Assembly: GCF_025979705.1 (NCBI RefSeq)
Contig: NZ_CP110136.1
Location: 1,178,001-1,242,000, forward strand
Length of the DNA stretch: 64,000 bases
From: Hymenobacter sp. YIM 151858-1
GTDB lineage: Bacteria; Bacteroidota; Bacteroidia; Cytophagales; Hymenobacteraceae
Direction of reading: 5' to 3'
Position 1 is the stretch's first letter, and the number at the start of each line of letters is the position of its first letter. The notes beneath the pieces are model-generated. The model did not search any database. It saw nothing but the letters and a program-made list of their open reading frames with translations, and had not been told where the DNA came from. Positions 1 through 64,000 of this stretch are shown one piece after another. Both the position numbers and the translations under genes were made by a program.

Positions 1-1286
1 GCCCGCCGGGCCACAAATCGGCGTACACGTTTGAGAAAGGAATGTTCTCGCAACACCGGCTCATCGGCGTCGATGGCACACAATCCCGACAAGTCGCAAG
101 TGCCGTCGGCTTCGAGCACCTGACGGGCGCCTTTACTGAGTTGTGGCAATTGGCTCAGGTGGTCGGACGACAAAGCGGCGGGCTTGCAATACCAGTCGGG
201 GTGTGCTTGCAACTTGGTTTTATCATCCCCGGTAAGCCAACGTTCGTAACCAAGCCAGTCGCAGTTACTACACAAGCCACAGACGTGGTAATCAATTGTT
301 GTCCAGCCATGCGCCGCAGCCTGATCAAGAACCCGTAGCACATCCTGCTTTAGGAAGCGGACGACACTGGGTGCAACAACCGAAAACTCGACTTTTTCGA
401 GCGTGTCTAGGATAACCTGAAACTTTTGCTCGGTAGTAACGCCAGCATGGCTGGCCAGCAACGCGTCGAGGGCCGGCTTTTCTTGGTGTGTCCATAGAAA
501 GCACTCGTCGGACACGAAGTAGTCGTTCTGTAAGCCATTTTCCTCTAACCAGTTGGCCAGCACAATGCTGTACAACACCACTTCAGCGGCGTAGCTCTTG
601 TTGCCCTCCGCAGTGTTTTTTACATCCACCACACTCAAGGCAAGGCGCGGCTCCGTGGCGGGTAGGCGTCGGCGTTTGCCTGTGGGCATGACTTCCCATA
701 ACAGACCGGTATTGGGCCGTACCAGCACAATATCAGGTCGCATTCCCTGCAGAGCCGGAAAATGAAGCACCTGCGTTGGGGTAAGACCCAGGTTCTGCTC
801 GAGCAGTCGTGAACGGAAATCCTCAGGCTCGATGGCAGGCTGCAAGCACAAGCCCGGAGTCGGCACCGCACGTAATGCGCGTACCAAGTCTATCTCATCG
901 AACTTTCCGTCGGCCTTCTTTTTGGCTTGCACGGTTGGAGTACCAAACATGTTGACCAACATGTTGTACTCGTGGTCCTCAAACTCTACGCCGGCCGCTG
1001 TTACCAACTGAATATTGGGACGGGCGCTGAGTGGCACCGGAATCCCAGCGGCCTCTAATATTGCGTGGCTGTTGGACTTGAATAACGAAAAGAATAGCTC
1101 ACGGTCACAGTTTGTACGCAGGTACATAGACAAGGTAGACTTGCCTATTTTGGCGGGCGGGAAAGAAGGCACTGGGCGGATATCTAGGTTATTGACGAAC
1201 CAAGTGAAAATCGTACTCGACGGCCGCAGTTGAAGCAGCGGCCATCTGAGCGGCTTGACGTTTACCGGAGTGGGCTGTTTGGGCAT
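1..1286 (-). CDS. RecB/Dna2-type Fe-S nuclease (likely nuclease-helicase), partial
   Basis: An open frame runs leftward without a stop from an ATG at 1286 to the window edge (at least 428 residues). Near residues 50-68 is the motif MYLRTNCDRELFFSLF, typical of RecB/Cas4/Dna2 nucleases. A PD-(D/E)XK core follows: PDIVLV with D185, then VVDVK with D221 and K223, then a Y-x3-E helix. Cys60 and a C-terminal set C336, C339, C342 and C367 have the one-plus-three layout of the 4Fe-4S cluster of AddB, Dna2 and Cas4. Residues 370-395 (DHLSQLPQLSKGAR) resemble the hairpin region before the helicase in TM0106-like RecB-helicase fusions; a helicase domain outside the window is inference. The chosen start overlaps the methyltransferase gene by 98 bp, so a later GTG near 1170 is possible. 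Confidence 0.72.
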   Translation of the reverse strand, partial: MPKQPTPVNVKPLRWPLLQLRPSSTIFTWFVNNLDIRPVPSFPPAKIGKSTLSMYLRTNCDRELFFSLFKSNSHAILEAAGIPVPLSARPNIQLVTAAGVEFEDHEYNMLVNMFGTPTVQAKKKADGKFDEIDLVRALRAVPTPGLCLQPAIEPEDFRSRLLEQNLGLTPTQVLHFPALQGMRPDIVLVRPNTGLLWEVMPTGKRRRLPATEPRLALSVVDVKNTAEGNKSYAAEVVLYSIVLANWLEENGLQNDYFVSDECFLWTHQEKPALDALLASHAGVTTEQKFQVILDTLEKVEFSVVAPSVVRFLKQDVLRVLDQAAAHGWTTIDYHVCGLCSNCDWLGYERWLTGDDKTKLQAHPDWYCKPAALSSDHLSQLPQLSKGARQVLEADGTCDLSGLCAIDADEPVLREHSFLKRVRRFVARR

Positions 1287-2313
1287 TACGCACCGAAACA
1301 ACGCGCCACGGAATGGTGGAGGCTTCCAAGGAGTTGAGCATCAACTCCCGGGCATCCGTTTTGGCAGATGGAATGATGCCGAAGCGAACATACATATGTA
1401 AGCTATCGGCTGTGGAACGGGCCATGTTGGCCCAAACCTGCCCCAACGATTCGGCGAAAACGGCTTTACCGGTGTGTTGGAGCTGATTGGCATTGCCGTA
1501 AGCAACGTGGTCTGGGCCACCCACGAACCAGTTTCGTAACCACTGATCTTCCACATAGGTCCTCATGCCGTAGTAGGGCGGCGAGGTTACCACTACTGAG
1601 AAATCCAGAGCCTCTTTGGCGATGCTGTCAGGCGAACGGGCATCTCCCAAACAAACATCATTAAAACTAACACTAGCCGGTAGAGGACTTGACGGAATAC
1701 GCTCCAGCTTGCGCTGCAGAACGGCTATAACATCCAAATTGGGTGCTGTCAACTGCTTCTGTTGCCAAAACTTAACGGAGTATTCCGGTTTCGACGAGAA
1801 GGTTCGCGGCATCTGATTAGAGAAGTAAGCCTGATTCTCCGGCTTTTTGCTCATAGGTCCGTGTAGGCAACCTAACATTGCTGCCCGAAGCATAATGGAG
1901 GCTTCTGTATGCTGTTCGAGTGTTAGCAGCCCTTCACGGATAGCACAGATTTTTCGGAGGACTTCTGGATGGTACGCCCCGTAGAAAAAGGCCGAATCGG
2001 GAATGTGCTTCGGAATAATTGTATCGATGAACGCACGAGCCAAATCCAAGATCGGGGCTTGCAACACCTGGCATAACTTAGCTTGGGCAATTGCTACCGC
2101 TACAGGAGAAGCATCTACTCCTGCAGAAGCTAGCCGTAGGGAACGGGCCGCAAATAACGTGGTGCCCCGTCCGCAAAAAGGATCTACTACTTTGGATTTT
2201 GCTGCCTTATGTTTCTGCAGCACCTGCATCGGGTACTCCAAAGGAAACATCGTGAAATAAGGACAAATAGCGTTGAGCGCGTTCTGTGGCTCGTATGCTA
2301 GGCCTCTGGCCAT
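1189..2313 (-). CDS. DNA methyltransferase (N4-cytosine/N6-adenine amino-methylase)
   Basis: This 374-residue protein has an AdoMet-binding motif DPFCGRGTT at about residues 44-52 and a catalytic motif TSPPYYGM at about residue 243. The order motif I then motif IV, with about 190 residues between them, is seen in alpha-type amino-methyltransferases. The SPPY form is common in N4-cytosine enzymes, so the modified base cannot be assigned. The gene lies directly upstream of, and overlaps, a RecB-like nuclease gene, suggesting a modification and nuclease defence pair. Its base composition is lower in GC than the phage replication genes to its right, which suggests a separate origin. No specificity subunit is visible in the window. 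Confidence 0.82.
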   Translation of the reverse strand: MARGLAYEPQNALNAICPYFTMFPLEYPMQVLQKHKAAKSKVVDPFCGRGTTLFAARSLRLASAGVDASPVAVAIAQAKLCQVLQAPILDLARAFIDTIIPKHIPDSAFFYGAYHPEVLRKICAIREGLLTLEQHTEASIMLRAAMLGCLHGPMSKKPENQAYFSNQMPRTFSSKPEYSVKFWQQKQLTAPNLDVIAVLQRKLERIPSSPLPASVSFNDVCLGDARSPDSIAKEALDFSVVVTSPPYYGMRTYVEDQWLRNWFVGGPDHVAYGNANQLQHTGKAVFAESLGQVWANMARSTADSLHMYVRFGIIPSAKTDARELMLNSLEASTIPWRVVSVRNAQTAHSGKRQAAQMAAASTAAVEYDFHLVRQ

Positions 2314-2501
2314 GGGTAAGTCAAGTTAGTCGGTATTAAGCCTCGCTCGAAGGTGACGAAGCATACCAGGTGTAAAGTAAGTAATAAGCTTTCTGAAGCA
2401 GGCTCTCCACGAAAACATTAAAGAGCTTTTTGGCAAGAGAATGAAACGGTGTGAACCATAGCCAAGAGCAACATGACAGACGAGGCGCGCTTGCGCACAT
2501 G

Positions 2502-3206
2502 CTAAATATGGTTGGGGTTGATGCCGTGACGCAGGGCGAAGCGGTGGGCATCCTGCCGGTGGCGGTGGTCGATGGCGCGCTGGGCGGCTTCGTTGGGCTT
2601 CCAGTCGGGGCGGGGGTGGCGCTGGGTGGCGGTTTGGGTTTCGGCACGCAGCTGGTCGGCTTCGGCGGCTGAAAGCAGGCCGCGCTTCTGCTTTTGGTTG
2701 ATGAGGCTCAGGCGCTGGCGCAGGTGCTCGGCGTTGGGGTGGTCGTCGGGGATTTGGCGGCCGATGCCTACCACGAGCTGCGGGGCGGCCCGCTGCAGCT
2801 GCTGGAGGGTGTGCTGTTCCTGGCTGGCGCCGCGGGCTTTCTGGTCGAGGTGCTGGTTTTCGAGAAAGCGGGCCTTTCGATCGAAGTACTCGCGGATGAG
2901 GGCGTAGATGCGGGCCGGGTCGAGCGACTGGTAGAACTTGCTGCCGTTGGTGCGGGCTTCCTTCAGGGCCAGGATAATATCCTTCAGGCTGTCGTGGGTG
3001 TAGGTCTGGGCCAGCGTATCGGCCATTTCCAGGATGTCGGCCGCGTCGGGCTTGTCGGGCACGCGCAGCGAGTCGATGAAGGCGCGCAGGATGATGACAA
3101 GCAGCGCGACGAGCACCTGCTCGCCGTGGCGGCGGCGTAGCTGGTAGAGCTTGGGGGCGGCGTGGGCCTGGGCGATGGTCAGCCCGGTGGACACCTCGGC
3201 CAACAT
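2502..3206 (-). CDS. DUF6633-like phage/plasmid protein
   Basis: This leftward gene lies directly downstream of the replication initiator gene. The core YTHDSLKDIILALKEARTNG followed by LDPARIYALIREYFDRKARF resembles small Bacteroidota phage proteins of the DUF6633 type, which are usually found beside replication genes. I assign this by memory of the pattern, not by a search. The C-terminal third is charged and Gln-rich. The frame opens as far up as 3365, but a start there would overlap the initiator by 125 bp; the ATG at 3206 (MLAEVSTGLTI) avoids this and keeps the conserved part. No function is known to me. Confidence 0.6.
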   Translation of the reverse strand: MLAEVSTGLTIAQAHAAPKLYQLRRRHGEQVLVALLVIILRAFIDSLRVPDKPDAADILEMADTLAQTYTHDSLKDIILALKEARTNGSKFYQSLDPARIYALIREYFDRKARFLENQHLDQKARGASQEQHTLQQLQRAAPQLVVGIGRQIPDDHPNAEHLRQRLSLINQKQKRGLLSAAEADQLRAETQTATQRHPRPDWKPNEAAQRAIDHRHRQDAHRFALRHGINPNHI

Positions 3207-3240
3207 GAGGCGGGCATCGGGGCTCGGGGTGCGGGCAAGC

Positions 3241-4266
3241 TCACCGATCCCACTTGCTGACGTAGCCAGTGCCAGCAGGGCCGCTTCCGGCCGGCTGCTG
3301 GTGCAGGCTGCCATCGGGGCTGCGCTGGACGTTTGGAGCGAGTTTGAGGCGGTTGTCGTGGGCATCGTTGAGCATGAACTTGGTGGCGGTGGCCTTCCAG
3401 TCGCGGCGGCGGGGCGGCTCGCCGTCCTTGCGCCAGTTGGCTACCTGCGCGTGGTAGAATCGTAAATCGGCCAGCTCGTAATCGGTGCTGGCGAAGGCGG
3501 CGGCGAAGTCTTCGTAACGAGCAAGCCCGGACTCGGCGAAGGGCACTTCGGGGCGCTGGGGCCGGGCTTTTTCGGTGCGGGCGGTGGTGGCAGCCCGGGC
3601 GGCGGCTTGGCGGATGGTGGCCTGCTGTACCCCCTTTTTCTTTGGCGCAACTTTCTTTTTGGGGGCTTCGGCTGCGCCGATGGTCGATAGGTCGTCTTCG
3701 AATACCTCCGCTGCTGACTGTCCTTCGCCCGCGAAAACCTGGTTCCTTCTTTTTTTCAGGCCGCTGCCTCCGTTTGAGGTAGTGGTGTTTAGTACATCAC
3801 CAGTTTTATCCAATAAGGAGTGTTGTGGCACATCTGCCACGGGTGATACTGGTTCACCCGTGGCAGATGTGCCCCTGGTAGGGGTGTTTACAGGTGGCAC
3901 TTCTGCACCCGATGGAGCCGGTTCACTGGTGGCAGAAGTGCCACTGGTGCCGGCTTCTACTGGTGGCACTTCTGCCACTGGTAAGACCGTCATCCGGCAG
4001 CGGCTGGGCTGGTACTTGGATTTACTGGGCTGGTAGGTCAGCAAGCCCCAGGCGACGAGGTCGTAAAGCGTATCGGTGTACGTGCGCTTGTTGCCGATGC
4101 GGGCGGCCTGCATAGCGGCGGCGTGGTCGAGGTCGAAGGCCTCGGGAAACCGCTCGGCGTTCCAGGCGAAGAACAGCGCCCAGTACAAGCTGACGTGCTG
4201 CGGCTTTGCATGCGGGTGGCACGTCAGCAGCCGGTGGGCGGTGCGGGTATGGTGGATGTAGTTCAC
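3241..4266 (-). CDS. Lambda O-like phage replication initiator
   Basis: This 341-residue protein has three parts. Residues 1-95 form a predicted winged-helix domain with a replication-initiator look (HVSLYWALFFAWN, then NKRTYTDTLYDLVAWGLL). Residues 97-147 are a low-complexity linker with repeats such as AEVPPV and GTSAT. Residues about 230-320 form a second conserved domain (YEDFAAAF, LRFYHAQVANWRKDG) common at the C-terminus of Bacteroidota phage replication proteins. The linker is encoded by five evenly spaced palindromes that look like origin iterons, so the gene has the layout of lambda O: binding domain, origin within the gene, partner-recruiting domain. The neighbours (PP-loop protein 12 bp upstream, DUF6633-like gene downstream) fit a phage early operon. 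The replication role is inference. Confidence 0.7.
   Translation of the reverse strand: MNYIHHTRTAHRLLTCHPHAKPQHVSLYWALFFAWNAERFPEAFDLDHAAAMQAARIGNKRTYTDTLYDLVAWGLLTYQPSKSKYQPSRCRMTVLPVAEVPPVEAGTSGTSATSEPAPSGAEVPPVNTPTRGTSATGEPVSPVADVPQHSLLDKTGDVLNTTTSNGGSGLKKRRNQVFAGEGQSAAEVFEDDLSTIGAAEAPKKKVAPKKKGVQQATIRQAAARAATTARTEKARPQRPEVPFAESGLARYEDFAAAFASTDYELADLRFYHAQVANWRKDGEPPRRRDWKATATKFMLNDAHDNRLKLAPNVQRSPDGSLHQQPAGSGPAGTGYVSKWDR
3825..3978. repeat. Five iterons within the initiator gene (candidate phage origin)
   Basis: Five copies of a 16-bp palindrome GTGGCA-N4-TGCCAC start at 3825, 3860, 3894, 3929 and 3963. The start-to-start distances are 35, 34, 35 and 34 bp. Copies 1, 4 and 5 match fully; copy 2 ends TGCCCC and copy 3 ends TGCACC. 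The spacing is not a multiple of three, so the repeats are not explained by a repeated peptide. An AT-richer stretch lies on the 3747-3824 side, which could be the unwinding element. This matches the lambda ori layout; origin function is inferred. Confidence 0.72.
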
Positions 4267-4278
4267 GCGGCCGGTTCA

Positions 4279-5115
4279 TCAGAAAGAGCATTCGCACGGG
4301 CGGCGCATTTCGGCCGCTTCCAGCTGGTAGCGACGCAGGTCCCAGGAGAACTTGCCGGTGGGGTAGTGCTCGGTATTGGGCACGCCATCGGCCTGCATCT
4401 GGGCGAAAACCGGGCGCAGCTCGGCCAGCGGGAGCGGGCGCACGCGCTTGTAGGCCCGGCTGCGGTTGATGGTGTAGCCCAACTGCTGCTCGGCCGCCTC
4501 GGCCTGGGCGTACACGTCGGGGCGGTGGCAGAACGTAACGTACCAGTGCTGGATGCCACCCTTTAGGCAGCCTGCGCAGTTGCCGTGCTTGTAAGTGCCG
4601 TAGGTCAGGGGCGGGGCGATGCCCACCTCCGTGGTACTTTCCAGCGTGTCGGGCCACTCGGCCAACGGGAAGCAGGTGGCGTAGCCCATTGAGCCCAGGA
4701 TGGCGCGGCGCCGGCTGATGCGGTCCTGCTCGTGGTCGTCGAACCCGTAGTAGATGACGGCCTGGTCCGGCGGGTGGTGCTGCTCGAGGTAGGCGTGGAA
4801 AGGCTTGGTCTTTAGCTCGTGGGTGCAGAAGGCATTGCCGTTGCCGGGTTGCTTGAACGCCTTAGCCGCCAGGCTCACCTGGAACTGATCGGGCAGCTGC
4901 CGGGCATCGGTGATGCCGCCGAGGTTGGCGTATGTAATGGGCACCCCGAGAAACGACGCTACCTCCAGCTTGAACCGCTTGATGTCGGCGGCTTCTTTGT
5001 GCGGGTGGATGTCATGGTTCAGTAATACCACGTCGTGCGGCCCGAAGCGGCGAACTACCGCAACGGCTACGAGGGCCGAGCTGTGGCCTCCGGAGAAACA
5101 AACGATGTGCTTCAT
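4279..5115 (-). CDS. PP-loop protein, PAPS reductase/sulfotransferase-like
   Basis: This 278-residue protein begins with a PP-loop SGGHSSA (residues 8-14), which binds ATP in the adenine nucleotide alpha-hydrolase superfamily (CysH, TtcA, MnmA and others). It has a Cys set C97, C180-x2-C183 and C196 that could hold a metal or Fe-S cluster. It is COG0175-like in look but is not next to sulfate assimilation genes; it sits between phage genes, 5 bp after the preceding gene and 12 bp before the initiator. Phage homologues of this family are common and their role is usually unknown; possible roles are nucleobase or tRNA thiolation or another DNA modification. The superfamily call is firm and the reaction is not known. 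Confidence 0.75.
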   Translation of the reverse strand: MKHIVCFSGGHSSALVAVAVVRRFGPHDVVLLNHDIHPHKEAADIKRFKLEVASFLGVPITYANLGGITDARQLPDQFQVSLAAKAFKQPGNGNAFCTHELKTKPFHAYLEQHHPPDQAVIYYGFDDHEQDRISRRRAILGSMGYATCFPLAEWPDTLESTTEVGIAPPLTYGTYKHGNCAGCLKGGIQHWYVTFCHRPDVYAQAEAAEQQLGYTINRSRAYKRVRPLPLAELRPVFAQMQADGVPNTEHYPTGKFSWDLRRYQLEAAEMRRPCECSF

Positions 5116-5120
5116 GGGGG

Positions 5121-5690
5121 CTACTCGATTAGCAACTCTTGCCCCGTGGACTTGCTGAACAAATCGAGCTGGCGGCCAGCCTCGGCGCGTTTGCCGCGCA
5201 AGGCGGCTTCGACTTCGGCCAGCGCCTCGAGCATCGCCGTTTCCAGCAAGCCGGCGTAATCGTAGACGGGGCCGGTTTCGTCGTCGTAGGCGACGTAGGG
5301 GCTGGTCAGGTTTAGCACCTTGCCACCCTTCAACTCGCGCTGGCCGATGAGCGTCACGCCGCCGTTGCGGCCGATGCTGAAGCCGGTGACGGCGTAGCCG
5401 GCGAAGTGGCCGGGCAGCTCCTCAGCTTCGTCTTCGGGCCAGTAGTCGGACGATTCAACCAACTGCTCGGTGAGCAGGCAGAGGTGGGGCACGAGGCAGG
5501 CAAAGCAGTGTTGCAAGTCGGCGTGAACCGGCACGGTGCCCTGCATGGTGAAGGTCCTGGCTGGGGCGTCGGCTTCGTGCTGCTCGCTGAACTCGGCGTA
5601 GAGCAGGCCGTTCTTCAGCTTCGCTTTCTGAATGCAGATGACGGAGGTAGCGGCCTCGGGGCCGACGATGGGGGCAAGTTGGGTGCTCAT
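5121..5690 (-). CDS. Hypothetical phage early protein
   Basis: This 189-residue protein is not recognised. The start ATG at 5690 overlaps the stop of the upstream methylase-like gene (ATGA), which supports the start and indicates translational coupling. The middle (GYAVTGFSIGRNGGVTLIGQ) looks like a beta-sheet core. The C-terminal 50 residues are helical and charged (ETAMLEALAEVEAALRGK) and end in LDLFSKSTG. There is no signal peptide or membrane segment, so it is probably cytoplasmic. The same frame stays open further upstream, but that part overlaps the neighbouring gene and looks non-coding. Confidence 0.65.
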   Translation of the reverse strand: MSTQLAPIVGPEAATSVICIQKAKLKNGLLYAEFSEQHEADAPARTFTMQGTVPVHADLQHCFACLVPHLCLLTEQLVESSDYWPEDEAEELPGHFAGYAVTGFSIGRNGGVTLIGQRELKGGKVLNLTSPYVAYDDETGPVYDYAGLLETAMLEALAEVEAALRGKRAEAGRQLDLFSKSTGQELLIE

Positions 5691-6316
5691 GCGGGCTGCG
5701 GGGTTTGGTGGTGGGCATGAAAGACGGCGGCCGAGAAGCCGCGGGGCGTAAGGCTGCGGATGTTGGCGCGGTTCTTCGAGCCGGGTACCTTGTCTACCAT
5801 CGAGCCTTTGACGGGAAAGACCGGGCGCTTTTCGGGCATGACGAAGCCGTGGCCGGTCCACAGGAAAGTGCGTTTGGTGTAGGCTTCGGGCTCCGGGTCG
5901 GGCAGCCAGCCGGCGTACTCGCAGGGGTCGAACTGATGGTCGGGCTCGCGCCAGTAGTGGCGGAGCTGACCGCGCGGGTTCTCGATAAAGTAAGGGGCGC
6001 CGAGTCGCTGGCAGAGGTCGGCGGCAGCGCCTACCAGGTCGAGGGCGACGGCCAGGGCGCGCAGGCCCTTGACGCGGAACAGGTGGGCGCCGGCATTGCT
6101 CAGGTCGGTACACGGCGGGAAGGCGGCCACGAAGGCCACCGGGCCGGCCGGGGGAGTGAAGCGGCGCACGTCGCCGCCGACCAGGCACACGTTGCCTTGC
6201 CAGGTTTCGCCGGGCGGGTGCTGCACGTCCACGCAGTAGCAGGTATAGCCGGCGGCGGCCCAGGGCTCCACGAAGCGGCCGGAGTGGTCGAACAGGGAAA
6301 TGACGGTCTGGCTCAT
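5687..6316 (-). CDS. Short C5-cytosine methyltransferase-like phage protein
   Basis: This 209-residue protein shows a Rossmann-like start (VISLFDHSGRFVEPWAAAGY), a PPC motif at residues 67-69 (FPPCTDLSNAG) and an ENP motif at 112-114 (YFIENPRGQL). These correspond to motifs I, IV and VI of C5-cytosine methyltransferases. It is much shorter than a full enzyme (usually over 300 residues) and has no clear target-recognition region, so it may be a minimal phage enzyme or a family member with another job. The start at 6316 forms an ATGA overlap with the end of the interrupted excisionase-like gene, and its own stop overlaps the next start. Confidence 0.68.
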   Translation of the reverse strand: MSQTVISLFDHSGRFVEPWAAAGYTCYCVDVQHPPGETWQGNVCLVGGDVRRFTPPAGPVAFVAAFPPCTDLSNAGAHLFRVKGLRALAVALDLVGAAADLCQRLGAPYFIENPRGQLRHYWREPDHQFDPCEYAGWLPDPEPEAYTKRTFLWTGHGFVMPEKRPVFPVKGSMVDKVPGSKNRANIRSLTPRGFSAAVFHAHHQTPQPA

Positions 6317-6610
6317 GCGGCGGCTACTTGCATGGTGGCCCGGTGGTAGCGGCGCGGGTAGGCGTCGAGCACGGACTGGCGGAAGCCCCAATCTTTTTCA
6401 TTGAGACGCACTCCCTGAAGGCGGCCGGCGCGGCGGGCGCGCAGCAGGGCCAGAAAGGCCGATGTAGGCAGCGGCCTGGGCAGTGGTCAGCACCTGGTCG
6501 GGCTTGGCGGTGGTGGCTTTGGCGCGGGCGGCTTCGGCCTGCTCCAGCTTGTCGAGGCGCGCGGTGAGGTTCTGGAACTCGGCCGCACTGAGGATGACGG
6601 CGGTTTGCAT
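6313..6610 (-). pseudogene. Excisionase/MerR-like HTH gene split by a frameshift
   Basis: The 5' part (6610 down to about 6460) encodes MQTAVILSAAEFQNL, a coiled segment and then VLTTAQAAAYIG, the first half of an HTH_17 excisionase-type domain. In that frame the sequence then becomes Pro/Arg-rich and stops at 6398. In another frame from about 6457 the expected second half appears: FLALLRARRAGRLQG, VRLNEKDWGF, then LDAYPRRYH, ending at 6313-6315 in an ATGA overlap with the next gene. About four or five residues between the halves are missing, which fits a small deletion. It could be a real mutation or a sequence error. The start overlaps the preceding stop (TGATG). Confidence 0.6.
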
Positions 6611-6870
6611 CAGGCGTCGGCAATAAGTTTTTGGGCCCGCTCCTGTATTTGGCGCTGCCGGTCCTTTGCTTCCTCAGCTACTTCCAAAAACACCTCTATC
6701 ACTTCGGGGCGGCTGCTGCGACCGTTGAGCAACTGGTAAATGCCGCTGGTGGTAATGCTGATGCCCTTCTGGGCCAGCCTACGGATGGTTTCCTCGACCA
6801 CGCCATTCTTGCGCGGCAGACTGCGGAGGATTTGTTGGAATAATGTGGGTTCTTTTGCTGGTTGTTCCAC
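6610..6870 (-). CDS. Cro-like HTH regulator
   Basis: This 86-residue protein starts at a GTG at 6870 (VEQPAKEPTLFQQ). It contains a helix-turn-helix pattern in the middle (VVEETIRRLAQKGISITTSGIYQLLNGR) and a charged helical tail. The frame continues upstream to 7047, but that portion lies in the operator region and has no coding character. It is transcribed away from the S24 repressor gene and is first in the leftward early operon, the position of Cro in lambdoid phages. It lacks a peptidase domain. The Cro-like role is inferred from position and domain. Confidence 0.65.
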   Translation of the reverse strand: MEQPAKEPTLFQQILRSLPRKNGVVEETIRRLAQKGISITTSGIYQLLNGRSSRPEVIEVFLEVAEEAKDRQRQIQERAQKLIADA

Positions 6871-6975
6871 TTTAATTGCAGTTAAGTGTGTACATTGGTG
6901 CAACAAAGCGACGCCTTGTATGCGTACAAATATACACACACATAAGTGTGTAAGTTGCACTAATGCACACAAAAT
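6871..6975. promoter_or_regulatory. Divergent operator/promoter region of the lysogeny switch
   Basis: This spacer between divergent regulators is AT-rich and full of GTGTGTA boxes. A clear palindrome TACACAC-N6-GTGTGTA lies at 6933-6952. A further half-site TAAGTGTGTA is at 6883-6892, and GTGTG/CACAC pairs surround 6946-6969. TAAGTTGC at 6951-6958 approximates a -7 box for the rightward repressor gene. The layout fits repressor binding that controls both promoters. Confidence 0.6.
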
Positions 6976-7854
6976 ATGGAGCCAGCCGAAAAAGAGTCTG
7001 AGTTGACTACGCAGGTCGTGGGCCGCTTGCAACAGATGTTGGACCATTTCGGCCTGAATGCCAACAGCGCCAGCAAAGCGCTGGGATATTCAAGCACTAG
7101 CAAGATGTACAAGATTATGCGGGCGGAGGTAGCGCCTTCATATTCCACATTAGTAGAGATTCTGCGCACGTGGCGGCAAGTGTCGCCGGCGTGGCTGATG
7201 CTGGGAGAGGGGGCGATGCTGCGGGACAGCGGGGAGGCCTCAACCGCGCCACGCCAGTCGGTATCGACCAGCAACACGGCCGTGGTGAACAGCGGCGGGG
7301 TGCTGGTGGTGACCGTGGATAAGGACGGGGACGAAAACACGGAGCTGGTTCCGGTCAGCGCCCAGGCGGGCTACGCGCTGCAGCACAACGAAGCGGTATT
7401 TGTGCAGGACCTGCCCAAATACCGGCTGCCACGCTTTGAGCACGGCAAGTTCCGGGCCTTTGAAGTGGCCGGCGACTCGATGGAGCCCACCCTCAACCAC
7501 AATGACATTGTGGTATGCAGCTTCGTGGACAATTGGCGGTTGCTGGTGCCCGATGACGTGTACGTGGTGGTGACGAGCGAATCGGTGATGCTGAAGCGCA
7601 TTCGCAAGCGCATCTCCGGGTTGGATGAGGAAGTGCTGCTGTTCTCGGACAATCCCCATCGGCGGCCTTATCCGGTTGATGCCGCTGACATCACGGAGCT
7701 GTGGCGGGTGCGCGGCTACATCTCCACCTACCTGCGGTCGGCACCCGATGTCACTACCGAGCGGCTGTGGGAAGTCATCGAGCAACTGGGCTTTGACCGG
7801 GGCGAGGTGCGGCGGCATTTGGATGAAGGCGCAACCCCTGACGCTACCCTATGA
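6976..7854 (+). CDS. CI/LexA-like S24 phage repressor
   Basis: This 292-residue protein has an N-terminal HTH region (residues about 8-70, including NANSASKALGYSSTSKMYKI) and a C-terminal S24/LexA-type peptidase domain. The nucleophile is Ser168 in VAGDSMEPTL and the general base Lys207 in VMLKRI. Such repressors hold a prophage silent and inactivate themselves in the SOS response. An extra helical tail of about 50 residues follows the peptidase fold. The gene faces the Cro-like gene across an operator region and is followed by two strong hairpins. Family assignment is firm; the phage-repressor role follows from context. Confidence 0.88.
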   Translation: MEPAEKESELTTQVVGRLQQMLDHFGLNANSASKALGYSSTSKMYKIMRAEVAPSYSTLVEILRTWRQVSPAWLMLGEGAMLRDSGEASTAPRQSVSTSNTAVVNSGGVLVVTVDKDGDENTELVPVSAQAGYALQHNEAVFVQDLPKYRLPRFEHGKFRAFEVAGDSMEPTLNHNDIVVCSFVDNWRLLVPDDVYVVVTSESVMLKRIRKRISGLDEEVLLFSDNPHRRPYPVDAADITELWRVRGYISTYLRSAPDVTTERLWEVIEQLGFDRGEVRRHLDEGATPDATL

Positions 7855-7925
7855 GAAATGTCGGCCGCTTGATTGCTTTTAAGCGGTTGATTGAATGATA
7901 GTTGCCGAGCACTTCGGTGTGGTGT

Positions 7926-7950
7926 GATGAGCCCCGGCAGGGGGCTCATC
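7926..7950. terminator. Hairpin after the repressor gene
   Basis: A perfect 10-bp stem GATGAGCCCC/GGGGCTCATC encloses a 5-base loop. It lacks a long T-tract of its own but stands just before a second, stronger terminator. Confidence 0.5.
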
Positions 7951-7955
7951 TACTC

Positions 7956-7996
7956 AAAACGCCCTTGTAAATCGAAGGATTTGCAAGGGCGTTTTT
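7956..7996. terminator. Strong bidirectional intrinsic terminator
   Basis: The stem AAAACGCCCTTG...CAAGGGCGTTTTTT with an inner AAATC/GATTT pairing closes on a 4-base loop. It carries T-runs on both strands. It ends the prophage repressor transcript and shields the region to the right. Confidence 0.85.
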
Positions 7997-8371
7997 TGTG
8001 GCGCAATGTTCGGTTCTCGTAAACCGGATTTGGGCTTTCTTGGTGGGCTCACCCGGAACGTTGGCCTCAATGGGGTATCCGTTATCCGACTCGTTTAGAG
8101 CAGAGCTTAGACGAAAAACCGAGGCGCTATAAGTGCAGTGGTCGTGCCCGAAACGGAAGAGCCGTTGAGAAGAAGCTAACGCAGCCATTAGTACTTCCCA
8201 GACCTGTGATGATACGGCCTCTGGAGACATAAACGGTAGGCCGCTACTACCCCGTGAACGTACCAAAGCTCCCAGAATAAGCCCGGCTACGGCGCTGCCG
8301 ACACCTAAATACCGACGAGCTGCGTTTAACTCCCCGCATTGTACGTCCTTTGCGCTGCATTTGAGCCTTGT
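7997..8371. other. Intergenic stretch at the phage/host junction
   Basis: No convincing gene is seen here. A leftward open frame crosses it but matches nothing I recognise and would start inside the HipA-like gene. The change from phage-type genes to host-type genes happens in this stretch or just to its left, so an attachment site could lie here. No integrase, tRNA or obvious core repeat is visible in the window. Confidence 0.4.
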
Positions 8372-9163
8372 ATGCCCAACCAAGATTTGCACCTCCGAAG
8401 CGTCGACGTGGTTCGCTACGTGACGCCGTTGCGCGAAGGCGGTTCGCTGCCCGCGCTGGTTGAAGCCGACGACGGCTTTATGTATGTGCTGAAATTTCGG
8501 GGGGCAGGCCAAGGCACCAAGGCGCTGATTGCCGAGCTGATTGTGGGCGAACTGGCGCGGGCGCTGGGTTTGCGTATGCCCGAACTGGTCTTTTGCCAGC
8601 TCGACGAAGCCTTTGGTCGCACCGAGCCGGATGAGGAAATTCAGGACCTGTTGCGCTTTAGCACGGGGCTGAACCTAGGGCTGCACTTTCTGGCCGGCGC
8701 CAGCACCTATGATCCGCTGGTAAACACGCTCGACGCAACAATGGCCTCACAGGTGGTGTGGCTCGATTGCCTTACACTGAACGTTGACCGTACCGCACGC
8801 AACACCAACATGCTGATGTGGCACAAGGAGCTGTGGCTGATCGACCACGGAGCGGCCCTTTACGTGCACCACACCGGGCCGGGTTGGGCCGACGTACCGC
8901 GCCGTTCCTTTCCGCAGATAAAGGATCATGTACTGCTGCCGCAGGCTACGCAGCTGGCAGCAGTAGATGGAGAGTGCCGGCGGCTGCTCACCGCCGAACG
9001 CCTGCGGGCCATTGTGGCGCTGGTACCCGATGATTGGCTGAACGAACCCGACCTCAGCCCCGATGAGCAGCGCAGCGCCTACGTGCGGTTCCTGGAGAAC
9101 CGCCTGGCCGCATCCGAAACCTTTGTTCAGGAAGCCGAGAATGCCCGACAAGCACTTGTTTGA
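8372..9163 (+). CDS. HipA-like kinase-fold protein
   Basis: This 263-residue protein resembles the short HipA-like family that is paired with DUF3037. The segment LWLIDHGAALYVHH corresponds to the metal-binding DFG-like region, and WLDCLTLNVDRTARNTNML to the catalytic-loop region with Asp and Asn. The N-terminal regulatory half of true HipA is absent. The start ATG at 8372 (MPNQDLHLRSV) gives the family-like N-terminus; an upstream in-frame ATG at 8339 is less likely. It overlaps the DUF3037 gene by 23 bp. Kinase activity and target are unknown. Confidence 0.72.
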   Translation: MPNQDLHLRSVDVVRYVTPLREGGSLPALVEADDGFMYVLKFRGAGQGTKALIAELIVGELARALGLRMPELVFCQLDEAFGRTEPDEEIQDLLRFSTGLNLGLHFLAGASTYDPLVNTLDATMASQVVWLDCLTLNVDRTARNTNMLMWHKELWLIDHGAALYVHHTGPGWADVPRRSFPQIKDHVLLPQATQLAAVDGECRRLLTAERLRAIVALVPDDWLNEPDLSPDEQRSAYVRFLENRLAASETFVQEAENARQALV

Positions 9164-9527
9164 GTACGCCGTGCTGCGCGTGGTACCGCGCGTAGAGCGC
9201 GAAGAGTTTTTGAACGTCGGCGTGATTGTGTATTGCCGTTCGCAGGGGTTTCTAGCCTGCCGCTTCGAGGTGCCGGAGGCGCGCCTGCGGGCTTTTGCCG
9301 CGGCCGAGCTCGACCTGGCCGATGTGGCCGAGCGGCTGCGCTCGTTTGAGCGCATTTGCCGCGGCCGCAAGGAGGGAGGGCCAATTGGGCAAATGGGCGT
9401 GGCCGAACGGTTTCGTTGGCTTACCGCTACGCGCAGCACGATCATCCAAACGTCGGCGGTGCACCCCGGCATGTGTACTGATGCCGGCGTTGCCCTCGAC
9501 CGGCTGTACGCGCAGCTGGTGGGCTAG
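9141..9527 (+). CDS. DUF3037 protein
   Basis: This 128-residue protein starts inside the end of the HipA-like gene, so the two are translationally linked. The N-terminus FEYAVLRVVPRVEREEFLNV, the VIVYC strand and the segment near the end (STIIQTSAVHPGMC) fit DUF3037. DUF3037 genes commonly accompany HipA-like kinase genes. The pair could be toxin-antitoxin-like or act as a housekeeping module; no function is established to my knowledge. Confidence 0.75.
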   Translation: MPDKHLFEYAVLRVVPRVEREEFLNVGVIVYCRSQGFLACRFEVPEARLRAFAAAELDLADVAERLRSFERICRGRKEGGPIGQMGVAERFRWLTATRSTIIQTSAVHPGMCTDAGVALDRLYAQLVG

Positions 9528-9539
9528 CGCCCTAGGTGC

Positions 9540-10259
9540 TTAGCAGGCGTCGGGGGTGTGGCCAGCGCGCAGGAAGTGTTGGTTTAGCTCGCGGCGGTGT
9601 TGCGGCCATTCGGGCATAAACCGATCCATCAGCCCCCAGAAACGTTGGTTGTGCAGGCGTTCGTGCAAATGCACCAGCTCGTGCACCACCACGTAAGCCA
9701 GGCAGTGCGGCGGGTGCTTAATCAGCTCCAGGTTCAGCCAGATGCGCTTTGCCCGGATGTTGCAGGTGCCCCAGCGGGTTTTCATCTGCTTCACGCCCCA
9801 TTCCTTTACCTGCACGCCCACAATCGGCTGCCAATGGGCCAGCAACACCGGCAATTGCTCTTTGAGGCGGGCCCGGTACCAGGCAGTAAGCAGCTGCTTG
9901 CGTTGGGCCGCGGTGGTGCCGGGCTTCTCGAATAAGCACAGCTTACTACCGTCGAGCTCAACGCGCGGCGTGCCGGTGGTGCAATGGAGCTGCAGCGTGT
10001 GCGGCTGGCCCAGGTAGTAGTGCGTCTCGCCGGTTTGGTATTGCAGCGGTAGCGGGCGGGTTTGCTGCTGAAAGCGCTCCTGGTGTTTGCGGATCCAGGA
10101 ACCCCGGGCGATTACGAGTTGCCGGATGTCCTCTTCGGGCGTGCGCAGGGGCACGGCCACGCGCACGCGGCCATCGGGAGCGTACACGGTGAGGCGCAGC
10201 GTACGGATGTTTTTGCGAACGACCTCTACGGCGAGGTTATCGACGAGCAACTGGGGCAT
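9540..10259 (-). CDS. YgjP/WLM-type M48 metallopeptidase
   Basis: This 239-residue protein has the zinc motif HELVH in YVVVHELVHLHERLHNQRFW (residues about 186-205). The region WGVKQMKTRWGTCN before it is the signature of the YgjP-like SprT-related family (DUF45). No signal peptide is seen, so the protein is probably cytoplasmic. It converges with the DUF3037 gene, ending 13 bp after it. Family members are putative metal-dependent proteases with unknown substrates. Confidence 0.85.
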   Translation of the reverse strand: MPQLLVDNLAVEVVRKNIRTLRLTVYAPDGRVRVAVPLRTPEEDIRQLVIARGSWIRKHQERFQQQTRPLPLQYQTGETHYYLGQPHTLQLHCTTGTPRVELDGSKLCLFEKPGTTAAQRKQLLTAWYRARLKEQLPVLLAHWQPIVGVQVKEWGVKQMKTRWGTCNIRAKRIWLNLELIKHPPHCLAYVVVHELVHLHERLHNQRFWGLMDRFMPEWPQHRRELNQHFLRAGHTPDAC

Positions 10260-10502
10260 GAGGTGAACAGTCGATGGAGACGCGCACCCACGGCAGCCAC
10301 GCCCTAGGTGCTAAGCCGCAAAGCTACCCACTGCTGCCGAGCTTACCCGCTATATTCCGGTGCAGCACAATCAGCACCTAGGGGCGGCTGGCCAGCTCGC
10401 CCACGTGCAACAATAAGGCAAAACCTAAGCGGCCGCTGGCTAGTTGAAAGCGCTACATGCCCGCGCGGCATACTTGTTCAGTTCATTTTTCTTTCGCACA
10501 GA

Positions 10503-11345
10503 ATGGCTAATACACCCAAGCATTGGTTTATCACAGGCGTTAGCACGGGCTTTGGCGCCGCCCTGGCCGAATTACTGCTTCAGCAGGGCGACAAAGTGGC
10601 GGCTACCTTTCGGCAGCCCGAGCAAGCCGAAGCATTTGCCCGGAAAGCTGGCCCCAACGGCGTTGCCCTGATCTGCGACGTTACCGACGAAGCGCAAGTA
10701 AAAGCGGCCGTGGCCGGTGCAATCGAAGGCCTGGGCCATATCGATGTCGTGGTCAACAACGCCGGCTACGGTTCGTTGGGCAGCATCGAGGAGATTTCGG
10801 CTGCGGAGGTGCAGCGCCAGTTTGAGGTGAACGTGTACGGGCCCTTGCACGTGCTCCGCGCCGTGTTGCCGCACCTGCGCCAGCGCCGCAGCGGCCACGT
10901 CATCAACATCACCAGCATCGGCGGGCTCAAGACTTTCCCGGGGGTGGGCGTGTACAACGCCAGCAAGTTTGCCCTCGAAGCCATTGGCGAGAGCCTTGCC
11001 CAGCAGGTAGGCCTGTTGGGCATTAAGGTTACCAACATCGAGCCCAGTGGCTTCCGTACCGATTGGGCCGGCCGCTCGGCCAACATCGTCACCACTGCCA
11101 TCGACGATTACCAGCCCACCGTAGGCGAAAACCTGAAGGGCATTCAGGGGTACAGCGGCAGGCAACCCGGCGACCCGCAGCGCGCCGCCCGGATTATGTT
11201 TGACCTGGTACGCGAGCCGAACCCGCCTCTGCATTTGCCCATTGGCAAAGCCGCCGTGCGCGGGGCCCGCGAAAAGTTTACGGCCTTGCTGCAGGAGCTC
11301 GAAAGCCAGGCCGAGCTGGGCAACTCGGCCGATTTCCCGGAATAA
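10503..11345 (+). CDS. Short-chain dehydrogenase/reductase
   Basis: This 280-residue classical SDR starts at an ATG at 10503. It has the cofactor motif TGVSTGFG, the NNAG motif in VVVNNAGYGS, the catalytic Ser in NITSIGG and the Y-x3-K pair in VYNASKFALE. The Asp-containing strand LICDVTD also fits. The C-terminal part (PSGFRTDW) is like oxidoreductases commonly annotated as ketoreductase or retinol dehydrogenase-like. Substrate cannot be told. An intrinsic terminator follows at 11375. Confidence 0.88.
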   Translation: MANTPKHWFITGVSTGFGAALAELLLQQGDKVAATFRQPEQAEAFARKAGPNGVALICDVTDEAQVKAAVAGAIEGLGHIDVVVNNAGYGSLGSIEEISAAEVQRQFEVNVYGPLHVLRAVLPHLRQRRSGHVINITSIGGLKTFPGVGVYNASKFALEAIGESLAQQVGLLGIKVTNIEPSGFRTDWAGRSANIVTTAIDDYQPTVGENLKGIQGYSGRQPGDPQRAARIMFDLVREPNPPLHLPIGKAAVRGAREKFTALLQELESQAELGNSADFPE

Positions 11346-11374
11346 CCGGCTGCGTCGCACTCGTCGCACTACAC

Positions 11375-11409
11375 AAAAGGGCCACACCCGTTGCGGGTGT
11401 GGCCCTTTT
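11375..11409. terminator. Intrinsic terminator
   Basis: The stem AAAAGGGCCACACCCG/CGGGTGTGGCCCTTTT with a TTG loop lies between convergent genes (SDR and FBPase-like). It has A- and T-runs on both sides and can serve both strands. Confidence 0.9.
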
Positions 11410-11441
11410 GCATTTCAGTAGTTGCCGGCACCTAGGGGCGC

Positions 11442-12458
11442 CTAGGCTTCGTCGGCCGAGCTTGGCTGCAGGATTTTGCTGGTCAGCTCCTCCACCATGT
11501 TGCGCGAGCCGATGTAGAGCGGGCTGGGTTGCTGCAGGCCGGTGGGTACCACATCGAGCACGTTCTCGCTGCCGGTAGAGGCCAGGCCGCCGGCTTGCAC
11601 TACCAAATAGGCCAGCGGCAAGCAGTGCGTCACGAGGCTGAGGGTGCCGTCGGGTGCGGCTTCGGTGGGTGGGCTGAGGTATACGCCGCCGGTGAAGAGT
11701 GTGCGGTGGAAGTCGGCCACCGGCGAGCCAACGTAGCGGCTGCTAAAGCTGCGCTGTTTGCAATCCGTCAGGTACGCCTGAATGGGCTCGGGGTATTGAA
11801 AGGTCAGGCCTTCGTTGCACGAGTAGCTATTGCCCTCCGACGGAATGGTTACCTGCTGCTGCGCGAGGTAAAACTCGCCCAGCAGCGGCTGGAAGGTAAA
11901 GGCCGCCACGCCTTGGCCGGTGGTGTACACCAGCACAGTGCTGGCGCCGTAGAGCACGTAGCCGGCCGCTACCAGCTTATGGCCGCCTTGCAGAAAATCG
12001 TGGGGGGTAGCCGGAGTGCCTAGGGGCGAAACCCGGCGGTAAATGCTGAACAGCGTGCCCAAGCCAATGCCTACGCCGGTGTTGGTGTCGCCGTCGAGGG
12101 CATCGAGGGCTACCGCGTAGGTGCCTAGGTTGTGGCCGGTGTTCTGCAACGTGCCATGCTGCGCCGATAGCACGGCGCATACCTCGCTGCCGCGGCTTAG
12201 CGCCCGCGAAAAGCGCAGGTGGGCGGTTTCGTCGAGGGTTTGCGAGGTTTGGTTGCCCAGGCCGGCCCGAACGTTCATGCTTAGTTGGGGCAAGCCGGCC
12301 TGGTTTACTTCGTGGTTCACGAGCTTGGCAGCCAGGGCCAGGTCGCGAAGCAACTGCGAAAACTCTCCGGTGGCGGCCGGAAATTCGCCTTGCTTCTGCA
12401 TAATGTAACGTTCGAGGGTGAGTCCTACGGGCAGGTCGAGGTCGTCGTCGTTCAGCAT
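11442..12458 (-). CDS. Class I fructose-1,6-bisphosphatase-like protein with altered metal site
   Basis: This 338-residue protein follows class I FBPase over its whole length: IMQKQGEFPAATGE near the start, GTLFSIYRRVSPLGTP, AAGYVLYGASTVLVYTTG, SRYVGSPVADFHR and QAGGLAS. Compared from memory with E. coli and pig enzymes, several metal ligands differ. The SEEE segment (pig Glu97) reads SAQH and the Glu before QAGG (pig Glu280) is Val. The DPLDG motif is DALDG, keeping both Asp. Sugar-phosphate-binding parts are kept. It may be inactive, regulatory or changed in chemistry. The start at 12458 (MLNDDDLDLP) is chosen because upstream sequence is not family-like. Confidence 0.75.
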   Translation of the reverse strand: MLNDDDLDLPVGLTLERYIMQKQGEFPAATGEFSQLLRDLALAAKLVNHEVNQAGLPQLSMNVRAGLGNQTSQTLDETAHLRFSRALSRGSEVCAVLSAQHGTLQNTGHNLGTYAVALDALDGDTNTGVGIGLGTLFSIYRRVSPLGTPATPHDFLQGGHKLVAAGYVLYGASTVLVYTTGQGVAAFTFQPLLGEFYLAQQQVTIPSEGNSYSCNEGLTFQYPEPIQAYLTDCKQRSFSSRYVGSPVADFHRTLFTGGVYLSPPTEAAPDGTLSLVTHCLPLAYLVVQAGGLASTGSENVLDVVPTGLQQPSPLYIGSRNMVEELTSKILQPSSADEA

Positions 12459-12841
12459 AAGCTGCAGCAAATCAGCGTGTGGTAGTGGTAATACGGGGCC
12501 GGCGTGGCCAAAGATGAATGAAGCCCGAAAATGAATGGGGCGGGCAACGCCAGCAGCAAAAAACGTAAAAATATTCCGCAAATAATTAGCTAAAAAACCG
12601 CGTAGCTGCACAAGGCCTGTGTGTGCTTGCCAGTTGGTTGGCTTGTGCCCTAGGTTGCTCGGCTATTGGTGCGGAGTAGGCAGTAAGGTTTGGGCCAAGC
12701 CCGGCAGTGCGTTTGCGTTTTGGAAGCTGGGCTGCACCGAAACCGGAGGGTTGTACGCGGCCGCGAAAATGCGGCTTAACGCAACTCACAGGCTGTAAGG
12801 GCAGTAATAAGTTGATTGTTCAACCAAAACACATTCCCACC
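12459..12841. other. Divergent intergenic region
   Basis: This stretch between the FBPase-like gene and the disordered-protein gene has no convincing gene. It contains one CCTAGG palindrome and a small palindrome GTTGATTGTTCAAC just before the rightward gene, a possible regulator site. Promoters for both genes must lie here. Confidence 0.4.
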
Positions 12842-13744
12842 ATGGCTAATTACGATCAGCATCGCGATGATGAGGAGCGCGACTACCGCGGCCGCAATCG
12901 GAACTCGGATTACCAGAATCGGGACCGCAGCCGCTTTGGCGACGACCAGCAGCAGCGAGGCCAGAACCAGTACGGCAGCGGGCGCTACAACCAGCACGAC
13001 GACGATGACAACACCCGCGGCGTAAGCGGCCGCTACGGCTACAGCTCGGGCTCCTCGTCATCTTCGTATGGGCAGCAAGGCGGCTACGGCCAAAGCCAGC
13101 AATACGACCAAGGCCGCTACGGCAACCAGGGCGGCATGCAAGGCGGCCAAGGAAATATGGGCCGTGGCAGTATGGGCAGCAACTATGACCGCGACGATTA
13201 CAACCGTGGCAGCATGAGCAACCGGAGCGGCATGGGCGGCTACGGCGGCAGCAACATGGGCGGCACGAGCAGGTACGATGACGACCGTCGGGGCAGGGGC
13301 TCTTCGTCGTATGGCGGAGGCTCGAACTATGGCTCTACCAGCTACGGCTCCTCGCAGAACTACGGTTCGTCGGGCAGCGATTATTCCGGCGACTACCGCA
13401 ACCAGAGCCAGAACCGCTACGGCAGCGAAAGCGGCATGCAAGGCGGCTACGGCAACCAAGGTGGTTCGGGCCGGAACATGGGCTACGACCGCGACGACGA
13501 CTACAACTACAACCGCGGAGGCAGCATGAGCAACCGCGGCGGCAGCCAAAACATGGGCGGTATGGGTTCGGGCCGCTCCAACTACGGCAGCGACTACATC
13601 GACTCGCGCTACGACGAGAACAGCCGCTACCGCAGCAACCGCGACCACGAGAGCTACGATCGGGACAACGACCGGGAGCACCGGGGGTTTTTCGGGCGGA
13701 TTGCGGATTGGTTTGACGGCGACGACGACCGCGACCGTCGCTAA
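12842..13744 (+). CDS. Gly/Ser/Tyr/Arg/Asp-rich disordered protein
   Basis: This 300-residue protein is almost wholly low-complexity. It opens MANYDQHRDDEERDYRGRN and has many copies of motifs such as YGS, GGYG, NYGS, RYG, SMSNR, NMGG and YDRDD. Two larger repeats, each around NYDRDDYNRGSMSNR or YDRDDDYNYNRGGSMSNR, suggest internal duplication. The only ordered-looking piece is the C-terminal GFFGRIADWFDGDDDRDRR, a short amphipathic helix with acidic tail of the type seen at the ends of stress-linked Bacteroidota proteins. Composition recalls FUS-like prion-like domains, so condensate formation is a possibility. There is no signal peptide. Function is unknown. A clean terminator follows. Confidence 0.75.
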   Translation: MANYDQHRDDEERDYRGRNRNSDYQNRDRSRFGDDQQQRGQNQYGSGRYNQHDDDDNTRGVSGRYGYSSGSSSSSYGQQGGYGQSQQYDQGRYGNQGGMQGGQGNMGRGSMGSNYDRDDYNRGSMSNRSGMGGYGGSNMGGTSRYDDDRRGRGSSSYGGGSNYGSTSYGSSQNYGSSGSDYSGDYRNQSQNRYGSESGMQGGYGNQGGSGRNMGYDRDDDYNYNRGGSMSNRGGSQNMGGMGSGRSNYGSDYIDSRYDENSRYRSNRDHESYDRDNDREHRGFFGRIADWFDGDDDRDRR

Positions 13745-13770
13745 GCAGCCATACAAATGGCTTTAACAGG

Positions 13771-13800
13771 AAAGGCCCGGGCAACTGCCCGGGCCTTTTT
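13771..13800 (+). terminator. Intrinsic terminator
   Basis: The stem AAAGGCCCGGGCA/TGCCCGGGCCTTTTT with a short loop lies 26 bp after the disordered-protein gene. Confidence 0.9.
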
Positions 13801-14041
13801 GTGTGTGCTTTCCTGTACGTGGCGGTTGGCACCTAGGGGACAAGGTTCAGGCCAGTACCCCCTAAAAATTCAACGCCCCATCGGCCGGAGCCGACAGGGC
13901 GCGAAAGAATAGTTTTGGTGCGGTAAAGGTAAGCAAAGATTCGATAGCACCAACACGTGCCCTGGGGGCCAGGTTGTCGGAGGGGGCGTACGGCGGGTTT
14001 TCCGTTACTTCGTGCTTCCGACCATTGTTCTGCACCCCTGT

Positions 14042-15271
14042 ATGCAGCTTGTTGAAGTATCTACGCCGGCCCACGCCCGCGAATTCCTGGAGTTTCCGCC
14101 CCGCGTTATCTACGCCCACGATCCGAACTACATCCGCCCGCTCGATCAGGATGTAAACGCGGTTTTCGACCCCGCCAAAAACAAGCTGTTCCGCAACGGC
14201 GAATGCACCCGGTGGCTGTTGCTCAACGAGGCCGGCCGTACTATTGGCCGCGTTGCCGCCTTTATCAACCGCGAAGCCGCTTTTCCCCCTGAGGCCAGTG
14301 CCTCGGATGCCGACGCACCGGATTCGGCAAAGTCGTTCGCTACACAAGACATTTTTCGCCGGATGGGCGGAATGGGGTTCTTCGAATGCATCGACGATCA
14401 GGCGGCGGCCAACGCCCTGCTCGATGCCTGCCGCGATTGGCTGTCTGCCCGCGGAATCGAAGGAATGGACGGCCCCATTAACTTCGGCGACCGGGATAAG
14501 TGGTGGGGCTTGCTTACTCAAAACTTTGGCTCGCCGATTTACGGCGCTACCTACAACCCCGAGTACTACGCGCAGCTGCTGCACAACTACGGGTTCCAGA
14601 CGTTTTACAAGCAGGTAACCTATTTCCGCCCGATAGAAGGGCAGCTGCACCCCAGCATCGCCAAGCGGGCCGAGCGCATTGCCCAGGACCCGCGCTACTC
14701 GTTCCGGCACATGCACCGCCGCGACTGGCGGAAATACGCGGCCGATTTCCGGGAGGTATACAACAAAGCCTGGGTAAAGCACGGGGTGAAGCCCATGTCG
14801 GAGGAGGTATCGGTAAAGCTCATGAAGAGCATGCTCGACATCCTCGACGAGAAGCTGGTGTGGTTTGGTTATTTCGATAAGCAACCCGTTTCCTTTTTCA
14901 TCAGCTTACCCGAAATCAACGAAATTCTGCGCCATTTCAACGGCAAGCTGGGCTGGTGGCAGAAAGTGCAGTTCAAGTACCATCAGCTGCGCAACACCGT
15001 TAAAACGATGTTTGGTGTGGTGTTCGGGGTAGTGCCCGAGCATCAGCGCAAGGGCGTGGAGGCCGCCATGGTGCACGCATCGTCGCTGATTATCCAAAAG
15101 CCCGGCGGCGTGCCCTACACCCACACCGTAATGAACTGGATCGGCGACTTCAACCCCAAAATGATGGCCTTGGTGGAGCTGTTGGGTGCCACGCCCTGGC
15201 GCGAGCACCAAACCCTGCGCTATTACTTCGACCGCACGCGCGAATTCCAGCGCCACCCCATCCTCGACTAA
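14042..15271 (+). CDS. GNAT-like conserved Bacteroidota protein
   Basis: This 409-residue cytoplasmic protein opens MQLVEVSTPAHAREFLEFP and contains the blocks RVIYAHDPNYIRPLDQDV, GRVAAFIN, FGFFECIDD-like text (GMGFFECIDD), GPINFGDRDKWWGLL and VFGVVPEHQRKGVEAAM. The last block has the pattern of the GNAT acetyl-CoA loop (V-x-P-x-x-Q/R-x-x-G/K-G). Proteins of this type are widespread in Bacteroidota and annotated as N-acetyltransferase-like or hypothetical. Substrate is unknown. An upstream in-frame start at 14012 is possible but adds an unconserved tail. Confidence 0.7.
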   Translation: MQLVEVSTPAHAREFLEFPPRVIYAHDPNYIRPLDQDVNAVFDPAKNKLFRNGECTRWLLLNEAGRTIGRVAAFINREAAFPPEASASDADAPDSAKSFATQDIFRRMGGMGFFECIDDQAAANALLDACRDWLSARGIEGMDGPINFGDRDKWWGLLTQNFGSPIYGATYNPEYYAQLLHNYGFQTFYKQVTYFRPIEGQLHPSIAKRAERIAQDPRYSFRHMHRRDWRKYAADFREVYNKAWVKHGVKPMSEEVSVKLMKSMLDILDEKLVWFGYFDKQPVSFFISLPEINEILRHFNGKLGWWQKVQFKYHQLRNTVKTMFGVVFGVVPEHQRKGVEAAMVHASSLIIQKPGGVPYTHTVMNWIGDFNPKMMALVELLGATPWREHQTLRYYFDRTREFQRHPILD

Positions 15272-15360
15272 CCCCTGGCTTCTCCCTAGGTGCCTGAGCC
15301 CGGCCGTGGGCATGGCACCTAGGGAGAAGCGCTGCCCCGGTAGCCACAACGTACACGCAC

Positions 15361-16035
15361 ATGCATACTCCCGCTCCCCAAGAGCTAATCGCGCGCACCG
15401 CCGCGTTTGTAGAAGAGAAATTTGCCTCCGAGGGCTCCGGCCACGACTGGGCGCATATCCGACGGGTATGGCTGGGTGCCCGGGCCTTTGCCCGCGCCGA
15501 GGGCGCCGACACTCTGGTAACGGAGCTGGCCGCCCTGCTGCACGACATTGCCGACTGGAAGTTCCACGGCGGCGACGAGGAGGCCGGACCTAGGGCTGCC
15601 CGCAGCTGGCTCAGCAGCCAGGGAGCCCCCGAAGAACTCATTGCCCGCGTCGAGCTCATCATCCGGGAGGTATCGTTTAAGGGCGCCGGCGTGGCTACGC
15701 CGGTAAGTAGCCCCGAGGCCGCCTGCGTGCAGGATGCCGACCGGCTCGATGCCATCGGGGCCATTGGCGTGGCGCGGGCTTTTGCCTACGGCGGCCACAA
15801 AGGCCGGGCCCTGCACGACCCGAGCATTCCGCCCATCCAGCACGGCACATTTGCCGAGTACAAAAACAACGGCGGCCCCACCATCAACCACTTCTACGAA
15901 AAGCTGCTGCATTTGCGCGAACGGCTGCACACCGCCGCGGCCCGCCGCGTGGCCGATGAGCGGCACGCCTTCATGGAGCAGTTCCTGGCTCAGTTTCTGC
16001 GGGAGTGGGAGGGAAGCGACCTGGAACGTGAATAA
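15361..16035 (+). CDS. HD-domain phosphohydrolase
   Basis: This 224-residue protein is an HD superfamily hydrolase of the YedJ type. The metal ligands are in SGHDWAHIRRV (residues about 26-36), ALLHDIADWKF (about 57-67) and the later QDADRLDAIG. The end FYEKLLHLRERLHT and HAFMEQFLAQFLREW are typical of the family. Such enzymes hydrolyse phosphomonoesters or nucleotides; the physiological substrate is unknown. It lies 89 bp after the GNAT-like gene on the same strand. Confidence 0.86.
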   Translation: MHTPAPQELIARTAAFVEEKFASEGSGHDWAHIRRVWLGARAFARAEGADTLVTELAALLHDIADWKFHGGDEEAGPRAARSWLSSQGAPEELIARVELIIREVSFKGAGVATPVSSPEAACVQDADRLDAIGAIGVARAFAYGGHKGRALHDPSIPPIQHGTFAEYKNNGGPTINHFYEKLLHLRERLHTAAARRVADERHAFMEQFLAQFLREWEGSDLERE

Positions 16036-16099
16036 AAAGCCTGTTTATATCCAATTAAGCGGCACGAAATCGGGCGTTTTTGCGTTGTTTTGTCGCAAG

Positions 16100-16348
16100 A
16101 TGAAGATGGACTTTCGTTTGATCCGGCTAGGCTTACTGCCGGGCGTTTTACTGCTTGCCCTGCTCACCAGCTGCCGCACATGCCCCATGGCCTCGTGCCA
16201 CGTGCGCAAGGTGCACTACCACAACCAGGTTAGGTACCGCGGTCAGCCGATCTACAAAAAACAGAACCCTTCGATCGGTGAAAAGATCAAAGTGCACAAC
16301 CAGCCCGACGGTAAAATGCACAACAACCGCAGCAAGCCAAAACCGTGA
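16100..16348 (+). CDS. Small lipoprotein
   Basis: This 82-residue protein has a lipoprotein signal sequence: MKMDFRLIR, a hydrophobic stretch GLLPGVLLLALL and the lipobox LTSC. The mature part begins CRTCPMASCHVRKVHYHNQ and is basic and Cys/His-rich, followed by YRGQPIYKKQNPSIGEKIKV. Short lipoproteins with this CxxC...CHVR...YRG.P.YK.QNP pattern recur in Cytophagales as far as I recall. It sits just upstream of gyrA. Function is unknown; the Cys/His cluster could bind metal. Confidence 0.7.
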   Translation: MKMDFRLIRLGLLPGVLLLALLTSCRTCPMASCHVRKVHYHNQVRYRGQPIYKKQNPSIGEKIKVHNQPDGKMHNNRSKPKP

Positions 16349-16459
16349 TTACGGTAGGAAAAACGGCTTTTTTTCGGTATCTTGCCCTCTTAAATCCAAC
16401 TTTAAACCGGGCGCCGCAACCTCATCAGTAAGAGGCGCGGTGGCCTTTCGTTTTGTCTA

Positions 16460-19012
16460 ATGGCTGAAGGCGAAAAGATTATTCCCATCAACATTGAGGA
16501 CGAGATGCGCGGCGCGTACATCGACTACTCGATGTCCGTTATCATCTCGCGTGCCTTGCCCGATGTGCGCGACGGCCTGAAGCCCGTGCACCGCCGTGTG
16601 CTCTACGGCATGAGCGAGCTGGGCGTATCCTACAACAAGGCGTACAAGAAAAGCGCCCGTATCGTAGGGGAGGTGCTGGGTAAGTACCACCCGCACGGCG
16701 ACTCGTCGGTGTACGACACCATGGTGCGCATGGCGCAGGATTGGTCGTTGCGCTACCCGCTGGTCGATGGCCAGGGCAACTTCGGCTCCATCGACGGCGA
16801 CTCGCCGGCGGCTATGCGTTACACCGAAGCCCGCCTGAAGCGCCTGGCCGACGAGCTGCTCGGCGACCTGGACAAGGACACCGTGGACTTCCAGGCGAAC
16901 TTCGACGACTCGCTGGAGGAGCCCTCGGTAATGCCCGCCAAATTCCCGAACCTGCTGGTAAACGGCTCGTCGGGTATTGCCGTGGGCATGGCCACCAACA
17001 TGGCCCCGCACAACCTCACGGAGGTAGTCGACGGCATTGTGGCTTACCTGGCCAACCCGGAGATTACCGTGCAGGAGCTGATGGAGTTCGTGAAGGCTCC
17101 CGACTTCCCGACGGGCGGTGTTATCTATGGGTACGAGGGCGTACGCCAGGCCCTGGAAACCGGCCGCGGCCGCATCGTGATGCGGGCCAAAACCCACTTC
17201 GAAACCACGCCCACCGGCAAAGAGCAGATCATCGTTACCGAGGTTCCCTACATGGTGAACAAGGCCGCGATGATTCAGCGCACGGCCGAGCTGATCAACG
17301 AAAAGAAGATCGAGGGCATTTCGGACTTGCGCGACGAGTCGGACCGCGACGGTTTGCGCGTGGTGTACGACCTGAAGCGCGATGCCGTGCCGCAGGTAGT
17401 GCTGAACAACCTGTTCAAGTACACCCAGCTGCAATCGACGTTCGGCGTAAACAACGTGGCCCTGGTAAAAGGCCGCCCCATGACGCTGAACCTGCGCGAC
17501 CTCATCGTGCACTTCGTGGAGCACCGCAGCGAGGTTATCATCCGCCGCACTAAGTTTGAGCTGGCCGAAGCCCAGAAGCGGGCCCACATCCTGGAGGGCC
17601 TGCTGATTGCGCTGGATCACCTCGACGAGGTAATTGCCCTGATCCGTTCGTCGCGCGACCCGGAGCTTGCCCGTGCCCAGTTGATCGAGCGGTTTGCCCT
17701 AAGCGACATTCAGGCCCGTGCTATTCTTGATATGCGCTTGCAGCGCCTCACCGGCCTCGAGCGCGACAAGATCGTGAACGAGTACCAGGAGTTGATGAAG
17801 CTCATCGACCACCTGAAGGCCGTGCTGGAGTCGCCCGAAATGCAGCGCGACATCATTCGTACGGAGCTAAGCGACATCCGCGACCGTTACGGCGATTCGC
17901 GTCGCACCGAAATCGAATACGCCGGCGGCGACATCGATTTCGAGTCGCTGATTGCCGAGGAGTCGATGGTGATTACCATTTCGAACGAAGGCTACATCAA
18001 GCGCACCTCGCTCGACGAGTACCGCGCCCAGGGCCGTGGTGGCCTAGGTTCACGCGGCGCTTCCTCGAAGGAGGCCGACTTCACCGAGCATTTGTTCGTT
18101 GCCTCCACCCACGACTTCCTGCTGCTCTTCACCGAAGGCGGGCGTCTGTACTGGATCAAGGCGTACGAGCTGCCCGAGGGCGGCAAAGCGGCCAAAGGCC
18201 GTCCGATTCAGAACCTGATTCCGGAGCTGGCCAACGACCCCGTGCGCTCGGTACTGAACGTGCGCGACCTGCGCGACCCCGACTACGCCCAGAACAACTA
18301 CCTGATGTTCTGCACGGAGCAGGGCACCGTGAAGAAAACCACGCTCGAAGCGTATTCGCGTCCGCGCGCTGCCGGCATCAACGCCATCACCATCAACGAG
18401 GGCGACCGTCTGCTCGACGTGCAACTGACGACGGGTAGCAGCGAAGTGATTCTGGCTTCGAAGCAAGGCCGGGCTGTGCGCTTCAACGAGGCCAACGTGC
18501 GCCCCATGGGCCGTACGGCGGCCGGCGTGCGTGGCATCACCCTTGCCGAAGACGCCGACGACCGTGTGGTGGGCATGGTGTGCCTGGCCGACCCGAACAA
18601 GGAACTGCTGGTGGTATCGGAAACCGGCTACGGCAAGCGCAGCCCCATCGATGACTACCGCATCACCAACCGCGGCGCCAAAGGGGTAAGCACCCTCAAG
18701 GTGACGGAAAAAACCGGCTCGCTTGTTGCCATCAAAGATGTGAACGACGACGACGATCTGATGATCATCAACCGTTCGGGCATCACCATTCGTCTGCGCG
18801 TGGCTGATGTTCGTTCGATTGGCCGCGCCACGCAAGGCGTGCGTTTGATCAAGATTAACGACGGCGACGAAATTTCGTCGGTAGCGAAGGTTGCCGCCGA
18901 AGATAAAGAGCTGGAAGTGGCCGAAGAAGGCCTCGAACAGCAGGAGGGAAGCCCGGTAGCCCTGGCGGCCGCTGAGCAAACCGACGACGTGGAAACCCTA
19001 GGTGCCGAGTAA
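16460..19012 (+). CDS. gyrA: DNA gyrase subunit A
   Basis: This 850-residue protein is the DNA-breaking subunit of gyrase. The catalytic Tyr is Y121 in [10 protein letters not shown]. The quinolone-resistance region [13 protein letters not shown] carries Ser82 and Asp86, which correspond to E. coli Ser83 and Asp87 and are the sensitive-type residues. The C-terminal beta-pinwheel begins with a GyrA-box of the form [10 protein letters not shown], a variant of QRRGGKG. Blades such as [20 protein letters not shown] follow, and the tail is acidic. The E. coli protein is 875 residues, so the length is normal. Upstream TATCTTGC near 16375 is a weak promoter candidate. Confidence 0.97.
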
Positions 19013-19083
19013 CCCTCGGCCCTTGGGGCAACCCATTTCTGCACTTACTTTTTACACCAGTTTTCTCTCTTCTCCTAACTGCT

Positions 19084-20205
19084 ATGAAGAAAACACTCCT
19101 GACGGTTCTGGCAGCGCTGGCTATCCAGGTAGCTTCGGCTCAGAACTCAGCCGTTACCAACGCCATCCTGATGCAAAAGCAGGGTACGCTTGATAAGGCG
19201 CGTACGGAAATCGACAAAGCCATTACCCACGAGAAAACCTCGGGCAAAGCCAAAACCTGGTATACCCGTGGCGAAATCTACGAAGGCATTGCCCAGAGCC
19301 CGATTTACGGCAAAGCGCTGCAGCCCGGCGAAGGCAATAAGGTAGCATTCGAGTCGTACCAGAAAGCTATTGAGCTGGAAGGTAAGGACAGCGACTACGG
19401 CAAGCAGGCCGTTCAGCGCCTCGAGAACATTTACGGCCTGGCCCTGAACGCCGGCGTGGAGAGCTACAACGCCCAGAAGTACGACGAGGCCTTGGCTTCG
19501 TACCGCATGGCGCAGCAAATCAAGCCGCAGGACACCACGGCGCTGCTGTATGCTGCCTACGCCGCCGAAGCCAAGCAAGACCTAGGGCAGGCCAAGGAGA
19601 ACTACAGCAAGCTGATGGCTATCAACTACAAGTCGCCGCAGATGTACGGCCGCTTGTTGCAGATTGCCCGCCAGGAAAAGAACGAAGCCGAAGCCAACAA
19701 GGTGATTCAGCAAGCGCTGGCAGCTTACCCGAACAACAAGCAGTTTCTGCTCGAAGACCTGAACATTGCGCTGAGCTCAGGCCGTGGTCCGCAGGCCATC
19801 GAGAAAATCCAGAAAGCTATTGCTGCCGATCCGAACAACTCGAACCTGTACTCGGTGCTGGGTTCGGTGTATGAGCAGAACAAGCAGCCCGAGCAAGCAC
19901 TGGCCGCCCACAAGAAAGCCATTGAACTGGATCCGAAGAACTTCGACTCGCAGTTCAACATCGGCGTTTACTACTTCAACAAAGGCGCTGACATCTTTAA
20001 GACGGTGAACAAGATGGACCTGAAGACTTATCAGGCCAAAGGCAAGCCGATGGAAGCGAACGGAAAGAAGTTTATGGAGCAGGCTATTCCGTACTTCGAA
20101 ACCGCGATGCAACTTAACCCGAACGAAGCTGGCGTACGTAACGCCTTGCAGAAGGCTTACACCAGCGTTGGCCGCAAAGCTGATGCTGAGAAGCTCATGA
20201 AATAG
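19084..20205 (+). CDS. Secreted TPR protein
   Basis: This 373-residue protein starts with a signal peptide (MKKTLLTVLAALAIQVASAQ). The mature protein is built of tetratricopeptide repeats, for example YNAQKYDEALASYRMAQQIKP, SNLYSVLGSVYEQNKQPEQALAAHKKAIELDP and the last one, IPYFETAMQLNPNEAGVRNA. It is probably periplasmic or held at the outer membrane and acts as a protein-binding scaffold. It starts 71 bp after gyrA and shares its strand; a terminator follows. A conserved gyrA-TPR neighbourhood is likely in this lineage, but no partner is known. Confidence 0.85.
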   Translation: MKKTLLTVLAALAIQVASAQNSAVTNAILMQKQGTLDKARTEIDKAITHEKTSGKAKTWYTRGEIYEGIAQSPIYGKALQPGEGNKVAFESYQKAIELEGKDSDYGKQAVQRLENIYGLALNAGVESYNAQKYDEALASYRMAQQIKPQDTTALLYAAYAAEAKQDLGQAKENYSKLMAINYKSPQMYGRLLQIARQEKNEAEANKVIQQALAAYPNNKQFLLEDLNIALSSGRGPQAIEKIQKAIAADPNNSNLYSVLGSVYEQNKQPEQALAAHKKAIELDPKNFDSQFNIGVYYFNKGADIFKTVNKMDLKTYQAKGKPMEANGKKFMEQAIPYFETAMQLNPNEAGVRNALQKAYTSVGRKADAEKLMK

Positions 20206-20221
20206 TAGGGCCTAGGTCCGC

Positions 20222-20255
20222 AGCAGCCCAGTCGTTAGATTGGGCTGCTTTTTTA
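20222..20255 (+). terminator. Intrinsic terminator
   Basis: The stem AGCAGCCCA/TGGGCTGCT with a 10-base loop is followed by TTTTTTA. It ends the gyrA-TPR transcript. Confidence 0.88.
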
Positions 20256-21009
20256 CATTGTTACTTAACATAATATAAATTATAACACATAATAGTATTT
20301 GGATTTGGTGGCAGGGTGAGCCATTCCGTTTACGAGTTGTAACCTTATGCATGGTGCTGTTGGTTTGGTCAGTGCTATTTCCAGTCTCGTTCTGAGCTGT
20401 GCTTTGAGTTTAGCATGTTCACACAACTTGTTTAAGTGTCCTCGGCTGTATGCTCATGCTTCGGCCTAGCCCTTTCGGTTAACTCATGGTTTGCTCTGGT
20501 CTGAGTTTGATACAGACTCTTTTTGTCAGGTTCAGGTTAGATGCTATGTGGCAATTCTTCCGTTCGCATTGCCACCCTTTCACCTTCTTCTGTAATCAAT
20601 ACTGGATTGCGTTGATGTTGTGTACGTTCACCCGGATTACAGGTGTGTTTAGCGCTTATTAAAGGATGGAAATTGCTTGCTGTCGATGCCTTCGCCACCT
20701 ATTGCTGCCTTGCCTTCATACAGGCGATTTAAGCAACGTTAAATGTGAAGCGGTTCCTATGTCAAACCCACAAACCGAGGTGATTTAGAGCCTTCCTACC
20801 CTGTTCTATGAGGTGTTATCGTCCTCCCTACTCAATTTCCGCCCCTTTATGTTAGATAGATTTTATTTACTGTGTATCTCCGAACTCAAGTTAATCACTC
20901 TTATGTTAGTAAATAATAGCAAAAAAAGTTTAAAACAGCATATACTTTCTTATACTTTATGTGCTTTTTACTGCTATTATTAATTTATCCTTGTGCTCAG
21001 CTTTTTTAT
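20256..21009. other. AT-richer intergenic stretch without a recognised gene
   Basis: About 750 bp between the TPR gene and the next gene are clearly richer in A and T than the rest of the window, especially 20260-20310 and 20840-20960. No reading frame of convincing length or composition is seen, no tRNA was recognised, and CCTAGG is absent. It may be decayed mobile DNA, a long leader or an unrecognised RNA gene. Confidence 0.4.
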
Positions 21010-22032
21010 ATGCCTAAAACGATTGATTACCCTCGTACCACATACCTCTCAGCCTGGGAGGCTTCGGAAGTCGTTGATGACACTGGTGGTAAGTGCTCGA
21101 TTGATGCCTGTGCTCGTAAACTCAACCGTAAGGTCAGTGGAAGCTTTAAGGCTATCCTGGGTTCTGCGGTTAAGTTTGGCTTGCTCACTAGCAAGCGAGA
21201 GATGCTGACCACCACGAATCTGTTCAGGAGAATAAAGCACGCCTACGATAAGCAGGAAGAGAAAATCTTTCATAGAGAAGCCTTCTTACATCCGCCGCTC
21301 TTCTCGCACATATGCCGCAAGTTTCGTAACCGCGAGCTGCCGGTTCATATGTTCGACGTAATGCTGGTGAGAGAATTCGGAGTCGAGGAAATCAATGCCC
21401 AGAACGTAGCGCGGGCCTTCGTGGAAGGCGCACGAATGGTGGGCGTGCTGGATGAACGCAATGTTATTGCGGATATAGATCAGATGGCTCAGGCCGTACC
21501 TCGCCGGGATATAGCCAGCCCCGAGATGAACCTTAACTTGTTTCGCCCCGACCAGGATAACATACCGGGCGGAACCAACGGGAACAACGCCGCTGCAAGT
21601 TCAAACCCAACAGCAAACGCTGCCGATGCCGTTTCGAGTTTGTTTGGGCTGAATTCCGCGGTAGCAACGCCGGCTGCGCCAGTCATACCGGTTGTGCAGG
21701 TGCCGGCAAGCGTACCGCTTGTGCCGGCCGCTCCAGCAGTCGCTGCGCCACCTCACCTACTATATACTCAAACCCCAGCCCAACCCGAAGCGGTAGTTCA
21801 TACGGCAGTGCCACAAGCCCCAACAGGTTTTAAGGCATCAACGGCAGCTCCAGTATCAGCTCAGGCAGATCATATACCCACAACCGATACTCCGGTAGCA
21901 GAAGCTCCGGCCAACTCTTATGCTATCCGTATTACCGGGCCCGGGCTGGATAGCCAGCTCTCGGTGCAGGACGAAGCTGATCTGGCCATCGTACACGCAT
22001 TGCTGGAGAAGATCCGCAAACACCTGAAGTAG
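21010..22032 (+). CDS. Unrecognised two-domain protein in an AT-rich island
   Basis: This 340-residue protein starts MPKTIDYPRTTYLSAWEASE at 21010. Residues about 1-160 look like a helical, possibly winged-helix domain (SFKAILGSAVKFGLLTSKRE; LPVHMFDVMLVREFGVEEIN) that resembles DUF5343-like proteins. Residues about 175-300 form a Pro/Ala/Val-rich disordered linker. The C-terminal 40 residues (YAIRITGPGLDSQLSVQDEA, then DLAIVHALLEKIRKHL) form a separate conserved-looking module. Composition and the flanking AT-rich DNA suggest acquired DNA. A regulatory or defence role is possible but not shown. Confidence 0.6.
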   Translation: MPKTIDYPRTTYLSAWEASEVVDDTGGKCSIDACARKLNRKVSGSFKAILGSAVKFGLLTSKREMLTTTNLFRRIKHAYDKQEEKIFHREAFLHPPLFSHICRKFRNRELPVHMFDVMLVREFGVEEINAQNVARAFVEGARMVGVLDERNVIADIDQMAQAVPRRDIASPEMNLNLFRPDQDNIPGGTNGNNAAASSNPTANAADAVSSLFGLNSAVATPAAPVIPVVQVPASVPLVPAAPAVAAPPHLLYTQTPAQPEAVVHTAVPQAPTGFKASTAAPVSAQADHIPTTDTPVAEAPANSYAIRITGPGLDSQLSVQDEADLAIVHALLEKIRKHLK

Positions 22033-22051
22033 TATTCGGAATAAAGAAGTT

Positions 22052-22094
22052 GAAGGGCCGGAAGCAGCTACTACCCTACTGCTCCTGGCCCTTC
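22052..22094. terminator. Bidirectional terminator-like hairpin
   Basis: The stem GAAGGGCC...GGAAGCAG pairs with CTGCTCC...GGCCCTTC between two convergent genes. It likely ends both transcripts. Confidence 0.65.
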
Positions 22095-22135
22095 GTTTCA
22101 CTCCGGGAAAAGTATTATGTTAAGCGGTACAGAGC

Positions 22136-23803
22136 TCAACGCTTTTTCAACAAAGCCACGTACCACTTCCCATCGGCGTGGTGGTGGCCGAGGTTGAAGC
22201 TGTCGAGGGATACAACTTGCAGCTGGTTTCGCCATGTCTTGGGTATGGCTGCTTCTCCCCGCTGAGCGGCATATACAACAACGGGCAAATGCCGGAACGG
22301 CGCGGGTCCATCGGCTGCGGGGATTAATGGAACGCCCCTACCCGCAGCCCAAACCCACTTAACTTGCATGGGGCTGAGGCTGTATACGGGCAGTTCGCGG
22401 AGCTCCCGGTGCGCGGCTACTACCTGAGCTTGCGACCGAAGGCCGGCATCGTCGCGGCGCCGGCGCCACTCGGAATAAGCCGGCATCAGCAGGGCTGTAG
22501 TGGTTACCACAACCAGGCTACTCCCTACCACTGCCGCAGCGGCCCCCCGTTGGGTGAAGAAAGCCAGAAGCCCAACAATGAGCAGCAGACACACCCCCAC
22601 CATAAGCCAGAAACGAAGCGACATCAAGCTAAACGAAGGCAGCCTGGCCCACCCCAACGCCACGGGCGTAGCCAGGGCGGCCAAGCCCAGCACAATCAGC
22701 CAGAAACGCAGCAACCACCGGTCGGTACGCTGAAGCTGCTGCGGGGCGGTAGCAAGCCAATAGCGCAGCAATCCGGCGACCAGCAAGGCCAGCGGTGGCA
22801 GCACGGGCAGCAGATAGCGTTCTTTCTTTTCGGGTACGAGCGAGAGCAGCAGAATGGTAAGCGAGGCCCAGGCCAGCGCAAAGCCGTACGGCACGTAGGC
22901 CTGGCAACGCTTGCGGGCATAAGGCCACACCAAAGCACCTAGGGCAGCCAGCGCCCATACCCCCATGAAGACCGGGAAATTAAGGTAGTACCACAGCGGC
23001 TGCACGTGGCGGTTGGCCCAGGAGGCGCTTTCAGCCTGCGCCACCTGCGTAGCCTCCGACGTATGGTTCAGGTACACGTACAGCGGCCAGGCGGCGGCAA
23101 CTCCCAGCGCCAGCCCCACCATAAACAGCAACGGCCAACGGTGACCACGCACGGATGCACAATCGAATTTCCAGACGTAGGCCAGCCCGAAAGGCAGTAC
23201 CATGCCATACAAGGCTACCGGCCCTTTGCTTAAAGTCGACAGGCCCAACAGTATGCCGGCCAGGGAAAACCATCCCCACCCCTGCCCGGGGAACTGCAAG
23301 GCGCGCATAAGGGCCGCAAGGGCTCCGGTAGCAAAGCAATAGCAATAGACATCCCAACCGTTGCCGTCGCGGCCTACGGTAAGCAGGAGCAACGAGCTGG
23401 CCAATACCAGCGCGGCCAGCCAGGCGGTACGGCCTTCGTCGGTGGGCGGGGTGAGCTGACGCGCCAGCTTCCAGAAGAACAACACCAGCAGGCAGGCGCC
23501 GACGGCCGATGGCAAACGCAGCAGCCCTAGGTCGGTGGTGTTGCCGGTAAGGTGCATCACCCCGGCAACCAACCAGGTAGGCAACGGCGGCTTGGCCAGG
23601 CGCAGCTCGCCGTTGAGGGTGGGCAGCAGCCACGAACCACCGGCATGAATCTCGCGCGCGGCCACGAAATTCCGGGCTTCCATGAGGCCGATTTCGGGCA
23701 CGCCCAGCTCCACAAACAACCCACAGCCCAGTACCAACCCCAACACCACCCACCGCACCCAGCGCCGGGGCCAGCCCGCCGCTGTAAACAAAGTGTTGCC
23801 CAT
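22136..23803 (-). CDS. ArnT-like glycosyltransferase family 39 membrane protein
   Basis: This 555-residue protein has about 12 hydrophobic segments and the GT39/ArnT N-terminal pattern: PEIGLMEARNFVAAREI with the Glu of the first periplasmic loop, then WLLPTLNGELRLAKPPLPTW. Later KGPVALYG and PEKKERYLLPVLPPLALL also match. Such enzymes transfer a sugar from a polyprenyl phosphate donor to lipid A or other envelope acceptors on the periplasmic side. Neighbouring GT2, LAB_N and epimerase genes on both sides support a role in lipid-linked sugar modification. The acceptor is unknown. Confidence 0.85.
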   Translation of the reverse strand: MGNTLFTAAGWPRRWVRWVVLGLVLGCGLFVELGVPEIGLMEARNFVAAREIHAGGSWLLPTLNGELRLAKPPLPTWLVAGVMHLTGNTTDLGLLRLPSAVGACLLVLFFWKLARQLTPPTDEGRTAWLAALVLASSLLLLTVGRDGNGWDVYCYCFATGALAALMRALQFPGQGWGWFSLAGILLGLSTLSKGPVALYGMVLPFGLAYVWKFDCASVRGHRWPLLFMVGLALGVAAAWPLYVYLNHTSEATQVAQAESASWANRHVQPLWYYLNFPVFMGVWALAALGALVWPYARKRCQAYVPYGFALAWASLTILLLSLVPEKKERYLLPVLPPLALLVAGLLRYWLATAPQQLQRTDRWLLRFWLIVLGLAALATPVALGWARLPSFSLMSLRFWLMVGVCLLLIVGLLAFFTQRGAAAAVVGSSLVVVTTTALLMPAYSEWRRRRDDAGLRSQAQVVAAHRELRELPVYSLSPMQVKWVWAAGRGVPLIPAADGPAPFRHLPVVVYAAQRGEAAIPKTWRNQLQVVSLDSFNLGHHHADGKWYVALLKKR

Positions 23804-23885
23804 AGATCTTTACCGCCTGCGCCTGATACGTAGTCCGGGCGTAAAAGCTACGCCGCGCGGCGCCATTGCAGCATAGCTTTTATTA

Positions 23886-23893
23886 TACCTTTG
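23886..23893 (+). promoter_or_regulatory. TACCTTTG -7 element
   Basis: TACCTTTG matches the Bacteroidota -7 consensus TAnnTTTG. The predicted transcription start near 23900 lies between this box and the epimerase start at 23929, which argues against the in-frame ATGs at 23866 and 23902. Confidence 0.65.
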
Positions 23894-23928
23894 CCGCCTT
23901 CATGCACACCCTTCCTGCTTCTAAACAC

Positions 23929-24912
23929 ATGCCCACGGTTCTGGTTACTGGCTGCGCAGGCTTTATTGGCTCTCACCTCTGCGAACGGCTGCTGAACGAC
24001 GGTTTTCGGGTGTGTGGGCTCGATAACTTCGACGCGTTTTACCCGCGAGCCATTAAGCAGCAAAACCTGAGCAGCCTGCTGGCGCACCCGAACTTTGTGT
24101 TTGCGGAACTGGACTTGAGGCAAGGCGCGGCGGCACTCGACGCAGCTTTTGCCGAGGAGGCGCCGGCCGTGGTGGTGCACCTGGCTGCCAAAGCCGGCGT
24201 GGGCCCGTCGGTGCAGGAGCCGGTGGCCTACCTGGACAACAACGTGGTGGGCACCACCCACCTGCTGGAGTGGATGCGCCTGCGCGGTATCCCCCGCCTG
24301 CTGTTCGCCTCTTCGTCGTCAGTTTACGGCAATACGCCCCGCCGGCCGTTTCAGGAGGATGAGCCGCTGCTGGCTTCGTGCATTTCGCCGTACGCGGCCT
24401 CCAAGCTGGCCGGCGAGCAACTAACCTACACCTACCACCACCTCTACCAGCTGAGCGTGCTGAACGCGCGCTTTTTCACGGTATACGGCCCGCGCCAACG
24501 CCCCGATCTGGCCATTCATAAGTTCGTGCGGCTGCTGCGCGCCGGACAGCCCATTCCGGTGTTTGGGGATGGCAGCACGGCGCGCGACTACACCTACGTG
24601 GCCGATACCGTGGACGGCATTGTGCGCGGCGTAAATTACCTGCTGGCGCACACCCAAGTGTACGAAACCGTGAACCTGGGCAACAACCGACCCGTGCCCC
24701 TGCTTGAACTCATTGCCGCCGTGGGCAAAGCCGTTGGCGCAGTTCCCCAGCTGCGCTTTCAGCCCATGCAGGCCGGAGACGTAGAGGTAACGTATGCCGA
24801 CATCAGCAAAGCCCAACAGCTGCTGGGCTACAACCCGGCTACCTCGCTCGAGGCCGGCCTGCGCGAGTTTGTGCGGTGGCTGAATGCCGCGCACGTAGCC
24901 GCCCCGGTCTAG
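23929..24912 (+). CDS. NAD-dependent nucleotide-sugar epimerase
   Basis: This 327-residue extended SDR starts MPTVLVTGCAGFIGSHLCER, with the Gly-rich NAD motif. The catalytic residues are Ser in FASSSSVYG and the Y-x3-K pair in SPYAASKLAGEQ. The C-terminal half has RFFTVYGPRQRPD and GDGSTARDYTYVADTVDGI, typical of UDP-glucuronate or UDP-glucose 4-epimerases. It probably makes a sugar nucleotide for the envelope glycosylation genes around it. The exact substrate cannot be read from sequence. Confidence 0.88.
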   Translation: MPTVLVTGCAGFIGSHLCERLLNDGFRVCGLDNFDAFYPRAIKQQNLSSLLAHPNFVFAELDLRQGAAALDAAFAEEAPAVVVHLAAKAGVGPSVQEPVAYLDNNVVGTTHLLEWMRLRGIPRLLFASSSSVYGNTPRRPFQEDEPLLASCISPYAASKLAGEQLTYTYHHLYQLSVLNARFFTVYGPRQRPDLAIHKFVRLLRAGQPIPVFGDGSTARDYTYVADTVDGIVRGVNYLLAHTQVYETVNLGNNRPVPLLELIAAVGKAVGAVPQLRFQPMQAGDVEVTYADISKAQQLLGYNPATSLEAGLREFVRWLNAAHVAAPV

Positions 24913-24934
24913 CGCCTCGCCCTCCTAGGTGCCG

Positions 24935-25627
24935 TTAGCTGGCCTGAGCCTTGGGACGCTCCTCCAGGGCAGTAAGTTTGTCGGCTGCTGGCGGGCCCAG
25001 GTGGTTTTGCTCGCGGCGCAGCAGCACAATGTTGCGGGCATACACCACCGTGCCGAACACGTTGCCCAGAATCAGCACCGCATCGTGGCGCAAGGCCGCG
25101 TAAACCAGGATCATCACGGAGCCCACGAAACTGACGAGCCAGAAGCCCAAGGGCAGCACCGACTCGCCCTTGCGCTCCGAGTACAGCCACTGGTACACAA
25201 AGCGCAGCAGAAACACCGTTTGCCCCACCGCACCCAGCAGCAGCCAGCCACCGGGTATGCGCGAGGACAGCATGGCCTGCAGGCTGAAATGCGGCGTGCC
25301 GGCCACAAACCACCCCAGGGCTGCCAGCGGAAACGCGTAAGCCGCAAACCGAAACACCGGGTTGAGCTTGCCCCACTCGCCCAGCAGCTGCAGGTTGCGG
25401 ATATAAATGGCGTAGCTGATGACCTGAGCGCCCAGAATAATCGGGTCGTGGCGCAGCATGCCGTAGATAATCATCAGAAACGAAGACACCAGGCTGATTT
25501 GCCAGAACACGCTGGGCACGAGCACGCGCTTGGCCCGCTCGCTCTGTACCCATTGCACCACAATGCGGCTCGAGAACAGCAGCTGCGAGGCAAGACCAAT
25601 TAGCAAAGCAACAGTCTCGGTCTTCAT
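24935..25627 (-). CDS. Tandem LAB_N membrane protein
   Basis: This 230-residue protein has six or more hydrophobic segments and two copies of the lipid-A-disaccharide synthase N-terminal (LAB_N, SemiSWEET-like) domain. Copy one reads SSRIVVQWVQSERAKRVLVP, then FW, GMLRHDPIILG and YIRNLQLL. Copy two reads LLRFVYQWLYSERKGESVLP, then FW, AALRHDAVLILG and YARNIVLL. Standalone LAB_N proteins are often next to polyprenyl-phosphate GT2 genes, as here (15 bp downstream of the GT2). It may carry or flip a lipid-linked sugar. The chosen start is MKTETVALL at 25627. Confidence 0.8.
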   Translation of the reverse strand: MKTETVALLIGLASQLLFSSRIVVQWVQSERAKRVLVPSVFWQISLVSSFLMIIYGMLRHDPIILGAQVISYAIYIRNLQLLGEWGKLNPVFRFAAYAFPLAALGWFVAGTPHFSLQAMLSSRIPGGWLLLGAVGQTVFLLRFVYQWLYSERKGESVLPLGFWLVSFVGSVMILVYAALRHDAVLILGNVFGTVVYARNIVLLRREQNHLGPPAADKLTALEERPKAQAS

Positions 25628-25642
25628 ACCAGCAGGTGCCAC

Positions 25643-26392
25643 CTAGGCGGCGTGGTGGTGCTTCTCCCCGATTTCGTAGTTCTTCCAGCGCGAGCGAATC
25701 CAGCGGTAGCCGAAGGTATCCACCAGAGGTTTCCAGAGGCGGTTCCAGAGGTTGTACTTGGCCGTGCCGGCAAAGCGCGGAAAGTGCCTTACGGGCAGCT
25801 GCTTTACCTTGCCGCCCTGCAATTGCACCAAGGCACCCAGAAAACGGTGCATGCCATGGAACAGCGGCAGGCGCCGGGCGTACTCCGTCTTCAGGATTTT
25901 CAGCGGGCAGCCCGTATCCACAATCCCATCGTTAATCATCAGGCGGCGGAAATTGTTGGCGATTTTCGACGACAACAGCTTCACCGGCGAATCCTGGCGC
26001 TTGGCCCGAATGCCGGTAACCATGTCGTACTCCGGAAAGAACTTCAGCAACTCCAGGAAGTCCATGGGCGTGGTCTGAATATCGGAGTCGATGTAGCCGA
26101 CCAAGGTACCCCGGGCGTGGTCGATTCCCGCTTTAATAGCCGTGCTCAGCCCGCGGTTCTGCGCCAGCGACACGAACTCGTAGCGGGTATCCTGGCGGCA
26201 GATCTTGCGCATCAGGGCCAAGGAACCGTCGGTAGAGCCGTCGTTGACGAAGAGCACGGTAGTAGCAACCGGAGTTACCTCCAGAAACTTGTTCATCTCA
26301 ACCACAAACTGCTGCAGGCTTTCTTCTTCGTTGAAAACCGGCACCAACACCGTAAACGACTGCGTGGCGAGGTAGCGGGAATTGTCGGACAT
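25643..26392 (-). CDS. Glycosyltransferase family 2 (polyprenyl-phosphate sugar synthase-like)
   Basis: This 249-residue GT2 protein starts MSDNSRYLATQSFTVLVPVF. It has the nucleotide-binding VFNEEESL, VNDGSTDGSL, the DxD-type site GYIDSDIQTTP and the acceptor region KRQDSPVKLL. It lacks the C-terminal membrane helices of many ArnC proteins; those may be supplied by the LAB_N protein encoded right after it. It probably loads a sugar on undecaprenyl phosphate for ArnT-like enzymes. The frame is open further upstream, but that part is not family-like. Confidence 0.85.
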   Translation of the reverse strand: MSDNSRYLATQSFTVLVPVFNEEESLQQFVVEMNKFLEVTPVATTVLFVNDGSTDGSLALMRKICRQDTRYEFVSLAQNRGLSTAIKAGIDHARGTLVGYIDSDIQTTPMDFLELLKFFPEYDMVTGIRAKRQDSPVKLLSSKIANNFRRLMINDGIVDTGCPLKILKTEYARRLPLFHGMHRFLGALVQLQGGKVKQLPVRHFPRFAGTAKYNLWNRLWKPLVDTFGYRWIRSRWKNYEIGEKHHHAA

Positions 26393-26566
26393 AGCAAGGA
26401 AAACGGCCTGCAATGTAGGCAGGAAATTGGGCTGCATTGCGTGCACAGCCACATACTTGATGCACCAGGCGCACATTGTGAGGCTGGGTTCACCTGGCAT
26501 TTATTTTGCCGCTGCTATATAGCAAGCCTTAAGTAAGCGTTAGAGTATTCATTTCGAATACATCTC

Positions 26567-27181
26567 ATGAAACACATTTTTACCGCATCTGTATTGGCCT
26601 GCTTTGGCCTTTCACCACTTGTCTCGCGGGCACAATCCGAACCAAGCGGCGGGCTGGCTCAAACCACGCCTGCGGGCAAAGCACAAGCCCTCAAACTGGG
26701 CTTTCAAGCCAGCTGGAACGGGGGCATTTATGCCGGCTACGAACGGCAGATCGGTGCCCATTCCAGCTTACAGGGTGCCGTTGTGTATTGGCAACGTACC
26801 TACCGCACCAGCTTCAGTGGCGTTTACCGCACCCGTGAATTTGCAGCTGAGCTTACTTACCGCCGGTATTTGCAAGCGGCCAAACCCGCGCTTGTAGGCT
26901 GGTATGCGGCCGGGGGCGCCAGCTTTCTGGGCGATGTGCATAGTTCAGAAACTGACAGCAACTTTCTCCATGGCCAAAGCCTCACCTTACGCTTCGGCCG
27001 GCAGTGCCAGCTGGGGCAACGCTTCACATTTGATTTCAACCTAGGGCCCGATGTGGCTTTGGGTTTTCGCCGGAAATACGTCTGGGACGACAACCAAAGG
27101 ATGTACGTGCAATCCACATCCAAGTACTTTTTCCACCTGACAGGCTTGGCTGTAGCCCTGCACGCAGGGTACAGATTTTAG
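26567..27181 (+). CDS. Outer-membrane beta-barrel-like protein
   Basis: This 204-residue protein has a signal peptide (MKHIFTASVLACFGLSPLVSRAQ). The mature part alternates short beta-strands such as LKLGFQASWNGGIYAGYERQ, SLQGAVVYWQRTYRT, FTFDFNLGPDVALGFR and ends ALHAGYRF with a terminal aromatic residue. This is the pattern of a small eight-strand outer-membrane barrel. It is transcribed alone, away from the GT2 gene, and ends in a strong terminator. No ligand or role is apparent. Confidence 0.72.
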   Translation: MKHIFTASVLACFGLSPLVSRAQSEPSGGLAQTTPAGKAQALKLGFQASWNGGIYAGYERQIGAHSSLQGAVVYWQRTYRTSFSGVYRTREFAAELTYRRYLQAAKPALVGWYAAGGASFLGDVHSSETDSNFLHGQSLTLRFGRQCQLGQRFTFDFNLGPDVALGFRRKYVWDDNQRMYVQSTSKYFFHLTGLAVALHAGYRF

Positions 27182-27205
27182 CCTGAGCATTCTTTACAAA
27201 GCAGA

Positions 27206-27252
27206 AGCCCCAGCGCCGCGGAGGAAGTTTCTCCGCGGCGCTGGGGCTTTTT
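27206..27252. terminator. Very strong intrinsic terminator
   Basis: A perfect stem of about 18 bp (AGCCCCAGCGCCGCGGAG with its complement) and a 7-base loop is followed by TTTTT. It separates the barrel gene from the convergent end of the histidine operon and can serve both. Confidence 0.92.
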
Positions 27253-27279
27253 GAGCGTGAGGCCAATTCGCCCCAGGCT

Positions 27280-27921
27280 TTACTCCCGACGCACACCCGC
27301 CGATATGGTGGAGTGGCGCTGGCGCAATAACTCCACCACGTCCTCAATCCCTAGGTCCGACGCCCGCAGCAGCACCAGCAGGTGGTAGAGCAAATCGGCC
27401 GCCTCGCCCTTCAGCCCGTCGCGGTTGCCCGCTACAGCGTCGATAACGGTTTCCACGGCCTCCTCGCCTACTTTCTGGGCAATCTTGGGCATGCCTTTCT
27501 GAAACAGCTTTACCGTGTACGAATTGGGTTCTTCGGCGGGGTTTTGCTGACGGCGGGTCACCAGGCGCTCCAGCTCAGCCAGAAAGCTCACCGGGGCCGT
27601 GGGCAACGCCGCTTGCTGCTCCTGCTCGAAACAGCTTACGGTGCCGCGGTGACAGGTGGGGCCATCGGGCCGGGCGCGGATTAGCAGCGCGTCGTGGTCG
27701 CAGTCGGGGTGCAGGCTGACCACCGTGAGGTAGTGGCCGCTGGTTTCGCCTTTGGTCCAGAGGCGGTTCTTGGAGCGCGAGAAAAAGGTAACGCGTCCCT
27801 CCTGCTCGGTTTTGCGCAGCGCCTCCTCGTTCACGTAGCCCAGCATCAACACCTGCCCGGTGTCGGCATCCTGCACCACGGCCGGAATCAGCCCGCCCAT
27901 TTTTTCGAAGTCAAAAGTCAT
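27280..27921 (-). CDS. hisI: Phosphoribosyl-AMP cyclohydrolase / phosphoribosyl-ATP pyrophosphatase
   Basis: This 213-residue bifunctional enzyme (HisIE) catalyses steps 2 and 3 of histidine synthesis. The N-terminal cyclohydrolase domain includes VLMLGYVNEEAL, TKGETSGHYL and the metal site HPDCDHDALL. The C-terminal pyrophosphatase domain starts near residue 115 and has KVGEEAVETVIDAV and EAADLLYHLLVLL. It is the last gene of the operon, 81 bp after hisF. The start is the ATG at 27921 (MTFDFEKMGGL); the longer frame upstream is repeat sequence. Confidence 0.95.
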   Translation of the reverse strand: MTFDFEKMGGLIPAVVQDADTGQVLMLGYVNEEALRKTEQEGRVTFFSRSKNRLWTKGETSGHYLTVVSLHPDCDHDALLIRARPDGPTCHRGTVSCFEQEQQAALPTAPVSFLAELERLVTRRQQNPAEEPNSYTVKLFQKGMPKIAQKVGEEAVETVIDAVAGNRDGLKGEAADLLYHLLVLLRASDLGIEDVVELLRQRHSTISAGVRRE

Positions 27922-27924
27922 TTG

Positions 27925-27996
27925 GGTTGTCAGTTGCGGGTTGTCGGTTGTCAGTTCGTTCAGGCTGATTTTACTAGCAACCCGCAACTGACAACC
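27925..27996. repeat. Perfect 19-bp inverted repeat in the hisF-hisI spacer
   Basis: The arms 27925-27943 (GGTTGTCAGTTGCGGGTTG) and 27978-27996 are exact complements with a 34-base loop. The words GTTGTC and TCAGTTG repeat within and beyond the arms. The same 15-mer TGTCGGTTGTCAGTT occurs before tyrS. Confidence 0.9.
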
Positions 27997-28002
27997 GACA
28001 AC

Positions 28003-28761
28003 TCATATTCTTACCGGAACACCGGCGGCTCGCAGGTGCTGCTTGAGGTCAGGAATGCCGATTTCGCCGAAGTGAAAGACGCTAGCAGCTAAGCCTGCAT
28101 CGGCCCGGGCCTGCTGAAACACATCGGTGAAGTGTACCATCTTGCCAGCCCCGCCCGAAGCAATAACGGGCACGCTCACGGCCTGGCATACGGCGCCCGT
28201 AACATCCAGCGCAAAACCATCTTTGGTGCCGTCGTGGCTCATGGAGGTAAGCAGCAGCTCGCCGGCGCCGCGCTCGGCGGCCTCGCGGCACCAGGCCACG
28301 GCATCGCGGCCGGTGGCTACGGTACCGGCGCGGGTATACACCTGCCAGCCCGCTTCGGCCGTGTGGCGGGCATCTACGGCCACTACAATGCACTGCGAGC
28401 CGAAGCGGCGGGCCAGCTCATCAATCAGCTCGGGGCGCTGCAAGGCGGCCGAGTTGATGGATACCTTGTCGGCTCCGTTGAGCAGCAGCGCTTCCACGTC
28501 GGCCACGGCCCCAATGCCGCCGCCTACGGTGAACGGGATGTCCAGCTCGCGGGCTACGTCGCGCACCAGCGCCACCAGGGTTTGGCGCTTTTGATTGGTG
28601 GCGGTAATATCCAGGAACACGAGCTCATCGGCGCCCTGCTTGGCGTATTGCGACGCCAGCGCCACCGGGTCGCCGGCGTCGCGCAAACCCTCGAAGCGGA
28701 TGCCCTTCACGGTGCGGCCGTCTTTTACATCGAGGCACGGAATGATGCGTTTGGTAAGCAT
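28003..28761 (-). CDS. hisF: Imidazole glycerol phosphate synthase, cyclase subunit
   Basis: This 252-residue (beta/alpha)8 barrel closes the imidazole ring using ammonia from HisH. It starts [20 protein letters not shown], with the first catalytic Asp (D11 in LDVKDG). The second catalytic Asp is in [14 protein letters not shown]. The two phosphate sites are GGGIG and ASGGAG. It lies 30 bp after hisA. Length and motifs are normal, and nothing is odd apart from the palindromic spacer after it. Confidence 0.97.
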
Positions 28762-28791
28762 CTTCTTTTAGTTGAAAGTACAGGGAGAGAC

Positions 28792-29511
28792 CTAGGCCAC
28801 GAACCGGCGAAGGTCTTCGAGCCGGATGGTACCCTCGTAAATGGCTTTGCCGATAATGGCGCCGTGCATGCCCACTTCGGCCAGGGCTTCCACGTCGGCA
28901 ATGGTGGTTACCCCACCACTGGCTACCAGCTGCGCTTGCGGCAGCTCGGCACGCAAGGCTTTGTAGGCACCTAGGGAGGGGCCTTGCAGCTTGCCGTCCT
29001 TGCTGACATCCGTGCACACAAAAGTGGTGGCGCCGGCGCCAAGGTAAGCCGCCACAAACTCGGCCAGGGTGCGCTCCGATTGCTCGGCCCAGGCGTTTAT
29101 GGAAATGTGGTTGTCGCGAAAATCGGCGCCGACAATAATGCGCTCTGCCCCGAAGCTGCGCAGCCATGCTTGCACGGTGTCGGGCTCGCGTACGGCAATG
29201 CTGCCCGCCGTGATTTGCGCCGCGCCAGCATCGAAGGCTTGCCGTACGGCTTCCTCCTGCTGCAAGCCACCGCCAAAATCGATAATAAGGTTGGTGTGGC
29301 GGGCGATGCGCTCGAGCATGGGCAGGTTTACCGGGCGCTTAGCCCGGGCGCCGTCGAGGTCGACGAGGTGCAGGCGGCGCATGCCGTGCTGCTCGAAACG
29401 TTGGGCTACGGCCAAGGGGTCGGAGTCGTACGTGGTTTGCTGGGCAAAGTCGCCTTCGGTGAGGCGCACGCACTGGCCACCAATAAGGTCGATGGCAGGT
29501 ATGATTTCCAT
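28792..29511 (-). CDS. hisA: ProFAR isomerase
   Basis: This 239-residue (beta/alpha)8 barrel isomerises ProFAR to PRFAR. It starts MEIIPAIDLIGGQCVRLTEG, with the catalytic Asp in AIDLIGG. The second catalytic Asp is in FVCTDVSKDGKLQGP. Phosphate-binding segments are DFGGGLQ and VASGGVTT. It lies between hisH and hisF in the canonical order. There is no sign that it also works as TrpF. Confidence 0.96.
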   Translation of the reverse strand: MEIIPAIDLIGGQCVRLTEGDFAQQTTYDSDPLAVAQRFEQHGMRRLHLVDLDGARAKRPVNLPMLERIARHTNLIIDFGGGLQQEEAVRQAFDAGAAQITAGSIAVREPDTVQAWLRSFGAERIIVGADFRDNHISINAWAEQSERTLAEFVAAYLGAGATTFVCTDVSKDGKLQGPSLGAYKALRAELPQAQLVASGGVTTIADVEALAEVGMHGAIIGKAIYEGTIRLEDLRRFVA

Positions 29512-29520
29512 GGTTGAAAG

Positions 29521-29655
29521 GGCTTAGGAATTAGGTCTTAGGGGTTGGTTTGTCGGTTAGATGCTAGGACTTGGTGGTGCAGAAGGAGTTTGTTGATGCT
29601 TGCCTCCTCGTAAAACCAAGGCCTAATACCTAACCACTAAGCCCTAATCCCTAAA
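29521..29655. repeat. Imperfect palindrome of TTAGG words between hisH and hisA
   Basis: The left arm (from 29521, GGCTTAGGAATTAGGTCTTA and on) is made of TTAGG-type words. The right arm (about 29612-29655) is rich in CCTAA words and pairs imperfectly with it. The right arm covers the last codons and stop of hisH. The 12-mer TTAGGTATTAGG (reverse strand 29621-29632) also occurs in the hisG-hisD spacer. Confidence 0.75.
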
Positions 29656-30230
29656 AAGTTCTGAAGGATGCGGGTACCTACCGGGCCGCTTTTCTCGGCG
29701 TGAAACTGCACCGCATAGAAGTTGCCGTGCTGCACCGCCGCGCTGAACGGTGCTGGGTAGGCGGCCTCGGCAATGGTGTAGTCGCCCACGGGTGCGTAGT
29801 AGCTGTGCACGAAGTACACGAAGTCTTCCTCGCGCAGGCCTTCGAACAGTGGGGTGCGCAAACGCTGCAGGTTGTTCCAGCCCATATGCGGCACTTTGTG
29901 CTGAGCGTCGGCCGCGAAGCGCTTTACCTCGAAGGGCAGGATACCGAGCAGCTGCGTGTCGCCTTCTTCGCTGTGCTGCCCCAGCAGCTGCATGCCCAGG
30001 CATATACCCAGGAAGGGTTGCTCGAGCGTGGGCAGAAGTTGGTCGAGGCCCTGGGCCCGCAGCTCCTGCATAGCCGATGCGGCTTCGCCTTCGCCCGGAA
30101 ACAAGATCTTGTCGGCACGCCGGATCGTGTCATGATCAGCCGTTAGGGTTGCTTGTACACCCAGGCGCTCCAGGGCAAACAACACCGACTGTACGTTGCC
30201 GCCTTTGTAGTCAATTACAGCTATTTCCAT
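29637..30230 (-). CDS. hisH: Imidazole glycerol phosphate synthase, glutamine amidotransferase subunit
   Basis: This 197-residue class I glutaminase supplies ammonia to HisF. The nucleophile is Cys77 in GICLGMQLLG. The His/Glu pair is in AVQFHAEKSG. It starts MEIAVIDYKGGNVQSV at 30230. The final residues FLGIRA and the stop codon lie in one arm of an intergenic palindrome, so the repeat shapes the C-terminus. The partner gene hisF is two genes downstream. Confidence 0.96.
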   Translation of the reverse strand: MEIAVIDYKGGNVQSVLFALERLGVQATLTADHDTIRRADKILFPGEGEAASAMQELRAQGLDQLLPTLEQPFLGICLGMQLLGQHSEEGDTQLLGILPFEVKRFAADAQHKVPHMGWNNLQRLRTPLFEGLREEDFVYFVHSYYAPVGDYTIAEAAYPAPFSAAVQHGNFYAVQFHAEKSGPVGTRILQNFLGIRA

Positions 30231-30243
30231 TTCGTTATACCAA

Positions 30244-30333
30244 ATGTTTATACAAATGAACAACATCTATTTCTCCCTCACCTTCCGTGCATGAGGAAGC
30301 CCGAAACAGGTGTTTACTCATTTGTATAAACAT
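30244..30333. repeat. Perfect 16-bp inverted repeat between hisB and hisH
   Basis: The arms ATGTTTATACAAATGA (30244-30259) and its exact complement (30318-30333) flank a 58-base loop. The loop itself holds a small hairpin CTTCC/GGAAG. The arms are AT-rich, unlike the neighbouring genes. Confidence 0.88.
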
Positions 30334-30344
30334 ATGTTAAATCC

Positions 30345-31448
30345 CTACAGAACTCCTTTGGTGCTAGGTATTTCCATCTTGGTAGCATCGCGTTGCAAAG
30401 CTACCTTTGTGGCCTTCGCAACAGCCTTAAAGATGGCCTCGATCTTATGGTGCTCATTGTCGCCTTCGCACTTAATGTTGAGGTTACACCGGGCGGCGTC
30501 GGAGAAGCTTTTAAAGAAATGGTAAAACATTTCGGTAGGCATGTCGCCCACTTTTTCGCGTTTGAACGAGGCATCCCACACCAGCCAAGGCCGCCCCGAA
30601 AAATCGATAGCGGCTTGCGCCAACGAGTCATCCATGGGCAGCAAGAACCCGTAGCGAGCCACGCCGCGCTTATCGCCGATGGCTTGGTTGAATGCCTCGC
30701 CGATGGCAATAGCCGTATCCTCGATGGTGTGGTGTTCGTCGATGTGCAAGTCGCCTTGTACTTCCACCAGCATATCTACCCCGCTGTGCTTGGCCAGCTG
30801 ATCGATCATGTGGTCAAAAAATCCGAGGCCGGTTTTTATGCTATGCTTGCCGCTGCCGTCGAGGTTTAGCTCAACCCGAATCTTGGTTTCGTTGGTGTCG
30901 CGTTGTACCACTGCCTTGCGAGCGGGCAAGCGCAGAAACTGGTATATGGCATCCCAGCTGGTAGTCGTAAGGGCGGCACGCTCGTCGGTGAGGTCGTCGC
31001 TGATGAGAATGGATTGGCACCCTAGGTTTTCGGCCAGCTGCACATCCGTGATTCGGTCTCCGAGCACGTAGGAGTTCGGCAAGTCGTAGCCGTTGGCCGG
31101 ATCGAGGTACTCGGTGAGCATGCCGATGCCGGGCTTCCGGGTTGGCAGGTTTTCGTGCGGGAAGCTGCGGTCGATGTGGCTGCGGACAAACTCCACTCCT
31201 TCGCCGCGCAAAATGTCGAGCATCAGGTTTTGGCAGGGCCAGAACGTATCCTCCGGAAACGACGCGGTGCCGAGGCCGTCCTGGTTGGTTACGAGCACCA
31301 GCTCGTAGTCGAGCTCGCGCGCAATGCGTGCCAGGTTGCTGATGGCGCCTGGCAGAAACTGAAACTTATCGAAGCTATCAACCTGCTGGCTGGGCTGCGG
31401 CTCCACCAAGATGGTGCCGTCGCGGTCGATGAAAAGTACTTTTTTCAT
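30345..31448 (-). CDS. hisB: Histidinol-phosphatase / imidazoleglycerol-phosphate dehydratase
   Basis: This 367-residue bifunctional protein performs steps 6 and 8. The N-terminal HAD phosphatase has D8xD10 in [10 protein letters not shown], a Ser/Thr site VLVTNQDG and the C-terminal acid motif [10 protein letters not shown]. The dehydratase domain starts near residue 175 and has the two metal clusters [18 protein letters not shown] and [10 protein letters not shown], and later [10 protein letters not shown]. The start is [10 protein letters not shown] at 31448; the upstream frame is not conserved. Confidence 0.96.
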
Positions 31449-31538
31449 TAGGAAGGCGCGAGACCTTGTGCCTCGCGTTGGGTGTGGTTGAATGAACGAA
31501 GCCGCCCGACTCCTCAAGAACCGGGCGGCCTCACTGAC
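31449..31538. repeat. Two hairpins in the hisC-hisB spacer
   Basis: One hairpin pairs CGCGAG with CTCGCG (about 31454-31475). The other pairs CCGCCCG with CGGGCGG (about 31502-31528). Neither has a T-tract in the direction of hisB, so they are unlikely to stop transcription fully. Confidence 0.6.
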
Positions 31539-32585
31539 CTAGGCGTATTGCTGCAGGGCCCGCAACAGCTGCTCGTTCTCGGCGGGCGTACCCACCGTCA
31601 GGCGCAGGCAGCCGGCGCAGCCGGGCTGGGTGGTACGGTTGCGCACCACAATGCCTTTGCCAAGCAGGTACTCGTACACGGCCGTGGCATCGGGGCGGAA
31701 GCGCACGAGCAGGAAGTTGGCATCGGAAGGATAAACTTCTTCCACAATGCCTACCGAGGGCAACTGCTGCCGCAGCCACACGCGGCCGGTCAGCAGCTCC
31801 TGCCGCATCTGCTCGAAGCGTGCGGCATCGTGCAGGCCCGCCAAGGCGTGCTGCTGCGTGGCCTCCGATATATTATAAGGAGGCTTGATCTTGTTGAGGT
31901 AGCCGATGAGCTCGGCCGAGGCGAAGGCCATACCCAGGCGCAGGCCGGCCATGCCCCAGGCCTTCGAGAAGGTTTGTAGCACTACGAGGTTAGCAAACTC
32001 GTCGAGGCGGGTTGTCCAGCTCGGGGCATCGGCAAAATCGATGTAGGCTTCGTCGACTACCACAATCCCGCGGAAGCCGCGCAGAATTTGCTCGATGGCC
32101 TCCTGGTGCAGCAGGTTGCCGGTGGGGTTATTGGGCGAGCACAGGAACACCACTTTCGCTTCCGACGCCAACACCTTAGTAATAGCCTCGGCCGAAAGCT
32201 GGAAATCAGCCGTGAGCGGGATGCGCTCGATGGCAATATCGTTGAGGTTGGCGGCTACCTCATACATGCCGTAGGTTGGCGGCAGAATGGCGATGCTGTC
32301 GTGGCCGGGCACGCAGGTCAGGCGCAGCAGCAAGTCGATGGCTTCGTCGGAGCCATTGCCCAGAAAGATCTGCTCGGGGCGTACGTGCTTGAGCTTGGCT
32401 ACTTCGGCCTTCACCTGGCGCTGCAGCGGATCGGGGTAGCGGTTGAATGCCTGCGGACCTACCGAGCCCAAACTGTTTTCGTTGGCATCGAGCATAACCT
32501 GCGCCGTGCCCTGAAATTCGTCGCGGGCCGACGCGTAGGGTTTCATAGCCCGGATGTTGGGCCGAATAAGTGAGTCGAGATTCAT
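31539..32585 (-). CDS. hisC: Histidinol-phosphate aminotransferase
   Basis: This 348-residue fold-type I PLP enzyme makes histidinol phosphate. Typical segments are MLDANENSLGS near the start, FLGNGSDEAIDLL, SPNNPTGNLL, VVDEAYIDFAD and the PLP-lysine segment LQTFSKAWGMAGLRLG. The C-terminus LTVGTPAENEQLL is also typical. It follows hisD by 99 bp; that spacer contains a 31-bp perfect palindrome. Confidence 0.96.
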   Translation of the reverse strand: MNLDSLIRPNIRAMKPYASARDEFQGTAQVMLDANENSLGSVGPQAFNRYPDPLQRQVKAEVAKLKHVRPEQIFLGNGSDEAIDLLLRLTCVPGHDSIAILPPTYGMYEVAANLNDIAIERIPLTADFQLSAEAITKVLASEAKVVFLCSPNNPTGNLLHQEAIEQILRGFRGIVVVDEAYIDFADAPSWTTRLDEFANLVVLQTFSKAWGMAGLRLGMAFASAELIGYLNKIKPPYNISEATQQHALAGLHDAARFEQMRQELLTGRVWLRQQLPSVGIVEEVYPSDANFLLVRFRPDATAVYEYLLGKGIVVRNRTTQPGCAGCLRLTVGTPAENEQLLRALQQYA

Positions 32586-32604
32586 GGAAGCAAGGAAGGG
32601 TGAA

Positions 32605-32697
32605 TAAGGAAGAATGAGGAATGAATAAGGAAGATTGGCCTACCAGCCAAGCAGGCACGGCCGCCCATCTTCCTTATTCATTCCTCATTCTTCCTTA
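32605..32697. repeat. Perfect 31-bp inverted repeat at the hisD-hisC junction
   Basis: The arms 32605-32635 and 32667-32697 are exact 31-bp complements made of GGAAGAATGAGG-like words. The 31-base loop starts with a further hairpin TTGGC/GCCAA. The right arm overlaps the last codons (LKEE) and stop of hisD. Confidence 0.93.
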
Positions 32698-33977
32698 AGC
32701 GAAGCCAGGCGCAGCGTTACGGCCCGGGCGTGGGCGCGCAAACCTTCGGCTTCGGCCATGGCTTCCACCACCGGACCTAGGGCCCGCAGCCCCGCCGGCG
32801 TGATGCGCTGGAATGTAATTTTCTTCACGAACGAATCGAGCGATACGCCGCTGTAGTTGCGGGCGTAGCCGTTGGTGGGCAGCGTGTGGTTGGTGCCCGA
32901 GGCGTAGTCGCCGGCCGCTTCCGGCGTGAGATGACCTAGGAACACCGAGCCGGCGCTGGTTACGCCCGCAGCCAGAGCCTCGGCGTTTTCAACGGCCAGA
33001 ATCAGGTGCTCGGGCGCATACTGGTTCGAGAACAGCAACATTTCCTCGGGGGTGCGCAGCAGAATGGCCCGGCTTTCGCGCAAGGCCAGGGCGGCTACTT
33101 CGTGGCGCGGCAGCTCGGCTAGCTGGCGTTGTACTTCGGCGGTTACTTGCTCGAGCACGCGCGGCGAGTTGGAAAGCAGCACCACCTGCGAATCGGGGCC
33201 GTGCTCGGCCTGGCTGAGCAGGTCGGCCGCCACAAACACGGGGTTGGCGGTTTCGTCGGCAATTACCAGCACTTCCGAAGGGCCAGCCGGCATATCGATA
33301 GCCACGCCGCGCTGGGCGGCAAGTTGCTTGGCGGCGGTTACGTAGCGGTTGCCGGGACCAAAGATTTTATCGACGGCGGGTACGCTGGTAGTACCGCCGG
33401 TAAGCGCGGCCACGGCCTGCGCGCCGCCGGCTTTGATAATGGTGCCGATGCCCAGCAGCTCCGCCGTGAACAGAATCACGGGGTTAATGGAGCCATCTTT
33501 GCCGGGAGGCGTGCACAACACGATTTCGGGGCAGCCAGCCAGGCGGGCGGGTACGCCGAGCATCAGCAACGTGCTGAACAACGGCGCCGTGCCTCCGGGG
33601 ATGTACAAGCCCACGCGCTGCACGGGCACCGAGCGGCGCCAGCACTCCACGCCGGGCATGGTTTCGAGGCGTAGCTCGGCTTCGCGCTGGGCCGAGTGAA
33701 ATCGTTCGATGTTTTGGTAAGCCTGCCGGATGGCGGCCTGCAAGTCGGCGGGTACCTGGGCAATGGCGGCGCGTACTTCTTCGGGCGATACGCGCAGGCT
33801 ACCTAGGGCTGCGCCGTCGAGCACGGCGGCATAGTGCAGCAGGGCCTCGTCGCCGCGCTCTCGCACATCGTCGAAGATTTCGCGCACCCGCTGCTCCACC
33901 TGCTTCGCTTCGCCTTGGGCCGGTCGCTGCTGCAAAGCAGTCCACTCGGCCGGCGAAGGATATTGAATGATTTGCAT
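32685..33977 (-). CDS. hisD: Histidinol dehydrogenase
   Basis: This 430-residue zinc enzyme oxidises histidinol to histidine in two NAD steps. Recognisable segments are GLYIPGGTAPLFSTLLMLGV, DKIFGPGNRYVTAAKQLA, DMPAGPSEVLVIAD, DLLSQAEHGPDSQVVL, NQYAPEHLIL, SVFLGHLTPEAAGDYASGTN and HTLPTNGYARNYSGVS. The zinc ligands and catalytic Glu/His pair (APEHL) are in these blocks. The C-terminal LKEE and the stop lie inside a palindrome arm. Confidence 0.97.
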   Translation of the reverse strand: MQIIQYPSPAEWTALQQRPAQGEAKQVEQRVREIFDDVRERGDEALLHYAAVLDGAALGSLRVSPEEVRAAIAQVPADLQAAIRQAYQNIERFHSAQREAELRLETMPGVECWRRSVPVQRVGLYIPGGTAPLFSTLLMLGVPARLAGCPEIVLCTPPGKDGSINPVILFTAELLGIGTIIKAGGAQAVAALTGGTTSVPAVDKIFGPGNRYVTAAKQLAAQRGVAIDMPAGPSEVLVIADETANPVFVAADLLSQAEHGPDSQVVLLSNSPRVLEQVTAEVQRQLAELPRHEVAALALRESRAILLRTPEEMLLFSNQYAPEHLILAVENAEALAAGVTSAGSVFLGHLTPEAAGDYASGTNHTLPTNGYARNYSGVSLDSFVKKITFQRITPAGLRALGPVVEAMAEAEGLRAHARAVTLRLASLKEE

Positions 33978-33984
33978 TTTTCAG

Positions 33985-34105
33985 GGCTTAGGTATTAGGG
34001 GTTAGGGCTTGGTTGTCAGGGTTCAGAAATTCGGTTTGCGGGTTTGCGCCTGGTGAAATTCACGGCGCCCAACGCTACCACCTAAACCCTAACACCTAAC
34101 CCCTA
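33985..34105. repeat. Imperfect palindrome of TTAGG words between hisG and hisD
   Basis: The core arms TAGGGGTTAGG (33996-34006) and its complement (34095-34105) pair exactly, within longer imperfect arms of TTAGG/CCTAA words. The left arm shares TTAGGTATTAGG with the hisH-hisA spacer. Confidence 0.78.
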
Positions 34106-34957
34106 TCAACTAATCATTTTCTCGATGGGCAACACCAGAATGCCTTCGGCGCCTACGGCTTTCAGCTGATCGGTAACATGCCAGAAGTCGTCCTCATTCA
34201 CCACCGATTGCACCGACACCCAGCCTTGCTCGGCCAGCGGCGTAACCGTGGGCGACTTGATGCCTGGCAGCAGCGCCTTCACGGCATCGAGCGAGGCCAC
34301 GGGGGCGTTCAGCACAATGTACTTGTTGCGGCGGGCGCGGCGCACGGCCTGCATCCGAAACTGCAGCTGCTCCAGCAGGGCCTGCTTTTCGGGCGAAAGC
34401 GCGCGGTTGGCAATCAGCACGGCTTCGGAGCGGAATACGGTTTCCACCTCGCGCAGGCCGTTGCCCAGCAGCGTCGAGCCCGACGACACGATGTCGCAGA
34501 TGGCGTCGGCCAGCCCAATGCTCGGGGCAATTTCCACGGAGCCACTGATGGTGTGCAGGTTGGCTTGTACGCCGTGCCCGGCCAGGTACGTGCCCAGGAT
34601 TTGCGGGTACGAGGTAGCAATGTTCTTGCCCTGCAAATCGGCCACCGAGGCGTAGGCCTCGCCGCGCGGCACGGCCAACGACAGGCGGCACTTGCTGAAT
34701 CCCAGGGGCTCTACCTCCAGCTCGGGCAGGCCGGCTTCTACCAGCACGTTCTGGCCTACCACGCCTAGGTCGGCCACGCCATCCTGCACGTAGCCGGGAA
34801 TGTCGTCGTCGCGCAGGTAAAGGATTTCGAGGGGGAAGTTGGTGGCTTCGGTTTTGAGCTTGTAGGAGGAGCTAACGAAGCTAATGCCACACTCGCGAAT
34901 CAAGGACAAAGAGTCTTCGCTGAGGCGGCCCGATTTCTGGATTGCCAGACGGATCAT
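34106..34957 (-). CDS. hisG: ATP phosphoribosyltransferase, long form
   Basis: This 283-residue enzyme catalyses the first step of histidine synthesis. It starts MIRLAIQKSGRLSEDSLSLI and contains DDDIPGYVQDGVADLGVVGQ and DIVSSGSTLLGNGL, the PRPP-binding loop. The last 75 residues (PTVTPLAEQGWVSVQSVV and on) are the ACT-like regulatory domain of the long form, so it should be a hexamer inhibited by histidine and needs no HisZ. It is the first structural gene, preceded by a 180-base leader after the leader peptide. Confidence 0.96.
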   Translation of the reverse strand: MIRLAIQKSGRLSEDSLSLIRECGISFVSSSYKLKTEATNFPLEILYLRDDDIPGYVQDGVADLGVVGQNVLVEAGLPELEVEPLGFSKCRLSLAVPRGEAYASVADLQGKNIATSYPQILGTYLAGHGVQANLHTISGSVEIAPSIGLADAICDIVSSGSTLLGNGLREVETVFRSEAVLIANRALSPEKQALLEQLQFRMQAVRRARRNKYIVLNAPVASLDAVKALLPGIKSPTVTPLAEQGWVSVQSVVNEDDFWHVTDQLKAVGAEGILVLPIEKMIS

Positions 34958-34995
34958 GAACAGGAAACAGTAACAACGGGAAACGACGCCAGCTA

Positions 34996-35012
34996 GCAGC
35001 CGCAACGGCTGC
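34996..35012 (-). other. Hairpin in the hisG leader
   Basis: A perfect 7-bp stem GCAGCCG/CGGCTGC with a 3-base loop lies about 40 bases before the hisG start. The RNA after it is U-rich but interrupted (TTTCCCGTTGTTACTGTTTCC), so this is only a weak terminator candidate for the attenuator. Confidence 0.45.
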
Positions 35013-35104
35013 ACGAGTACGCAGAACGCCAGAAATTGAAAAGGGTGCCGGGTGCGGTAAGCCTAGGTGGGTTACGCAATTGCCAAACCGGCTGGGGCGA
35101 CGTA

Positions 35105-35160
35105 GGTTCGGACCGTAGCCGAACACTTATACGTAATTTATTCCTCTCCCGTGGAGGAAT
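35105..35160 (-). promoter_or_regulatory. Hairpins at the end of the his leader peptide (attenuator region)
   Basis: A perfect 7-bp stem ATTCCTC/GAGGAAT (35140-35160) lies directly after the five His codons and covers the leader stop codon. A second stem GTTCGG/CCGAAC (35105-35123) follows. A ribosome stalled at the His run would cover or disturb the first stem, as expected for attenuation. Confidence 0.6.
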
Positions 35161-35251
35161 GGTGGTGATGATGGCCGGCATGCCCGTGTGCGGCAGCCCA
35201 ACGCGGGGCAACCGGCAACAAGGTGGTGCGCAATAAAGCAGCTAGGGGCAT
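35138..35251 (-). CDS. hisL: Histidine operon leader peptide
   Basis: A 37-codon frame starts at ATG 35251 (MPLAALLRTTLLPVAPRW), continues AAAHGHAGHHHHHSSTGEE and stops at 35138-35140. Seven of 37 residues are His, five in a row (codons at 35159-35173). It lies 14 bases downstream of a TACCTTTG promoter box and 180 bases upstream of hisG, with hairpins right after the His run. This is the layout of the enteric hisL attenuator: low histidyl-tRNA stalls the ribosome at the His codons and changes the RNA fold. Its position in front of a full his operon makes chance unlikely. The translation start and regulatory action are inferred. Confidence 0.82.
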   Translation of the reverse strand: MPLAALLRTTLLPVAPRWAAAHGHAGHHHHHSSTGEE

Positions 35252-35270
35252 GCGGCAGGAATGAGTTGCG

Positions 35271-35278
35271 CAAAGGTA
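35271..35278 (-). promoter_or_regulatory. TACCTTTG promoter of the his operon
   Basis: TACCTTTG on the minus strand matches the Bacteroidota -7 box. A TTG about 22 bases further upstream fits the -33 element. The predicted start of transcription, near 35264, is just before the leader peptide ATG. Confidence 0.7.
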
Positions 35279-35438
35279 AACAGCGGAACGATTTTCGCAA
35301 GTGCCGTTTTTTTCGCGCCGGCCGAAAGTTAACGCTCACATGATGATGTGGTTTTAAACTCTCGCGCTTTCGGCTTGTCGTATCTTGGCACCAGAAACCT
35401 CGCCCCGAACGTTGCTACCCCACCACCTGCATCAGCTT

Positions 35439-36299
35439 ATGTCGCGCGTATTATGTTTTCTTCTGGCGTTAGGGTTGTGTATAGCGGTTGCCCAGGCGCA
35501 GCAGTTTACGCTGCCGCAAGCCAGCCCCCATGCCCTCGTCAGCCAAACCGTGGGCCTTACCGAAATAGCCGTTGATTACCATACGCCCGCCGTCCGCAAC
35601 CGCGCCATTTGGGGCCAACTAGTGCCCTACGACCAGGTGTGGCGCGCCGGGGCCAACGAAAACACGGTTATTTCCTTCTCCGATTCGGTGCGCATCGGTA
35701 CCCAAACCGTGCCGGCCGGCAAGTACTCGCTGTTCGTGCTACCATCGGCCGAGCACGACTGGCAGTTTATCCTGAACAAGGTAACCACCCACTGGGGCGC
35801 CGAGGGCTACGACGCCAAAAACGACCAGCTGCGCGTGCCCGTGATGCCCGAGCAAACCGCCATGCACGAAACCCTGGTGTACTGGTTTTCCGACGTGCGG
35901 CCCAACTCGGCCAAGCTGAATTTGTCGTGGGAGCAGAAAACCATTTCCGTCGTCATCCGCACCAACGTGCACGCCAAGGTGCTTAGCGCCATGCAAACGG
36001 CCCTAACCGAGCGCCCCAACGATGCGCAGCTGCTGGCCCAGGCTGCCGATTACCTCATCCAGAACCGGCTGGAGGCCGAATTGGCGCTGCGCTACATCAA
36101 CCGGGCCATTGAGCTGAACGACAGCTACACCAACAACTGGCTGAAAGCCCGCCTGATGGCCCAAAAGGAAGATTACCTGACAGCTGTAGAAATTGCCCGC
36201 CGCGCTATCAAAATGGGCGATAAAGACGACGAATCGTTCAAGCATCAGCTGCCCAACATGCGCCTGGCCCTTACCGAATGGCAGTCGAAAGCCTACTAG
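35439..36299 (+). CDS. DUF2911 protein with TPR-like tail
   Basis: This 286-residue protein has a signal peptide (MSRVLCFLLALGLCIAVAQA). The DUF2911 domain covers about residues 22-180: SPHALVSQTVGLTEIAVDYH, RAIWGQLVPYDQVWRAGANE, the FSDSV strand and PAGKYSLFVLP. The rest is helical with TPR-like repeats (EAELALRYINRAIELNDSYT). DUF2911 proteins are common secreted or periplasmic proteins in Bacteroidota with no known function. The chosen start gives a proper signal peptide. Confidence 0.88.
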   Translation: MSRVLCFLLALGLCIAVAQAQQFTLPQASPHALVSQTVGLTEIAVDYHTPAVRNRAIWGQLVPYDQVWRAGANENTVISFSDSVRIGTQTVPAGKYSLFVLPSAEHDWQFILNKVTTHWGAEGYDAKNDQLRVPVMPEQTAMHETLVYWFSDVRPNSAKLNLSWEQKTISVVIRTNVHAKVLSAMQTALTERPNDAQLLAQAADYLIQNRLEAELALRYINRAIELNDSYTNNWLKARLMAQKEDYLTAVEIARRAIKMGDKDDESFKHQLPNMRLALTEWQSKAY

Positions 36300-36320
36300 G
36301 CTTCCCTAGGTTCTCCGACG

Positions 36321-36348
36321 AAAAAAGGCCGCATGAGCGGCCTTTTTT
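36321..36348. terminator. Bidirectional intrinsic terminator
   Basis: The stem AAAAAAGGCCGC/GCGGCCTTTTTT with a 4-base loop lies between convergent genes (DUF2911 and TonB receptor). A- and T-runs on both sides allow it to work both ways. Confidence 0.93.
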
Positions 36349-36372
36349 CGTGCGGGGCATCTGGGCTTCGGC

Positions 36373-38904
36373 CTAAAACCGGGCAATTACCCGCAGGTTG
36401 ATGACGCGCTGCGACAGGTAATTGGGCACGCCGTAGGTGGTACCGTTCAGGTCCTGAATGTAGCTGTAGCCGGCCACGTTGTTGGCCGCCAGCACGTTCA
36501 GGATTTCCAGACCCATCCAAATGCTTTCGGGTTCGTAAAAGCGCCGCTGCTGATCGGTGCGCAGGCTCAGCACTTTGGAAAACCCTAGGTCGACGCGCTT
36601 GTAGCTGCGGGTGAGCTTGCTGGTACCGCGCAGCTCGGGCAAACCCGGCGGGCTGAACGGCAGGCCCGTGCCGAAAACCACGTTCACGTAGCCGCGCACC
36701 GAGGGGTTGTCGGGCAAATGGTCCTGGAAGAATATGCCCAGGTTCAGGCGCTGGTCGCTGGGCCGCCGGATGTAGCCCTTTTCCTTGCGGCCGACGATGT
36801 TACCTAGGGAGTCGTACTGCGTGATGAAGTCGCCGCGCAGGTTTTCGCGGGTGGTCAGCACGCCCAGGCTAAACCACGATTCGGCCCCGCGCACAAACTC
36901 GCCGCTGAAGCGCGCATCGAAGCCGGCGGCGTAGGCCGTGGCCAGGTTCTGGCCGAAGTAGCGCAGGCGCACGTTGTCGACGTCGTACGGAATAACGTCG
37001 GTGAGGTACTTAAAATACGCTTCGGTCGTGAGCTGAAACGGGCGGCCGGCAGCTTTCAGGCGATACTCGCTTCCGACGATAAAATGCGCGGAGCGTTGGG
37101 CCCGCAGGTCGCGGTTGAGCACGCCCAGCTGGTTGCGCAGCTCGCGGTAAAACGGCGGCTGGTAGTACAAGCCCGCGGCCGCTTTGTACGACAGCCGCGG
37201 GTTGCGGCGGCTGATGGCCGAATACTGCACCCGCGGGCTTACCGTGAGCTGGTTGTTGACGGACCAATAGTGCAAACGTACCCCGTAGGTAAGCGTCCGC
37301 AACGAATCGAGCCGCCACGTGTGCTGCCCGTAGCCCTGCACCCGCGCCGATTCAAGGTTCAGATCGGTGCGCAGGCGCGTGAAACGCTGGGCCGGCACAA
37401 AGTCGGCCGAGTCGACAAACGCGTACTCGTCGAGGCGGTCGTCGATGTTCTCGCGCCCGCCCTTCAGCCCGAAGCGCAGCGTGTGCCGCTCCGAGGGTTG
37501 GTAGGTGGTGCGCGCTTCGAGGGTGGCCAGCCAGGCATCGAGGCGGTTGCGCGAGTGGTCGAAGCGTGAGCCCACGTTGCGCTGCCGCACGGCCTGGTTA
37601 AACGTGCGCGAGCTAGGGTCGCGGTCGATATCGGCCAGGCGGTACGCAGCCTCTACATCCCGAAACTCCCATTCGCGCGTAAGCAGGCCGCCGGCCAGCA
37701 GCTCGGCGGTGAGACGGGGCGTGAAGTGGTGCGTCAGGTTCAGGCCGCCCTGGTACGTATCGTACTGCATGCGCTCGTAGCCGGCGTAGCCGATAAACAG
37801 GCGCTGAAACTCGTTGGTACCGGTGCTGAAGGTAACCTGCCCGCTCTGGGGCGCAAACCGAAAGTTGTTGCGCGCCGCCGAGGCCAGCAGCCCCAGGCTG
37901 GTGCGCTGCAGGTCGTCTTTCGGACCTAGGGCGGCGCGCACGTACACTTGCCCATCCACAAACGTGGGGTCGTAAGCGCCCTGGGCGCCGCGCAACGAGC
38001 GCAGCACGTACTGCGCGTTTTTGTAGCGCGCACCGGCCAGGTAGCTTACCCGCCCCGATTTCGAAACCGACTCGACGTGCGCCGCCCCGCCTACCAGGCT
38101 GCCCGTTACCGATGCGGCCGGGCGCGTGGGCTGTTTGTACTCGATGTTGAGCACCGAGGAGAGCTTATCACCGAAGCGCGGCTGCCACCCGCCGGAAGTG
38201 AAATCGACGCGCTCCACAAGGTCGGGGTTCACGAAGCTCAGGCCCTCCTGCTGCGCTGCCGTTACCAGAAACGGCCGGTAAATCTCGATGCCGTTGACGT
38301 AAACGAGGTTTTCGTCGTAGTTGCCGCCGCGTACCGAGTAGGTGCTCGTCAGCTCGTTGTTGGCCACCACGCCCGGCAGCGTCGTCAGTACTTTATTAAA
38401 GTCGCCGAATGCCGAGGGTACTTCCTTGATGGCGCGCGGGTCGAGCTGCGTCAGGCTGATTTGCTCGCGCGTGTCTTCGCCGCGCTGCCCGCGCACCGTT
38501 ACGTTATCAATGGTGCGGGCGCTGCTTTGCAGCGTGAGACGCAGGGTTGCCCGGCCGTCGCTAAGCTCTTCCGCCGTGAGGCTGCGCCGCAGCGTGGTGT
38601 AACCTAGGCGGCGCACCACCAGTACCAGCGGCTGGCCGGCGGGCGGGCGGGCTACCGTCAGCCGAAATTCGCCGGCTTCGTTGGTGTTGGTGCCCCCGGC
38701 CTGGCCCTCTACGGCTACGGCTACCTGCTCCAGGGCGCGGCCGTTGGCTTCGTACACGGTGCCGCTGAGCTCCACGGTTGCCGCGGGTTGCTGCTGGGCA
38801 AAGCCCGCAGTAACGGATACCGCAGCCGCAGCCGGCAAGCACAATAAGCCCCGCACCACTACCACCGACCACCCGTGCTTTCGACGACGACGACTTGCGC
38901 CCAT
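36373..38904 (-). CDS. TonB-dependent receptor with CarboxypepD_reg-like domain
   Basis: This 843-residue outer-membrane protein has a signal peptide near residues 12-37, then a carboxypeptidase-regulatory-like beta domain (VELSGTVYEANGRALEQVAV, residues about 44-130). A plug follows (FGDFNKVLTTLPGVVANNEL, TYSVRGGNYDENLVYVNGIE), then a 22-strand barrel ending VINLRVIARF with a C-terminal aromatic residue. It is not SusC-like in length and has no SusD partner. It is likely a transporter of a siderophore, vitamin or small peptide, but the ligand is unknown. Its start codon overlaps the rpe stop by one base (TAATG). Confidence 0.88.
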   Translation of the reverse strand: MGASRRRRKHGWSVVVVRGLLCLPAAAAVSVTAGFAQQQPAATVELSGTVYEANGRALEQVAVAVEGQAGGTNTNEAGEFRLTVARPPAGQPLVLVVRRLGYTTLRRSLTAEELSDGRATLRLTLQSSARTIDNVTVRGQRGEDTREQISLTQLDPRAIKEVPSAFGDFNKVLTTLPGVVANNELTSTYSVRGGNYDENLVYVNGIEIYRPFLVTAAQQEGLSFVNPDLVERVDFTSGGWQPRFGDKLSSVLNIEYKQPTRPAASVTGSLVGGAAHVESVSKSGRVSYLAGARYKNAQYVLRSLRGAQGAYDPTFVDGQVYVRAALGPKDDLQRTSLGLLASAARNNFRFAPQSGQVTFSTGTNEFQRLFIGYAGYERMQYDTYQGGLNLTHHFTPRLTAELLAGGLLTREWEFRDVEAAYRLADIDRDPSSRTFNQAVRQRNVGSRFDHSRNRLDAWLATLEARTTYQPSERHTLRFGLKGGRENIDDRLDEYAFVDSADFVPAQRFTRLRTDLNLESARVQGYGQHTWRLDSLRTLTYGVRLHYWSVNNQLTVSPRVQYSAISRRNPRLSYKAAAGLYYQPPFYRELRNQLGVLNRDLRAQRSAHFIVGSEYRLKAAGRPFQLTTEAYFKYLTDVIPYDVDNVRLRYFGQNLATAYAAGFDARFSGEFVRGAESWFSLGVLTTRENLRGDFITQYDSLGNIVGRKEKGYIRRPSDQRLNLGIFFQDHLPDNPSVRGYVNVVFGTGLPFSPPGLPELRGTSKLTRSYKRVDLGFSKVLSLRTDQQRRFYEPESIWMGLEILNVLAANNVAGYSYIQDLNGTTYGVPNYLSQRVINLRVIARF

Positions 38905-39599
38905 TAATTATCGGCCGTAATAGCGGCGGTAAGCTGGGCCCGCAAATCGGCCAGCGTGGCCACCGGGTCGGGCGAGTTGAACACGAACGAGCCGGCCACC
39001 AGCACGTCGGCCCCGGCCTCCACCAGGGGCACCGCGTTCTGTTGGTTTACGCCGCCGTCTACCTCAATCAGGGCTTCGGAGCCGCAATCGGTAAGAAGCT
39101 CTTTCAGCTCGGCTACTTTCTGCAGGGTATGCGGAATAAAGCTCTGGCCGCCAAAACCCGGGTTTACCGACATCACGCACACCAAATCCAGCTCGGCGGC
39201 AATATCCTGCAGCACCCAGGCCGGCGTGTGCGGGTTCAGGGCCACGCCGGCGCGGCAGCCCAGGCGCTTGATTTGCTGAACGACGCGGTGCAGGTGCGGG
39301 CACGCCTCGTAATGCACCGTAATTACCTCGGCGCCGGCATTGCGGAAAGCCTCTAGGTAGTTCTGCGGATCCTCGATCATGAGGTGCACATCGAGGGGCT
39401 GCTTGGCGTGGCGCTTAATGGCCTCGAGCACCGGAATGCCGAACGAGATATTCGGCACAAACCGGCCATCCATAACGTCGCAGTGCAGCCAGTCGGCGGC
39501 GCTGCCGGCAAGGCGCTCGGTTTCGGCTTGCAGATTGGCAAAATCGGCGGCCAACAGCGAGGGCGCCAGCAAGGGAGCAATTCGGCGGGAGGAACTCAT
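38904..39599 (-). CDS. rpe: Ribulose-phosphate 3-epimerase
   Basis: This 231-residue (beta/alpha)8 barrel interconverts ribulose-5-P and xylulose-5-P. It starts MSSSRRIAPLLAPSLLAADF. Metal and catalytic residues are in DWLHCDVMDGRFVPN, DVHLMIEDP and VMSVNPGFGGQSF; the final Asp is in LIEVDGGVN and the phosphate site is VAGSFVF. A TACCTTCG box (reverse of 39604-39611) lies just upstream, so the leader is very short. It is translationally coupled to the TonB receptor gene. Confidence 0.96.
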   Translation of the reverse strand: MSSSRRIAPLLAPSLLAADFANLQAETERLAGSAADWLHCDVMDGRFVPNISFGIPVLEAIKRHAKQPLDVHLMIEDPQNYLEAFRNAGAEVITVHYEACPHLHRVVQQIKRLGCRAGVALNPHTPAWVLQDIAAELDLVCVMSVNPGFGGQSFIPHTLQKVAELKELLTDCGSEALIEVDGGVNQQNAVPLVEAGADVLVAGSFVFNSPDPVATLADLRAQLTAAITADN

Positions 39600-39721
39600 G
39601 CCACGAAGGTAGTAAAGCCCTGAATAGGTTGCGGCTGAAGGTGCCCGCAATCGGGTGGGCATTGCCCACCTAGGGCGTGCGGCCGGTACGGTTTCGCCCG
39701 CGCTACCCGCCCTAGGTGAAA

Positions 39722-39762
39722 GCCGAAGCCCGGCACGCAAGGAGCGCGCCGGGCTTCGGAAA
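39722..39762. terminator. GC-rich terminator-like hairpin
   Basis: The stem CCGAAGCCCGGC/GCCGGGCTTCGG with a 13-base loop lies between the subtilase gene and rpe. There is no long T-run. It is probably the end of the leftward subtilase transcript. Confidence 0.6.
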
Positions 39763-39790
39763 AGACATCAGGTTGTATCCAACCGCCCGC

Positions 39791-41476
39791 TTATTGCTGC
39801 ACGAAGCGAACCGAGCGGGGCGGCGTACTGCTGCCGGCCTGCACCGTGCAAATGTATTCGCCCGGCTTGAGGCTGCCCAGGCGCAGCGGCACCCGCTCGC
39901 CCGACGAGGGCGCCAGCAGCATTTCCTTCACCAGGGCTCCTTTCGCATCGGTGATGCGCACGCGCAGGGGCTTGCGCCGAAACTCCTCGGGCAGCTGCAA
40001 GGCTAACTCGCGGCCGGCTGGGTTAGGGAAAATGCTCATCTCCCCGCCCGGGTTGTGGCTGCTTCTGGTTGACAGCGGATTGTTGGGGTGCAGCAGATTG
40101 TAGGCCCGCGTGAAGCTCGGGATGCCGTAGCCCTGCAGGTTGTCGGGGCGGTTGGCCTGGCTGGCGCTGCGCTGCAGCCACTCAATCACCTGCTGCGCCG
40201 AAAGCGTAGGATTGGCTTGCCAGAACCCGGCCGCCATGCCGGCCGTGATGGGGCACGCGTACGAAGTGCCGTTGCCGCGCTGCAGCACGTTGCCCGTGTT
40301 CACGATTACCGAGGCCACGCCTTGCGCCGCTACGTTGGGTTTGATGCGGCCATCGGCCGTGGGGCCAATGGAGCTGAAAACGGCCTGCTGGCGCAGCGAG
40401 TCAACGGCCCCCACCGTCAGCACCGAGTCGGCATCGGCGGGGGCGCCGATGTAGCGCCAGCCGTTGGCACCGTCGTTGCCGGCGGAGTTTACCACCAGTA
40501 TGCCGGTACGGGCGGCCATGGTAGCCGCGCGGCTGGCAATGGCGGTGCGCCCGTTCATATCCTGATACGAGTAGTCGCGCGAGGGCGCATCAAACGTGTT
40601 GTAACCCAGCGAAGAGCTGATGATATCTACGCCCACCGAGTCCGCGTACTCGGCGGCCAGCAGCCAGTTCACTTCCTCGATGTGCTGCTCCGAGCGCGTA
40701 TCCTCGGTTATCATCAGGTGGTAGCTGGCTTTGGGAGCCGTACCGATGAACGTGCCCGGCTGGTTGCCGGCCATGGTGGAAAGGCAGAGCGTGCCGTGGC
40801 TGCTTTTTTCGAACACCGATTTGTCGCGGTCAACAAAATCAAAAGTGCTCAGCAGGCGGCCTTCGCTGCGCATCGCCTGAAACACGCCCATCTGATCGAC
40901 GCCCGGAAACCCGGCATCGAACACGGCAATGTGCATGTTCTCGCCGCGGTAGCCGGCCTTGTGCATGGTTACGGCCCCGAGCATATCGGCCTGCCAGAAA
41001 CCCGGCCCGTAGCTGGGGTCGCGCTCGGCGGTGGTGCGGGCGGCAACTGTTGGCGCCGCCGTCGGCTGAGCCGGTGCGGTTTGGGCCGTGCGGTTGAGCG
41101 TATTGGCGGCCCGCACAAACGGCAGCCCCTGCAACCGACCTAGGGCCGCGGAGTCGCACTCCACCACCGCGGCATTAAACCACCGGGAGGTATACAGCAG
41201 GCGCACGCCGCTGGTGCTCTTTACCTGCGCCGTATAAGCCGGCGACACCGGCAAATCGCGCGCCTGCACGGCAATGCCCTGCCGCTGCCGGCGCTGCAGT
41301 GCCCGCTCCGATAAAAAATCGCGGGGCTGACTTACAGTAAAAGGCGTACCGGCTTTGTCCTTGAAATAAACGAGGTGCCGGCGTACGGTGGCCGTGGGGC
41401 GTTGCGGCGGCGTGGTGGCGTAGGCTACCGTACCGGCTACCAAGCCCAATACCACCCCCAGGGAAGAAATGCGCAT
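39791..41476 (-). CDS. Secreted S8 subtilisin-like peptidase with T9SS sorting tail
   Basis: This 561-residue protein starts MRISSLGVVLGLVAGTVAYA (signal peptide). A propeptide-like part covers residues about 28-130. The catalytic triad is Asp in IAVFDAGFPG, His in KSSHGTLC and Ser in GNGTSYACPITAG, with the oxyanion Asn in VNSAGNDG. The Ser motif is GTSYACP instead of the usual GTSMATP. The last 80 residues, from MSIFPNPAGRELALQLPEEF, form a type A type-IX-secretion sorting domain. The protein is therefore exported by T9SS and probably held at the cell surface. Substrate is unknown. Confidence 0.9.
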   Translation of the reverse strand: MRISSLGVVLGLVAGTVAYATTPPQRPTATVRRHLVYFKDKAGTPFTVSQPRDFLSERALQRRQRQGIAVQARDLPVSPAYTAQVKSTSGVRLLYTSRWFNAAVVECDSAALGRLQGLPFVRAANTLNRTAQTAPAQPTAAPTVAARTTAERDPSYGPGFWQADMLGAVTMHKAGYRGENMHIAVFDAGFPGVDQMGVFQAMRSEGRLLSTFDFVDRDKSVFEKSSHGTLCLSTMAGNQPGTFIGTAPKASYHLMITEDTRSEQHIEEVNWLLAAEYADSVGVDIISSSLGYNTFDAPSRDYSYQDMNGRTAIASRAATMAARTGILVVNSAGNDGANGWRYIGAPADADSVLTVGAVDSLRQQAVFSSIGPTADGRIKPNVAAQGVASVIVNTGNVLQRGNGTSYACPITAGMAAGFWQANPTLSAQQVIEWLQRSASQANRPDNLQGYGIPSFTRAYNLLHPNNPLSTRSSHNPGGEMSIFPNPAGRELALQLPEEFRRKPLRVRITDAKGALVKEMLLAPSSGERVPLRLGSLKPGEYICTVQAGSSTPPRSVRFVQQ

Positions 41477-41620
41477 GTGCGTGCTGAATCGAAACCCCGA
41501 CAAGATACAGAATTGAAGGAACGCCTCCTCCATCCCGGTCTGGGTACGTGCTCAGGCAATACACCCCGCGCGGGGCCCTAGGTTCCGGGCGGCTTGCGCA
41601 GTTGGCCAGCACTCAAAAGC

Positions 41621-41657
41621 AAAAGCCCGCTTACCATGGCTGGCAAGCGGGCTTTTG
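41621..41657. terminator. Intrinsic terminator
   Basis: The stem AAAAGCCCGCTT/AAGCGGGCTTTT with a loop of about 12 bases lies downstream of the leftward lipoprotein gene and upstream of the subtilase gene. Confidence 0.85.
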
Positions 41658-41687
41658 AAATCAGGCATCAGCGCCGGCGGTCAGGCA

Positions 41688-42404
41688 CTAGGGCAGCAAG
41701 GTTTCTTTATGATCCCAGCCCTGCTCTATGTAATCGGTACCGATGGTGCAAGTGCCCGAAGTGCCCTGGCAGTAGTCATACTTTATCCGCTCGCGGTACA
41801 CCGGGCCAATGCCTTTGGCATACACCTGCCGCACGGTGTGGCGGTAAATTTTGAACAAGGGGTCGTCGCCTTCGTCAAAGGTGCTCACCGTGTTGTCGTA
41901 GCTGCGTCCGCCCAGGCTGAAGGGCTGGCCCACGTCTCGGTAGCGGCGGTTGATGTCGTTGACGCTGGCCTGCGGGTCGTTGGGGGCGATGAAAGCCTGC
42001 TTGTTCCATTCGGCACCTGCGCGTACCGGAAAGATGAGCTCCACCGTGCGCACGTTGCTGCGCGTGAGCAAGAGGTTGCGCTCGTTAGCCGTGAGCGTGT
42101 GCACGCTGTCGGGCTGCCACTCGGCGGTGGCGTTGGGCCGCACCGAGCGCAGCACTTTATAAGTAAGGTTGCCGGCGGCATCGCGGTACTTTTCGGTTAC
42201 CTGCTCCCGCACCTGCGAGGTGCGGCTGCTGCTTACCTGGTTGTTGCGCCACACGCGGTCTTCTACCTGAAAAATACGCGTGGTGCCCACTGCCAGCGGG
42301 TAGTAGTCCTTGCCTAGGTCGGCCGGAGCTTCGGTGGTATTGTCGCACCCGGCCAGGGCCAGGCCCAGGGCAAGTGCAGCGGCAGCATAAAGTCGGCGCA
42401 GCAT
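41688..42404 (-). CDS. Lipoprotein of unknown function
   Basis: This 238-residue protein has a lipoprotein signal peptide (MLRRLYAAAALALGLALAGC). The mature part begins with DNTTEAPADLGKDYYPLAVG, TTRIFQVED, which resembles Bacteroidota lipoproteins with a beta-rich fold. Further segments are LTYKVLRSVRP and LFKIYRHTVRQVYAKGIGPV, then YRERIKYDY, and two Cys in CQGTSGTC may form a disulfide. It lies 14 bp after mnmA on the same strand. No function is known. Confidence 0.75.
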   Translation of the reverse strand: MLRRLYAAAALALGLALAGCDNTTEAPADLGKDYYPLAVGTTRIFQVEDRVWRNNQVSSSRTSQVREQVTEKYRDAAGNLTYKVLRSVRPNATAEWQPDSVHTLTANERNLLLTRSNVRTVELIFPVRAGAEWNKQAFIAPNDPQASVNDINRRYRDVGQPFSLGGRSYDNTVSTFDEGDDPLFKIYRHTVRQVYAKGIGPVYRERIKYDYCQGTSGTCTIGTDYIEQGWDHKETLLP

Positions 42405-42418
42405 AGTGTATATCGCAG

Positions 42419-43594
42419 TTAAACGGAAGCCTTGGCGCCTAGCACGGGCAGCGGAATGGGCGCGGCCAACGCGGCCGGGCTGCGCTCAATCCAGCCGCCG
42501 CCCAGCACGTCCTGCCCATCGTAAAACACGGCAGCCTGGCCGGGCGCAATGGCGTGTACGGGCTCCGGAAAGTAAACGTACATCTTTCCGTCCTTCTCTT
42601 CCAAAAAGGCCGGGGCGCCCGCGTGGTTGTAGCGCACTTTGGTGAATGCCGGCACCAGGCCCTGGCCTTCGAGCGAGGCAAACTTGCCCATGTTCAGGCG
42701 GCCCACCACGGTGGCGGTGCGGGCCAGCTCGTCGTGGTTGCCGAGCACCACCTCGTTGGTTTCGGGCCGGATTTCGACCACGTAGGCCGGGTAGCCCAAG
42801 GTTACGCCAAGGCCTTTGCGCTGGCCGATGGTGTAGAACGGGTAGCCTTCGTGCGTGCCCACCACGGTGCCGTCGGTGAGTACGAATTTGCCGCCCCGCA
42901 CGCGCTCTTCCAGGCCCTCCACGCGGCGCTTCAGGAAGCCCCGGTAATCATTATCGGGGATAAAGCAGATTTCGTAGCTCTCCGACTTGTTTACCAGCTC
43001 CATGAAGCCGCGGTCGGCGGCCATCTGGCGGATTTCCGACTTACGCAGCTTGCCCAGCGGGAAGATGGTACGCGCGAGGCTTTCCTGCGAAACACCCCAG
43101 AGGGCGTACGATTGGTCCTTGCTTTCGTCGAGGCCTTTGCTAATGACGTAGCGGCCGTTCTCGTGGCGCACGTTGGCGTAGTGGCCGGTGGCAATGTACT
43201 GGCAGCCGAGCTGGTCGGCGCGGCGCAGCAAGGCATCCCACTTGATGTGGGTGTTGCAGAGCACGCAGGGATTCGGGGTACGGCCGGCCAGGTATTCGCC
43301 CACGAAGTCGTCGATTACATGGTCGCCGAACTCGTTGCGAATGTCGATGATGAAGTGCGGGAAGCCCAGCTGCACGGCCACGTCGCGGGCGTCGTTGATG
43401 CTGTCGAGCGAGCAGCAGCCGGTTTCCTTTTTGGAGCCGCCGGCCGAGGCGTAGTCCCAGGTTTTCATGGTCATGCCGACCACTTCGTAGCCTTGCTCGT
43501 GCAGCATCACGGCTGCCACGGACGAATCGATGCCGCCGCTCATCGCGACGAGGACGCGGCCTTTCGACGGCGTCGGGGTTGTATCTGGAGTCAT
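42419..43594 (-). CDS. mnmA: tRNA-specific 2-thiouridylase
   Basis: This 391-residue enzyme thiolates U34 of certain tRNAs. The PP-loop is SGGIDSSVAA. The catalytic Cys pair is in NPCVLCNTHIKW and SYEICFIPD. Other family blocks are GMTMKTWDY, IATGHYAN, KDQSYALWG and FYTIGQRKGLG. Length is normal for the family. A TACCTTTG box on this strand (43635-43642) lies about 40 bases before the start. Confidence 0.96.
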   Translation of the reverse strand: MTPDTTPTPSKGRVLVAMSGGIDSSVAAVMLHEQGYEVVGMTMKTWDYASAGGSKKETGCCSLDSINDARDVAVQLGFPHFIIDIRNEFGDHVIDDFVGEYLAGRTPNPCVLCNTHIKWDALLRRADQLGCQYIATGHYANVRHENGRYVISKGLDESKDQSYALWGVSQESLARTIFPLGKLRKSEIRQMAADRGFMELVNKSESYEICFIPDNDYRGFLKRRVEGLEERVRGGKFVLTDGTVVGTHEGYPFYTIGQRKGLGVTLGYPAYVVEIRPETNEVVLGNHDELARTATVVGRLNMGKFASLEGQGLVPAFTKVRYNHAGAPAFLEEKDGKMYVYFPEPVHAIAPGQAAVFYDGQDVLGGGWIERSPAALAAPIPLPVLGAKASV

Positions 43595-43634
43595 AGAGTA
43601 GCGCCCGCGAGGTCAAAGTTCGCGGCCGAAGCGG

Positions 43635-43642
43635 CAAAGGTA
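43635..43642 (-). promoter_or_regulatory. TACCTTTG promoter of mnmA
   Basis: A minus-strand TACCTTTG lies 41 bases upstream of the mnmA start. It forms a divergent pair with the plus-strand TACCTTTG at 43669. Confidence 0.65.
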
Positions 43643-43668
43643 ACACGCGCGGGCCGCTCGCGGTTTCC

Positions 43669-43676
43669 TACCTTTG
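43669..43676 (+). promoter_or_regulatory. TACCTTTG promoter of the TrpF-like gene
   Basis: The plus-strand TACCTTTG lies about 100 bases upstream of the TrpF-like gene and matches the Bacteroidota -7 element. Confidence 0.6.
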
Positions 43677-43772
43677 TCGCGTTCTGGGTGCCAAGCGACA
43701 AGGCGCAGGTGATAAGTACACCTGAGGCCGGGCGCGTGCCACCTATTGCGTATCACCTATCTCCTATTCGCC

Positions 43773-44396
43773 TTGGCCCTGCTTACCTCTGTCATCGTTC
43801 GCGGTATCAACAACCTGTCCGACGCGCGCTACTGCGCCGGTATGGGTGCCGACTACATTACCTTCCGCCTCGATCCGGCATTGCCCGGCGCCGTGACGCC
43901 CGAACTGGTGAAAGAACTTAGCAGCTGGGTGGCGGGTGTGCAGCTGGTGGGCGAGTTCGATAGCCTGCCCGTCGATCAGATAAACGCCCTGGCCGAACAA
44001 TGCGGCCTGCAAAGCGTGCTGCTGCACAAGCTGCGCCGCCCCGAAGAACTTGCGGCCCTTGCCGTGCCCGCGTTGGTGCTGGTGAACTGGATTCCGGATA
44101 TGCTGCCCGAGGATGTGGACAACCGGTTTCGCACGCTGGGCCAGCACGCCACCGGGCTGGTACTGGCCGATCTGCCCCCGCAGCCCCTCACCGAGTTTCA
44201 GCTGGCCCACCTCACCGAGCAGGCCCGCAGCTACGCCGTTTGGCTGGCACCCGGCTTTGCCAACGGCAGCGTGCGCGAGCTGGTAGAGAAAGTAAAACCG
44301 CAAGGCCTGGTGCTCGAAGGCGGCGACGAAATCCGCCCGGGGCTGCGCGACTTCAGCGAAATGGAAGCCGTTTTCGAAGAGTTGGAGGTTGAGTAA
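43773..44396 (+). CDS. TrpF-like (beta/alpha)8 protein lacking the catalytic Cys
   Basis: This roughly 207-residue protein has the phosphoribosylanthranilate isomerase pattern: VIVRGINNLSDARYCAGMGA, DYITF, QLVGEF and at the end GLVLEGGDEIRPGLRDFSEM (compare GVE..PG.KD in TrpF). In TrpF the first strand carries the catalytic Cys (KICGI); here that position is Arg (VIVRGI). No other trp genes are nearby. It may be an inactive relative or have another activity. No ATG is available; a TTG at 43773 is chosen and a TTG at 43746 is the alternative. Confidence 0.65.
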   Translation: MALLTSVIVRGINNLSDARYCAGMGADYITFRLDPALPGAVTPELVKELSSWVAGVQLVGEFDSLPVDQINALAEQCGLQSVLLHKLRRPEELAALAVPALVLVNWIPDMLPEDVDNRFRTLGQHATGLVLADLPPQPLTEFQLAHLTEQARSYAVWLAPGFANGSVRELVEKVKPQGLVLEGGDEIRPGLRDFSEMEAVFEELEVE

Positions 44397-44410
44397 CCCC
44401 AAACCCTGCC

Positions 44411-45259
44411 CTAGGCCATAACGGCCGTAAGGCTCAGCATGGGCGCGGCCAACCAAGCCGCCCCGGCTACCCGCACGTGCTTGTTGGCCGATTCAGCGTC
44501 GAGCTCTTTGCTGAGCAAGCGCCAGGCCAAGTGGCCATCAATGTATACCGTGGTGGTAGCCTGGGCAGTGCCTTCGCTGGCGAGCGTCCATTGGGTTGCC
44601 CCCCGGCTAAGCCACCATTCGTACGTCCTTTCCGGAGTTTCCACCACTACTTGCACCACCGTGCCTTCGGGCGCGGCTACGTGGCGGTAGTGGTGCGGCA
44701 ACGCCCGCACCGAGGTTTGCAGGTAGGGCTCGAACAGCTCCGGTTGCAGCAGCTCGCTTTCGCCGCGGCCAACGGCCTGCCTGATTTGCTGCTGGTGGTG
44801 CCACTTTTCGGTGTACTCGCGCGCCACATGAAACCAGTTCAGTGATTCGCTTTCGCCCGCCCAAGCAACGGAAAACGTGGCCGGTGCCCACGGGTCGAGC
44901 GTACCGAGGAAAGCCGAATACTCCCGCCCCGATTGCTCCAGCAGCTGCATTACTATCGCGGGGCTGAGGCGGCGGGTAGCGGTAATCCAGTCGGCGTTCA
45001 ACTGGTTCAGGAAGCCCACCAAGCCCCGGTAGCTGCCTAGGTCGCCGGTAGGCTGCACGCCAAAGTACCCATCGCGCAGCATGGAGAGCGTGCGCAGGTT
45101 GCCATCGAGCAGGTGCAAGGCTACATCCATCACGCGCCAACGCGGCGCCAGCGTTTGCCGCTCCCACTCCCCGGCCGACAAACCGCGCAAAAACGCCAGC
45201 AGCCGCTGATCGAGCTTAGCAAACAGCGGAAGCGTGACGATGGGCGGCGGCTGGCTCAT
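44411..45259 (-). CDS. DinB/MDMPI-type metal-binding protein
   Basis: This 282-residue protein resembles the maleylpyruvate isomerase-like, thiol-dependent DinB family. The N-terminal four-helix domain includes RWRVMDVALHLLDGNLRTL, with the first His ligand, and SLNWFHVAREYTEKWHHQQQ, with the second His pair. The C-terminal 90 residues form a sterol-carrier-like domain (VQVVVETPERTYEWWLSRGA). Bacteroidota lack mycothiol, so the substrate thiol is unknown. It converges with the TrpF-like gene and ends 15 bp from it. Confidence 0.78.
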   Translation of the reverse strand: MSQPPPIVTLPLFAKLDQRLLAFLRGLSAGEWERQTLAPRWRVMDVALHLLDGNLRTLSMLRDGYFGVQPTGDLGSYRGLVGFLNQLNADWITATRRLSPAIVMQLLEQSGREYSAFLGTLDPWAPATFSVAWAGESESLNWFHVAREYTEKWHHQQQIRQAVGRGESELLQPELFEPYLQTSVRALPHHYRHVAAPEGTVVQVVVETPERTYEWWLSRGATQWTLASEGTAQATTTVYIDGHLAWRLLSKELDAESANKHVRVAGAAWLAAPMLSLTAVMA

Positions 45260-45273
45260 ACGGGCGTGGCTTT

Positions 45274-45933
45274 TTATTCGAAGGAGAAGTGCAGGTACTT
45301 GATGGGCACGCCCCGCTCGCGGTATTTGCGCTCGTAGGTGGTCTGAATATCGTAGGTGTGCGGCAGCAGGCCGGTGGTTTGGTACAGGTCGTTGGTGAAC
45401 ACCAGATTGGGCGCGTTGCGCTCCTGCAACAACTCGAGGGTATACTCGAACAGCAGGTCGGAGTCGGTTTTCAGGTGCACCAACCCGCCGGGGCGCAGAA
45501 TCTGGCGGTACAGCTCCTGAAAGCGCGGCGCGGTAAGGCGGCGCTTGGTGTCGCCGAGGCGCGGGCGCGGGTCGGGGAAGGTAATCCAGATTTCATCCAG
45601 CTCGCCGGGCCCGAAGTGCTCCAGCAAAGTTTCGGCGCGGGTGCGCAGAAAACCGACGTTGGTAAGGCCCTGCTCTTCGGCCAGCACGCTGCCGCGGTGC
45701 ATCCGCTCGCCTTTAATATCCAGCCCCAGGAAGTTGCGCTCGGGGTAGCGGGCGGCCAGGCCCACGGTGTACTCGCCTTTGCCGCAGCCCATCTCCAGGG
45801 TAATGGGGTTGTTGTTGCGGAAGAACTCCGACTGCCAGCGGCCGCCTAGGTTGCCGTAGGTGTCTTTGCCGGGTTCTACAATGTCGGCGCGCTGTGCGTT
45901 GTCGGCAAAGCGCTTCAGTTTTACTCGACCCAT
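45274..45933 (-). CDS. trmB: tRNA (guanine-N7-)-methyltransferase
   Basis: This 219-residue enzyme makes m7G46 in tRNA. The AdoMet motif is LEMGCGKGEYTVGLA. Further family blocks are FLGLDIKGERMHRG, DEIWITFPDPRPR and RLTAPRFQELYRQILRPGG. It starts MGRVKLKRFADN at 45933. The C-terminal TTYERKYRERGVPIKYLHF is also typical. It precedes the DinB-like gene by 14 bp on the same strand. Confidence 0.96.
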   Translation of the reverse strand: MGRVKLKRFADNAQRADIVEPGKDTYGNLGGRWQSEFFRNNNPITLEMGCGKGEYTVGLAARYPERNFLGLDIKGERMHRGSVLAEEQGLTNVGFLRTRAETLLEHFGPGELDEIWITFPDPRPRLGDTKRRLTAPRFQELYRQILRPGGLVHLKTDSDLLFEYTLELLQERNAPNLVFTNDLYQTTGLLPHTYDIQTTYERKYRERGVPIKYLHFSFE

Positions 45934-46004
45934 GAAGGGAAATCTGTGCTGTTGAAAAATGTATGCTGGCTGCCGGCTACCAACGTTGTGTGCCCTAGGT
46001 GGTG

Positions 46005-47318
46005 CTACGCTCCGGGGGCGTACAGGTCGGGCACTTCGGCTACCACAAAGGTGCTGCCGCCCACAAAAATGGCGTCGGCGGCGGTGGCTTGCTCGCGGGC
46101 TTTGGCCAGCGCCGCCGCCACCGAGCCGCAAACCAGGCCTTGCAGGCCGGCTTCGCCGGCTTGCCGGGCCAACTCTTCGGCCGGAAGCGCCCTAGGTATG
46201 TTGGCGGCACAAAAGTAATAGGTGGCCTCCGAAGGCAGCAGGCGCAGCACCTTGCCGAGGTCTTTATCGTTCACCATGCCCAGCACCACGTGCAGGCGGC
46301 GGTACGGCAAGCGCGCCAGCTGCTGCACCACCATTCGAATGCCGGCTTCGTTGTGGCCGGTGTCGCATACGGTGATCGGGGCTTGCCCTATTACCTGCCA
46401 ACGGCCGCGCAGGCCCGTGAGGCGGCGCACCTCGCGCATACCCGCCCGAATGTGTGCATCGGTAATGGCAAAACCTTGGCTGCGCAACTCCTCTACCACG
46501 GCCAGCACGCCCGGCAGGTTCAGCCGCTGATAGTCGCCCACCAGGCCCAGCTCGGCATCGGCAAACCACACTTCGCCGTTGCGCCACACGCGCACGTGCT
46601 GCCTTGCGGCCGCGGGGTTGTCGCGCAGCAGCTCGGCCCGGTAGGTCTGGTCAGCAAAAGTCAGCCGGGCACCTAGGGGGTTGGCTTTTTGGTTGAACAC
46701 TGCGGCCACGTCGGGCTGCGATTGGCTGATAACCGCCGGCACGTTGGGCTTGATGATGCCGGCTTTTTCGGCGGCAATCTGCGGCAGCGTATCCCCCAGT
46801 ATGGCTTGGTGGTCGTAGCTGATGTTGGTGATAAGCGACACCAGCGGCGTGATGATGTTCGTGGAGTCGAGCCGCCCGCCCAGGCCCACTTCAATCACGG
46901 CAATATCCACCTGCTCGGCGGCGAAATAGTCGTAGCACAAGGCCACGCACATCTCGAAGAACGAGGGCCGCTCCTGCTCAAACAGCCCGCGCCACTGCGC
47001 CACCCACCGCACCAGGTACTCCGGCCCCAGCTCCTGCCCATCGATGCGAATGCGCTCGGTAAACTCGCGCAGGTGCGGCGAGGTGTACAGGCCGGTGCGG
47101 TAGCCGGCACTTTGCAGGATGGCGGCCAGCAGATGCGAGCTGCTTCCTTTGCCGTTGGTACCGGCCACGTGCACACTCCGGAAGCCCCGCTCCGGATGAC
47201 CTAGGGCCTCCGTAAGGCGCTGGATACCCTGCAAGCCGTTCTTGAAGCCTGCGGCGCCTACCTTTTGAAACATAGGCAATTGCGCGTACAAGTACTCCAG
47301 CGTTTCGGCGTAAGTCAT
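46005..47318 (-). CDS. folC: Folylpolyglutamate synthase / dihydrofolate synthase
   Basis: This 437-residue Mur-ligase-type enzyme adds glutamate to folates. The ATP loop is VHVAGTNGKGSSSH. Other typical segments are TGLYTSPHLREFTERI, EVGLGGRLDSTN, NISYDHQAILGDTLPQIAAE and VCDTGHNEAGI. The start is MTYAETLEYLYAQLPMFQKV. It lies 77 bp after tonB and is probably the last gene of the envelope operon upstream. Confidence 0.95.
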   Translation of the reverse strand: MTYAETLEYLYAQLPMFQKVGAAGFKNGLQGIQRLTEALGHPERGFRSVHVAGTNGKGSSSHLLAAILQSAGYRTGLYTSPHLREFTERIRIDGQELGPEYLVRWVAQWRGLFEQERPSFFEMCVALCYDYFAAEQVDIAVIEVGLGGRLDSTNIITPLVSLITNISYDHQAILGDTLPQIAAEKAGIIKPNVPAVISQSQPDVAAVFNQKANPLGARLTFADQTYRAELLRDNPAAARQHVRVWRNGEVWFADAELGLVGDYQRLNLPGVLAVVEELRSQGFAITDAHIRAGMREVRRLTGLRGRWQVIGQAPITVCDTGHNEAGIRMVVQQLARLPYRRLHVVLGMVNDKDLGKVLRLLPSEATYYFCAANIPRALPAEELARQAGEAGLQGLVCGSVAAALAKAREQATAADAIFVGGSTFVVAEVPDLYAPGA

Positions 47319-47395
47319 GGCTCTGCAAAACTAAGGGCACAAAAAAACGCCGCGGACCGGACAATTCCGACCCGCGGCGCTACCCACGGCTAAAA

Positions 47396-48298
47396 TTACT
47401 TGCCGCCGATGCGGTACGTGATGGTACCCGTAGCCCCGCCCGAGCCGCTGCCCACGCGGCGGAAGGTGGCCTTGTTCTGAATCATGTCGCGGTAGAAGTT
47501 GGCCACGCGGGGCGTTACGCTCGAGCCCGTTACGGTTACGGATTCTACGTCGCCGTTCTCGTCAATCTTGATTTTGAGGGTTACAAAGCCAACTTCGTCG
47601 GAGGGGTCCTGGTCGTTGGGTTTGTGGTCGAATGCCCAGCCGGGCATGTTGAGCTTGCCGCTGCCGAAGCCACCGCCGCTGCCGCCGCCTTCGCCGGGGT
47701 CGCCGCTGTAAGCTTTGCCGCTGTACGTACCGCGGGGGTCGCCTTTGTCGCCTACCGTGCCGGGGTCGTCGCCGTTGTTGTTGCCGGCGGGGTTGTTGCT
47801 GGTGCCCATGGTGCCGTTGCCGCCGGTGTTGGCCGTAGCGCCCCGGGGCGTAAACACGGCCCTGGGGTTCACCTTGGGCTTTTCGGGCTCGGGCTCTTTT
47901 ACCGGCTCTTCGCGCGGCTTGGGCGAGGGCTTCTCCACGGGCGGAATCTTCACGTCGGTTTCCTCGGCCTCGCTCGTTACCACTTTCTCGGGTTGCGCCT
48001 CCTCAGTGGGCGTTACGGGCTGCCGGGCCTGCTGTGGCTCGGGGTCGGGTTGCTGGGCTGGCGGGCGGCTGTCCTCGCGGCTCGGCGATTCGTTGGCCGG
48101 GGCCGAAGTCTGATTGTCGCCAAAGCCGGTTTCGTCAAGGCCGTAGTTCAGTTCTACGCCCCCGCCGCCGTTCAGCACCACGTCCTCGGGCGGGTTCTTG
48201 AACACGATCAGAAAAAACAGCAAAGCCAGCAAGCCGTTGAGCACTATCGTGCCGATCAGGGCCTCGCGGCGGTGCTCGTGGCGAAATTCAGCGTCCAT
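47396..48298 (-). CDS. TonB-like energy transducer
   Basis: This 300-residue protein has a short cytoplasmic N-terminus, one membrane helix (EALIGTIVLNGLLALLFFLI) and a long Pro/Glu/Lys-rich periplasmic region (PVEKPSPKPREEPVKEPEPE). A Gly-rich segment (GEGGGSGGGFGSGKLNMPG) follows, then a C-terminal TonB-type domain (VGFVTLKIKIDENGDVESVT). It follows exbB and exbD in the same operon. It should pass proton-motive energy to outer-membrane partners, possibly the barrel protein encoded in the same operon. Confidence 0.86.
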   Translation of the reverse strand: MDAEFRHEHRREALIGTIVLNGLLALLFFLIVFKNPPEDVVLNGGGGVELNYGLDETGFGDNQTSAPANESPSREDSRPPAQQPDPEPQQARQPVTPTEEAQPEKVVTSEAEETDVKIPPVEKPSPKPREEPVKEPEPEKPKVNPRAVFTPRGATANTGGNGTMGTSNNPAGNNNGDDPGTVGDKGDPRGTYSGKAYSGDPGEGGGSGGGFGSGKLNMPGWAFDHKPNDQDPSDEVGFVTLKIKIDENGDVESVTVTGSSVTPRVANFYRDMIQNKATFRRVGSGSGGATGTITYRIGGK

Positions 48299-48428
48299 GG
48301 GCGTCGAGCTGTTGGAAGTTACTAGGTACTGATACCGTCCGGTTATTTAAACAACGCGCCCCGGTGCGTCTGGGGTTCAGCTCACCGGGGCAAGTGTTGG
48401 TTTCAGGGCCGCGGGCAAGCCGCTACGC

Positions 48429-48830
48429 TTATTTGCTTTCGGCCGCCGTAGCCATTACCATCCGGATTTTGAGCCGGTTGCCGATTTCCAGGATGTCTAC
48501 CAGCTTTTGCACGTTCAGCGACTTATCCACCCGCAATACGGCGGTTGGAGTTTCCAGGCCCTGCACGCGCGTGGCCAGCTCCTGCTCCAGCTCCGGCGCC
48601 GAAACAGGCTTGCGGTCGATGAAGTACTGGCCGTTGGCATCCACCGAAACCGTAATGGGCTGCTTCATGGCCTGCTTGCCCGAGCGGGCATTGGGCAGCA
48701 TCAGCTTGATTACGTTGGGGTTCACCATCGTCGACACAATCAGGAAGAACAGCATCAGGAAGAACATGATGTCGTTCATCGAGCTGGTCTCGACGTGTGA
48801 GGATAGCTTACGCCGGCGGCTTAAATCCAT
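48429..48830 (-). CDS. exbD: ExbD/TolR-type transport protein
   Basis: This 133-residue protein has the ExbD layout: a short basic N-terminus (MDLSRRRKLSSHVETSSMND), a single membrane helix (IMFFLMLFFLIVSTMV) and a periplasmic domain with KQPITVSVDANGQYFIDRKP. The Asp that normally precedes the helix and carries protons is the D in SMNDIMFF. It forms the proton channel with ExbB. It lies between exbB and the TonB-like gene, with spacers of 114 and 130 bp. Confidence 0.92.
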   Translation of the reverse strand: MDLSRRRKLSSHVETSSMNDIMFFLMLFFLIVSTMVNPNVIKLMLPNARSGKQAMKQPITVSVDANGQYFIDRKPVSAPELEQELATRVQGLETPTAVLRVDKSLNVQKLVDILEIGNRLKIRMVMATAAESK

Positions 48831-48944
48831 CGAGAAGAAATTTTGGCGTTAAAGCGTTTGTGAGGCCGTGAGTTTGGGAGTTGATACTACTCCCACTGAC
48901 GAGCACTTCGGTAACTCATCAACTCTCAACCTCTTTAACTTAGT

Positions 48945-49655
48945 CTAGTTGTCCTGCAGAATGTCCATGAACTCGATGGCCGAGTTCTCCATGCGGAACA
49001 CCAGCCGCTCAACCATGATGCTGAGCCAGTGGTAGCCTACGTGGGCCACCATGCCTACAATCAGACCCGCGGCCGAGGTTACCATTTTGGTGTACAAACC
49101 ACCCGAGATTTGGGCAATGCCAAAGTCGCCGGTTGAGCTGATGGCGTAAAAGATGTTGATTACGCCGACAATGGTACCCACGAAGCCCAGCATGGGTGCG
49201 ATACCCGCAATAATGCCCAGGATGCTGATGTTCTTCTCGAGGCGGGCAATTTCTACTTTGCCCACGTTCTCCACGCTCGTCTCAATCTCCTTCAGCGGCA
49301 ACCCGATGCGCCGGATACCTTTCTCGATCATGCGGGCCAGCGGCGAGGCGGTTTGCGCCGTCAGCAGCTTGGCTCCTTGCAAATCGCCCTTCACCATTAG
49401 GTTCCGAATCTGGTTCATGAACCCATCGGGCAGCGCGGCGGCCTTCCGGATGGTGAGGTAGCGCTCCAGAATGATGTAAACCGAAACTGAGAACAGCAGC
49501 AGGATCGGAACCATAATCCAGCCCCCCTGAAAGATGAGGTCGATTACCGAAAGCGAATCGGGCTGAGCGGCTGGGGCGGCCGCGGCGGCAGCGGCAGGGT
49601 TGGTGGTGGAGTCGGCCGCAGCGGTGGTTATCTGCAGCAGAAAGGGTTCGAACAT
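48945..49655 (-). CDS. exbB: ExbB/TolQ/MotA-type proton channel protein
   Basis: This 236-residue protein starts MFEPFLLQITTAAADSTTNP, followed by an Ala-rich segment. The first helix is in LIFQGGWIMVPILLLFSVSV; the conserved MotA/TolQ/ExbB core follows (SILGIIAGIAPMLGFVGTIV, then TSAAGLIVGMVAHVGYHWLS). With ExbD it powers TonB or Tol processes. The N-terminal extension with Ala-rich sequence is common in Bacteroidota. It starts 1 bp after the stop of the upstream HU/SPOR gene, so it is tightly coupled. Confidence 0.92.
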   Translation of the reverse strand: MFEPFLLQITTAAADSTTNPAAAAAAAPAAQPDSLSVIDLIFQGGWIMVPILLLFSVSVYIILERYLTIRKAAALPDGFMNQIRNLMVKGDLQGAKLLTAQTASPLARMIEKGIRRIGLPLKEIETSVENVGKVEIARLEKNISILGIIAGIAPMLGFVGTIVGVINIFYAISSTGDFGIAQISGGLYTKMVTSAAGLIVGMVAHVGYHWLSIMVERLVFRMENSAIEFMDILQDN

Positions 49656-49656
49656 G

Positions 49657-50778
49657 CTAATATGGGTAAACCTGAATTTCGTTGCCGAACTGCTTGCGCA
49701 GCTCCGGCAGGTTTCGCTGCGCAGTGGCTTTGTCGGCGAAATCGGCAACGGCAACGCGGTACTTTTTAGTATTCACCACGCCCCGATGCCCCCAACGCGG
49801 CATCAGAATTTTGGCGACGTGGCCTTTGCTGGCGTAGTTGCTTTGCACTTTTTCGGCCCCGGCAAACGAGTTGAAAGTTGCTTTAACTACGTACCAGCGG
49901 TTCGAAACCCCTTTTACCAGCACGGGCTTGCCGGCTACGGCCTTGCGGCCTTCTACCGCAGCTTTCGTTGCCGTAGCCACTGACGCACCTTTGGGCGCCA
50001 GCGTTGCAGCGGGCTTTGCTTTGGCAGCGGGCGCGGCTACTACCTCGGGCTTGCTGATTTCGGGTTGGGTTTCAGGCGCTCCATCGGGCACTACCGGTTC
50101 CGTCCAGGCAGCGGAGGCCAGGTTAGCGGCCTGCACCGGGCGGGTAGGTGCAGCATCGTTATTGAAGAGGCTTATCTGCCAGTTTTCCGGGATGTTACCT
50201 AGGCGCAGTGCAATCTGGTAGTTAGCGGTAAGCACCAAGCCCAGCGACACGGCCAGCAGTGCCGAAGCGGCGAGCTTGCGCAGGCCTCGGCGACGGGCCG
50301 GAGCCAATACCGGCTCGGGTGCCTGGCGGCTCCGCTCGCGGGCTAGCACGGCATCGGTAGCCCGCACGGGGCGCGAGGTCAGCTCGGGCAGGCCGAAGCT
50401 GGCGGGCAGCAGGTTTTGCTGGCCGGTGTATTCGAAGTCGATGCCACGCCCCGGCGCGCGGCGAAACACGCCGATGCCGGGCAATTCCGTCCGCTGCTGC
50501 TCATCCAGTTCCTGCTGCATGTTGGCCACGGCCTCGCGCACTTGCTGACGGGCTTGCGGTGTACCAATGCCGCAGTGGCGGCTAATGGCGTCAACCAGCA
50601 GTCCGTCGTTGCGCGTAAGGGCCTGGTTGAAGGCCACGCGTTTGGCCGGCGGTGCCAGGGTGTGGCGCACCGGGTGCAGGCGTGCGGGCTCGTAGTCCGC
50701 AATCAGGCCGCCAAAATCCGGGATAATAACACAGTCGTGGTCCCGAAGCAGGTGCTGAATGTGGTCGGTTAGCTGCAA
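49657..50778 (-). CDS. HU-CCDC81 and SPOR domain protein
   Basis: This 373-residue protein has an N-terminal HU-like CCDC81-type region: MQLTDHIQHLLRDHDCVIIP, DFGGLIADY and VAFNQALTRNDGLLVDAISR. A linker with PGIGVFRRAPGRGIDFEY follows, then one membrane helix (LAASALLAVSLGLVL, about residues 170-185). An Ala/Pro/Lys-rich spacer leads to a C-terminal SPOR domain (RWYVVKATFNSFAGAEKVQS ... YRVAVADFADKATAQR). SPOR domains bind denuded peptidoglycan. The arrangement is known from Bacteroidota and suggests a link from cytoplasm to cell wall at division sites, which is inference. Confidence 0.85.
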   Translation of the reverse strand: MQLTDHIQHLLRDHDCVIIPDFGGLIADYEPARLHPVRHTLAPPAKRVAFNQALTRNDGLLVDAISRHCGIGTPQARQQVREAVANMQQELDEQQRTELPGIGVFRRAPGRGIDFEYTGQQNLLPASFGLPELTSRPVRATDAVLARERSRQAPEPVLAPARRRGLRKLAASALLAVSLGLVLTANYQIALRLGNIPENWQISLFNNDAAPTRPVQAANLASAAWTEPVVPDGAPETQPEISKPEVVAAPAAKAKPAATLAPKGASVATATKAAVEGRKAVAGKPVLVKGVSNRWYVVKATFNSFAGAEKVQSNYASKGHVAKILMPRWGHRGVVNTKKYRVAVADFADKATAQRNLPELRKQFGNEIQVYPY

Positions 50779-50909
50779 AGTGTAGAAGTTAAGCGGTACG
50801 AAGCAGTTGAGAGCTGGGCCGGGCTACCCCTTTCTGCCACCCGAGCCGCCGTTCTGCCCTGTACTCAGCGGCAGCCCAGCGGCTCGGCAACGTGGCTGTT
50901 ATCAGCTGG

Positions 50910-52613
50910 TTAGAACTGGTAACCTAGGCCTGCCAGTATGTTTACGCCCTTGGATGGGTAATTCAAGAAACGCTCGTACTTGCGGCCCAGTAGGTTGTTG
51001 CCCAAAACAAAGAAAGACAGATTTTCTGAAAAGCGGTAATCGGCGCGCAGGTTCAGGTCGATTACCGCGTCGGTGGGCCGCACCACGTTGTTGAACTCTG
51101 CGGGGATTGTGGCTCGGCGGCGCAGCACCGAGCCGTAGCTCGAGCTCAGCACGTACAGCTCGCCCCCCAGCATCAGCTTGTCGCCGGTGTTGTACGAACC
51201 AAAGAACACGCCTTGGAACGCGGGCCGGTGAAACGGCTTATCCAGCGTTTTCACTTTGTAGCCGTTGTAATCGAGCTTGGTGCCTACCCGCACGCGCTCG
51301 GCGGCGTTGTAAATCAGCTCGCCGTGGATGTTCAGCAGCTGGGTAGCCTTGGGGTCGTACACCAGGTCGAACTTGGTAGAGTCGCGGCGCGAGTTGTTGT
51401 AGAAGTACAGGTTGCGGTCGTTGGCCAGCGTTACCTTCACTGAGGTTTGCAGCGAACGAGCCGGCGAGGCATTAAACCCGAAGAACAGCGTAGGTCCGCG
51501 GCGGGTATCGGCCACGCGCTGGTTGGGGCCGAGCCACGCGTTTTCCTGCGTGAGGTCGTAGAGCGTTACGCGCTGCAAACCGCCGCCCAGGCCACCGAAC
51601 AGCACAAACTTGTCCTCAACTACGGCGTAGCCCAGGCGCACGGCGGGCATCACCGAAACCTGGCTGGCATCGTTGATGGTGTCGCCGGTGTAGCCCAACG
51701 TAGCCCCCACCGATACATCCAGGCGGCCGGCAATGTTCTGCTCAAACGCCGGCGTTACCTGCACAAACGGGCGACTAACCGTGAGCGAGTCCTTCTGCGA
51801 GATAAACGACAGGTCGCCGTCGATGCGCACGCGGCCTTTCTCCGTTACGTAGTACGCCGTGCGCAACTGGGCGTACAAGTCCGATTCCTTGGCCTTGAAG
51901 TTGTCTTTCCAGTAGCGGAGGCCGCCGGCCAGGTCGTACTGAAACTTGGCATCCCGGTCGCGGTTGCGCAGAAACAGCTGCGCATCGGCGCGGTAAAACA
52001 CCTGCTTGATGCTGTCCTTTTCAGGCTTGCGCTCAATGTTCGGGTTGTAGCCGTAGAAGTTGGCCCGGTCGCGCCCTAGGTTCAGCTTGGCACCTAGGGT
52101 TGTGGCACCCCGGTACATCTCGCCGTTCAGGTTCAGGCGGCTTTGGCTGGTGGCTGAGTTCTTGCCATCAACCGGCCCGCGGGCCGACGACAAGTGGCGC
52201 AAATCGAGCCCGAAGGCGTGGTCCTGGCTGCGGGTGGTATGAAAGTGCGCCTGCCCCAGCAGCGAAGCGTAGTTGCCCACGCCCACGCGGGCGTAGTTGC
52301 CCTGCAGCGGTTCCAGCTCCTCCTGCTTGATGGTGAGCACCCGCACCGAGGGGTTCAGGTTTTGGCTGGGCAGCCGGAAATCGGGGAACGTGTAACGCAC
52401 GGTGCGGTCGGGCGTGGCGGCCGGAGGCAGCACCACCTTATCGTAGTTGCGGGCCGCTTCGGGCAGCTGGTTTTCCCGCTCCTTCACGATTTCGATTTCC
52501 GCATCCTCGATTTTACCCCCGCTGCGGGGCTTGCCCGTTTGGGCCGTAGCGGGCACGGCTGCGGCGGCTAACAGGGCCGCTAAGGTTAGGCGTTGGGAAG
52601 AACTAACGCTCAT
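50910..52613 (-). CDS. TonB-receptor-like outer-membrane barrel without plug
   Basis: This 567-residue protein has a signal peptide (MSVSSSQRLTLAALLAAAAV). After a short linker with VRYTFPDFRLPSQNLNPSVR, the rest is beta-barrel sequence (GLDLRHLSSARGP, ADAQLFLRNRDRDAKFQYDL, LNLRADYRFSENLSFFVLGN). It ends VNILAGLGYQF with a terminal aromatic residue. No plug domain or TonB box was found. Conserved Bacteroidota operons with TPR, barrel, SPOR and ExbBD genes contain a protein of this kind. It may anchor or receive the TonB complex made by the genes after it. Confidence 0.78.
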   Translation of the reverse strand: MSVSSSQRLTLAALLAAAAVPATAQTGKPRSGGKIEDAEIEIVKERENQLPEAARNYDKVVLPPAATPDRTVRYTFPDFRLPSQNLNPSVRVLTIKQEELEPLQGNYARVGVGNYASLLGQAHFHTTRSQDHAFGLDLRHLSSARGPVDGKNSATSQSRLNLNGEMYRGATTLGAKLNLGRDRANFYGYNPNIERKPEKDSIKQVFYRADAQLFLRNRDRDAKFQYDLAGGLRYWKDNFKAKESDLYAQLRTAYYVTEKGRVRIDGDLSFISQKDSLTVSRPFVQVTPAFEQNIAGRLDVSVGATLGYTGDTINDASQVSVMPAVRLGYAVVEDKFVLFGGLGGGLQRVTLYDLTQENAWLGPNQRVADTRRGPTLFFGFNASPARSLQTSVKVTLANDRNLYFYNNSRRDSTKFDLVYDPKATQLLNIHGELIYNAAERVRVGTKLDYNGYKVKTLDKPFHRPAFQGVFFGSYNTGDKLMLGGELYVLSSSYGSVLRRRATIPAEFNNVVRPTDAVIDLNLRADYRFSENLSFFVLGNNLLGRKYERFLNYPSKGVNILAGLGYQF

Positions 52614-52723
52614 GTATGGCTTGGGCTTGGCGCCTACCCAGGCTTCGTGCGATGCTTCACACCAGCCTAGGCAGGCCATTCAAGTACAATTACTTATTCA
52701 TTTAAACCGACTGCACGCCTCGC

Positions 52724-55700
52724 CTACTCATCTGAACCGTTGGCATCCTGCTCGGGTGCGGCCGTATCGGTGTTGGTGATATCGGTGGGCTGCGTTAGCG
52801 ACTGGCGCAGGTTGCCGAGCTTACCGGCCGGCTTGGCCGGGGCTTTGGTGCCGCTGGTGCCGGGTTTGGTAGTAGCCGGCTTGGGGCTGCCCTTGGTGTT
52901 GGTAGGGTTGCTGGCCTCCAGGGCGGCGAGGCGCTGCTTGGCCCCTTCAATCACCTCGGCTACCGGGAATTTGTTTTCGATAAGCGAGTTGAGCGTGGTG
53001 CGCGCCTGGAAGATTTCGCCCTGGTCTTTGTAGATGTCGGCAATCAGCAAAAAGGCCCGGCCCACCCATAAATCGAATTGGCTGAAGCTGGTGTTCAGCT
53101 TGAAGGCAGCATCCAAGGCGGGCTCGTATTTCTTCTGCTGATACAGCACCTCAGCCAGCAGGTACTGGGCCTCGGCGCCGCTCACGTCGGTAGCTTTGGC
53201 CGCGTTCGTGAGGCTGGTTACGGCTTGGTCGAGGTTGCCGGCTTTGTAGTCGGCCTTGCCGATGTACAGCGTGGCGGTGTTGGCTACCGTTGGCGTAGCG
53301 TTGCCCTCGGCAATTACTTCGTTGGCTACGCGGCTGGCCCCGGCAAAGTCGCCGGCCTCGTAGTAGCTGCGCACCACGCCCAGGCCAGCGGTGGCCCGCT
53401 CGCGGCGGTTTTGGGTAGTCTGGCGCAGGCGCTCGTAGTACTTGGCGGCCTCGGCGTAGTTCTTGTTTTCGAACTCCAGGTCGGCCACGCGGCTTACGGC
53501 CCGGTTCAGGTACTCGCTCTTGCCTTCCTCCACCACGGCGCGCAGGCGCGGCAGGGCATCCTGCTTGTTGCCGGTTTTCAGGTACGAGTCGGCCAGGAAG
53601 AAACGGGCATCGGCAGCCAGCGAGGTGTTGCTGTGCTGCTTTAGGTAGGTTTCGAGGCGCGGAATGGCTTGCTGGTACTTCTCGGCGAGGTACAACGACT
53701 TGGCGGCTTCAAACTCCACACTTTCCACCGCTTTGTCGTCGGGGTTGGTGGCTTTGAACTGCGCCAGGTACTGGTCGAACTCCTCCGTTTTGCCCAACGA
53801 CGACAAGCTCTCCTGCAAACCATAAATGGCGTTGGAAGCTGCTTTGCTGCGTGGGTGCTGCTGCAGCACTTGCTTAAAATCGGCCGCGGCCTTTTCGTGC
53901 TGCTGCAGGTTTTGGTAGGCAATGCCCCGGCGCAACAGCGCCTGCGGCACCAGCGGCGAGTTGGGGCGGTTGCTTACCAATCGGCTGAAGCCCTCCACAG
54001 CCGGCTGGAAGTTGCCGTTCTCGAAATCGAGCTGCGCCTGCTGATACACGGCGTCGTCGGCGTAGCGCGAGTTGGGCGAAGTGCGCAGCAGCGTTTGCAG
54101 CGTTTTGGCGGCATCGTCGCGGCGGCCCATCAGCCCCAGGGTCACGCTTTTCTGGTAGTAGGCAAAGTCCTTTTCGGCGGCGTTGGCCTGAATGACTTTG
54201 TCGTAGAGCTCCAGCGCCTGCGCGTAGTTCTTGGCTACGTAGTAGGTATCGGCGAGGCGCAGCGTGGCGTCGTAATAGTTTGGGTCGGTGCCCGGCTTGG
54301 CGTCTTTGTCCGACACGTACTGCTGAAAGTACGGGCGGGCCTGGTCGTACTTCTTGGTGTTGTAGTACGCGTAGCCGAGGCCGTAACGGGCTTTCTGGTC
54401 GTAGTCGGTTTGGGCAGCGGCGCCGTCGCGGGTGGTGCGCAAGGCCGCGGTATAGCTCTGGATGGCTTGCGGGTACTCTTGGTTGAGGCTGTACACCTCG
54501 CCGCGCAATACCTCGGCGGCGGCGCGCAGGGCGTCGTCTTGCGGGTACCGGAGGCTTTTCTCGAGCAAGGGCAGCACCTGCTGGTACTGGCCGTTGTTGT
54601 AAAGCGTGGCGGCCTGGTAGTAGGCCACGCGCTGGTACGTGGCGTTGAGCTTGCTGGTGCGCTCGTCGAGGCCTTCGAGGTAGCGCAGGGCTCTGGCGTA
54701 GTCGGTGCTGCTCAGGTAGGCGTCGCTCAGCAGGTCGTCGGCGGTGGCGCGGTTTTTTGAGCGCGGGTACTTCTTGCCGAAGTCTTCCAGCGCCGATACC
54801 GCCTCGGCCGTATTGCCCAGCTCGTAGCTTACCTGCGCGTACTTCAGGGCGGCGTTTTCGGCTACTTGCTTATCGAAGTTGGCTTTGCGGGCCGCATCAA
54901 ACGAGTTCAGGGCCTGCTGCTTGGCATTGGTTTGCAGGTAGCTCAGGCCTAGGTGGTAAGCGGCATTTTGGCCTAAGGAGTCGCGGCCGGCGGCTACGTT
55001 CTTCAGCGAGCCAATGGCCCCTTTGAAGTCGCCTTGCTTGAAGTTGGCGTAGCCGATTTTGTACTGCACCATCGGCTCGATTTTCTTCCGGCCGGCGGCG
55101 TACTTATCAAAGTACTCGGCCGCACGGGCCCAGTCTTGCTTCTGGTAAAACGCATCGCCCACGAGCAGCTGAATCTCGTCGGCCGACTGCGGCGGGGGCG
55201 TTTGGGCCAGCGCCTTGGTGCCGTACTCGATCAGCCCGTTCAGGTTGCCTTCTTTGTAGTAAATCTGGCTCATGATGGCCGGCACTACGGGGCGGTAGGC
55301 GTCGTTCTGCTCGGCCACGCCTAGGTCTTGGCGGGCACCGGCGTAGTCGCCAGCGCGGTAGGCCAAGTAGCCGGCGTAGTAGCTGCTGGCATAGCGAAAC
55401 TCGTGGTTGCCTTGCTTATTGCGGTCGAAGATGAGCTTGGCCTTGTCGAACTCCTTCAGGGCAAAGTGGCTATAAGCCTGCTTGAATTCGGCCTCGGCGC
55501 GCTGCTCGCCCGTGAGGTTGTCGGCTGCCACGCGGGCGAAGTAGTCCACCGCGCGCTTGTGGTCCTTCTTGTCGAAGTAAAACTTACCGAGCTCGTAGTA
55601 GGCCGAAGCCGCTTTCGGGTGCGCCCGGTTGTTTTCGGCGAAGGCCAGAATGCGGCCTTCCGAGTCGGGGTGCAGCAGGTACAGGCCGCTTACGGCAAAG

Positions 55701-55936
55701 TAGTACTCGGCATCGGCAGTACGGTCGCGCACGTCGCCGGTGCGGCGCGGTACGGTTTCGAGGTACTGCTGAAAAGAGGTTTGGGCCGCACCGTACTGAC
55801 CACGGTCGAACAGCTCAAGGCCCTCGAAATAGTAGCGTTCGTCGTTGGTGAACTTTTGGGTATGCTGGGCTTGCAAGGCCAGCGGCGTCGTGGCGCTGAG
55901 CGAGGCCGCCAGCGCCAGGCGAGGAAGTAACTTCAT
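52724..55936 (-). CDS. Large secreted TPR protein (1070 residues)
   Basis: This protein has a signal peptide (MKLLPRLALAASLSATTPLA) and then about 25 tetratricopeptide repeats over residues 25-1000, for example YFEGLELFDRGQYGAAQTSF and ARPYFQQYVSDKDAKPGTDP. The tail is rich in Pro, Lys, Thr and Asp (TKPGTSGTKAPAKPAGKLGN). It is probably periplasmic or attached to the outer membrane, and is a scaffold related to the YbgF/BamD type. It is first in an operon with the barrel, SPOR, ExbB, ExbD and TonB-like proteins. Bacteroidota genomes often keep this order. Its partners are not known. Confidence 0.85.
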   Translation of the reverse strand: MKLLPRLALAASLSATTPLALQAQHTQKFTNDERYYFEGLELFDRGQYGAAQTSFQQYLETVPRRTGDVRDRTADAEYYFAVSGLYLLHPDSEGRILAFAENNRAHPKAASAYYELGKFYFDKKDHKRAVDYFARVAADNLTGEQRAEAEFKQAYSHFALKEFDKAKLIFDRNKQGNHEFRYASSYYAGYLAYRAGDYAGARQDLGVAEQNDAYRPVVPAIMSQIYYKEGNLNGLIEYGTKALAQTPPPQSADEIQLLVGDAFYQKQDWARAAEYFDKYAAGRKKIEPMVQYKIGYANFKQGDFKGAIGSLKNVAAGRDSLGQNAAYHLGLSYLQTNAKQQALNSFDAARKANFDKQVAENAALKYAQVSYELGNTAEAVSALEDFGKKYPRSKNRATADDLLSDAYLSSTDYARALRYLEGLDERTSKLNATYQRVAYYQAATLYNNGQYQQVLPLLEKSLRYPQDDALRAAAEVLRGEVYSLNQEYPQAIQSYTAALRTTRDGAAAQTDYDQKARYGLGYAYYNTKKYDQARPYFQQYVSDKDAKPGTDPNYYDATLRLADTYYVAKNYAQALELYDKVIQANAAEKDFAYYQKSVTLGLMGRRDDAAKTLQTLLRTSPNSRYADDAVYQQAQLDFENGNFQPAVEGFSRLVSNRPNSPLVPQALLRRGIAYQNLQQHEKAAADFKQVLQQHPRSKAASNAIYGLQESLSSLGKTEEFDQYLAQFKATNPDDKAVESVEFEAAKSLYLAEKYQQAIPRLETYLKQHSNTSLAADARFFLADSYLKTGNKQDALPRLRAVVEEGKSEYLNRAVSRVADLEFENKNYAEAAKYYERLRQTTQNRRERATAGLGVVRSYYEAGDFAGASRVANEVIAEGNATPTVANTATLYIGKADYKAGNLDQAVTSLTNAAKATDVSGAEAQYLLAEVLYQQKKYEPALDAAFKLNTSFSQFDLWVGRAFLLIADIYKDQGEIFQARTTLNSLIENKFPVAEVIEGAKQRLAALEASNPTNTKGSPKPATTKPGTSGTKAPAKPAGKLGNLRQSLTQPTDITNTDTAAPEQDANGSDE

Positions 55937-56084
55937 TGGCAGAGCGTAGCGAAGGCGGGCCGCGCTGGCCCGGTTAAGCCAAAAGTAGGGAAAAATGCCC
56001 GCGGGTTGCGGCTATTCGGCTTCTTTCAACGCTTATACGCCTGTATCTGGTATTTGTAACCATTTACCTAGGTGCAGAAAGCCA

Positions 56085-56122
56085 AACACCCGCCCGGCAC
56101 CTAGGCGCCGGGCAGGTGTTTT
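56085..56122. terminator. Terminator-like hairpin between RES and TPR genes
   Basis: The stem AACACCCGCCCGGC/GCCGGGCAGGTGTT with one mismatch encloses a loop that contains CCTAGG. It lies downstream of the leftward RES toxin gene and likely ends that transcript. Confidence 0.65.
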
Positions 56123-56140
56123 CAGCAGGTGCAGTTTGGG

Positions 56141-56599
56141 CTACGGCTCGGTTGCCTTGATGCGGCTATCGAAAGCAAACTCCTCGCGAGCCACGATGCG
56201 AATGCGCGGAAAATCGGGGTGGCGGCTGTGCAGCAGGTAGTTGCTCTCCTGCGGCACAATCGACGAGGGTACGCGCAACACGGCCGAGCGGCGGGCCTCG
56301 TACCAAGCGCTACCTAAGGGCTGGCACACAGCATAGCGACTGGCTTTTTCCCAGCCGACGGGCAACTGCTCCAGCTTGATTTCCTCGATCAGCAAATCGT
56401 CGGGCACGTCAATCACCAGCACCCGAAACTGGTCGTTGAGGCCTTCGCCGCTGCGGTGCACCACGTTTTCGAGGCAAGCCAAGGCGCGGCTGCTGGCGGC
56501 GTAAATAACAAACTGGTCTTTGTAGTTCCAGCGGGCACGGTAGCCCGAGGCAAATAAGCCATCGGCGTACTTGGCCAGGCAAATGCGGTAGAGCAGCAC
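56141..56599 (-). CDS. RES-domain toxin
   Basis: This 152-residue protein fits the RES family. The conserved Arg is in LLYRICLAKYADGLFASGYR and ARWNY, the Glu in SSRALACLENVVH and the Ser in VPQESNYLLHSRHPDFPRI. Characterised RES toxins degrade NAD or modify proteins by ADP-ribosyl chemistry. The gene lies 17 bp downstream of an Xre/ParS-type antitoxin gene on the same strand, the usual RES-Xre order. A MLLYRICL start is likely. Confidence 0.88.
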   Translation of the reverse strand: MLLYRICLAKYADGLFASGYRARWNYKDQFVIYAASSRALACLENVVHRSGEGLNDQFRVLVIDVPDDLLIEEIKLEQLPVGWEKASRYAVCQPLGSAWYEARRSAVLRVPSSIVPQESNYLLHSRHPDFPRIRIVAREEFAFDSRIKATEP

Positions 56600-56616
56600 A
56601 GCTTGGGCGTGTGGGG

Positions 56617-57078
56617 TTACGATAAGTCGCCGTGGGCGATGCGCTGCAGCTCCTCGGTTACCAGGTCGATGCCGCCGGTGGTTTCGAGCAGTTTCAGGGG
56701 CACTTCGCCGTCGAGGCCGTGGGCGGGTTTGTCGAGCCAGCGCAGAAAAGCCGCGGCTTCGCCGAACACCTCCACGCCTAGGTTGTAGAGGGCAATGATC
56801 TTGAGGGTTTTTTCGCTGCTGGCGGGGCTAAGCGGCTTTTTCTCCTGCGAGTAGTTGCGCAGGGTTTTCGTCGACAGCTCGTAAATGGCTTCCAGCTCGT
56901 TGGCTTGCAGCTGAAAGGCCTCGGCTACTTCGAACGCGGTGGTGGCCGGCACGCCCTTGCGCGCCTCCAGTACGAGGGCAAAGGCATCTTGCCCGGTACG
57001 GCCCCAAGCCGCCCATTTCTTGCGGAGCGCTACGGGTAGCGCCGCCAGGTCTTTGTGTTTGGTGCTTGCCGCTGTCAT
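56617..57078 (-). CDS. Xre/MbcA/ParS-type antitoxin
   Basis: This 153-residue protein has an N-terminal HTH region (AFEVAEAFQLQANELEAIYE, LSTKTLRN) and the C-terminal toxin-binding domain (KIIALYNLGVEVFGEAAAFL, RWLDKPAHGLDGEVPLKLLE, TTGGIDLVTEELQRIAHG) of the MbcA/ParS type. It is encoded upstream of the RES toxin and should neutralise it and repress the operon. The start MTAASTKHKDL at 57078 is followed upstream by an AT-rich promoter region. Confidence 0.9.
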   Translation of the reverse strand: MTAASTKHKDLAALPVALRKKWAAWGRTGQDAFALVLEARKGVPATTAFEVAEAFQLQANELEAIYELSTKTLRNYSQEKKPLSPASSEKTLKIIALYNLGVEVFGEAAAFLRWLDKPAHGLDGEVPLKLLETTGGIDLVTEELQRIAHGDLS

Positions 57079-57196
57079 AGGTGTGGTTGTAATTGCGTCG
57101 AAACTTATGGAAATTTTTCCTTCTAACGCGGAAAAATTTCTTTTGGGTTCCGAAACACCTAACCCTTGCTCCTACTTGGCCCTGCCGCTAGCGCTT

Positions 57197-58081
57197 TTAG
57201 CCGCGTGGCAACGTGTTTTGCAAGAACGCCAGTACCTGCGCATTTAGCTCTTCGTGGAAGCTGGCCCTGTTGAAGCCGGGCGGATCTTGCGAGGGCGGGA
57301 AAGCCGGGCTAACCCGCTCCGCCGGAAAAGGGCTAAGGAACGAGTAATGCCCGGCGTTGGGCACCACGCGGTGCTCAACGCGGCCGGGGTCGGGTACGCC
57401 GCGCAACACGATATAGGCATGCCCGATGGGCGTGTGCTCGTCCTGCTCAGCCGAATACATGAGTATGGGCACGTGCACGTTGCGCAAAGCCTCCTCGCCC
57501 ATGAGCCACGGCGTAGCGGGCGCCAGCAGCACAAGGGCCTTCACGCGCTCATCGGTAACGGTCATCAAGGGCTGAGCTTGCCCGCCGGGCGTATCGAGCG
57601 GCAAGCTTGCGGGTGTGCCTCCGGCCAGTGTCAGCGCCGTGTAGCCACCTAGGGAATGGCCAATAATGCCAACGCCATCTGCCTGCAGCGAGGCAGTAAA
57701 GACCGGATGGGCAAACAACGCATCAATAGCCAGCTGCAGGTGCCGCGGCCGGGCCACTAGGTTCTGCGGCGTGTTGGCCCAGCTGTTATTGTCGCGGTTG
57801 TTGAAGGGGTGCTCGGGCAGACCCACCACAAAGCCGTGCTGCGCCAGGTAGTAAGCCAACGTGCGGTACACCCACGGCGAGCTGCCCGTGCCGTGCGAAA
57901 TAAGGACCAGCGGAAAAGTGCCAGCGGCTACCGGTGCCTCCCGAGCTACCTCGAGCGTGTAGAAGCCAAAGGTTTCGGTAGTGGCCGGAGTGGTGGTTGG
58001 GTACAGGACGAACACCGGAAACCCTAGGTCAAGTTCGGGGTCGGCTACCTCAAGAGCGCGGTAGCCTACGGAGTAACTCAT
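57197..58081 (-). CDS. Alpha/beta hydrolase, PAF-acetylhydrolase-like
   Basis: This 294-residue protein has the nucleophile elbow GIIGHSLGGYTAL (Ser about residue 145), the oxyanion segment LISHGTGSSPWVYRT and a late Asp/His region (LMYSAEQDEHTPIGHA; RVVPNAGHYSFL). Similar dienelactone-type or platelet-activating-factor acetylhydrolase-like enzymes cleave small esters. There is no signal peptide. It starts 23 bp after the holA stop on the same strand, so it may be co-transcribed with holA. Confidence 0.85.
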   Translation of the reverse strand: MSYSVGYRALEVADPELDLGFPVFVLYPTTTPATTETFGFYTLEVAREAPVAAGTFPLVLISHGTGSSPWVYRTLAYYLAQHGFVVGLPEHPFNNRDNNSWANTPQNLVARPRHLQLAIDALFAHPVFTASLQADGVGIIGHSLGGYTALTLAGGTPASLPLDTPGGQAQPLMTVTDERVKALVLLAPATPWLMGEEALRNVHVPILMYSAEQDEHTPIGHAYIVLRGVPDPGRVEHRVVPNAGHYSFLSPFPAERVSPAFPPSQDPPGFNRASFHEELNAQVLAFLQNTLPRG

Positions 58082-58104
58082 CGGGTTATTGCTTCAACAT
58101 CGGC

Positions 58105-59160
58105 CTACCCCAGCACCGCCGCAACGGGCACCTGCGGGTGCAGTATCATAAACACCAACTCCTGCAGAATATCCGCCTCCGACATCGAGCCCGACTCCAC
58201 GCCTTTGCTCTGCAAATCGGCGCGGCGAATCAGGCGAATAATGTCGCGGGTGCGTTGGTACGGAAACACCTTCAGGGCCTGCTGGTACTCTTTCTGGGCG
58301 TAGCTGTTGGCCACGCCAATCTTCTTCCAATCGGCTGGCGAGGGGTTGGGCAGAGTGTGCAGCTGCAACAGGCGCAGGAAGAAGTTGAACAGCAGCGTGA
58401 GGTTGGGAATAAGCGGATTATCCTTGGGGTTGAGGGCAAAGTGCTGCACAATGCGGTTGGCTTTCAGCACATCGCGCATGATGAGGGCCTTCTGCAGCTC
58501 GAAGATGTTGTAGTCCTTGCTGATGCCTACCATGCGCTGCACGGTAGCCGCGTCGATGGGCTGGCCGGGCTGCAGGTTCAGCTCCATCTTCTGGATTTCG
58601 CCCAGCAAGCGCCCTAAGTCGGCACCGATGTACTCGCTCAGCAGCTGCACGGCCTCGTCGTGGATGGGCCGTTGGCGCTGCTTCATGGTAGCCTGCAGCC
58701 ACTGCGGCACCTGGTAGTCGCGCAGCTTATCGGAGGTGAGCAGCACGGCGTGCTCGGCCATGATTTTGCCGAGTTTCTTGCGGCCGTCGAGGCACTTGTG
58801 CTTGTGGGCCAGCACCAGCACGGTGCTGGGCAGCGGGTTTTTCAGGTACGCCTCCAGCATGGTTTGGCCCGCGTCGGCTTCGAGACCGGGCAGGTTCTGG
58901 GCTTCCTTCACAATTACCACCGTGCGCTCGGCCATCATCGGAAAGCGGCGCGCCTGCCCCAGCACGGTGGGTATGTCGGTGTCCTTGCCGTAGAGCACCA
59001 CCTGGTTGAAACCCTTGTCGGCCTCGCTCAGCACGTTCTTCTCGATGAAGTCGGATACCAGATCGATGTAATACGGCTCTTCGCCTTGCAGAAAGTACAC
59101 CGGCGCAAACTGCCGCTTCTGCAGCTGCTGCATGATTTGGTCGGCGGAGAGCTGAGGCAT
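58105..59160 (-). CDS. holA: DNA polymerase III subunit delta
   Basis: This 351-residue protein is the clamp-loader delta subunit. The N-terminal segment FAPVYFLQGEEPYYIDLVSD, ERTVVIVKEAQNL and the middle LLSEYIGADLGRLLGEIQKM are typical. Later HFALNPKDNPLIPNLTLLFN and YAQKEYQQALKVFP also fit. It loads the sliding clamp with the gamma complex. A TACCTTTG box on this strand (59296-59303) lies about 140 bases upstream, with a palindrome between them. Confidence 0.93.
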   Translation of the reverse strand: MPQLSADQIMQQLQKRQFAPVYFLQGEEPYYIDLVSDFIEKNVLSEADKGFNQVVLYGKDTDIPTVLGQARRFPMMAERTVVIVKEAQNLPGLEADAGQTMLEAYLKNPLPSTVLVLAHKHKCLDGRKKLGKIMAEHAVLLTSDKLRDYQVPQWLQATMKQRQRPIHDEAVQLLSEYIGADLGRLLGEIQKMELNLQPGQPIDAATVQRMVGISKDYNIFELQKALIMRDVLKANRIVQHFALNPKDNPLIPNLTLLFNFFLRLLQLHTLPNPSPADWKKIGVANSYAQKEYQQALKVFPYQRTRDIIRLIRRADLQSKGVESGSMSEADILQELVFMILHPQVPVAAVLG

Positions 59161-59187
59161 AAGCTGGGGATGAGTGGATGGAAAGAT

Positions 59188-59281
59188 GAGAGGATGGTTG
59201 GATGAGTAGATGAGCGAACAACGTGAGACGAGGGAAACCCAACTCTTTCATTCACCCAACTACTCATCCAATCATCCTCTC
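59188..59281. repeat. 22-bp inverted repeat upstream of holA
   Basis: The arms 59188-59209 (GAGAGGATGGTTGGATGAG and on) and 59260-59281 pair over 22 bp with one mismatch. They are built of GGATGAG/TGGATG words and would lie in the 5' leader of the holA RNA. Confidence 0.85.
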
Positions 59282-59295
59282 TTCGTAATCACTTG

Positions 59296-59322
59296 CAAAG
59301 GTAACCCAGGCGCGTACCTTTC
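59296..59322. promoter_or_regulatory. Back-to-back promoter boxes for holA and the GT39 gene
   Basis: TACCTTTG on the minus strand (59296-59303) faces holA. TACCTTTC on the plus strand (59315-59322) lies 22 bases before the GT39 start. The two -7 boxes are divergent and close together. Confidence 0.6.
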
Positions 59323-59343
59323 GCAGCATATTCGCTTTGGCCT

Positions 59344-60894
59344 ATGTCGGTTGTTCTGCCCCCCATTGCGCGCCGGCGGGTGCGCGTCGATGCGCTGCTG
59401 CTCGGGCTGGCGCTGGGCAAGTTTTTGCTGCAGTTCCTGCATTCGGGCCGCTACGGCCTGCACCGCGACGAGTACCTGTACCTCGACATGGCCCACCACC
59501 TGGCTTGGGGCTACAAGGAGATTCCGCCGCTGCTGGCGCCGTTCTCGTGGCTGGCGCAGGCGGTACTGGGGCACACCATTTGGGCGGCTAAGTTCTTCCC
59601 GGCGCTGTTCGGCAGCCTTACGGTGCTGCTTACCGGCCTGATAGTGCGCGAAGCCGGCGGCGGACGTTGGGCCCAGGTAGCCGCGGCCGTTGCGGTGGCC
59701 GTGTCGCCGGTATACCTGGCTATGCACGGGCTGTTTCAGCCCAACTTCCTGGATGTGTTCTTCTGGACGCTCTATGGCTTTTTGGTGGTGCGCTTCGTGC
59801 ACACGCACGAGCCCCGGCTGCTGCTTGCCCTAGGTGTATGCATTGGACTGGGCATGCTGGCCAAGTATACCACGGCGTTTTACGTGGCCTCGCTCCTGCT
59901 GGCACTGCTGCTCACGCCCACCGAGCGGCCGTGGCTGGCTACGCGGTGGTTTTGGTTGGCAGTGGGCGCGGCGGCGCTCATCTTTCTGCCCAACCTCGTT
60001 TGGCAGGCCACGCACAACTGGCCCGTGCTCGGCCACATGAACAAGCTGCAGGAAACGCAGCTCACCCACGTGTCGCCCCTCAACTTCCTGGTCGAGCAAT
60101 TGCCCATGACGCTAACCGGCGCCGGGTTGTGGCTGGCCGGGCTGTGGTGTTGCTTTACCCGCGCCGGTAAGCCCTACCGCCCCCTGGCGCTGGCTTACTT
60201 TTTTGTAATAGCCTTGCTGCTGCTCAGCCGGGGCAAAAACTACTACGCTGCCGCCGTATACCCGCCTCTAATGGCCCTGGGTGCCGTGTACCTCGAGCGC
60301 AAAAGCCGGGCAGCGCTGGCCGGAACCCTAGGTGCTGGTTTGCTGCTGAGCTTGCCCATTATACCCGCCATTTTGCCGGTGCTTTCCATCGAAGGCCTGA
60401 GCCGCTACGTGCAGCGCGTATCGGTGCTCGATGCCCTTATGCGGTGGGAAGACGGCAAGCAGCATCACCTGCCGCAGGACGTAGCCGATATGTACGGCTG
60501 GGATGAGTACGCCCCGCTGGTGCAGCAGGCCTTGGCCCGCCTGACGCCGGCCGAGCGTGCCCACGTAATTGTGTACGGCGACAACTACGGCCAGGCCGGG
60601 GCCCTTAACTGGTACGGGCCGGCCCTAGGTCTGCCGCGCTGCTACACGCTCAACGGCTCCAACTCCTACTGGATGCCCGCGCCCGATACCGTCAGCGCAT
60701 TCATTTACGCCAACGAAGGCGACGGGCCCGAAGACCTGAAGCAGGCGTTTGGCAGCATGGCGGTGGTGGGCCGGGTGCAAAGCCCCTACGCCCGCATCCG
60801 CGGCAGCGAGGTGCTGCTGTTCCGGCACCCCAAAACCTACCTAGGCCCGTTCGTGCAGAAGCGTATCGCCGAAGCCCAGCAAGGCTTTGAGTAA
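59344..60894 (+). CDS. Glycosyltransferase family 39 (PMT-2) membrane protein
   Basis: This 516-residue membrane protein has about ten hydrophobic segments and the GT39 pattern in the first periplasmic loop (SGRYGLHRDEYLYLDMAHHL), with the Asp/Glu pair HRDE. Other segments are WAAKFFPALFGSLTVLLTGL and RGKNYYAAAVYPPLMALGAV. The C-terminal 130 residues are a soluble periplasmic part. It probably transfers a sugar from a polyprenyl phosphate to a protein or lipid. It is separate from the other GT39 gene cluster at 22-26 kb and has no neighbouring sugar genes. Confidence 0.85.
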   Translation: MSVVLPPIARRRVRVDALLLGLALGKFLLQFLHSGRYGLHRDEYLYLDMAHHLAWGYKEIPPLLAPFSWLAQAVLGHTIWAAKFFPALFGSLTVLLTGLIVREAGGGRWAQVAAAVAVAVSPVYLAMHGLFQPNFLDVFFWTLYGFLVVRFVHTHEPRLLLALGVCIGLGMLAKYTTAFYVASLLLALLLTPTERPWLATRWFWLAVGAAALIFLPNLVWQATHNWPVLGHMNKLQETQLTHVSPLNFLVEQLPMTLTGAGLWLAGLWCCFTRAGKPYRPLALAYFFVIALLLLSRGKNYYAAAVYPPLMALGAVYLERKSRAALAGTLGAGLLLSLPIIPAILPVLSIEGLSRYVQRVSVLDALMRWEDGKQHHLPQDVADMYGWDEYAPLVQQALARLTPAERAHVIVYGDNYGQAGALNWYGPALGLPRCYTLNGSNSYWMPAPDTVSAFIYANEGDGPEDLKQAFGSMAVVGRVQSPYARIRGSEVLLFRHPKTYLGPFVQKRIAEAQQGFE

Positions 60895-60939
60895 ATGCTT
60901 TTGCGCAAACCCGAGGTGCGCGGCTCTGCCTTGCGCGCT

Positions 60940-60947
60940 TACCTTTG
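60940..60947 (+). promoter_or_regulatory. TACCTTTG promoter of tyrS
   Basis: TACCTTTG lies about 94 bases upstream of the tyrS start. The leader RNA would contain the GTTGTC-word hairpin at 60965-61032. Confidence 0.65.
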
Positions 60948-60964
60948 CGCGTAATAGCAGTTGG

Positions 60965-61032
60965 CAGTTGTCGGTTGCGAGTTGTCAGCTTGTGCTGGCG
61001 CTCCTGCCTTGGCAACTGACAACCGACAACTG
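60965..61032 (+). repeat. GTTGTC-word hairpin in the tyrS leader
   Basis: The arms CAGTTGTCGGTTG (60965-60977) and its exact complement (61020-61032) form the core of a longer imperfect hairpin. It shares TGTCGGTTGTCAGTT (in reverse complement) with the hisF-hisI spacer 33 kb away. It ends 8 bases before the tyrS ATG. Confidence 0.85.
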
Positions 61033-61040
61033 ACAACTAC

Positions 61041-62342
61041 ATGAATCTGATCGACGAACTGCGCTGGCGCGGCATGTTTCACGACATGATGCCCGGCACC
61101 GACGAGCACCTGCTCAACAACGGTCCCGTAACCGGCTACATTGGCTTCGACCCTACCGCTCCTTCGCTGCACATCGGCAACCTGGCTACCATTATGCTGC
61201 TGGTACACCTGCAGCGCGCCGGCCACCGCCCCGTGGCCTTGGTGGGCGGCGCCACCGGTATGATCGGCGACCCATCGGGCAAATCCGCGGAGCGCAACCT
61301 GCTCGATGAAGAAGCCTTGCGCCGCAACCAGGCCGGCATCCGGGCGCAGTTGGAGAAGTTCATCGCCTTCAACGATTCGCCCACGGGCGCCGTGGTGGTC
61401 AACAACTACGACTGGTTTAAGGAGTTCGGCTTTCTGCAGTTCCTGCGCGAGGTAGGCAAGCACCTTACCGTGAACTACATGATGGCCAAGGACTCGGTAA
61501 AGCGCCGCATCGGCGGCAACGAAGACACCGGCGCCGAGGGCATCAGCTACACCGAGTTCAGCTACCAGCTGCTGCAGGGCTACGACTTCTTCCACCTCTA
61601 CAAAACCCTAGGTACTACGCTACAGATGGGTGCTTCGGACCAGTGGGGCAACATTACCACCGGCACCGAGCTTATCCGCCGCATGACGGGCGGCGAGGGC
61701 AAAGCCTATGCCCTCACCGGCCAGCTCATCACCAAAGCCGACGGTACCAAATACGGCAAGAGCGAAACCGGCACCGTGTGGCTCGATGGCTCCATGACCT
61801 CGCCGTACCAGTTCTACCAGTTTTTCCTCAACGCTGCCGATGCCGACGTGCCGCGCCTGATTCGCGTGTTCACGCTGCTGAGCAAGGAAGAAATTGAAGC
61901 CCTCGAAGCCGAGCACGCCCAGGCCCCGCACCTACGCACTCTGCAAAAAACCCTGGCCAAAGACGTAACCATCCGGGTACACGGCGAAGCAGCCTACGAG
62001 GCCGCTCTTTCGGCCTCGCAAGTGCTGTTCGGCGGCGGCGAGCTGACAAGCCTCGACGAAGCCACCCTGCTCGACGTGTTTGCCGGCGTGCCCCACGTGG
62101 AGGTTCCGCGCACCACGCTGTCGGAACAGGGCGTTATCGGCCTGCTCAGCGAAGCTACTGGTGGCACCATTTTCCCCTCCAAGGGCGAAGCGCGCAAAAT
62201 GATCCAAGGCGGTGGTGTGAGCCTCAACCGCGAAAAGGCTACCATCGAACAGCAAGCTTCTGAAGTGACCCTACTGCTCAACAAGTACATCGTAGCGCAG
62301 AAAGGCAAGAAGAACTACTACCTGCTGAAGGTTACCGGCTAA
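61041..62342 (+). CDS. tyrS: Tyrosyl-tRNA synthetase
   Basis: This 433-residue class I synthetase charges tRNA-Tyr. The HIGH-type motif is [10 protein letters not shown] (residues 41-50) and the KMSKS-type motif is KYGKSE at about residue 237. Tyr-binding blocks are [22 protein letters not shown] and GASDQWGN. The C-terminal 60 residues form an S4 RNA-binding domain ([20 protein letters not shown]). Length is usual for the TyrS type. Confidence 0.97.
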
Positions 62343-62347
62343 CCCAT

Positions 62348-62449
62348 CTGTCATCCTGACGAAGGAAGGACCTCATCAAGTCATAAACGGCTTTCACTAG
62401 GTCGCGCTGGCGTGAGCAGGTCCTACGGCTCGCGCCTCTGGATGACAAA
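62348..62449. repeat. REP-like palindrome with TGTCATCC ends
   Basis: The outer arms TGTCATCC and GGATGACA bound a stretch of about 100 bp, with inner AGGACCT/AGGTCCT pairing. The text TGTCATCCTGACGAAGGAAG resembles a widespread intergenic repeat of Hymenobacter-type genomes, as I recall. It lies just after tyrS. Confidence 0.7.
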
Positions 62450-62462
62450 CGAGAACCAAAAA

Positions 62463-62500
62463 CAAAAAGGCCCCGCCGAACGGCGGGGCCTTTTTGTTTG
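62463..62500. terminator. Bidirectional intrinsic terminator
   Basis: The stem AAAAAGGCCCCGCCG/CGGCGGGGCCTTTTT with a short loop lies between convergent genes (tyrS and the histone-like gene). A- and T-runs flank both sides. Confidence 0.93.
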
Positions 62501-62553
62501 ACCTAGGGCCGGTAAAGCGAACCTTACCTTCCTATGTCAGAAATAATCCGTGA

Positions 62554-62832
62554 TTACTTCTTCTTGGCAGGAGCAGCCTTCTTGGCAGCACCACCGGCAG
62601 CAGCGCCGGTAGCTTTCTTAGCTGCACCGCCGGCGTTGGAAGCGCCTTCGGCACCGCCCGAGTTCTTCATGTTCTGAACTTCCGAACGGATTTCCTGAGC
62701 CATGTTCTTCAGCTCCTGCATGCCTTTGCGCACACGCGTGCCAGCAGCAGAGTTGTTCTTGTCGTAGAACTTCTCGAAGTCAGCTTCCAGCGACATAACG
62801 AGGTCACGCAGTTTGCCAAAATTATTAGCCAT
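62554..62832 (-). CDS. Histone H1-like (Hc1-type) DNA-binding protein
   Basis: This 92-residue protein has an N-terminal helical region (MANNFGKLRDLVMSLEADFE, then AAGTRVRKGMQELKNMAQEI) of the Hc1/HctA type known from chlamydiae and Bacteroidota. The C-terminal 35 residues are an Ala/Lys/Gly-rich tail (GGAAKKATGAAAGGAAKKAA) like that of linker histones. It should bind DNA non-specifically and help compact the nucleoid. It is a single gene between terminators. Confidence 0.88.
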   Translation of the reverse strand: MANNFGKLRDLVMSLEADFEKFYDKNNSAAGTRVRKGMQELKNMAQEIRSEVQNMKNSGGAEGASNAGGAAKKATGAAAGGAAKKAAPAKKK

Positions 62833-63027
62833 GGGAAAAAGAGGGGTTAGTGGTGTGAAACAAGAGTTTGACCGGGCCTAATATACGGGCATTTCAAATC
62901 AAAGCTAATTTTCGAAAAAATTTTTCAAAGCCGATTGCAGCGCGTAGGCCTACATTTCGCTACCCAAAATCTGCATTTCAGGTTTTACCCTAACCCCCGA
63001 ACCTCTCTAATAAGTACAAAAAACAAA

Positions 63028-63055
63028 GCCGCCCGCTGCGTTAGCAACGGGCGGC
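63028..63055 (-). terminator. Intrinsic terminator
   Basis: The stem GCCGCCCG/CGGGCGGC with a 12-base loop is followed on the minus strand by TTTGTTTTTT. It ends the leftward oxoamine synthase transcript. Confidence 0.88.
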
Positions 63056-63079
63056 TGAGCGTTTGGGCCAAAACGGCGA

Positions 63080-64000
63080 TTAGGCCGTTGCAGGCTGTTT
63101 CGAGTACAGGCCTTTGTCGAGTTTAGCAGCAATGGCTTCAAACGCGGCAATGGTCTGGTTTACGTCGTCGAGCGTGTGCACGGCCGTCGGGATGAGGCGC
63201 AGCATAATCACGCCTTTCGGCACTACCGGGTACACCACGATTGAGCAGAAAATGCCGTAATTCTCTCGCAGATCGAAGGTTAGCTGCGTTGCATCGGGGA
63301 TTTCACCGTTCAGCAGCACCGGCGTAACCGGCGTGGTGGTGGTACCGATGTTGAAGCCCTTTTCGCGCAAGCCGCTTTGCAGCGCCCGCACAATCGTCCA
63401 AAGGTTTTCCTTCAGCTCGGGCTTGGTGCGCAGCAGCTCCAAACGCTTCAGGGCGCCTACTACAAGCGGCATGGGCAGCGATTTGGCGAAGATTTGGCTA
63501 CGCATGTTGTAGCGCAAATATTCAATTACCGGCTCGGGGCCGCCTACGAAGGCGCCGATGCTGGCCATGGACTTCGCGAACGTCGAAAAATATAGGTCGA
63601 TGCCGTCCTGCACGCCTTGTTCTTCGCCCGTACCGGCGCCCGTAGCGCCCATTGTGCCGAAGCCGTGGGCGTCATCAACGAACAAGCGGAAGTTGAATTT
63701 CTCCTTCAGCGCCACCACGCCGCGCAGGTTGCCCTGGTTACCCGACATGCCAAACGCACCTTCGGTAATTACCAGAATGCCGCCGCCGGTTTCCTGCACC
63801 AGCTTGGTAGCACGCTCCAGCTGCTTCTCGAGGCCGGCCATGTCGTTGTGCGGAAACACGAAGCGCTTGCCTTGGTGCAGGCGCACACCGTCGATGATGC
63901 AAGCGTGCGACTCGGCGTCGTACACAATCACATCGTGGCGCGATACCAGCGCGTCGATGATCGACACCACGCCCTGGTAGCCGAAGTTCAGCAGCAGCAC
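63080..64000 (-). CDS. Alpha-oxoamine synthase, probably serine palmitoyltransferase (partial)
   Basis: The C-terminal 306 residues are in the window; the start lies to the right. It is a PLP fold-type I alpha-oxoamine synthase. Visible residues are the stacking His in DAESHACIIDG, Asp in LFVDDAHGFGTMG and the PLP Lys in FSTFAKSMASIGAFVGG. The C-terminal VMLRLIPTAVHTLDDVNQTI is typical. Bacteroidota make sphingolipids and their serine palmitoyltransferase looks like this, but KBL and BioF are close relatives and cannot be excluded from the sequence alone. Confidence 0.8.
   Translation of the reverse strand: MLLLNFGYQGVVSIIDALVSRHDVIVYDAESHACIIDGVRLHQGKRFVFPHNDMAGLEKQLERATKLVQETGGGILVITEGAFGMSGNQGNLRGVVALKEKFNFRLFVDDAHGFGTMGATGAGTGEEQGVQDGIDLYFSTFAKSMASIGAFVGGPEPVIEYLRYNMRSQIFAKSLPMPLVVGALKRLELLRTKPELKENLWTIVRALQSGLREKGFNIGTTTTPVTPVLLNGEIPDATQLTFDLRENYGIFCSIVVYPVVPKGVIMLRLIPTAVHTLDDVNQTIAAFEAIAAKLDKGLYSKQPATA

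Follow-up and report, generated by a model that had tools for sequence, protein, structure and literature searches.

A histidine-codon leader ahead of the his operon in Hymenobacter and other Bacteroidota

In enteric bacteria, hisL is a short leader of His codons directly before hisG, with a hairpin at its stop codon and a chain of hairpins downstream. The 64-kb window studied here (the whole stretch of DNA that was analysed) resembles this enterobacterial arrangement (Rfam RF00514) in having a leader with consecutive His codons before hisG, a stop-codon hairpin and a hairpin chain, and differs from it in having no U-tract terminator and in having a Bacteroidota promoter 19 nt ahead of the leader ATG. 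The RF00514 His_leader model gave no match in the window at its gathering score and none at E <=10; the one Rfam match at E <=10 was a chance match to another family. A further RNA of the phylum, the Bacteroid-trp motif (RF01692), is linked to the trp operon and thus to a different operon from the window's his genes. Weinberg et al. 2010 (PMC2864571) list the motif among predicted cis-regulatory RNAs of Bacteroidetes; searched at its gathering score, the window gave no match to it. In Bacilli, histidine leader peptides with His codons as sensor precede hisZ and hisS (PMC2965389); the sensor is shared with the window, while the phylum and the genes are others. According to a 2016 paper, his regulation lies ahead of hisG in gamma-proteobacteria and ahead of hisZ in Firmicutes, and a 2021 paper about the his genes of Bacteroidota mentions attenuation for S. 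enterica and E. coli, the word 'leader' being absent from its accessible sections. No description of a his leader of Bacteroidota was found in the accessible parts of the openly licensed literature searched (including PMC2864571, PMC6429828, PMC8305728, PMC4833913, PMC7366714 and PMC2965389). As a kind, the His leader is old, and the window's form without a canonical terminator is a variant of it. The abstract of Vitreschak et al. 2004 (FEMS Microbiol Lett 234:357) reportedly mentions candidate attenuators in some Bacteroidetes/Chlorobi, so that the general idea may have been put forward there first.

The leader frame, its promoter and its conservation

The frame, at 35251-35138 on the minus strand, reads MPLAALLRTTLLPVAPRWAAAHGHAGHHHHHSSTGEE and has 37 codons, seven of them His, with five in a row (CAT CAT CAC CAC CAT, 35173-35159 (-)) that we presume to be the sensor; the sequence-only reading had described exactly this composition. 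Of the 1,149 frames of at least 10 codons collected from all six frames of the 64-kb window, hisL alone contained at least four consecutive His or five His in eight residues, and a run of five CAY codons occurred a single time in the window when both strands were scanned. The start of hisL lies 294 nt and its end 180 nt upstream of the hisG start (34957), and the his operon that follows is complete: hisG (34106-34957 (-), TIGR00070), hisD, hisC, a bifunctional hisB, hisH, hisA, hisF and hisIE, extending to 27280. Each of the eight genes matched an NCBIfam model above the cut-off (TIGR00070 and seven more), confirming the order hisG-D-C-B-H-A-F-IE, written hisGDCBHAFI in the sequence-only reading, whereas the hisL peptide matched none of the NCBIfam models. 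Codons of the regulated amino acid are thus found directly upstream of the operon, as required of the leader frame of a ribosome-mediated attenuator. Of the named genomes, Solirubrum puertoriconensis gave the best match, with a 99% identical HisG. Around the operon, a 19-pair hairpin directly past hisIE (27249-27205 (-)) is likely the operon terminator, the divergent neighbour (35439-36299 (+)) encodes a DUF2911 protein, and the next gene (36373-38904 (-)) encodes a protein with a TonB-dependent receptor plug domain.

Bacteroidota promoters follow a consensus of a TTG, a spacer and a TAnnTTTG-type box. An exact match to it, TTG-N19-TACCTTTG, is located at 35300-35271 (-), the box TACCTTTG itself at 35278-35271 ending 19 nt before the hisL ATG, so the promoter box that had been noted ahead of the frame is borne out. 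Six promoter matches of this kind occur in the 64-kb window, the leader promoter among them. In relatives, a TAnnTTTG box was detected ahead of the in-frame ATG in 122/160 leaders, at a median distance of 17 nt (121/160 at 60 nt or less), and the full TTG-N17-21 form in 73/160. Given this median, the 5´ UTR of the leader itself is expected to be very short. With the promoter upstream, leader and operon would lie on one transcript, as an attenuator requires.

To follow the leader across the phylum, hisG upstream regions were taken from 80 named genomes, from the window's family (HisG in 201/204 genomes, 90 used as loci) and from a phylum-wide draw (HisG in 103/118 genomes, 40 loci used). A frame with at least four His in eight residues was found upstream of hisG in 160/186 Bacteroidota regions, compared with one on the reverse strand and one in dinucleotide shuffles of the 186 regions; the 26 regions below the cut are kept in the count, and at least one counted leader (L053) looks spurious. 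Exact copies were removed among 148 of the 186 regions, the other 38 not being compared with those, and at least one shifted copy (L108 of L011) is left in the set. The groups named below (Pontibacter, Cyclobacteriaceae and others, and so on) were sorted by record names and not by a tree. This frequency against the controls identifies the frame as a hisL leader of a kind widespread in the phylum, and we are almost certain that the frame is hisL, a His-codon leader. Conservation of the His run in relatives, which had been set beforehand as the test of that identity, was indeed observed. Variable columns around the run in eight close sequences numbered 1, 1 and 5 at codon positions 1, 2 and 3, and this share of third positions (5/7) fits a translated frame. 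Among relatives, the N-terminal part of the leader varies freely, while the His cluster, the end of the frame and the RNA hairpin are kept. Seven family genomes stood out for HisG itself, with no match in G009, G010 and G016 and weak or multiple matches in G071, G072, G107 and G122; perhaps their his operon is lost or broken, or the assembly is incomplete.

Hairpins in the leader RNA

The His run leads into a hairpin, P1 (ATTCCTC-CACGGGA-GAGGAAT, 35160-35140 (-)), that is near-invariant among relatives. Its 7-bp stem (ATTCCTC 35160-35154, GAGGAAT 35146-35140) is exact, as the sequence-only reading had it; the accompanying statement that it directly follows the His run and covers the stop codon needs amending, as P1 overlaps the last two bases of the run and shares only base 35140 with the stop TAA (35140-35138). 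A search of the 4.6-Mb genome for ATTCCTC and GAGGAAT separated by 3-8 bases gave a single location. In main-type Hymenobacter the stop codon lies inside P1, and CATTCCTC-loop-GAGGAA directly follows the His run in 59/59 aligned sequences (59 of the 64 main-type sequences, near-copies removed; grouping by peptide also gives 64). This set was chosen by the P1 5´ arm, and the invariance of that arm is therefore partly by choice; the 3´ arm was free to vary. The same hairpin is present in Pontibacter, Rufibacter and several Cyclobacteriaceae. A stem enclosing the stop codon scored above the 95th percentile of shuffles in 9/9 leaders of the window's genus group, 64/64 main-type Hymenobacter, 21/23 of the Pontibacter group and 9/14 of the Cyclobacteriaceae and others, and in 0/23 other Hymenobacter, 0/5 of the Spirosoma group and 0/28 other Bacteroidota. 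In the folding model, the predicted probability of P1 in the window is 0.60-0.92 in short RNA and 0.01 once the RNA reaches hisG. P1, the stem named in the sequence-only reading, was rejected as the terminator; it is instead a hairpin at the leader's stop codon, with no U-tract behind it in the window, and the sequence after P1 was T-rich in 3/34 loci of the 'other' set (L068, L074 and L080; the row for L001 covers its last 27 nt only). In Adhaeribacter aerolatus (L044), the 5´ arm recurs further downstream, and in the predicted fold the P1 3´ arm pairs with this second copy (GAGGAATAAT with ATTATTCCTC) in place of P1, an arrangement of 1:2 against 2:3.

Downstream of P1, main-type Hymenobacter leaders contain a conserved CATAT-G-CCC stretch, then hairpins P2, P3 and P4. 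In the window, P2 (ACGTA / GTTCGG-CTACGGT-CCGAAC / TACGT, 35134-35100 (-)) is predicted by the folding model, the inner part with probability 0.98-1.00 in seven of eight modelled states and 0.59 in the eighth, the outer part with 0.00-0.81 over the eight; the inner pairs are compensated in a relative of the same genus (L093, ATCCGG/CCGGAT). Across the 59 Hymenobacter, arms fit better within than between species for P2 (z -11.7), P3 (z -5.5) and P4 (z -4.9), compared with z 0.8 for an unrelated segment pair. Pair counting in the same set found changes on both sides for 13 pairs, with 87.4% of cells paired, and 0/500 shuffles, which ignore relatedness, were as high on either measure; sliding the alignment by 1-3 columns lowered the paired cells to 42-59%. 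P4 is weak, with 58% of cells paired, and since P1 hardly varies, the covariation test says little about it. The window's genus retains P1 and P2, while P3 and P4 are not recognisable there by alignment. In main-type Hymenobacter, about 70 nt or more separate the end of the conserved structured part from hisG, and this remainder is poorly conserved.

A covariance model built from the Hymenobacter leader matched 27/71 sources at E <=0.01 (Pontibacter, Rufibacter, one Adhaeribacter and some Cyclobacteriaceae) and no LWG-type Hymenobacter; the window itself scored 18.1 bits (E 0.16). A genome search with this model matched 0/149, and because the window's own genome is among the 149, that search is uninformative. 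Besides P2, only weak covarying partners were seen. In a sliding search over 396 segment pairs per group in the Cytophagales (30 main-type sequences sampled), P2 ranked first in both groups and other pairings were weak: P1+24..35 and P1+12..23 with P1+42 in Hymenobacter (z -4.8, -4.0 and -2.9 kcal/mol), and P1+4..15 with P1+70 in the Pontibacter group (z -4.4, -4.7 kcal/mol). An antiterminator formed by the P1 3´ arm and the P2 arms was rejected (z -2.5 at -3.9 kcal/mol for columns 17-31 against 46-58, and z 0.8 for the same columns against 66-78), as was CCC:GGG as a covarying alternative hairpin (z +2.9).

Terminators and antiterminators before hisG

No canonical intrinsic terminator (GC hairpin plus U-tract) was found between hisL and hisG in a scan of 34900-35400, while the same scan detected strong ones elsewhere, such as the hairpin at 27249-27205 (-); the earlier remark that the terminator is not a classic one fits these scans. 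The groups were compared by one criterion throughout, a hairpin plus U-tract at -12 kcal/mol or better, with shuffles expressed as fractions. Such terminators were not above chance in the genus group (0/9, shuffles 0.07) or in main-type Hymenobacter (3/64, shuffles 0.02), were seen in 0/23 of the Pontibacter group (0.01), 0/14 Cyclobacteriaceae and others (0.00) and 0/5 of the Spirosoma group (0.00), and were detected in 7/23 other Hymenobacter, mostly of LWG type (0.06). At -8 kcal/mol the genus group (0/9, shuffles 0.19) and main-type Hymenobacter (10/64, shuffles 0.15) were again not above chance; the Pontibacter group gave 4/23 vs 0.03 and the LWG group 16/23 vs 0.29. Weak hairpins with a T-rich tail, at any strength, were found in 0.70 of the Pontibacter group vs 0.20 of shuffles, with a slight excess in main-type Hymenobacter (0.61 vs 0.45) and the genus group (0.78 vs 0.67); by a separate criterion, a small hairpin with a T-rich tail was present in 2/9 genus-group leaders. 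As weak T-tailed hairpins are commoner than in shuffles, degenerate terminators are quite possible.

One candidate terminator-like element in the window (35092-35032 (-)) would pair GCCGG (35092-35088) with CCGGC (35051-35047) and has the tail ACCCTTTTCAATTTC, resembling the hairpin and U-rich tail of LWG-type Hymenobacter. The folding model gives its stem a probability of 0.38-0.57 over eight states (0.51 and 0.55 when the ribosome occupies the last His, 0.56 both times when it occupies the stop). A second hairpin, GCAGCCG-TTG-CGGCTGC (35012-34996 (-), about 40 nt before hisG), is a strong predicted fold of doubtful role; as an attenuator it was rejected, being conserved in the closest sequences only. 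Equilibrium folding revealed no ribosome-dependent refolding in the window and no ribosome-dependent switch in P2, P3 or P4 of the 59 relatives, where mean P2 was 0.64 free, rose to 0.74 for a ribosome halted at the last His and was 0.56 for one at the stop, opposite to what antitermination would need, and stalled vs stop values were 0.89 vs 0.87 for P3 and 0.17 vs 0.20 for P4. The whole leader RNA of the window folded no better than shuffles (z -0.03).

The his leaders of other Bacteroidota share the His-dense frame with the window and, unlike it, mostly carry a strong intrinsic terminator (-12 kcal/mol or better) before hisG, in 20/28 leaders vs 0.00 in shuffles; two leaders of the Cytophagales HHSS type (L173 and L175), neither with a terminator, are excluded from this group. 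Over the 30 loci with a His-dense frame among L173-L210, 22/30 had any terminator by the criterion applied. In the 20 terminator-bearing leaders, the segment 0-17 nt past the last His codon pairs with the terminator 5´ arm at a mean of -14.5 kcal/mol, compared with -7.6 in shuffles and -9.4 with the arm of another species; the species match holds for the set (z -7.6, 0/2000 permutations), and taken singly 4/20 have a shuffle p of 0.06-0.08. Judged by sequence, this layout of leader, matched antiterminator and terminator is that of a classical attenuator. These terminators and antiterminators indicate that the classical form is widespread in the phylum and that the window's lineage departs from it. 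The sequence-only reading's 'textbook attenuator layout' accordingly describes the other Bacteroidota rather than the window's lineage: for the window, scans gave no canonical terminator and equilibrium folding no ribosome-dependent refolding, the latter in the 59 relatives as well. Of seven other-Bacteroidota loci searched with Rfam His_leader, 0/7 reached the gathering score; three scored below threshold (best 33.9 bits vs a gathering score of 49), and two of these three scored higher with Leu_leader.

LWG-type leaders (L016-L020, L149, L153, L156 and others) end in HHHHLWGAGLCAGC or similar. A long helix directly 3´ of the His run was found in 21/23 of this group (L017 and L161 were not caught), with a mean of -22.8 kcal/mol and z -2.3 for own vs swapped arms, and a hairpin with a U-rich 20-nt tail in 16/18, chosen by the tail and without a control (L152 and L168 gave no candidate). 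An antiterminator matched to the terminator was indistinguishable from the GC-rich background in the LWG group (own -20.35, shuffled -21.02, swapped z -0.6). The LWG-type stop codon lies in an unrelated hairpin, for example GGTGCTAG/CTAGCACC, within the long helix that starts right after the His run; with the high GC content, the score of this hairpin was not above shuffles.

Output of the leader and competing explanations

Very probably, hisL lets ribosomes sense a shortage of histidine and switch the his genes on. We put at roughly 0.7 the probability that it is the sensor of a ribosome-mediated attenuation whose output is transcription attenuation in one form or another. Comparison with relatives establishes the leader frame, the promoter box, the conservation and the RNA hairpins as features of the sequence. 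Because equilibrium folding gave no switch, we regard the sensor as established by comparison and infer the output, which would comprise stalling, refolding and premature termination, with a degenerate terminator or another output. Transcription would begin shortly ahead of the hisL ATG. When charged tRNA-His is plentiful, the ribosome would pass the His run to the stop codon at P1, the downstream RNA would fold into P2 and a further GC-rich hairpin, and most transcription would end before hisG. When tRNA-His is scarce, the ribosome would stall on the His run and block P1, the downstream RNA would fold otherwise, and RNA polymerase would continue into hisGDCBHAFIE. Termination might be intrinsic with a degenerate U-tract, or Rho-assisted.

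A Rho-dependent attenuation, which overlaps with this explanation, would have Rho load onto the untranslated RNA ahead of hisG once the leader has been translated, except when a stalled ribosome alters that RNA. The absence of a canonical intrinsic terminator from the window is consistent with it, and so is the excess of C over G in the 75 nt before hisG in 62/64 main-type Hymenobacter, 14/14 Cyclobacteriaceae and others and 5/5 of the Spirosoma group. However, the window itself has a C/G of 0.95 there (43rd percentile of the window), so that a Rho signature was rejected for it, the genus group has C > G in 6/9, and the other Bacteroidota, most of which have intrinsic terminators, likewise show C > G in 20/28; we consider Rho unlikely as the output. 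The leader might instead sense histidine and act on hisG translation or mRNA stability rather than on termination. The strong hairpin about 40 nt ahead of hisG would suit such an output, in a window without a canonical terminator, in nearest groups without one above chance, and with terminator refolding seen in neither the window nor its relatives. That hairpin is limited to the closest sequences, though, the conserved structure of main-type Hymenobacter ends well upstream of hisG, pairing of the CATAT region with the hisG start is weak (Pontibacter group, z -3.4 at -2.35 kcal/mol), and terminators are present in other Bacteroidota, all of which makes a translational or stability output improbable in our view.

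Clusters rich in His can bind metals, and the frame could encode a small His-rich protein with a role of its own, such as metal binding, that merely adjoins hisG. Because hisG was the basis for choosing every locus, the set is silent on whether frames of this kind occur elsewhere; yet what relatives keep is the His cluster, the frame end and the RNA hairpin while the N-terminal part drifts, an attenuator stands at the same position in other Bacteroidota, and the stop-codon hairpin pattern is confined to one place in the genome. Such a protein is a very unlikely explanation, and a chance His run in non-coding sequence is next to impossible, given that 1/1,149 frames of the window and 160/186 hisG regions vs 1 + 1 in the controls are His-dense.

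It is conceivable, if doubtful, that the window's branch of the Cytophagales has replaced the terminator/antiterminator switch and kept the His sensor, the output running through the near-invariant stop-codon hairpin, then the conserved CATAT-CCC element and covarying hairpins that lack a proper U-tract. If true, this would be a ribosome-controlled output unlike known attenuators. The comparison indicates that much of the Bacteroidota has His-codon leaders ahead of the his operon, and these offer a natural way to test whether ribosomes and RNA polymerase work in concert in this phylum; since some lineages have a clear terminator and others do not, the output step can be tested directly.

Further TAnnTTTG boxes were noted between leader and hisG, at 24-47 nt ahead of hisG in L028, L030, L059, L031 and L044 and at 132-137 nt in L051, L057 and L062. 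Going by their sequence, these could be second, attenuation-free promoters.
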